In this document: piece by piece, positions 1-23,677 of the stretch
Layout of the letters: each line of letters starts with the position of its first letter
Numbering within the stretch: the stretch's first letter is position 1
Origin: a virus
Strand: one strand, 5' to 3'
DNA: 23,677 bases
IMG/VR virus record: IMGVR_UViG_3300042520_001533
Location: 1-23,677 of that record
Position numbers and translations under genes: made by a program
The notes under the pieces: generated by a model
What the model was told of the DNA's origin: nothing
The model's database searches: none
What the model saw: only the letters and a program-made list of their open reading frames with translations

Positions 1-795
1 CTCAAAGTCTTGATCATTGGCTAGGTAGAACAAGATACTATCCCTGAGATTGTTGTTATGTGTATCGGTAGCAGTGTTCATAGATCGATCTGCATCTAGT
101 TCCCCGTCATAGACAAGCCACTCAAGGTAAGCTTTGGGTATGCGGTGGTACGGCATGTTTCTAAGTGTACCCATCACGCTCATGTCCCAAGGCATTCTCT
201 CTACACATTGCAAGAGAGTGAAAGCTACACCGTCATAATCTTTGTTGATTACTTCCCCTGCTAAGTCTCTGCTTTTAAGCTTCAGATAATCTTTGTTCTT
301 TAGCATCCGTGGATTGACGAAGTGCTTACAGTCAATAGGTCTGCAATGGTTTGTCTTGAGAAGATGTCTGTCATAAGTCTTACTGATCTCAACCAAGTCT
401 TTGATTTTGAACCAGGTTTTTCCTTTCCAGTTCCTAGGCATGGTGGTGAACAACTCTGTCTTATTGTCTTGCATGTACCTCTTATATGATCTCAGTACAG
501 TGTGCGTTTTCATTCTGTTGCTGATGTATTTATCAACACGCACACCCCTGCTTCGGATATGAGGGTCACAATTGTCGGGGTTAAGAACAAAGACTCTGTT
601 CATCTTATTCCTTATCCAGTCGGCATAGATATGTCTTTGCTCCCAGCTAACAAGTAGGTCATCGTCTTTAGTAATAGGTGAGCCAGCAGTAACAACTCTG
701 TAAGTCCAGTTAGGGTTGTGCTTGTACCCTTCAATAAAATCGGCTAGAAGATTACCAGCCTTGGGCATTGCGCTATCCGATATGAGTAGTGCCAT
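1..795 (-). CDS. Unknown phage protein, 3' end beyond window
   Basis: An open frame of 265 codons without a stop runs from an ATG at 795 off the left edge, so the C-terminus is missing. The start is supported by AAGGAG six bases upstream. The visible protein begins MALLISDSAMPKAG and is rich in basic and aromatic residues, with a Cys/His-containing stretch around residues 146-153 (HCRPIDCKH) that could bind metal but matches no motif I know. No signal peptide or membrane segment is visible. It is the last minus-strand gene in the window and lies beyond two hairpin terminators (909-1014), so it is probably its own transcription unit. I do not recognise the family; that it is coding rests on the long open frame, the strong ribosome binding site and the protein-like composition. 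Confidence 0.75.
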   Translation of the reverse strand, partial: MALLISDSAMPKAGNLLADFIEGYKHNPNWTYRVVTAGSPITKDDDLLVSWEQRHIYADWIRNKMNRVFVLNPDNCDPHIRSRGVRVDKYISNRMKTHTVLRSYKRYMQDNKTELFTTMPRNWKGKTWFKIKDLVEISKTYDRHLLKTNHCRPIDCKHFVNPRMLKNKDYLKLKSRDLAGEVINKDYDGVAFTLLQCVERMPWDMSVMGTLRNMPYHRIPKAYLEWLVYDGELDADRSMNTATDTHNNNLRDSILFYLANDQDFE

Positions 796-908
796 TGTAA
801 ACTCCTTGTTTGATTTGGAATGAGTGATAAGGGAAACAAAACTAATCGAGCATGGGACAACAATACTTTTCACGGACAACAACAAGAGGCAGAACGAACC
901 GAACTAGG

Positions 909-959
909 AAAAAAGAATACCAGTAAGGACAAAAGCTTTTGCTTCTGTTCTCACTGGTA
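909..959 (-). terminator. Intrinsic terminator (long hairpin plus T-tract)
   Basis: TACCAGT at 918-924 pairs with ACTGGTA at 953-959. The stem continues inward through an imperfect pairing of AGGACAAAAGC with GCTTCTGTTCT around a TTTT loop. Read on the minus strand the hairpin is followed by TTCTTTTTT. It is the second terminator in tandem after the gene at 1022-1525 and lies upstream of the gene starting at 795. Confidence 0.6.
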
Positions 960-967
960 GTATTCGG

Positions 968-1014
968 AAAAAAAGAATGCCTTCTAGCTTGCCCTTTGAT
1001 GGGTGCTAGAAGGC
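968..1014 (-). terminator. Intrinsic terminator after the SSB-like gene
   Basis: A perfect 10-bp stem (GCCTTCTAGC at 979-988 with GCTAGAAGGC at 1005-1014) is followed on the minus strand by ATTC and seven T residues. It begins 8 bases past the stop codon of the gene at 1022-1525. Confidence 0.85.
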
Positions 1015-1021
1015 TGTTCAT

Positions 1022-1525
1022 TTAGAAGGGCATGTCGGTGCTGCCTTCTTCTTCTTTAGGTTTGTCTTTCTCTACTCTGCCATCCAACTTAAATGTTGCA
1101 ATGGTAATGTAAAGATCGGGGATATTACTAAGCAAGTTTGCCTTGCCAGTTTCTTTTGCTTTTGCTTCATTCTTTTTTACTTGAGCTTGCTTATCCTCAA
1201 GGGTGTTAACCCTTACGGTAACTTCGGTTGCTTTGCCGTTGATGAAGCCATTGCCTCTGAGTACAGGTACAACTTCACCATCTTTGTTGGTGGTTGTTCC
1301 TTCACGCAGCGCAATTAAGGGGTTCACTTCATTCATTGGTTTGTTCAAGCCTTCGCCTTCGCAGAGTACGAAGCTCTCTGCATCTTGCTTGATCCAATAG
1401 GTTTTGTTGGTGTCTCTTCCGGTGTTACCAGAAGTGAAACCGTCACCTCGTTTCCAAAGTCGAGCGAGTACATTACGCTCGGTGGCTTCGGCTGCTGAGT
1501 TATTCTTTACAAATTCTGTAAACAT
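1022..1525 (-). CDS. Candidate single-stranded DNA-binding protein
   Basis: A 167-aa acidic-tailed protein. The ATG at 1525 follows AAGGAAC. The best clue to function is the C-terminus: a Lys/Glu-rich linker followed by GSTDMPF, which resembles the conserved acidic tip (DDIPF type) by which SSB proteins recruit repair and replication partners. The body (about residues 15-145) has alternating hydrophobic segments compatible with an OB-fold, including YWIKQD, VVPVLRGNGF, TEVTVRVNTL and LYITIATFKL, but I cannot confirm the fold by eye. SSBs are usually 110-180 aa, so the length fits. It sits alone between the hairpins at 1570-1638 and a strong terminator directly downstream, implying an independent, probably early or replication-phase transcript. 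The alternative is an unrelated phage protein with a chance acidic tail. Confidence 0.5.
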   Translation of the reverse strand: MFTEFVKNNSAAEATERNVLARLWKRGDGFTSGNTGRDTNKTYWIKQDAESFVLCEGEGLNKPMNEVNPLIALREGTTTNKDGEVVPVLRGNGFINGKATEVTVRVNTLEDKQAQVKKNEAKAKETGKANLLSNIPDLYITIATFKLDGRVEKDKPKEEEGSTDMPF

Positions 1526-1569
1526 TTTAGTTCCTTTCGCTAGAGTTATTCTTGTAAGTTTTAAATGCA

Positions 1570-1638
1570 GGGGAGCTAGACTTGAATAAGTAAGAGTCTA
1601 ACTCCCCGTGCTCGTAATGTTTTTGTCTAGAACATTAC
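1570..1638. other. Two adjacent hairpins between minus-strand genes
   Basis: GGGGAGCTAGACT (1570-1582) pairs with AGTCTAACTCCCC (1595-1607), 13 bp with one G-T wobble. GTAATGTT (1614-1621) pairs with AACATTAC (1631-1638), 8 bp. They lie just beyond the stop codon of the gene at 1645-2070. Neither is followed by a good T-tract on the minus strand, so they may act as a weak terminator, an RNA 3'-end protector, or part of the leader of the gene at 1525. Confidence 0.5.
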
Positions 1639-1644
1639 GCTGAT

Positions 1645-2070
1645 TTAGTTAACAGTGATCTGGCTTGCCTCAGTTACCTTGATCTCAGGCTTGGACTTTC
1701 CGTCTTTGCCTTGGTAGGTTTGGACATGGCCTCGTACTGTTATGGTCTTGCCTTGCAAGCTTGCATAGTTCCATTGAGGACATCTGTTACGATCAATGTA
1801 GATCGTTAGCGAAGCTTGTTTGTAGTCCGTGGTGTCATTCAAGATGGTAGATTTAGGCTGCTTGGTTTTGGAGTCCAAGAAGTCTTTGCCAGACAGTACT
1901 GTAAACTTAGTTACTGCATCTTGATTCATCTTTGATGTTGCAGCCACGCTCGGTGCGACAGGAGTACCTTGGGCATAGTAATACCCGCCTCCGATAGTAG
2001 CTGCAACAATGCCAGCAGCAATCTTTTGCTTAAGGTTGCTGTTTAAAATCATAGCTTTAATGTTTTCCAT
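1645..2070 (-). CDS. Membrane-anchored OB-fold-like protein
   Basis: A 141-aa protein starting at the ATG at 2070, with AAGGA seven bases upstream. Residues about 17-33 (KIAAGIVAATIGGGYYYA) form one hydrophobic segment, either a membrane anchor or an uncleaved signal. A Pro/Ala/Thr linker follows. The C-terminal part (about 55-141) has the look of a small OB-fold: SLTIYIDRN, then LQGKTITVRGHVQTYQGK, then PEIKVTEASQITV. The pattern GK-(T/V)-V-x-V-x-G ... Y-x-G-x-PEI-x-V ... Q-I is typical of the small OB-fold domains attached to secreted bacterial proteins. This topology places the OB domain outside the cytoplasmic membrane. It is the last gene of a three-gene unit (2504, 2304, 2070). The role is unknown; superinfection or envelope functions are possible but unproven. 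Confidence 0.6.
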   Translation of the reverse strand: MENIKAMILNSNLKQKIAAGIVAATIGGGYYYAQGTPVAPSVAATSKMNQDAVTKFTVLSGKDFLDSKTKQPKSTILNDTTDYKQASLTIYIDRNRCPQWNYASLQGKTITVRGHVQTYQGKDGKSKPEIKVTEASQITVN

Positions 2071-2109
2071 CTTAGAATCCTTTTCTGATTGGGTTAGGTA
2101 GTACCAAGA

Positions 2110-2304
2110 TTAAATAACGGTCTTGGTTTCCGTTGCATCTTCTTGCTTTGGTGCAGCAGTGAAGAAGTCTTTAAGTTTTTTGAACAGGTAGTCCAGCACC
2201 AGAAATGATGCCGGAACAATGGTCAAGTCTAGCTTGCCAAACTCTCGGGTTAGCTTTATGCTTGCCGGAATAAGGCAGACTACTAGCAGTTCGATCCATC
2301 CCAT
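2110..2304 (-). CDS. Small membrane protein, unknown function
   Basis: A 64-aa protein with a very strong ribosome binding site (AAAGGAGG six bases before the ATG at 2304), overlapping the end of the upstream gene. Residues 3-17 and about 27-43 are hydrophobic, so one or two membrane passes are likely. The rest is a short charged C-terminal tail (KKLKDFF then Glu/Thr-rich). Its size and topology resemble small holin-like proteins, but nothing specific supports lysis: no endolysin is visible nearby. It is translationally coupled to the 73-aa gene upstream and precedes the OB-fold membrane protein, suggesting that these three proteins are made together. Confidence 0.6.
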   Translation of the reverse strand: MGWIELLVVCLIPASIKLTREFGKLDLTIVPASFLVLDYLFKKLKDFFTAAPKQEDATETKTVI

Positions 2305-2504
2305 TCGTATCCTCCTTTCGCCCAGAACGCTTCGGTGCGCTCCTTGCGAATGTTCATTACACGAAGGAGATCCTCTTCCCTGAGCCGATCAGGGTTACCT
2401 TCATGCCGTTTCTTTCGTAATAGTTTTAAGGCTTTTGCAAGCCTTGCTTCATAAGTCCGTTGCGACTTGCTTGTCGCAATCGTTTCTATAATCTCTACTA
2501 ACAT
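2283..2504 (-). CDS. Small basic protein, unknown function
   Basis: A 73-aa, strongly basic, helical protein with AGGAG seven bases before the ATG at 2504. It is rich in Arg and Lys (ALKLLRKKRHEGNPDRLREEDLL) and lacks a membrane segment. Composition is compatible with nucleic acid binding, but there is no recognisable motif. It is the first gene of the 2504-1645 unit and overlaps the next gene by 22 bases. Its leader (2505-2646) carries a repeat shared with other minus-strand leaders, and the terminator of the upstream unit (2647-2687) lies immediately before that leader, so transcription probably starts within 2510-2640. Confidence 0.6.
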   Translation of the reverse strand: MLVEIIETIATSKSQRTYEARLAKALKLLRKKRHEGNPDRLREEDLLRVMNIRKERTEAFWAKGGYEWDGSNC

Positions 2505-2563
2505 GCTGTACTCCTAGAGTTAGACTGGCTGGGTTAGATTCCCACAAACAGATGTGGAACAAA

Positions 2564-2590
2564 CCCCAAGACCACAAGGAGAACCGAGCG
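2564..2590 (-). repeat. Leader repeat, copy 1
   Basis: Plus-strand form CCCCAAGACCACAAGGAG and flank, about 60 bases upstream of the start at 2504. It matches copies at 3600, 4491 and 5011 with pattern CCCCAMGACNNNAAGGRG. This copy and the one at 3600 are the more diverged pair. Confidence 0.5.
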
Positions 2591-2646
2591 AAGAGAACCA
2601 ACCCTGAGACAACCCCTCTGGTTTATGTGTTTAATACTTTGAGGTT

Positions 2647-2687
2647 AAAAAGAAACCCCACAACACCTTGGAGTAGGTGTCATGGGG
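2647..2687 (-). terminator. Intrinsic terminator after the small membrane protein gene
   Basis: A 13-bp stem (CCCCACAACACCT at 2656-2668 with AGGTGTCATGGGG at 2675-2687, two G-T wobbles) is followed on the minus strand by TTTCTTTTT. It starts 12 bases after the stop at 2699. Confidence 0.85.
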
Positions 2688-2698
2688 CTGAGGAAAGG

Positions 2699-2878
2699 CT
2701 AACGAGATGCAAGCCAGAAGCAAGTGTTTGCTTCCATGAACAACAAGCCTACTGTTATTCCCAGTATCATTCCTTCGCTGAATCCATTAAAGAATAAAGC
2801 GATAGGTAGAATGGTTAGGGTCAAGCAAGCAGTAATTAAAGTACCAATGAAGGTACAGTAGTTAATAAACCTATTCAT
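2699..2878 (-). CDS. Small two-pass membrane protein
   Basis: A 59-aa, very hydrophobic protein. I chose the ATG at 2878 over a TTG one codon earlier because AAGGAG lies seven bases before the ATG. Two hydrophobic segments (about residues 8-28 and 36-54, separated by FNGFSEGM) predict a helical hairpin in the membrane. The start overlaps the end of the 165-aa gene by 8 bases, so the two are translationally coupled, and a terminator follows. Size and topology would fit a holin- or antiholin-like protein, but this is only a topological resemblance. Confidence 0.6.
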   Translation of the reverse strand: MNRFINYCTFIGTLITACLTLTILPIALFFNGFSEGMILGITVGLLFMEANTCFWLASR

Positions 2879-3368
2879 CAAGCCACTCCTTTATGCTGGA
2901 TTTAATTTTGGCTTGTTGCATTTCTGTATCATAACCTTGCAAGGTTAGATCAAAAACTAGCACATTCTTTTGCTCATCAACGAACAAAAGATACTTGCCG
3001 TCTTTGTATGTACGATCCATGTTTGCCCTATTAATATCCATAGGGTCCATGAACCATATTTCTTTCACCCTACTAGGAATTTTTTCCATCATGGATGGTG
3101 GTGGAATAAGTATATCCCTATTGCATGGATCGAATGTCCATCCATCGGGTAGGATACCTTCTTCATATTCTTTTTCCATGCTCTTAGCTATCTTGATTGC
3201 AAGAGGAAGAGGTATACCTTTTTCTTCTTCAGCTTTTACATTAGCTAAGATTTCGTTTGCATATTCTTGAGCACAATACGCATTGAGCAAGAGCATACAA
3301 GAAAGTTGGAAGCCAATAAGTACAACTAACTTTTGGCGAAAATTTACACGATGGTTTAAACTAAACAT
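2871..3368 (-). CDS. Probable exported protein, unknown function
   Basis: A 165-aa protein. The ATG at 3368 has AGGAG seven bases upstream. Residues 11-32 (KLVVLIGFQLSCMLLLNAYC) form a signal-peptide-like hydrophobic core after a basic N-terminus (NHRVNFRQK). The Cys after AY does not fit a good lipobox, so cleavage by signal peptidase I around AYCAQ, or retention as an anchor, is more likely than lipidation. The remainder is mixed and charged with no recognised motif. It overlaps both neighbours (3361-3552 upstream by 8 bases, 2699-2878 downstream by 8 bases), giving a three-gene coupled unit of one small soluble and two envelope-directed proteins. Confidence 0.65.
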   Translation of the reverse strand: MFSLNHRVNFRQKLVVLIGFQLSCMLLLNAYCAQEYANEILANVKAEEEKGIPLPLAIKIAKSMEKEYEEGILPDGWTFDPCNRDILIPPPSMMEKIPSRVKEIWFMDPMDINRANMDRTYKDGKYLLFVDEQKNVLVFDLTLQGYDTEMQQAKIKSSIKEWLDE

Positions 3369-3552
3369 TTACGATCTCCTTGGTAGATTTTAATTGGTTA
3401 TCATTCTCAGTCTGGACAACAAGTCCATTCAAGAAACGAGCGAAGTCATCGCTCGCTAAGATTGAAAACATCTTGCTGGTAGAAACATCTACCAAGCATG
3501 TCTTTTTTTCGGTGGGCACTAATCGTTCTCTAACTTTTTTAATCCTTGGCAT
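3361..3552 (-). CDS. Small basic protein, unknown function
   Basis: A 63-aa protein. The ATG at 3552 follows GGGAG by five bases; an upstream in-frame TTG lacks a comparable site. It starts MPRIKKVRERLVP, then has a hydrophobic/helical middle (FSILASDDFARFLNGLVV). No motif is recognised. It is the first gene of the unit ending at the terminator 2647-2687, and its start lies downstream of the long structured leader 3553-3922. Confidence 0.5.
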   Translation of the reverse strand: MPRIKKVRERLVPTEKKTCLVDVSTSKMFSILASDDFARFLNGLVVQTENDNQLKSTKEIVNV

Positions 3553-3599
3553 GACATCTCCCTGTGACAAAACTGTGTAAGGCTATCCACGCTGGACAA

Positions 3600-3626
3600 C
3601 CCCAAGACTAGAAGGGGAATCGAGAG
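3600..3626 (-). repeat. Leader repeat, copy 2
   Basis: Plus-strand form CCCCAAGACTAGAAGGGG and flank, about 48 bases upstream of the start at 3552. It shares the CCCCAAGAC...AAGG core with the copies at 2564, 4491 and 5011. Confidence 0.45.
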
Positions 3627-3683
3627 GGGAAGATTGAACCAAGAGACTGGCCAAGTCATTTTCCCTAGGAAAACCTCACTGTA

Positions 3684-3792
3684 AATCCTTATATGTCATA
3701 CACTTACAGCGTGTAGGTAATGATCCATAACTAATTGGCCTCACTTCTGTTAGAAAGAGGACAAGCTTATCCATTACTCCACATATAGGATT
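3684..3792. other. Multi-branched structured non-coding element
   Basis: This part of the 409-base gene-free stretch 3553-3961 folds onto itself. The outer stem pairs 3684-3696 (AATCCTTATATGT) with 3781-3792 (ACATATAGGATT), 12 bp with one bulge. Inside are a 5-bp hairpin with a 7-base loop (TACAC 3699-3703 / GTGTA 3711-3715) and a second arm starting GTAATG (3717-3722) with CATTAC (3772-3777). That arm continues through ATAA/TTAT and ends in a hairpin (CCTC..TTCT 3739-3748 / AGAA..GAGG 3752-3760). The pairings nest without conflict, which is unlikely by chance. It could be a leader RNA, a small non-coding RNA or a DNA cruciform at a replication or recombination site. The rest of the gap (3793-3922) holds a 20-base repeat; no gene is visible. 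Confidence 0.5.
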
Positions 3793-3893
3793 GACTTTGG
3801 GTTTGAATCCCCCCGACTACAAGGGTAAGCAGGGTGTACATTTGTCACGCACTCACAACAACAGCGGAGGGCGTAGCACGGAGCACGAATCCA

Positions 3894-3913
3894 GAGCGAG
3901 CGTAGCGAGTGCA
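3894..3913. repeat. 20-base leader repeat, copy 1
   Basis: GAGCGAGCGTAGCGAGTGCA differs at one position from the copy at 4540-4559. Both lie just beyond a minus-strand terminator, at the beginning of the next minus-strand leader. Both are near a GGAGCACGAA decamer (3880 and 4570). Confidence 0.6.
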
Positions 3914-3922
3914 GGGTTTGGT

Positions 3923-3954
3923 AAAAAAGAAACCCCTACCCTTGCGGGTAGAGG
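3923..3954 (-). terminator. Intrinsic terminator after the coiled-coil gene
   Basis: On the minus strand a 9-bp stem (CCTCTACCC / GGGTAGGGG, one G-T wobble) closes a GCAA tetraloop and is followed by TTTCTTTTTT. It begins 7 bases after the stop at 3962. Confidence 0.85.
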
Positions 3955-3961
3955 TAGGGGA

Positions 3962-4435
3962 TTAGATAGGCATAACCTTATCCTTTGTTCCACGCTTCAT
4001 GGTGAAGTTTTCAAGGATGAAGTTGATGCGATCATTGAGTTTGCCGATCTGATGAAAGGCAATGTTTAGCTTCTCTTGCATTTCCCAGAGTTGATCTTGC
4101 AGCACTGCTTTTTCGCTGTGAGCCAGTGGGTTTAGTGCTTCAACCTTTGGCTCTGGCATTGGTTCGCCAAGACCTACAGCTTCTTTGAAGAGCTTGTAGT
4201 AGCTCTCATAGATCATGCCTTTGTCCTTGGCCACTTGGCCTTGAAGAACCTTGATTGATTCTTCATCTCTGGCTTCAACAGCCAGCGAGTACTGAATCTC
4301 AAATTCCTTGGCCAAGGATTCAAGAGCTTTGGCATGCCCCTTGAGTTCGGTAGCAGAGCACTTCTGTGCTTTGTCTAATCGTGAACAGATGTTAACGACC
4401 TTGGATTGACTTACGGTTACGGTAGCTTCGGACAT
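3962..4435 (-). CDS. Coiled-coil protein, unknown function
   Basis: A 157-aa, mostly helical, charged protein starting at the ATG at 4435 with AGGAG six bases upstream. Residues about 20-85 (LDKAQKCSATELKGHAKALESLAKEFEI onward) and 105-145 (SEKAVLQDQLWEMQEKLNIAFHQIGKLNDRI) have heptad-like spacing and probably form coiled coils, split by a Pro-rich hinge (GEPMPEPK). No enzymatic motif or membrane segment is visible. It forms a single-gene unit between terminators at 4590-4624 and 3923-3954, with its own leader carrying two repeats. Confidence 0.65.
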   Translation of the reverse strand: MSEATVTVSQSKVVNICSRLDKAQKCSATELKGHAKALESLAKEFEIQYSLAVEARDEESIKVLQGQVAKDKGMIYESYYKLFKEAVGLGEPMPEPKVEALNPLAHSEKAVLQDQLWEMQEKLNIAFHQIGKLNDRINFILENFTMKRGTKDKVMPI

Positions 4436-4490
4436 GAGATACTCCTAGGATATTTAGTTATGGGACTTGCATGCTGAGTGCTGCAACCAT

Positions 4491-4517
4491 CCCCAAGACA
4501 TTAAGGAGTACAGTCCG
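4491..4517 (-). repeat. Leader repeat, copy 3
   Basis: ATCCCCAAGACATTAAGGAG and flank (4489-4517) matches 5009-5037 at 27 of 29 positions. It lies about 56 bases upstream of the start at 4435. Confidence 0.65.
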
Positions 4518-4539
4518 TAGACAAGTGCGTAGCCCGTGG

Positions 4540-4559
4540 GAGCGAGCGTAGCGAGCGCA
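4540..4559. repeat. 20-base leader repeat, copy 2
   Basis: GAGCGAGCGTAGCGAGCGCA is 19/20 identical to 3894-3913 and sits 31 bases beyond the terminator 4590-4624 on the minus strand. Confidence 0.6.
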
Positions 4560-4589
4560 TAATGTTAAGGGAGCACGAAGTGCGACAGG

Positions 4590-4624
4590 AAAAAAAGAAT
4601 CCCCACCACCCGAAGGTGATGAGG
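4590..4624 (-). terminator. Intrinsic terminator with TTCG loop
   Basis: On the minus strand a 10-bp stem (CCTCATCACC with GGTGGTGGGG, two G-T wobbles) closes an exceptionally stable TTCG tetraloop, followed by ATTC and seven T residues. It begins 6 bases after the stop at 4631. Confidence 0.9.
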
Positions 4625-4630
4625 ATAGTC

Positions 4631-4861
4631 TTAGTTAGATTTTCGTCCAGGGTAGATACTGCTATTTGGTCCTAGTTCCGTAGGCTCAAGCTTATACCTA
4701 ATGAAAGACGGAATAAGATTTCTTTGTTGGAAGTCCCCAGCAGAGACTACCTTAAATGGCCCAATAACGGACAGGTCTTGATAGGTTGTGCTACTTAAGT
4801 AGATTGTTTCCCCAACATGGGGATACATTCCAATTATGTTAGCTTCTATGTGGTAAAACAT
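4631..4861 (-). CDS. Small protein, unknown function
   Basis: A 76-aa protein with AAGGAG seven bases before the ATG at 4861. The sequence (MFYHIEANIIGMYPHVGETIYLSS, then VIGPFKVVSAGDF) suggests a small beta-rich fold: GETIYL followed by GPFKVV resembles an SH3-like barrel of the kind seen in many small phage proteins, but this is an impression. No membrane segment is visible. It forms a single-gene unit with a strong terminator directly after it. A hairpin (4886-4904) followed by ACATTTTTATT lies just before its ribosome binding site and may attenuate read-through from the 804-aa gene. Confidence 0.6.
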   Translation of the reverse strand: MFYHIEANIIGMYPHVGETIYLSSTTYQDLSVIGPFKVVSAGDFQQRNLIPSFIRYKLEPTELGPNSSIYPGRKSN

Positions 4862-4885
4862 TCTAACGCTCCTTAATAAAAATGT

Positions 4886-4904
4886 GCTCAGAGTCCCTCT
4901 GAGC
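4886..4904 (-). terminator. Hairpin upstream of the 76-aa gene, possible attenuator
   Basis: GCTCAGAG (4886-4893) pairs perfectly with CTCTGAGC (4897-4904). On the minus strand it is followed by ACA, five T and ATT, then directly by the AAGGAG of the gene at 4861. It could end transcription coming from the RNA-polymerase-like gene or act as a leader attenuator. Confidence 0.5.
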
Positions 4905-4910
4905 GGGGGA

Positions 4911-4985
4911 GTGTACTTGACTTCTTTGGTTGCCTAGGCTTTCGCCTACCAAACTTTGAGGGGTATTTCCTCCAAAGCCGTACAC
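4911..4985. other. Compact three-way-junction element
   Basis: A closing stem (GTGTAC 4911-4916 / GTACAC 4980-4985) encloses two hairpins that abut without a gap. Hairpin A pairs TTTGG (4925-4929) with CCAAA (4949-4953) and, beyond a bulge, TAGGC (4935-4939) with GCCTA (4944-4948) around TTTC. Hairpin B pairs CTTTG (4954-4958) with CAAAG (4973-4977) and GGGG (4960-4963) with CCTC (4969-4972) around TATTT, with one bulge. The region 4862-5217 holds no convincing gene. This looks like a folded leader or small RNA on either strand. Confidence 0.5.
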
Positions 4986-5010
4986 CTTTACATAAATTTG
5001 GGAATACAAT

Positions 5011-5037
5011 CCCCACGACATTAAGGAGTACAGTACG
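5011..5037 (-). repeat. Leader repeat, copy 4
   Basis: CCCCACGACATTAAGGAG and flank, the near-identical partner of 4491-4517. It lies about 150 bases upstream of the start at 4861, between the three-way junction and the GC-rich hairpin block. Confidence 0.65.
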
Positions 5038-5092
5038 AAAGAACGAGCCGAGTCGATTCCGTAGCTTTGACCCGCCAGAACACTGAAGCCTT

Positions 5093-5215
5093 ACTCCCCC
5101 GCAAAAGACTATCCCTAGTTCCACGGCGGGGGCTTGGAACCCCGTACCACCTAGCGTGGTAGCGTGTTACACCCCACCCCCTGCTTGCACAGGGAGTGTG
5201 TTGGGTGTCCTCCAC
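5093..5215. other. GC-rich hairpin block after the 804-aa gene
   Basis: This non-coding stretch is visibly richer in G+C than its surroundings and contains several short stems. CCCCCGC (5096-5102) pairs with GCGGGGG (5126-5132). TACCAC pairs with GTGGTA around CTAGC (about 5145-5161). CCCTG pairs with CAGGG around CTTGCA (about 5179-5194). ACTCCCCCGC at 5093-5102 is also a perfect 10-base inverted repeat of GCGGGGGAGT at 4903-4912, so the block could pair across the three-way junction. No T-tract follows, so it is not a standard terminator. Short frames here lack ribosome binding sites. Confidence 0.4.
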
Positions 5216-5217
5216 AA

Positions 5218-7632
5218 TTAGATACAAGCATCAAAACTATCCATCTGAAACTTCTTGAACAACTTGAAGTAAACAGGGAAGGTCTTCCTTCGGCAAAGAA
5301 GATGATCTGTTTTCTTCACTTCCCTGAGATGTGCAACATGTGCCAAACCAACCCATAAGGTGCGGTTAGGATTAGCAATGCCCCACTTCTCAAATATGTT
5401 CTTGATATCAGTCAGATGGTATTCAATCTGAGTGTCCATCCACTCGTAGGCAGCGGGCTTTAACACCCACTTACCCCGACTGAACTTCTTCAAAGGACGA
5501 GGTACAGCATCCTTAGCTGTGAGATTGCACATGGTACGATACCTGTCTTTCAACAGTTCTAGTGCATCCCTGTTAACCTTACGATCACTATGAAACTTAG
5601 CACCTGTGAGAAGTGCAAGGTAGTGATTCCGGATACGAACTTCCTCGATCTTGATATCGACTTTCTTGAGAGCCGATTCAACTTTCTCTGAGCCAGCTTT
5701 CACTAGCCGTGAGAACCAAGACAACCCTAATCTTTTCTGATCTTTGAGGTCAGCTAAGATTTGAGGGTACTCGTATTTATCAAAGAAGCTTTTGCATTTC
5801 TCTAACATAAACTCGTCAATCAACTTGTCTGATCGAAGAACCAAATCTCCAATCATTTTTGCAGCAGTCATCTTGATCCATGCAATATCTTCTGGATCTC
5901 GAGTTTGCTGACAAGTGTCTACGACATCTTCCATTGGGACCATGATGTTGTTCCGCTCACCGTTGGGATGAGCTAGATTCCAAAGTGTAAGTACATTGAT
6001 GATCGTGCCCGGGTTTAGGCCGTCAACACCAACTTCTACTAAGAAGTCCTCAAAGTCGTAATCGTCTTTGTAAGACACTTTGGCTCGACTCTTACTGGGT
6101 AACTGAGGAATCTTTTCTCCCCGTGCCAACAAGATCGCATCCCGCTCAGTCGCCTTCAACGGCATCTTTGCAGGAAGCTGAATATCGGGAACCTCTATCG
6201 GTGGTGTGCCGATAAAAGTACACACATTGTATTCACCACGGTCTGACGGATTTCTGTGCATGAAGCACACGACCTCATCACCCCGCTTACGGAAGATGAC
6301 CGAGAGCTTATCATCCGCATCCATGCCACCATGGTTACGAAGATTCTCGAAGTAGGTATCGTCTGATACTACAAAGAGCATATACTCTTTGCAGTACATC
6401 ACTGCACCCTTCGGTACAGTGTAGTCAATGCCGAGCATTCTAAGAACACTCTCAGAGACCAATTGACAATAGACAGCACCAGGTATTTGAACCCTAATGC
6501 TCAACTCGTATAAGTCAGCAACACGCTGCATCCCAGACCGCCACACTCCCTTGAGCACGGCAGGGAGAGATCGAATGTCGCCCCACTCTTTCCACTGACA
6601 CAACCACATACGCTGTTGTGTAGTGTGGCTCTCTTCGATTCGTCCGTGAATTAGATCAAGTCTTAACTCATCCAACGAGTCTTCCAACTCATTGGTATCC
6701 ATTGCAGCGACTTTAGTATCAAGAGCATTGTTAACCCAGTGGTAAACACTAGAGTCTTCAACCTTGATGTTGAAGCCACAACCAAAGGCCTCTGGAAAGT
6801 TTCTAACCGCTTGACGGTTGGTATAGCCCTTCAGCTTACCTGGTTGTGGATCAATCCCTACATAGGCATAGTCACCATCAATAACTAGTTCTTTCTTGAT
6901 GTTGGTCTTATGACAGACCACATCGTGTGCCATGTCACACACAAAGAACTGACCTTTAATAAACCCAATCTTGGGAATGAACAACCTACCATTGAATACC
7001 AAAGTAGAAGTCAAGAGTCTCATCACTCCCGCTTTCTCTTCGGTGTCCATACCAACTTTATCTAACCTAGCTGCGGTCTGTCGAACAATCTCAGCAAACA
7101 ATCTGTAAGAGATAGCAATGGCTCCATCCATTACTTTTTCATACTTGCTTACATCATCTCCTACTAACTTTTTGCCATCAGATGTTGTCTTGTCCAGAAT
7201 CTTTACGGAGTCTGGATTAAGAACATTAACACCAATCTTTGCAAAGCCAAGGTATGGCTTAAGCAATTGCGATGCTCTCTTGGGAGTCTTAAGCCCCATC
7301 ATAAGCTTAACCCCAAGAGTCTTGAACCAGCCGAAGAATGTAACCTTCTCTGGCGAAACCGCAAAGATGATTGAGTCACCTTTGTGAACGGAGAAGATAA
7401 GATTGCCCTTAAGAGCTAAGAAGAACTCTTTGCGGGCAACGGAACTATCATTAGGACAATTCTCAGCCTCCCCAATGATGGGGAAAGAGTACACACGGTA
7501 CTCCTTGTCTAGCAAGTCGAGAAAGTGATAAAGCCTACCGTGAAGACCAGAAAGGTTCTTTGAGTCTGCAATAAGCTCGAACTCGAAACCCTTCTTAACA
7601 AAACCAGATAAAGTAATATCAAAACTATTCAT
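5218..7632 (-). CDS. Putative RdRP/YonO-like RNA polymerase
   Basis: An 804-aa protein. I place the start at the ATG at 7632, preceded by GGAG at nine bases. Upstream GTG and ATG codons would add a translated T-run and lack a proper site. Several segments resemble, in order, signatures of the two-barrel polymerases of the eukaryotic RdRP / phage YonO type. DGAIAIS (169-175) followed by LFAEIVRQTAARL resembles the DG-x-G-x-IS element. GFIKGQFFVCD (223-233) resembles the G-x-KG-x3-V element. IPGAVYCQ (383-390) resembles VPGA-x2-LMG. GGMDADDK (435-442) resembles the catalytic GGDLDGD loop. The match is imperfect: a Lys replaces the last Asp of DxDxD, and an RNP-x3-GE segment (460-467) follows rather than precedes the loop. 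If correct, this is a single-subunit RNA polymerase for phage genes. It is the largest minus-strand gene of the early side and has its own T-rich leader. Confidence 0.45.
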   Translation of the reverse strand: MNSFDITLSGFVKKGFEFELIADSKNLSGLHGRLYHFLDLLDKEYRVYSFPIIGEAENCPNDSSVARKEFFLALKGNLIFSVHKGDSIIFAVSPEKVTFFGWFKTLGVKLMMGLKTPKRASQLLKPYLGFAKIGVNVLNPDSVKILDKTTSDGKKLVGDDVSKYEKVMDGAIAISYRLFAEIVRQTAARLDKVGMDTEEKAGVMRLLTSTLVFNGRLFIPKIGFIKGQFFVCDMAHDVVCHKTNIKKELVIDGDYAYVGIDPQPGKLKGYTNRQAVRNFPEAFGCGFNIKVEDSSVYHWVNNALDTKVAAMDTNELEDSLDELRLDLIHGRIEESHTTQQRMWLCQWKEWGDIRSLPAVLKGVWRSGMQRVADLYELSIRVQIPGAVYCQLVSESVLRMLGIDYTVPKGAVMYCKEYMLFVVSDDTYFENLRNHGGMDADDKLSVIFRKRGDEVVCFMHRNPSDRGEYNVCTFIGTPPIEVPDIQLPAKMPLKATERDAILLARGEKIPQLPSKSRAKVSYKDDYDFEDFLVEVGVDGLNPGTIINVLTLWNLAHPNGERNNIMVPMEDVVDTCQQTRDPEDIAWIKMTAAKMIGDLVLRSDKLIDEFMLEKCKSFFDKYEYPQILADLKDQKRLGLSWFSRLVKAGSEKVESALKKVDIKIEEVRIRNHYLALLTGAKFHSDRKVNRDALELLKDRYRTMCNLTAKDAVPRPLKKFSRGKWVLKPAAYEWMDTQIEYHLTDIKNIFEKWGIANPNRTLWVGLAHVAHLREVKKTDHLLCRRKTFPVYFKLFKKFQMDSFDACI

Positions 7633-7670
7633 ATCAAGATACTCCATAATAAAAGAAAAAAAAACACACA

Positions 7671-7685
7671 AACAAACGAACAAGT
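7671..7685. repeat. 15-base leader repeat, copy 1
   Basis: AACAAACGAACAAGT is identical to 8014-8028. This copy lies 39 bases upstream of the start at 7632, next to an A9 run (T9 on the coding strand). Confidence 0.55.
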
Positions 7686-7960
7686 TAATCACCCATAGTT
7701 GCTGATTCCCAACCCCGTGAAGGGTAGAAGTTGTTGTGCCACTTCTCGGTGTTAATCGAGCCGTGATCTTTGATTCGCTTTGCCATTGATCTGGCTTCTG
7801 CCATTGACTTGAAAGTCTCTAAGAGTTGAAGTCCTAACTTTGGACTCCACCTTATTCGGACATAAAACACATCACGGCTTGGATCTCCTGAGCCAAACGA
7901 TGCCGTGCATACATCACGATTACCAAGATTCCAACGAACAAACTTTTGAACAGTACTCAT
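7685..7960 (-). CDS. Small hypothetical protein
   Basis: A 91-aa protein with AAGGAG eight bases before the ATG at 7960. It is a mixed alpha/beta, Trp- and Arg-rich sequence (FVRWNLGNRDVC, FYVRIRWSPKLGLQLLETF, EARSMAKRIKDHG) without membrane segments. The order of a strand with alternating residues followed by a long helix resembles small phage nucleic-acid-associated proteins, but I recognise no family. It is followed after 52 bases by the start of the 804-aa gene with no terminator between them, so the two are probably cotranscribed. The terminator at 7977-8012 separates it from the gene upstream. Confidence 0.6.
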   Translation of the reverse strand: MSTVQKFVRWNLGNRDVCTASFGSGDPSRDVFYVRIRWSPKLGLQLLETFKSMAEARSMAKRIKDHGSINTEKWHNNFYPSRGWESATMGD

Positions 7961-7976
7961 AACTCAAACTCCTTAA

Positions 7977-8012
7977 ATAAAAAGAACAAGCCCATGCAAC
8001 ACGCATGAGCTT
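7977..8012 (-). terminator. Intrinsic terminator after the 152-aa gene
   Basis: A 10-bp stem (AAGCCCATGC 7988-7997 with GCATGAGCTT 8003-8012, one wobble) is followed on the minus strand by GTTCTTTTTATTT. It lies upstream of the 91-aa gene and downstream of the gene at 8050. Confidence 0.75.
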
Positions 8013-8013
8013 C

Positions 8014-8028
8014 AACAAACGAACAAGT
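8014..8028. repeat. 15-base leader repeat, copy 2
   Basis: An exact copy of AACAAACGAACAAGT (7671-7685). It lies two bases before the terminator hairpin and 54 bases upstream of the start at 7960. Confidence 0.55.
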
Positions 8029-8049
8029 CACACTCACAATGAGCATGTA

Positions 8050-8508
8050 CTATCTAAGAAAAACAGTTACAACATCTTTGACAGCCAATTTGTTAGCAGC
8101 AGCTACACACCCAGCATGTTCTGATGCAAAGAAAGTTACTCCATCCAAGTTGCTGCGTTCTTTAACTTGCTTTGGGTGACAACACAGAATTTTTGTTATT
8201 TTGACATTAAATTCTTTAAGAACTAAACTTAAGGGGCAATGAGTATTATTTGGAAAAAACCAAACATAACCATCAGACCCACCGTGGATTCTTAGAATTA
8301 CATCTCCATCGGTACTCTTAACTAATTCCCAAGCTGGTGCATTGTATTGATCCATCCAGTCAGCTACAGCAATAACTTTTGCTACAGTAAACTTTCCAGC
8401 AACTGGATCTGCTACGCTACTTAGGTTTGCTTTTACATACAAAGCTACTGATATCGGAGCAATAAAAGTTACAAATACAATAGTCAAACCAATAATAAAA
8501 TTCTTCAT
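8050..8508 (-). CDS. Probable exported or membrane-anchored protein
   Basis: A 152-aa protein whose ATG at 8508 has AAGGAG six bases upstream. Residues 4-26 (FIIGLTIVFVTFIAPISVALYV) form a hydrophobic N-terminal segment after MKN, typical of a signal peptide or anchor; no clear lipobox is visible. The rest contains five Cys residues (HCPL, LCCHPK, HAGC and others), possibly metal-binding or disulfide-forming outside the cytoplasm. I recognise no family. It is a single-gene unit between the terminators 8656-8686 and 7977-8012. This is the third minus-strand gene with an N-terminal export signal, suggesting a group of envelope-directed accessory proteins. Confidence 0.6.
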   Translation of the reverse strand: MKNFIIGLTIVFVTFIAPISVALYVKANLSSVADPVAGKFTVAKVIAVADWMDQYNAPAWELVKSTDGDVILRIHGGSDGYVWFFPNNTHCPLSLVLKEFNVKITKILCCHPKQVKERSNLDGVTFFASEHAGCVAAANKLAVKDVVTVFLR

Positions 8509-8655
8509 CTGAAACTCCTTAGTGATAGAACAACATCAACACTCCCCTGTTTGCAACACACACGCATCGCACAAGTCACAAGGGGGTAGGGGTGTCAATT
8601 CACTTTCACACAACCACATAGGAATACCCTCGACCATGCCCTTAATACGGGGGTT

Positions 8656-8686
8656 AAAAAAAGAACGCCTGTCAAAACGACAGGCG
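8656..8686 (-). terminator. Intrinsic terminator after the 949-aa gene
   Basis: A perfect 8-bp stem (CGCCTGTC 8666-8673 with GACAGGCG 8679-8686) is followed on the minus strand by TTC and seven T residues. It begins 28 bases after the stop of the gene at 8714. Confidence 0.9.
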
Positions 8687-8713
8687 CATAGTTGGGTTTA
8701 AATTAAGAAGTGA

Positions 8714-11563
8714 TTACCTTCGGTTTAGATCAGTCCAATTATTAATTGGTGTTGTACCTTCTGTCCTTAAGATTCCTTCTTTCTCTTCAATCCTGTCACG
8801 GGTAGTAGCGTTCTTATCAATCCTAAGAGCATGGAAGTCCATAAACTCCATTAAGGTTGGAACAGTAACATCTGCTCCCGTGATAGGATCTTGTTTAATA
8901 ACATACCCTTTAAAGTCGTTTAAGTTTAAGAACTCCGCTGTCTTAAAATATTTAAGCGGAATAACATCGTTGATATGCGCCCGTATTTCATTTAACTGGT
9001 CAAGGGTAGTAGCTTCTTGGATAAGAGTTGGAATAGAAGCCCTTCCTCTTATAGCAATAAAATCTCCCCGTCTTCCCATTTGTACAAACGAATCATACTC
9101 ACTATTTAAAGGATCTGTCTGTGCTTTAAGCCTATCCCTTTCTTGGTTAAGTGCAGAGTTTCTTGGATCTCGGCTTATATCATCTTGCCGTGTAAACATG
9201 TTTTGCAATTCCATGTATCGATTCATGTACTTAGTTATATTGGCACTTTTTCTTGCTTCTTTCATTTCTGGAAGTGCGTTAATTCTTTTACCAATTTGGA
9301 AACGAAGTCTTCTTGTATACATTTGCATCTGATCCCTAACAGCATCTTGCAATTCTTTTCCCGTGTACCCTTGCTGAATAAAGTGTAATTGAGAAGCTTC
9401 CCTCATTTTTCTAAGGTGATAGTTTCTTTCAATACCTATTTTTCCAATTGTAGATTCACCTAACGAAGTTAAATCCCTAACCCTTTTACTTTTATCTTTT
9501 GCTTCTCGTATTGCTTGTTTTTTAAATTCTTTGCTTTCTCTTTCTCTTCGTGCTTCTGGATTCATCTCTTTTCTTTTTTTGATCTGATCTTCTTTTTGTT
9601 TTCGTGGGGTAAGCTCATTCATACTGGTAGTTCCATCTCGTCTACCAGAAACATAAAGGTTAAATAAATCTTTGTTAACCCTAACAATTTTTTCCATTTC
9701 ATCAATGATAGGCATGTTTTTAAGCCTTACACTTAAGCTGCTTAAAGATAAAATGTTTTGAATGTAATTACAAACAAGCATTCTACCCCCATCTCCCCTG
9801 TGTACTCGTTCTAGTTCTTCTTTTACTTTGTGTTGTAAGTCATACATGTTTTTAATACCAAACGATCTCATTTTTTTTCCAAAGCTTGCACTGTCCGCAA
9901 TGTTAATCAAAAGAGGATCAGTTTTAACTTGAACCTTGTCTTTAACTTTTGTAAATACAAACTCTTGCATGCTTGAGCTAAACGCATACTCAAAGTATTT
10001 GTTTTGCACAAACGGCAAAAACTTACTTAAGAAATCTTTACCCATTGCATTTTTTAAAACACCTCGTTGGTTTTTACTCCATTCTTTTAATATACCTTTT
10101 CCTAACTTATTTATTTCTTCGGCTATTACTTGTCCTACTTTAGATTTAAATTCATCAGTGCTTTTAATTCCTTTAGGATCATCTAACATTTTTTTAATAT
10201 CTACATTTTCTTTTACTTTTTTAAGAACATTATTTTTATTTAATAACTTACTTTCAACAATTTCATTACCCATAGCAGCTACTGTTCTTGCCCCTGCTGC
10301 TGTTCGTACATACGCTTTGGGATCAAACCCAATCTTTATCATTCTGTCCATTAAAGCTTTATCTTTAAACGCTCGCAGAATTTGATCATCGTCTTTTTTG
10401 AATATAGCTAACTCACGGTGGTTTACTTCTTTTTTATACGCTGCTTGTACTTTAGGCATATCTACTTTTGCTGGGTCATTAACAGCATATGAAACCAATA
10501 AACCTAATACTTTACTTTCTTTGCCTAACTTTTTTATTAAGTCTTTTGCTCTTTTAGGGTGGAGCTTAGTTCCTATGTTTCTAATACCTCTTAAGTCACC
10601 AGCATTTAAAAGTTTTATAACCTCCCTACTCAAAACAAAACTATCTCTAATTTGTCCTGGTGCAATATTACCCGTAGACAAAGTAGCCATACTCTCAACA
10701 ATTTGAGTGTTATAAAAGTAAACTGCCTTTGTCAGCTTTCTAACTTTTCTAAACTCCAACATCAATGAGTTTTTAGCAGCAATAGTAAAAGAGTCTTTTG
10801 GTAACACATTTAATAAATCATCAAGAGCATTTGAAGCTTCAACGGCATTTGCTGAATTAAGAATTTTTTGTATAGGTGCAGGTAGTTGTTTAATCTTAGA
10901 AATGATCTCTGCAATTTCTCTTTCGGCAGCTTGAAGCTCCGAAGCATTAGACCTTGTTGCAGAAGACTTATACAAACCTTCCCACTTTTTAAAATCACTT
11001 GTTGTAGGATTTCCTATCTGCCGAATAATATTTGCCCTTGCTTGCCCTGCTGTTCCAACCACTAAATTATTTACCGTATTTTGTTCTTTACTTAATACCG
11101 ACTTTTTTCCTGTCCGTGCAAACCTTGCTTCTTCTACAAACTTAAAATGCTGATCTGCAAAAGCTTTTCTTCTTTCTAATGCTCCCAAAACATACTTATC
11201 CCCTTCTTCATAAGCAGTTACAATTCTATCCCAAGCTCGAGGTTTATCTTTCTTAAGCTGTTGCATAAATGTAGACTTAAGCCAATTGTTTTTTAATAAG
11301 CTAAGATGCTTACTTACATCTGTGACAAAAGTATTTCCCACCAAACTTCTATAAACGCTTGGGTTTCTTCTTCGTACTTCTTTTATCCACTTTGATAATT
11401 CTGTGGCACTACCATCAACAGGGAGAGGAAGGATAGAATTACTTTTTCCCATAGCCCGAAGCAATGCACTACCTCGTAAATCTAAATCAGTCATCAAGCT
11501 TGCTATATCCCCAACATTTCTATGCCTGTTCAAAAGGTCTTTGATTCTGGAATTTATTGCCAT
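8714..11563 (-). CDS. Large basic helical protein, unknown; possible virion protein
   Basis: A 949-aa protein. I chose the ATG at 11563 (MAINSRIKDLL) because GGAG lies eight bases upstream; the frame extends 20 codons further to a TTG without a site. The sequence is overwhelmingly helical and Lys/Arg-rich, with few Cys. Strongly charged stretches occur near the middle of the C-terminal half (TPRKQKEDQIKKRKEMNPEA, ESKEFKKQAIREAKDKSKR) that may be coiled coil or nucleic-acid-binding. I see no enzymatic motif, signal peptide or clear membrane segment. It is divergent from the portal gene across a 90-base gap and ends at its own terminator. Size and position beside the head genes would fit an internal virion or ejected protein, but this is inference. 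The central part (9900-10700) is markedly AT-rich, similar in feel to the tape-measure gene. Confidence 0.65.
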   Translation of the reverse strand: MAINSRIKDLLNRHRNVGDIASLMTDLDLRGSALLRAMGKSNSILPLPVDGSATELSKWIKEVRRRNPSVYRSLVGNTFVTDVSKHLSLLKNNWLKSTFMQQLKKDKPRAWDRIVTAYEEGDKYVLGALERRKAFADQHFKFVEEARFARTGKKSVLSKEQNTVNNLVVGTAGQARANIIRQIGNPTTSDFKKWEGLYKSSATRSNASELQAAEREIAEIISKIKQLPAPIQKILNSANAVEASNALDDLLNVLPKDSFTIAAKNSLMLEFRKVRKLTKAVYFYNTQIVESMATLSTGNIAPGQIRDSFVLSREVIKLLNAGDLRGIRNIGTKLHPKRAKDLIKKLGKESKVLGLLVSYAVNDPAKVDMPKVQAAYKKEVNHRELAIFKKDDDQILRAFKDKALMDRMIKIGFDPKAYVRTAAGARTVAAMGNEIVESKLLNKNNVLKKVKENVDIKKMLDDPKGIKSTDEFKSKVGQVIAEEINKLGKGILKEWSKNQRGVLKNAMGKDFLSKFLPFVQNKYFEYAFSSSMQEFVFTKVKDKVQVKTDPLLINIADSASFGKKMRSFGIKNMYDLQHKVKEELERVHRGDGGRMLVCNYIQNILSLSSLSVRLKNMPIIDEMEKIVRVNKDLFNLYVSGRRDGTTSMNELTPRKQKEDQIKKRKEMNPEARRERESKEFKKQAIREAKDKSKRVRDLTSLGESTIGKIGIERNYHLRKMREASQLHFIQQGYTGKELQDAVRDQMQMYTRRLRFQIGKRINALPEMKEARKSANITKYMNRYMELQNMFTRQDDISRDPRNSALNQERDRLKAQTDPLNSEYDSFVQMGRRGDFIAIRGRASIPTLIQEATTLDQLNEIRAHINDVIPLKYFKTAEFLNLNDFKGYVIKQDPITGADVTVPTLMEFMDFHALRIDKNATTRDRIEEKEGILRTEGTTPINNWTDLNRR

Positions 11564-11589
11564 TTTTTCATCTCCGTGGCATCTTTCTA

Positions 11590-11618
11590 TTGATCCATAT
11601 CTTAATTTATACCATAAT
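11590..11618 (+). promoter_or_regulatory. Sigma70-like promoter for the structural genes
   Basis: TTGATC at 11590-11595 (4 of 6 to consensus), a 17-base spacer, and CATAAT at 11613-11618 (5 of 6) face the portal gene. The predicted start near 11625 leaves a leader of about 30 bases to the ATG at 11654, which has AAGGG six bases before it. The site lies in the divergent gap, so it may overlap signals for the 949-aa gene. Confidence 0.5.
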
Positions 11619-11653
11619 AGCAATATTAGCGATCTTAAATATAAGGGTTAATT

Positions 11654-12994
11654 ATGGCAAAGCGTAAGCGTAAACTTCGCCTCCCTCCTGACCAAGCATC
11701 AGATAGGGATCTTTCCACGCTTCTATCCTATGGTCCTTCCTTTCTTCCCTATGTTGCTGCATGGACAGACTCTCGCATTGAGCAAGTTCGGAACTTTAAG
11801 CATTGGATATACATTGCAGTCCGAACTATTGCCAAGCAAGTTGCCTCTCAAATACCTAATGTGTCGTGGACATACCATCACTCTCTAGCTGCTCCCCGTG
11901 CAAACTACCTACGCTCAAAAGCTCTAATACCCCTGCTATCCCACGAAGACTTAGAACCAGTACCGGACAAACACCCCTTACTGCGTTTGTTAAAAGATCC
12001 CAACGATCCCGACACTTCCTATGATCTTTGGTATGAAACCATCATGTTTCATCACCTCACAGGTATAGCGTACTGGTGGATGCCCAAGAACGCTCTTGGC
12101 CTCCCTGCTGCAATTTGGGTAGTACCTTCCCATTGGATGTGGCCCATTGTTGGTCAAGACAAACTTATTGAAGGCTATGAGATTCGACCTATTGAAGGTA
12201 ATTACTTTCGTAAGTTCTTACCCGTTGACGAAATTGTTGTGTTTAAAGATAAGTCGCCCATCTCAAAGATTGATGGTTACTCCCCTCTGACAGCAGGCGC
12301 ACAGTGGGGCGATACAATGGAAATGATTAACCGCTCTCGTTGGCATGCTTACAAAAACGGAACATTCCCAACAGTAGCTGTTCAGTTTGATGGGAAGTTT
12401 CAAGACCCTAGTGATGAAGACCTTCGCCGAATTGAATCCAAGTTTATGTCCCGATACACAGGTGAAACCCGATCTAACCGTCCAATGTTTTTACCGCCAG
12501 GTGTTTCGGTTAACCCAATATCCCTTGGCATTAACCAAATGTTATTCGGTGAAACGGCAAACGAAGTAAGAGACAACCTACTAGCCTTGTTTGGTGTACC
12601 CGCCTCCGCAGCAGGGCTTTCTAAAGACATGACATATGGTTCGGTAATGGCATCTCATGCTGGGTTTATGCAGCAAACTATTAACCCTTTACTCCGTTAT
12701 TTTGGTCAAGTAATCACTGAGAAGGTTGCTCATCGTTACGATGACTCTTTAAAAGTTTGGTGGGAAGACATCACCCCGCATGACCCAGAGCTTGTAGAAA
12801 AACAAATTCAAACCGATTTGATGTGTGGTGCAATAACTCCTAACGAAGTTCGTATTATGCGTGGCAGACAACCTTTTCCAACAGCATGGGGGGATAACCC
12901 AATTCTTCCTGTTAATGTTGCAAGCACTCCTATGGGTGGTACACATGCTCCCGTACCCGCTCCTTTATCCAATCCAAACGATAACAGAGGATAA
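11654..12994 (+). CDS. HK97-family portal protein
   Basis: The 446-aa portal forms the dodecameric ring at one head vertex through which DNA is packaged and ejected. The family is recognisable from conserved segments in order: IYIAVRTIAKQVAS near residue 50, WYETIMFHHLTGIAYWWM in the first third, EIVVFKDKSP with GYSPL in the middle, FPTVAVQFDG, and FLPPGV. Then come EVRDNLLALFGVPASAAGL and INPLLRYFGQVI, the typical portal stem and crown region. Length is normal (about 380-480). It is the first gene of the plus-strand module, just after a predicted promoter, and is followed two bases later by the protease gene. No terminase precedes it; the neighbour on the left is the divergent 949-aa gene. 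The N-terminus (MAKRKRKLRL) is unusually basic. Confidence 0.93.
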   Translation: MAKRKRKLRLPPDQASDRDLSTLLSYGPSFLPYVAAWTDSRIEQVRNFKHWIYIAVRTIAKQVASQIPNVSWTYHHSLAAPRANYLRSKALIPLLSHEDLEPVPDKHPLLRLLKDPNDPDTSYDLWYETIMFHHLTGIAYWWMPKNALGLPAAIWVVPSHWMWPIVGQDKLIEGYEIRPIEGNYFRKFLPVDEIVVFKDKSPISKIDGYSPLTAGAQWGDTMEMINRSRWHAYKNGTFPTVAVQFDGKFQDPSDEDLRRIESKFMSRYTGETRSNRPMFLPPGVSVNPISLGINQMLFGETANEVRDNLLALFGVPASAAGLSKDMTYGSVMASHAGFMQQTINPLLRYFGQVITEKVAHRYDDSLKVWWEDITPHDPELVEKQIQTDLMCGAITPNEVRIMRGRQPFPTAWGDNPILPVNVASTPMGGTHAPVPAPLSNPNDNRG

Positions 12995-12996
12995 TC

Positions 12997-15525
12997 ATGA
13001 GTAAATTTGAAATACCATCATCGCTTGAAACAGCTAGCCCCGAACTACTTAGAAGGTTTATTCAAGACCGAAAAGCTTTTCATAACGACCAACTAAAGAA
13101 GTCTGGGGTACTCTCTCTACCTCCCCAGTACTTACGAAACATGGCTCACACCCTAGGCCAATCGCCTTCCGCTCCCCTAGCTCTTGATTCAGATGATGCT
13201 GAAGAGCCAAAGGTAGATACATACAACATGACCGCTCGTTTTGTAATTACAACATCGGGCAAAGATAGACACGGTGATATTGTTTTACCCCGAGGTTGCG
13301 TATCCCATCTTAAAAACTATACTCGTAACCCTCGAATATTCTTTGCTCATAAAACTGAAGAGCTTCCTATTGCATCTGCCCGTGACCCAGAAGGCAACCT
13401 TGCTCTTGAGATTCTTGAGGACAAAATCTACTCTACAGCTTACTTCCACGGAGAAACCCGTGAATCAGAACTTATCTTTCGTCTAATAGCTCGCAAAGAA
13501 TTACAAGCTTGCTCCATAGGTTTTCTTCCTATTCGAGCTACTCTTATTGAAGATGAAGATGAAGAAGACCTTATCGACATAACAACAGGGGAAGAAATTC
13601 TCAACTTCCGTTCTAACTCTTCTCGTCAAATGCCCTGCCTTCGATTTTTAGAATGGGATATGATTGAGTGGAGCGTAGTGCCTATTCCTGCAAACCAAGA
13701 TGCACTTGCAGCCCACCTTTCCCGTGGACACATTGAAGGGGAAAAACTTTCTCCTTCTATCAAAAGAACATTATCTTCTTTTGTGTCTAAAAAGAAAAAT
13801 GTTTCAGTTTCACTTTCTCTTCCTTTAATCCAAGAAGAAGAAAGTGAAATTGAAACTCTGGAAAAAGAAATTGAAAAAGAAATAGAAGAAAACGAAAACG
13901 AAAAAGCTGCTGAGGTAGATAAAGAAAAATTAGACGAAGTGTTTGCAAGCTATAAAAAAGAAACAAACATGGGTTATGCAGCCCTTAAGAAATGGTCTGA
14001 GAGTGCTTGTTCTAAGCGAGCATCTTTAAGTAGAGGTCCAATCAATCGTAACCTAGAACTTTTATCTACTCCTAAAGATAAGTGGACAGCAAAGCATATT
14101 ACATGGGCAAACAAGACTATAGCCTTTAACACTCGCATGCTTGGTATGCCTAGAGGTAAAAGACTTTCTGAAGAATGTCCTTGGTCAAAGCGTGACATCT
14201 CTTTAAAGAATTGGGCTTACGACCCAGGCAAGACTCCCGAAAGTAAAAAAGAGTTAGGTGAAGAAATAACTCACCAGATGTATGCAGGGCCTAGTCCTGG
14301 TGTTGATCTTCCTTTAGCTGAAAAAAAGAATCCTCCCGCTCCACCTAAAGATCAAATAACGGGAAGTGATACAAACAAGCCTAACTCAGCTTCGGATGAT
14401 AAAGGCAAAATTACAATTAGTCAGTCAACCGAAAAAACTCTTAAGAACAAAATAAAAGAGCATAATGAAAAAGTAAAAGAAAAACCCGCATGGGCAAAGA
14501 CTACTCTAGGGGCAGTCAAGTCTGTGTATCGCCGAGGGGCAGGGGCTTTCTCTTCCTCCCACCGTCCTAACATGACCCGTGCTCAATGGGCTTTTGCAAG
14601 GGTTAATGCTTTCTTATACCTCTGTAAAAATGGAAAACCAGAAAACAAAAAATACATAACAGACAATGATCTCTTACACAAAGATCATCCTAAGTATTCC
14701 AAAGAAAAAAAATCTATTAAGAGTGCTAAAACCCTATCACACTTAGAAACAAATTCTTTGTTTGGTAAACTTTTAGCAAAGCAATACAAGGCAGTAAAGT
14801 CTGAGGTCAAGATGGCTATGGCAGTCCTCTTGTCCTTGCAAGAAGGATTACTCCCCGAAAAAATTAAAATCGGGGTTTACATCATCCTTGCAAAGCATTA
14901 TAAATTATTAGATATAACCTCTCCGGTTTATCGCAAGATTTCTAGCCTTGAAGAAATTAAAACGATGTTTCCGGAAATTGACATTAAGGAGTTTACTACC
15001 GTGGCAACCAACGAAGAAAACTGGATTAAGAGCGCAATGGATGAATTACAATCACCCCCTACTCAGGGCAAGCCAAAAAAGAAAAAGAAAGAAGATGAAG
15101 ACGAAGAAGAAAAATACGCTTCTTCTAAAGACGATGAAGAAAAAGCAGAAGATGAAGATGCAGAAGAAAAAGCTGCTAATGACGAGGATGAAAAAGAAGA
15201 CAAAGAAGTAGACGAAGAAGAAAAAGAAATGGATGAAGAAGAAAAAGCTGAAGACGAAGACGAAGAAAAAATGGTAGAAACCAAAGATATTCTTAAGTCT
15301 ATGTCCGCAGTAATGCAATCCATGCACGAATGCTCAAACGCTCACACCGAGCTTCTTAAAGGTCTTCACGAAAAGATGGACGAATGTATGAAAGCATTTG
15401 CTCCTAAAGAAGACAAAGAACAGGAAGAAGACGAAATGAAGTCTATTCTTTCTGGTCTACTAACACTCAAGTCAAACCAAGACGCTTTAAACCGCCGTCT
15501 GTTTGAAGTGACAGGAAAACGGTAA
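12997..15525 (+). CDS. HK97-type prohead protease with long scaffold-like extension
   Basis: An 842-aa protein, far longer than the roughly 200-aa HK97 prohead protease. Residues about 75-245 are the S78-type protease: RHGDIVLPRG (91-100), FFAHKTEELPIASA with probable catalytic H118, ACSIGF with nucleophile S173, and EWSVVPIPANQDA with E224. Added modules are a Lys/Glu coiled coil (about 265-325) and a basic helical segment (330-410) with Trp repeats. Another basic block (about 495-570, SVYRRGAGAFSSSHRPNMTR then QWAFARVNAFL and YITDNDLLHKDHPKYSK) reminds me of modules attached to other phage head proteases. Helices follow, then a low-complexity Glu/Asp/Lys tract (about 690-757) and a C-terminal coiled coil (760-842). 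The acidic, coiled-coil end suggests a built-in scaffold processed during maturation. It directly follows the portal gene and overlaps the next gene at TAATG. Confidence 0.9.
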   Translation: MSKFEIPSSLETASPELLRRFIQDRKAFHNDQLKKSGVLSLPPQYLRNMAHTLGQSPSAPLALDSDDAEEPKVDTYNMTARFVITTSGKDRHGDIVLPRGCVSHLKNYTRNPRIFFAHKTEELPIASARDPEGNLALEILEDKIYSTAYFHGETRESELIFRLIARKELQACSIGFLPIRATLIEDEDEEDLIDITTGEEILNFRSNSSRQMPCLRFLEWDMIEWSVVPIPANQDALAAHLSRGHIEGEKLSPSIKRTLSSFVSKKKNVSVSLSLPLIQEEESEIETLEKEIEKEIEENENEKAAEVDKEKLDEVFASYKKETNMGYAALKKWSESACSKRASLSRGPINRNLELLSTPKDKWTAKHITWANKTIAFNTRMLGMPRGKRLSEECPWSKRDISLKNWAYDPGKTPESKKELGEEITHQMYAGPSPGVDLPLAEKKNPPAPPKDQITGSDTNKPNSASDDKGKITISQSTEKTLKNKIKEHNEKVKEKPAWAKTTLGAVKSVYRRGAGAFSSSHRPNMTRAQWAFARVNAFLYLCKNGKPENKKYITDNDLLHKDHPKYSKEKKSIKSAKTLSHLETNSLFGKLLAKQYKAVKSEVKMAMAVLLSLQEGLLPEKIKIGVYIILAKHYKLLDITSPVYRKISSLEEIKTMFPEIDIKEFTTVATNEENWIKSAMDELQSPPTQGKPKKKKKEDEDEEEKYASSKDDEEKAEDEDAEEKAANDEDEKEDKEVDEEEKEMDEEEKAEDEDEEKMVETKDILKSMSAVMQSMHECSNAHTELLKGLHEKMDECMKAFAPKEDKEQEEDEMKSILSGLLTLKSNQDALNRRLFEVTGKR

Positions 15526-15743
15526 TGTCTTCGCCTAAAACGAAAAAACATTCTGGTACTTGCTCTACTTGTTCTTTTTGGGAATCCCAAGAAAAACAAG
15601 TAGGGGAATGCCATCGCTTTCCTCCGGTTCTCATTCAATCCGTACCTGGCAGTCATTTGCTTCCAGAAGGAAAGATGGGAATTTTTCCCTTAACCCAAGC
15701 AACTATTACTTGTGGTGAGTTTAAGTCCTCAACCCTTTTATAA
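15525..15743 (+). CDS. Small four-cysteine protein, probable metal-binding
   Basis: A 72-aa protein whose ATG overlaps the protease stop (TAATG), so it is translationally coupled. Cys13, Cys16, Cys29 and Cys63 in the pattern CSTCSFW ... GECHRFPPV ... FPLT ... CGEF suggest a small zinc-binding fold. Proteins with this CxxCxxW / GxC / PP / CGEF pattern occur in other phages and prophages near head genes without a known function. It lies between protease and capsid genes, so a role in head assembly is conceivable. No membrane segment is present. The reading is supported by gene packing and the ordered Cys spacing. Confidence 0.75.
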   Translation: MSSPKTKKHSGTCSTCSFWESQEKQVGECHRFPPVLIQSVPGSHLLPEGKMGIFPLTQATITCGEFKSSTLL

Positions 15744-15755
15744 AGGAATCTATTC

Positions 15756-17171
15756 ATGGCCGAGAAAAATCTTAAGCCCGTGCTGGATGCAATCCAGAAC
15801 ATCACGGACACTCAGTCCAAGTTCCAAAACAAATTGGAAGAAATCGAAGTAGGCTCAAAGTCTGCTCGAAACAATTCCACCCTTAACGCTCCCCAAGTGC
15901 GTAAAGGCGAAAACACTATGAGTAGCCGAGGCTATAGCTTCGTAAAACTCTTTGGTCTTCTTCGTGGCGAACTTGCTCCTGAGCAAGCACGGGTTGAATG
16001 GGAAATGGCACAGAACCTTCAAAAGCTTTATGTAGACCGTCTTGGCTACAACAAAGCCCACACTAACACAATCATGGCTCCTTTTGGTAGCGATTACATT
16101 GCTGAAATCCCTGGCGAAGAAGGCTTTGCAAAGGAAGTAAGGCAAGTTGTATCCGCTGGCATTAGCGGTTATGACCGTGAAGAAGTGCGTGGCATTCGTG
16201 CCAAACATTGGGGTGTTCAGAAAGCAATGTCTTGGATCGATGAATCCCAAGGCGGTGCTTTGGTAGCTCCCCCAGTCCAAGGCGAACTTATTGAACTTCT
16301 TCGTAACAACGAAGTGTTTATGGCTGCTGGTGCTCGCACCATTGCAATGCCACCAAATGGAAGAATCACCTTCCCAAGACAAACCAATGCTGGCACAGCT
16401 TACTGGGTTGGTGAATCCAACGCAGTTCAAGACTCAACACCCGCAACAGGTGATGTGCTCTTGCAAGCTAAAAAGCTTGGTATCTTGTGCAAAGTTCCAA
16501 ACGAACTTTTCCGATTTAGTTCTGTCTCGGTTGAAATGTTCTTGCGAGAAGATATCAGCCGTGTACTTGCTTTGCGTTTGGATAAGTCGTTGTTGGAAGC
16601 TGCTGGTTCGACTAACGAACCTAAGGGCTTGATCAACTACGCTAACATTACCAGACACACTGCCAAGACTCCTGGCACAAACGGTGACACCTTCACACCA
16701 GAAGATGTTGCAAACATGATTGGTAAAGTCGAAGAACAAAACGCACAGTTTAAGTCCTTCGTTATGCGACCTCTTATGTATGCTGCAATCGCCAACAGGC
16801 GAGCCGATGCCGTCACCGCTGGTGATAGCAAAGGACCATTTGTGTTCAACATGTTCCGTGAGTTGAACCAAAACAGCATTGACTACTCTCGAGGCACCCC
16901 TGGCAATCTATACGGCCACCCCGTATTTAAGAGCACCCAGATTTCCGCTAGTAGGTCTAAAGGAAGCTCAAGCAACCTTTCCTACATCCTTGGTGGTGAT
17001 TTTGCTGATTACCTCATTGCTATGTCAGGTGCCATCGAGTTTCAAATTTCAACACAAGGTGATACACCCTTCACGACCGACCAAACTTGGTATCGAGGGA
17101 TTATGTACACTGATGGCGCACCTCGCCATGAAGCATCTTTCGTACTTTGCGATAACCTCAATATCGCTTAA
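15756..17171 (+). CDS. HK97-fold major capsid protein
   Basis: A 471-aa major capsid protein with AAGGA nine bases before the ATG. The first roughly 110 residues, beginning with a coiled coil (LKPVLDAIQNITDTQSKFQN), are probably the delta/scaffold domain removed by the protease. The HK97 fold then starts around IDESQGGALVAPPVQGELIE (161-180), followed by conserved elements. These are IAMPPNGRITFPRQTNAGTA, AYWVGESNAVQDSTPA (216-230), LLQAKKLGILCKVPNELF, SVEMFLREDISRVLALRLDK, EAAGSTNEPKGLIN, NLYGHPVFKSTQIS and GDFADYLIAMSGAIEFQIS. All are typical of the phage capsid family. A plus-strand hairpin terminator follows, as expected where the capsid gene must be expressed above downstream genes. Confidence 0.95.
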   Translation: MAEKNLKPVLDAIQNITDTQSKFQNKLEEIEVGSKSARNNSTLNAPQVRKGENTMSSRGYSFVKLFGLLRGELAPEQARVEWEMAQNLQKLYVDRLGYNKAHTNTIMAPFGSDYIAEIPGEEGFAKEVRQVVSAGISGYDREEVRGIRAKHWGVQKAMSWIDESQGGALVAPPVQGELIELLRNNEVFMAAGARTIAMPPNGRITFPRQTNAGTAYWVGESNAVQDSTPATGDVLLQAKKLGILCKVPNELFRFSSVSVEMFLREDISRVLALRLDKSLLEAAGSTNEPKGLINYANITRHTAKTPGTNGDTFTPEDVANMIGKVEEQNAQFKSFVMRPLMYAAIANRRADAVTAGDSKGPFVFNMFRELNQNSIDYSRGTPGNLYGHPVFKSTQISASRSKGSSSNLSYILGGDFADYLIAMSGAIEFQISTQGDTPFTTDQTWYRGIMYTDGAPRHEASFVLCDNLNIA

Positions 17172-17186
17172 TTAACAACCATGTTG

Positions 17187-17214
17187 CCCAGAGGCTAACC
17201 CCTCTGGGTTTTCT
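17187..17214 (+). terminator. Hairpin terminator after the capsid gene
   Basis: CCCAGAGG (17187-17194) pairs perfectly with CCTCTGGG (17201-17208), followed by TTTTCT. It starts 16 bases past the capsid stop. The short T-tract suggests partial termination, allowing read-through to the adaptor and tail genes at a lower level. Confidence 0.8.
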
Positions 17215-17241
17215 AAACTCAAACATAAAGGAACACTATCC

Positions 17242-17661
17242 ATGCCAGCTACTTTTATTGCAGACTTGAAGAATCAAGGAATGGGTGCAGCTTCAATCGC
17301 TCCCGTAACAGCCCCTGCTTCTTCAGTAACCGGAACCGGAATTGATCTTCAGCTTTCCGATGGCCCTATTAATGCACTCTTGGTAACCGGAACTGCTTCC
17401 GGTGGAACAAGTCCAACCCTTGCTGTCAAAGTTCAAGAGAGCGATGACAACAGTAACTTTGTAGACCTTAAGAGTTATGACACTCTTTCTGGTTCAGACC
17501 TTAGCGGTCAGTTCCAGTTCTTGGGCAAGCTTCTTCGCAACAAACGATATGTAAGAGCCGTAGCAACCGTAACTGGTTCGCCAACTGCTTTGCCATTATC
17601 TGTTGTAATCATTGCAAGCAAGAAAATTGCTGGTGATGGTAACGGTGCTTTAGTTAGCTAA
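17242..17661 (+). CDS. Candidate capsid decoration or head structural protein
   Basis: A 139-aa beta-rich protein with AAGGA ten bases before the ATG. The sequence has strand-like repeats: SVTGTGIDLQLSDGPINALLVTGTASGG, then LAVKVQESDDNSNFVDL, FQFLGKLLRNKRYVRAVATVTG and LPLSVVIIASKK. The last part, KRYVRAVATVTGSP, resembles small structural proteins often encoded directly after phage capsid genes and annotated as decoration or structural proteins. Ala/Thr/Ser-rich composition also fits a virion protein. It lies between the capsid terminator and the adaptor gene. Function is inferred from position and composition only. Confidence 0.6.
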   Translation: MPATFIADLKNQGMGAASIAPVTAPASSVTGTGIDLQLSDGPINALLVTGTASGGTSPTLAVKVQESDDNSNFVDLKSYDTLSGSDLSGQFQFLGKLLRNKRYVRAVATVTGSPTALPLSVVIIASKKIAGDGNGALVS

Positions 17662-17688
17662 GTAGTAAACCTTAACCCCGAGTAAACC

Positions 17689-18354
17689 ATGCTTACCAGC
17701 TTGGCCCAAATCAAGGCATTCTTGAATATATCGGGGTCTGATACTACACAAGATTTTCAATTGAACGGACTCCAAGTTGCTGCTGAGTCGATAATACAAT
17801 CTCGAATTAAACGCAATTTGGAGTCTGCTACTTATACTGAGTACCACGCTGGTAACTCTCAAAGAACAATTGCGCTTCGTAACCGACCAGTACTTTCAAT
17901 CACTTCAATTTACGAAGACTTTAACGCATTTAGTGGAACAAAAGATAATTCTTTTGGCCCTGACACCTTACTAATCGCTGGGCATCATTACGCTCTTGAT
18001 ATAGATGAAGGTACAACTACATCAAAGTCTGGCCTAGTCATTCGCATTGGTGGAGTCTGGATGGAGATTGGTAGAGTATACTTCCCTGGCAAACTCGCAG
18101 CAGAGATTGGGCCGACATACGGCAATCTTAAAATAACTTACCGAGCGGGCTACGATGTCATACCACAAGACATTCAATACGCTGTCTGCCTTTTAATCTC
18201 CATAATGAAACGCACCCTGCCTTTTGGTGGTAATGTTGCATCAGAAAAAATTGGTGATTACGAATACAAGATGTTTGATCCATCTTCAACCAAAGATCCA
18301 TTAATAAGCTCTGTAGATCAAATACTCTCCCGCTATAGGGAGCAAGCTCTTTAA
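17689..18354 (+). CDS. Head-tail connector (adaptor, gp6-like)
   Basis: A 221-aa protein that most likely forms the ring attached below the portal. The N-terminus SLAQIKAFLNISGSDTTQDFQLNGLQVAAESIIQSRIKRNL is the typical helical start of the gp6-like/YqbG-type adaptor family. It is followed by ALRNRPVLSITSIYED, the common RPV-x-SI-x-SV element, and near the C-terminus by LKITYRAGYDVIPQDIQYAVCLLISIMKR, the conserved YRAGY-x-x-IP-x-DI-x-A helix. The start has only a weak CGAG-type site. The gene is coupled to the next through TAATG. Length is slightly above the usual 100-200 aa because of an internal beta-rich insertion (about 85-130). Confidence 0.85.
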   Translation: MLTSLAQIKAFLNISGSDTTQDFQLNGLQVAAESIIQSRIKRNLESATYTEYHAGNSQRTIALRNRPVLSITSIYEDFNAFSGTKDNSFGPDTLLIAGHHYALDIDEGTTTSKSGLVIRIGGVWMEIGRVYFPGKLAAEIGPTYGNLKITYRAGYDVIPQDIQYAVCLLISIMKRTLPFGGNVASEKIGDYEYKMFDPSSTKDPLISSVDQILSRYREQAL

Positions 18355-18695
18355 TGATATCATCTTCCTTAATTACAGATACCGTAACCTTAGAACGACC
18401 TTACATAACTTTAGACGAAGTAGCTGGTTCTAAAAGAGAAGTATGGAATCCCGTAGTAGGTTCACAAAATATCCCTGCTTCTATTCAACCAGTATCTGCA
18501 CAAGTACGACAAGACTTTGCTTCCCGTCAAATAATAATAACCCACCGGATTTACACTCGTTCAGATTTAAAGGCCCAGCGGGGTGATCGTGTTCGCCCTA
18601 ACAAGGGTACAGCAGTTTACATGGTTACAGCATATTATGACCAAGGTGGTCGTGGGCAAGTTTTTATGATTGAAGGAAGAGAGGTTAGTGCTTAA
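18354..18695 (+). CDS. Head-tail joining protein (stopper)
   Basis: A 113-aa protein with the profile of the small head-closure (stopper) family that plugs the connector after packaging. The hallmarks are ITDTVTLERPYITLDEVAGSKREVW at the N-terminus, IPASIQPVSAQVRQDFASRQI in the middle, and THRIYTRSDLKAQRGDRV with YMVTAYYDQGGRGQVFMIEGREV at the end. The length is standard for the family. It overlaps both neighbours by one base at TAATG junctions, placing it in a coupled adaptor-stopper-terminator series, exactly the order expected in siphoviruses. Confidence 0.85.
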   Translation: MISSSLITDTVTLERPYITLDEVAGSKREVWNPVVGSQNIPASIQPVSAQVRQDFASRQIIITHRIYTRSDLKAQRGDRVRPNKGTAVYMVTAYYDQGGRGQVFMIEGREVSA

Positions 18696-19405
18696 TGGCT
18701 TCCCCTAACCCACCCACTCACACCCTAAGCAAAACCTCCGCAAGTTCATTTACTGCAAACATTGCTTGCGAATCAAACCTTAATGTAGACCTTTATGTAA
18801 GAAGATCAGCATCTTCTTCTGAGCAATACAATTTATTCTCAACCCGTTTAGGACCTGGTTCTATTTCCGTCACAGGAAGAATACCCTACGAATACTACCA
18901 AACCTACACAGTTACCCGTGATAGTAACAACAATGTATCTACACCCTACTTTGCCTCTATCGACCTTAATGTTCCAAACTCAGCCTTATCTGCAATAAGG
19001 TCTAAATGGCTTGCAACCCCTGCATTGGTTTCTTTGTTTAAGGGTGGTTTATTTGCAAATGAAGCTCCCGAAGGTGTGGAAGGTAAACCTTTAGTAATGC
19101 CGTATTGCATACTTAGAGAACAAGATACTGACTTTCACTTTATGATGAGCGAACAATACTTTCAAACTAGCAGCATAGACTTTATCGTTTTTGCTCCTGG
19201 TGCAGCATTAACAGAGACTTGTATGTCTTTAATTCGAGAAAATTACGATTGGCAAAACCTTCCTTTTGTCAAACCCGAAACCTACACCATAGCCATGCAC
19301 CCTACCCACAGTTCACTGACAAGTGAAAATTTTCGGTACAAAGATGGTAATTTGATCTTTCGTGGATCTGTAAACTACGATATTATTATTAACAGGATCC
19401 TCTAG
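18695..19405 (+). CDS. Tail terminator-like protein with N-terminal Ig-like domain
   Basis: A 236-aa protein coupled to the stopper gene. Residues about 5-92 form a beta-rich, Ser/Thr-rich unit (PPTHTLSKTSASSFTANIAC, VDLYVRRSAS, SISVTGRIPYEYYQTYTVTRD) resembling a fibronectin-III or Ig-like domain. Residues about 95-236 (SALSAIRSKWLATPALVSLF, PYCILREQDTDFHFMM, SSIDFIVFAPGAALTETCMSLIRENYDW, FRGSVNYDIIIN) look like the tail terminator/completion family. Those proteins have a first helix, a middle region recording the sample value and strain, and a final strand pair. The position between stopper and tail tube genes supports this. The fusion is unusual because terminators are normally about 120-150 aa; the extra domain could decorate the neck. 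Confidence 0.65.
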   Translation: MASPNPPTHTLSKTSASSFTANIACESNLNVDLYVRRSASSSEQYNLFSTRLGPGSISVTGRIPYEYYQTYTVTRDSNNNVSTPYFASIDLNVPNSALSAIRSKWLATPALVSLFKGGLFANEAPEGVEGKPLVMPYCILREQDTDFHFMMSEQYFQTSSIDFIVFAPGAALTETCMSLIRENYDWQNLPFVKPETYTIAMHPTHSSLTSENFRYKDGNLIFRGSVNYDIIINRIL

Positions 19406-19429
19406 TTTTTTCCTTAAGGAGATTTTTCA

Positions 19430-19963
19430 ATGCCAACAACTCTTTCTGTATCCGGTATTAAAGCTGGATTTTCTTGGGACCTTCAAAAGACAAACACTTT
19501 TGGTGCTAACACCTCCAATAGTGGAAGCTTTTCCTACTCGTCTTCTTTGGCTACCGGAACAGGTGTAGACAAAGCAAACCTTTTTTATGCAACGCAAGAA
19601 ACCATTGCTGCAAGTGGAACACTAAACCTTGATCTTTCAAACAGTAGCACCTATGACCCATTGTCTACAGCAGTAGCTTTTACCAAAGTAAAACTTATTT
19701 ATATTGAAGTTGTGACTGACCCAGAAGGAGTAGCCGTAGGCTCTGGTATCACCGTAGGTGGTCATGCCTCTGCTGCTATGTCAACCTTCTTTGGTGACAC
19801 CTCGGACACAATTAAAATAAGACAAGGTGGTTGTTTCCAACTTTCTTGTAATACCGCTGCTGGTTATGCCGTAACAGCAACAACCGCTGACATTATCAAA
19901 ATTGCAAATGATAGCACTACTGCTGGTGTTATTGTTCGCATTGGTATTGTAGGCGAAGCGTAA
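19430..19963 (+). CDS. Tail-region structural protein
   Basis: A 177-aa beta-rich protein with a strong AAGGAG eight bases before the ATG. It is rich in Ser, Thr, Ala and Gly and lacks a membrane segment. Recognisable pieces are FTKVKLIYIEVVTDPEGVAV, then ITVGGHASAAMSTFFGDTSD and IKIRQGGCFQLSC, then AGYAVTATTADIIKIAND and VIVRIGIVGE. This FGDxSDTIxIxxGG / GYxVTAxTxDxIKIxN arrangement is, from memory, shared by small virion proteins of many phages, but I cannot assign a specific role. A tube, decoration or baseplate-associated protein is possible. It sits between the terminator-like gene and the first tail-tube gene. Confidence 0.6.
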   Translation: MPTTLSVSGIKAGFSWDLQKTNTFGANTSNSGSFSYSSSLATGTGVDKANLFYATQETIAASGTLNLDLSNSSTYDPLSTAVAFTKVKLIYIEVVTDPEGVAVGSGITVGGHASAAMSTFFGDTSDTIKIRQGGCFQLSCNTAAGYAVTATTADIIKIANDSTTAGVIVRIGIVGEA

Positions 19964-19999
19964 TAGTTTTTTTCCAAACCCAATTAAGGAGCTTCTCAA

Positions 20000-20452
20000 A
20001 TGGCTACAGCTATTTCCGGTTTTCGTGGTCGTGTTATTGTAGGTACTTCAACCCTCTTGGCTTCCAAGTGGTCTGTTACTTACAAAACCGAATTGCAAGA
20101 TTGTTCAAGCTTTGAAGAAGAAACAGGTGGTGCTAATGGAGCTATCACTCCAATCAGCCGATATGTTGCTTCTTTGTCTGACATGGAAGTTTCAATTGAT
20201 GCTTTCTACGATGTAGAAACAGGCATTATCCCTGCCCTTAAGCCTGGCTCTTCTGTAGCTTGCGAATTGTATACTAACAAAGGAGCAAGTGTTCCTTTTG
20301 GTATTCCAGCGGGGGGTGCAGGTGCAACAGCAAAGAAATTTGCTTTCAATGTTCTTATTGAAAACCTTACTACTGACACTGAAGTTAGAGGCGTGATCAA
20401 ATACACGATCTCTGGTCGTGTAAGTGGTGGTCAGACCTTGACCCTTGCTTAA
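20000..20452 (+). CDS. Tail tube protein (first paralogue)
   Basis: A 150-aa protein with AAGGAG nine bases before the ATG. The N-terminal GFRGRVIVGTSTLLASKWSVTYKTELQD, with SDMEVSIDAFYD in the middle and VRGVIKYTISGRVSGG at the end, matches the pattern of a tail-tube beta-sandwich protein in phages where the strand G-(F/Y)-x-G-(R)-V-x-(I/V) is followed by a conserved KWSV element. The tube polymerises around the tape measure. The position just before the chaperone genes is canonical. It has a paralogue directly downstream (20525-20989). Confidence 0.7.
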   Translation: MATAISGFRGRVIVGTSTLLASKWSVTYKTELQDCSSFEEETGGANGAITPISRYVASLSDMEVSIDAFYDVETGIIPALKPGSSVACELYTNKGASVPFGIPAGGAGATAKKFAFNVLIENLTTDTEVRGVIKYTISGRVSGGQTLTLA

Positions 20453-20470
20453 TGTTTTTAGTTTTCAACT

Positions 20471-20518
20471 GGAAGAGCCTTTGGAACTTCCGAAGGCTCC
20501 TTCCTTGTAAAAGGAAGG
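20471..20518 (+). promoter_or_regulatory. Competing hairpins between the two tail-tube genes
   Basis: Hairpin 1 pairs GGAAGAGCCTT (20471-20481) with AAGGCTCCTTCC (20493-20504), one bulge. Hairpin 2 pairs CCTTCCTT (20499-20506) with AAGGAAGG (20511-20518) around GTAA. The two share bases 20499-20504, so they exclude each other. The 3' arm of hairpin 2 is the ribosome binding site of the gene at 20525, so hairpin 2 would hide it and hairpin 1 would free it. This could set the ratio of the two tube paralogues. Confidence 0.55.
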
Positions 20519-20524
20519 TATCCT

Positions 20525-20989
20525 ATGGCCCGTGCAGCCGGATATGGTGGAAGAGTACTGATCAACGACACCGTGCTTTACGCAAACAAGTGGGCTGTTG
20601 ATTACACTCTTGAAACTGATGAAGGTACTAGCACTCAAGGAAACCAACCTGTTTACTTTAACCCCGCTAACCCTCAGACTTACCGACTGAATACAAAACG
20701 GTTATATCCCAAAGTAGCAGAAATCTCCATAAACTTTGAAGCATTCTACGACACTTCTCATGGGTGGCTAACTGCTTCGGCTCAACAAGGCGGTTTCTTT
20801 TGGGGTCTATGTCCTGGAAGAGAAGTTAGAATAACTCTTTTTCCAGCAACGCATCTTCGCAATAACGCACTCTGGTATTTTCAACAAGCTCTGATTGTCC
20901 AATGCACCCAGACCGTGGAAGTCAGGCAAGTTGTAAAAATAAATTTTTCGGCTAAGAACAACGGTCCCAATTACACTATTAACATTTAG
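20525..20989 (+). CDS. Tail tube-like protein (second paralogue)
   Basis: A 154-aa protein, a diverged duplicate of the gene just upstream: GYGGRVLINDTVLYANKWAVDYTLETDE aligns with GFRGRVIVGTSTLLASKWSVTYKTELQD, EISINFEAFYD with EVSIDAFYD, and VEVRQVVKINFSAKNNG with TEVRGVIKYTISGRVSG. The paralogue has an insertion (about residues 38-62, Pro/Asn-rich) and an aromatic loop (GGFFWGLCPGREV). AAGGAAGG lies seven bases before the ATG inside a hairpin arm. A tube variant at one end of the tail, such as a distal or collar ring, would explain two copies; a plain second tube protein is the alternative. Confidence 0.65.
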   Translation: MARAAGYGGRVLINDTVLYANKWAVDYTLETDEGTSTQGNQPVYFNPANPQTYRLNTKRLYPKVAEISINFEAFYDTSHGWLTASAQQGGFFWGLCPGREVRITLFPATHLRNNALWYFQQALIVQCTQTVEVRQVVKINFSAKNNGPNYTINI

Positions 20990-20998
20990 GAGTTTGAT

Positions 20999-21442
20999 AT
21001 GGCTGAGATTTCTAAAGCCCTTGGTCTGGGCAGCAGTTTTGCACATGAAGGAAAGACTTACACCTGTTCCCCGTGGACATACAAGATCCAAGGCGAGTTT
21101 GAACGCTACCTTGAAGATCATGCAATCCGCACAGCAAAACGCATGAGGCAATACCTTAACCAAGAAGAATACTCTGACCTAATTGCAAAAACACAAAAAG
21201 ACATTGCAGAAGGTTATTACGCTTTTGGTGCATCACCCTGCATGAGAGCAATGCAAACTCTTACGCACTTTAAAAAAATACTACAACTGTGCCTTATCGT
21301 TAACCACCCTGACATTGACATGGAGTTTGTTGACGAGCTTGTACAGAACCGTCTTGAAGAAATGATGGCAAAAGTTGGAGAGGCGAACAACGACCCAAAC
21401 CAGAATGGTCCGGAGGCAACTCAGAACCAGGCCGCCGGATAA
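20999..21442 (+). CDS. Tail assembly chaperone (gpG-like)
   Basis: A 147-aa helical, charged protein with AGGAG six bases before the ATG. Its position (after the tail tube, before the tape measure) and its relation to the next frame make it the G component of a G/GT chaperone pair that keeps the tape measure protein soluble while the tube assembles. Helices such as KIQGEFERYLEDHAIRTAKRM and MEFVDELVQNRLEEMMAKV fit. A C CCA AAC slippery site at codons 133-134, followed by a hairpin, predicts that a fraction of ribosomes shift to -1 and make a 240-residue fusion with the downstream frame. The unshifted product ends 13 residues later with QNGPEATQNQAAG. Confidence 0.8.
   Translation: MAEISKALGLGSSFAHEGKTYTCSPWTYKIQGEFERYLEDHAIRTAKRMRQYLNQEEYSDLIAKTQKDIAEGYYAFGASPCMRAMQTLTHFKKILQLCLIVNHPDIDMEFVDELVQNRLEEMMAKVGEANNDPNQNGPEATQNQAAG
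21394..21439 (+). promoter_or_regulatory. Programmed -1 ribosomal frameshift signal
   Basis: The heptamer C CCA AAC (21394-21400) is in the right phase of the upstream frame for slippage to CCC AAA. After an 8-base spacer a stem forms between TCCGGAGGC (21409-21417) and GCCGCCGGA (21431-21439), with one A-G mismatch and a 13-base loop. The -1 frame is open from 21358 to the stop at 21718-21720. Confidence 0.8.
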
Positions 21443-21444
21443 CC

Positions 21445-21720
21445 ATGTCTGGGGTTTTTTCAACGCTAGTTAAAGAGCCTTTCAACCTTTCAATAGAAGA
21501 GATTGGAAGGCTCACTCCCTACCAAGTGAAAAACATCTTCTTTCGACCTAAAGAAGCAGATGAACCAGTGGGTGAGTTTCAAAGCGAGAAAGAACTTTTC
21601 TGGAAGGTTCATGTTGATTGGAAAGGGCTTACCGAAGACGAAACGCAAAAGTTGTGGGATCGGCATATTCGGAAGCAAGAAGAAAGTCTAAAAACACCAC
21701 CGGAGAACTCCGATGATTAA
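21445..21720 (+). CDS. Tail assembly chaperone, T part reached by frameshift
   Basis: A 91-codon frame that is -1 relative to the preceding gene. Its ATG lies two bases after the upstream stop, with no convincing ribosome binding site, which suggests that the region is expressed mainly as the C-terminal part of the gpGT-type fusion (134 residues plus 106 residues, 240 in all). The sequence LSIEEIGRLTPYQVKNIFFRPK, then ELFWKVHVDWKGLTEDETQKLWDRH, is typical of T-domains that contact the tape measure protein. It overlaps the tape measure start by 8 bases. Independent translation from the ATG cannot be excluded. Confidence 0.8.
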   Translation: MSGVFSTLVKEPFNLSIEEIGRLTPYQVKNIFFRPKEADEPVGEFQSEKELFWKVHVDWKGLTEDETQKLWDRHIRKQEESLKTPPENSDD

Positions 21721-23677
21721 TGAAGGTGAAAGCCACAAAAAGCAACGGCTTATGCAAACTCCTTATACGGGTGCAGAAGCCGTTGGTAAGCTCCTTAAAA
21801 ACTTTGGCCAAATATCGGAAGCTGTCTCTAGATTTGGTAATACATTAAACGCAATTCACATTGCTGCCGAAAACATTGAACATGAGTTTCGCAACCTTGC
21901 TTCAATGATGTCTATGACACGGTATTCAATGTCCATGTCTAACAACTCTCCTATGTACGGTGCTGGGGCAAAGCGCACAAACTTCCCCAGCCCACAAGAA
22001 CGACTAATAGAATTTGAAGTAGTCGAACGAGCTAAAAACAATATCCGTGATCAACTCAAACAAGAGCGTGGCGAACAACCTTTTAAAGACAACGCAACCC
22101 GACTAGATGAATACGAATCATTCTTAGAAGAAAAAGAAGCAGCGTACAAAAACCATAAAGCAAGAATGGATGACTTGTACAAGAGAGATGGAAAAGAACC
22201 AGTCACTACCGAAACAAAAATAAACGAATACCAAAAATTCTTAGATGAAAAATACACTAGGTTACAAACCTATTTAAAAAAAGAACTAGACTTATTTGCT
22301 ACCATGCAAAAAGCTAGAGGACTTGAAAAAGTTGGAATAAATAAATTAATTTTTGAATACGAAGAATCTTTAAAATCACAAAACAAAAGAAAAAATAATA
22401 ACAAAAACAACAACTCTGGTTCTGATTATGTATCTGGTTCTGCCCCTGACTATTCAGAGATGCCAGCAGTACCTAAAAAGAAAGCAGCTATAGTTGTATT
22501 AGACTTTGAAACGGCTGGTGCGCCTGGTGCAGATATACAAAAAGATAAAAACGATTATGTTAAATCAGCAGACATTATACAAATAGCAGCCGAATTTAGA
22601 GATGATGTTGGCAATGTACTAGAGACATTTAATGTGTTTTTAGACAAACGAAGTAAAGAAATAACGCTACCGTCTAAGCAAGGATTAGGTGGCGACAAGT
22701 TTGCTGGTCTTCAAAAGGCTTGGCAAGAAGCAAAAGACAGTGGCAGCATGGTTACTATGGAAGATGCTGCTGCCAAATTAAAAAGCATAATAGATTCTAT
22801 AGTTGTACCTGGTGTTACAAAGTTTGTAGTTAAAGACACTTTTGATACTGAGATAGTTCAAAATAACGACACTGATAAAAACAAATTGCTTCAGCCCGTC
22901 CTTGGGCCTTTTATGCAAAACAGTGATGTTATTGATGTTCAAGATGTATTTAAACAACTGTTTGAGAAAGAAAAAGAATTAGACCCTAGTAAACAAAGTG
23001 CCACTCAAAGAGCAATGGCAGATGTTGATAGCACTTCCGGTGGAACAAATTATGATAAACAAGTTTTTACTATTGAAACAATGTTTGCTGCTCTTAAGCC
23101 TGAGTTAGAAAAATTAGCTAATGAATTAAATGAAAGCAGTACAGACCTTGGAAAGTTTCATAACGCTCTTGGTGATGTGCGAATTGAATCGCTTCTTTAT
23201 CTTTTTGCCCAAAGAAAATTAAAAACAATAGCAAAAGAAGCTGCTACTAAAAATCCTAACCCAACAAAAGGATCTAAAGGTAACACAACTGCTTCAACAA
23301 ACACTTCACCTAAAAAACCAAACAATACTTACTCATCAAACAGTGGAGTGCAAAAAGTAGAAGTAGTAGCTCCCCTTCCACTTCCAGTAATTATAGTTGG
23401 AGGCGGTGGTAATTTTGGAAGTGGTGGTGGAAGTAACGGAGGCAATGGAGCACCCCCGTTTACACTTACTTTTCCTATGGTAGATGATAAGTGGATTGAA
23501 AAGTCTATAGAAGCATTAAGAAAAGAACGACAAAATGATGAAGCAAGAAAAGCTGGTGGAAAGCCAGCAAGCAAGAAAAATACAACTAATACCACTAACG
23601 ATTTTAGCGGTGGCAAACCCTCGGCACCTAATGACAATTTTGTAAGTGATAGTATTGTTGATCAAATTATAAATGGA
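21713..23677 (+). CDS. Probable tape measure protein with embedded DEDDh exonuclease domain, partial
   Basis: 655 codons open to the window end. GGAG lies seven bases before the ATG. Being directly after the chaperone pair identifies it as the probable tape measure gene. Residues about 1-220 are helical with likely coiled coils. An Asn/Ser/Pro-rich linker (221-257) leads to a domain that looks like a DnaQ/RNase T-type exonuclease. Motif I is AAIVVLDFETAG (D264, E266), then DIIQIAAEF and GNVLETFNVFL, the usual next strands. Motif II is FVVKDTFDTEIV (D378). Motif III is KFHNALGDVRIESLLYLF (H483, D488, spacing HxxxxD). All five DEDDh positions are filled, and the two spacings of about 110 and 105 residues exceed typical values, implying insertions. 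A Thr/Asn/Lys linker and a Gly-rich stretch (563-579) follow. The protein is AT-rich in codon use. Whether the domain is active is unknown. Confidence 0.8.
   Translation, partial: MINEGESHKKQRLMQTPYTGAEAVGKLLKNFGQISEAVSRFGNTLNAIHIAAENIEHEFRNLASMMSMTRYSMSMSNNSPMYGAGAKRTNFPSPQERLIEFEVVERAKNNIRDQLKQERGEQPFKDNATRLDEYESFLEEKEAAYKNHKARMDDLYKRDGKEPVTTETKINEYQKFLDEKYTRLQTYLKKELDLFATMQKARGLEKVGINKLIFEYEESLKSQNKRKNNNKNNNSGSDYVSGSAPDYSEMPAVPKKKAAIVVLDFETAGAPGADIQKDKNDYVKSADIIQIAAEFRDDVGNVLETFNVFLDKRSKEITLPSKQGLGGDKFAGLQKAWQEAKDSGSMVTMEDAAAKLKSIIDSIVVPGVTKFVVKDTFDTEIVQNNDTDKNKLLQPVLGPFMQNSDVIDVQDVFKQLFEKEKELDPSKQSATQRAMADVDSTSGGTNYDKQVFTIETMFAALKPELEKLANELNESSTDLGKFHNALGDVRIESLLYLFAQRKLKTIAKEAATKNPNPTKGSKGNTTASTNTSPKKPNNTYSSNSGVQKVEVVAPLPLPVIIVGGGGNFGSGGGSNGGNGAPPFTLTFPMVDDKWIEKSIEALRKERQNDEARKAGGKPASKKNTTNTTNDFSGGKPSAPNDNFVSDSIVDQIING

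Follow-up and report, generated by a model that had tools for sequence, protein, structure and literature searches.

Tape measures are among the phage proteins closest to DNA entry, and their role beyond length control is open. A figure of 0.15 nm of tail length per tape-measure residue has been quoted (PMC4569894), and the paper on SNIPE (PMC13190303) describes the lambda tape measure as acting at the inner membrane while the genome enters the cell. Enzymes have been described on such proteins and on other tail components. For instance, Tme, a tape-measure-related effector of the contractile injection systems of Streptomyces davawensis, has endonuclease activity (PMC11126660), and the BtI1 hub protein, a phage tail component, bears an N-terminal domain related to staphylococcal nuclease at a place where its relative in phage 0305phi8-36 carries cell-wall enzymes (PMC2147016). 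Neither a DEDDh nor a double-nuclease phage tape measure was found in the literature searched: in the two papers that mention a DEDDh enzyme as well as a tape measure, these are separate genes, and the relevant sections of PMC7824862 contain nothing on a nuclease tape measure. Here we describe a locus in which a predicted DEDDh 3'-5' exonuclease domain forms a module between low-complexity linkers in the N-terminal part of a tape measure, as judged from sequence, fold and relatives.

The window, by which we mean the whole stretch of DNA that was analysed, is a 23,677-base virus fragment from IMG/VR in which head genes and then tail genes lie on the + strand. The stretch 11654..17171 (+) holds the portal gene, the prohead protease gene (842 aa) and the gene for an HK97-type major capsid protein, with Pfam values of 2.4e-39 for the portal, 3.1e-4 for Peptidase_S78 (21.4 bits, cut-off 21) and 5.4e-40 for Phage_capsid; given their presence, the tape measure gene sits in a head-tail module. 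Two consecutive tail-tube-like paralogues are found at 20000-20452 and 20525-20989 (20000..20989, +), each of which matches the counterpart of the other in the related record L001 at ~26% (tblastn), while their match to phrog_158 (major tail protein) is only weak (E 0.13). The first tail-chaperone-like ORF (20999..21442, +), upstream of the tape measure, was recognised by position and conservation and is named by position only; it has no Pfam match and is 47-86% identical across five aligned relatives. The second (21445..21720, +), likewise named by position only, overlaps the start of the tape measure gene by 8 bases and is found at the same place in all eight lineages considered below (one locus per lineage). 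The tape measure gene (21713..>23677, +) is represented by its 5' part, 655 codons without a stop, and its 3' end lies beyond the contig.

Some other features of the window were also recorded. The prohead protease ORF (12997-15525, 842 aa) matches DUF5824 (26.8 bits, cut-off 25) and has a long acidic low-complexity part, and its middle part is unmatched in L004 (tblastn). Two long ORFs at 5218-7692 (824 aa) and 8714-11623 (969 aa) lie on the minus strand, opposite to the head-tail genes, and neither has a Pfam match above cut-off.

Relatives were located through the first chaperone-like ORF, and the resulting 15 records of uncultured phages, the window included, form eight lineages: window/L001; L004/L005; L006; L007; L008/L009; L010; L011-L014; and L015/L016. 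Homology to whole relatives, together with position, identifies the window gene as a tape measure, as had originally been predicted, and the end of the gene beyond the window is inferred from those relatives. The N-terminus (residues 1-71; 21713..21925, +) aligns in all eight lineages, with one sequence taken per lineage. Five distinct tape measures are whole (2594 aa in L006, 3134 in L009, 1259 in L010, 1307 in L012 and 1327 in L015); that of L012 is identical in L013 and L014, that of L008 is identical to L009 over the shared part, and that of L004 is still open at 3235 aa within its locus. The gene is the largest of the tail genes, placed after the two chaperone-like ORFs in the window and reaching 1259-3134 aa in the whole relatives. 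A hydrophobic C-terminal region is common to L004, L006, L009, L010, L012 and L015; the contig of the window ends too early to show it. Additionally, the PHROG family "tail length tape measure protein" (phrog_794) matches the relative P0002 (E 8.7e-7), and no PHROG match was obtained for the tape measures of L010, L012 and L015. The possibility that the gene is not a tape measure was rejected, as the relatives with whole genes, the common N-terminus and the position argue against it.

Other searches were less informative. Four downstream proteins were scanned and fell in no named family. Direct searches with the window protein and its domain found only one near-identical contig, and, against 50,697 phage records, the window protein and the L012 exonuclease domain gave chance matches only (best E 2 and 4, respectively). 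Regarding the host, two pattern scans of the genomes of 84,980 species matched 50 and 59 stretches, and no relative was confirmed among them. In the L004 tape measure, residues 2017-2045 form a zinc-ribbon-like CxxC..CxxC segment (PF13717, E 0.0013, below cut-off). This ribbon has a planctomycete-like appearance, and no host is named on that basis.

The original prediction had placed the five residues of a DEDDh exonuclease within 22481-23230, and they hold exactly in the 655-aa translation. The domain covers residues ~250-516 (22460..23260, +), as supported by AlphaFold2, Foldseek, VIA-align and an exonuclease HMM. Its ExoI motif, LDFET (22499..22513, +), starts at residue 263 and contributes D264 and E266, in strand 1 of the model, with the Asp and Glu invariant in both relatives' alignments. 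ExoII, KDTFDTE (22832..22852, +; TFDTE starts at residue 376), contributes D378, located where the helix following strand 4 begins. ExoIII, FHNALGD (23156..23176, +), starts at residue 482 and contributes H483 and D488, at the start of the last helix, with H, A and D invariant in an alignment of six sequences. The five codons begin at nt 22502 (D264), 22508 (E266), 22844 (D378), 23159 (H483) and 23174 (D488). It had also been claimed that low-complexity linkers frame the domain, and this held too. After the domain, a Gly/Ser/Asn/Pro-rich linker, recognised by sequence and composition, extends to the contig end (23261..23677, +), residues 501-600 and 601-655 of the tape measure being 53-59% P/G/S/T/N/A; before the domain, the low-complexity stretch KRKNNNKNNNSGS is seen in the translation.

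Sequence profiles alone provide weak evidence for a DEDDh domain. Pfam RNase_T is not reported for the window protein or for any related tape measure, PDB sequence searches were uninformative for the domain and NCBIfam gave nothing useful. A PDB profile search with one of the alignments returned seven rows up to E 1, none of them significant, in which PolC was the sole DEDD-type enzyme (E 0.15). The family phrog_192 (DNA polymerase exonuclease subunit) matches the window protein with E 1e-6 over residues 213-311, linker included. When five of these tape measures were shuffled, a pattern of the motifs matched 2 of the 20,000 shuffled sequences, a count that is indicative only, since the pattern was written post hoc, after the sequences had been seen; moreover, the pattern misses L007 (truncated) and L010. 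The DEDDh identity is settled by the predicted fold and by motif conservation in divergent relatives, not by profile scores.

For residues 250-520, AlphaFold2 predicted a DEDDh exonuclease fold (pLDDT 74.9, pTM 0.78) from an alignment of four sequences, the window and three relatives. The best PDB matches found by Foldseek were REXO2, DnaQ epsilon and oligoribonuclease (best E 1.1e-5, with 60 chains at E <= 0.001), and the best VIA-align match was the nuclease domain of 3'hExo (1w0h; Z 14.3, rmsd 3.0 over 183 residues). The top 50 VIA-align entries (Z 12.0-14.3 over 163-190 residues, 11-20% identity) are all DEDD-type exonucleases or enzymes containing such a domain, among which we take DinG and a large DNA polymerase to be of the latter kind. 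As rows within Z 1 of each other count as tied, and RNA- and DNA-specific families do tie, the fold does not reveal the substrate. In a viral fold library, the top named rows were mainly exonucleases, with some helicases, and there were also unnamed proteins. Thus, the window domain is a DEDDh exonuclease by motifs and fold, the fold being a model prediction and catalytic activity an inference. A comparison of the predicted structure of residues 250-510 with DnaQ and RNase T had been suggested as a check of the original prediction; its outcome was favourable, with an RNase H-like core predicted. The expected clustering of the motif residues is consistent with the model, although this judgement was made without coordinates and rests solely on the secondary structure and the ranges aligned by VIA-align (8..256 to 127..315 of 3'hExo, both ends of which we take to be in register with the catalytic residue numbers of 3'hExo).

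The exonuclease HMM detects the domain in 14 of the 15 records and in seven of the eight lineages. Six of the sequences detected had themselves served to build this HMM, and L007 is the only lineage outside that set; its match (E 1.9e-5) covers the first ~95 aa of the domain only, as both L007 and L011 are cut inside it. No exonuclease domain was found by HMM in L010, the tape measure of which is complete. In the four distinct whole relatives that carry it, the domain lies between ~8% and 38% of the way along the tape measure (residues 210-481 of 2594 in L006, 586-868 of 3134 in L009, 219-503 of 1307 in L012 and 224-509 of 1327 in L015). Beyond this group, a survey of the best 80 of at least 573 loci from a capsid search, with + strand ORFs, gave nothing better than E 0.37 with this HMM, although in many of these contigs the tape measure is truncated or not reached, and absence is not shown there. 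The only RNase_T match among the 15 records is a separate gene outside the tape measure, in G012; aligned by hhalign with the six domains, its product matches over the ExoIII stretch only (32 columns, P 0.0024, probability 12), which is weak.

Only nine columns are invariant in the six-sequence alignment. ExoI D-x-E and ExoIII H-x4-D are invariant in all six sequences, and their Asp/Glu and His/Asp are among these nine columns; motif residues persist even where the deepest groups share 12-20% identity. The ExoII Asp is kept in the window, L004 and L006; L012 and L015, the ExoII columns of which are out of line in the alignment, also have it when the motif is read by eye, and L007 is cut before ExoII. 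In L008/L009 this Asp is replaced by Glu, so all five residues are present in five of the six aligned sequences, and the replacement cautions against assuming activity, which is itself inferred, in every lineage. The domain is maintained, as it is more conserved between L012 and L015 (62% identity) than the flanking linkers (35% and 47%; the C-terminal core of the tape measure is at 63%), its dN/dS in this pair is ~0.25 (with a dS of 1.2, near saturation), and the codon changes between the window and L001 (97.7% DNA identity) are mostly synonymous (nine, with two non-synonymous, in the domain).

A second nuclease is found in several relatives. PF00565, the staphylococcal nuclease family, scores above cut-off in six of the 15 records. 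Five of them, L004, L005, L006, L008 and L009, have it in frame with the tape measure and belong to three of the eight lineages (L004/L005, L006 and L008/L009); the sixth, L010, has it in a 302-aa ORF. Scores were 52.8 bits for P0003 and 33.4 bits for P0005 (cut-off 21); in P0002 the match is unreported for the whole protein and reaches 34.9 bits for the domain alone. No PF00565 match was obtained for the L012-L015 records, in which the tape measures are complete, and the window, L001, L007, L011 and L016 end before this region could be seen. The Asp, the Glu and the second Arg are invariant in the four aligned sequences, and the first Arg is Ser in L010; we take these aligned residues to be the catalytic set, a mapping of positions to thermonuclease having been observed for L006. 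Membrane-like segments bracket this nuclease in L004 (1413-1431 and 1814-1832), L006 (864-882 and 1393-1411) and L009 (1110-1128 and 1595-1613). These rest on plain hydropathy (1.60-1.79); the first L006 segment, at 1.60, is below the listing threshold and was taken from a separate run, and a proline-rich run in L004 (1767-1785), above the threshold, was excluded from the count. It is possible that the tape measures of these three lineages are multi-enzyme cargo, perhaps spread over both membrane sides, an idea inferred from sequence without virion or ejection data.

In L010, the 302-aa ORF (L010:9074-9982) combines a tail-tube-like N-terminus (~25% identity to the window ORF at 20000-20452) with a C-terminal staphylococcal nuclease (56.7 bits). 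It lies directly upstream of the chaperone ORF and is the last of three tail-tube-like ORFs in a row. L010 lacks the tape-measure exonuclease, and through this fusion one of its tail proteins nonetheless bears a nuclease. Together with the one or two nuclease domains on the tape measures of this family, the presence of a nuclease on a neighbouring tail protein where the tape measure has no exonuclease points to selection for virion-borne nucleases.

A zinc-peptidase-like HExxH segment was also observed between the exonuclease and the staphylococcal nuclease, intact in L006 (HESIH, residue 706) and altered in L004 (~1301) and L009 (~1011). The model of the L006 region is poor (pLDDT 50.3, pTM 0.45), and no third enzyme is claimed.

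We propose that the exonuclease would enter the tail as part of the tape measure and leave it at infection, to work around genome entry either as an ejected enzyme or docked at the envelope. It may remove 3' ends near the entry site, either of host RNA or DNA, of rival DNA or of defence nucleotide signals. DEDDh domains need Mg or Mn, and, as this domain would act on ends, packaged DNA may be less at risk. In three lineages, the same polypeptide would add the staphylococcal nuclease between two membrane-like segments. Staphylococcal nuclease needs calcium and, if this homologue is calcium-dependent, it may stay quiet in the producing cytoplasm and be active outside or in the periplasm; this argument is weakened by the existence of a magnesium-dependent relative (PMC3585158).

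The reading of an ejected or envelope-docked tape-measure nuclease, of which activity, ejection and target are all inferred, has in our opinion a slight edge, with a probability of roughly 0.55. In its favour are the motifs and fold, the tape-measure identity, the occurrence in seven of eight lineages, the retained residues, the second nuclease and the precedent of Tme. Against it, there are no activity, virion or ejection data, the host is unidentified, L008/L009 have Glu at ExoII and Pfam RNase_T does not match; L010 does without the exonuclease, and L012-L015 do without the staphylococcal nuclease. Additionally, the phage's own DNA could be at risk from an active nuclease within the tail lumen, and a globular domain in multiple copies must fit, or unfold, inside the tail tube. 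Ejection, DNA-end trimming, degradation of host nucleic acid and an anti-defence role had all been raised in the original prediction as possibilities, and they remain inference only, neither confirmed nor refuted.

Other explanations must be considered. The domain could handle the phage's own genome, binding or trimming the 3' end of the leading DNA end in the tail for docking, release or end repair, without any anti-host role. In tape measures the N-terminal side points towards the head, which in lambda-like tails is where the leading DNA end is found, and the domain lies towards that side (between ~8% and 38% of the length in the whole relatives that carry it); moreover, trimming suits an exonuclease better than bulk degradation does. 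However, L010 has no such domain at all, the extra staphylococcal nuclease in the same protein is left unexplained and the position of the DNA end is carried over from lambda-like tails; we regard this explanation as unlikely. It is similarly doubtful that the exonuclease fold has been retained merely for structure or for binding nucleic acid and catalyses nothing in the virion. The Glu at the ExoII Asp in L009, the weak profile scores and, by inference, the steric problem of the tail lumen would agree with such a role, but four of the only nine invariant columns are the ExoI Asp/Glu and the ExoIII His/Asp, and the complete five-residue set is missing from just one of the six aligned sequences (with ExoII of L012/L015 read by eye).

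The least convincing of these alternatives is that of a polyprotein, the nuclease parts of which would be cut off in the producing cell and act there, in replication or host-DNA breakdown, without ever being delivered. Tape measures of some phages are processed, and a prohead protease gene nearby and long low-complexity linkers could be cited in support. Nevertheless, G007, the 94.7-kb contig of L009, encodes a DNA polymerase of family A (PF00476, 124.7 bits) that includes a 3'-5' exonuclease domain (PF01612, 28.9 bits), and G012, the contig of L014, has its own RNase_T gene; because of these two genes, a role in replication is less likely, and we consider the polyprotein very improbable. The RNase_T exonuclease of G012 stands alone (L111:955-2268, 437 aa, 78.7 bits), and its C-terminal region is BRCT-like, at 20.4 bits, just under the cut-off of 21.3.

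A bolder version of the tape-measure nuclease reading can also be formulated, although we regard it as improbable. According to it, the tail would carry a nuclease kit, an exonuclease plus, in some members, a membrane-bracketed endonuclease, and once the tape measure inserts, the two would come to lie on either side of the inner membrane where the DNA enters. If this were true, the nucleases would clear nucleic acids or defence components during genome passage, as a phage counterpart of SNIPE. The family makes it possible to test how folded enzymes pass through the tail and whether Tme-like effectors derive from phages of this kind.

Compared with known DEDDh exonucleases (3'hExo/ERI, oligoribonuclease/REXO2, DnaQ epsilon and TREX), the window domain shares the five residues in order and the RNase H-like core. 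By contrast, it is embedded in a tape measure and has a long insert between ExoII and ExoIII, and several subfamilies tie in structural match, at 11-20% identity. With Tme (PMC11126660), the resemblance is that of a tape-measure homologue with hydrophobic and disordered regions and a nuclease domain; however, Tme serves as an effector of bacterial injection systems and combines DUF4157 with an EndA-like endonuclease at its C-terminus, whereas here a phage tape measure carries a DEDDh domain in its N-terminal part and, in some members, a staphylococcal nuclease. The BtI1 protein differs in being a T4 gp27-like hub and not a tape measure, and DEDDh is not mentioned in the relevant sections of PMC2147016. 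Tape measures with cell-wall hydrolase motifs, such as that of TM4 (cited in PMC13277306), likewise have an enzymatic insertion, but its target is peptidoglycan. SNIPE (PMC13190303) is also a nuclease at the tape measure during genome entry, but it is host-encoded and cuts phage DNA, while in the present case the nuclease domain belongs to a tape measure that the phage itself encodes. Within the literature and the phage records searched, enzymatic tape measures and tail-borne nucleases were thus already known, and what is new is the DEDDh kind of enzyme and the unusual stacking of two nucleases.
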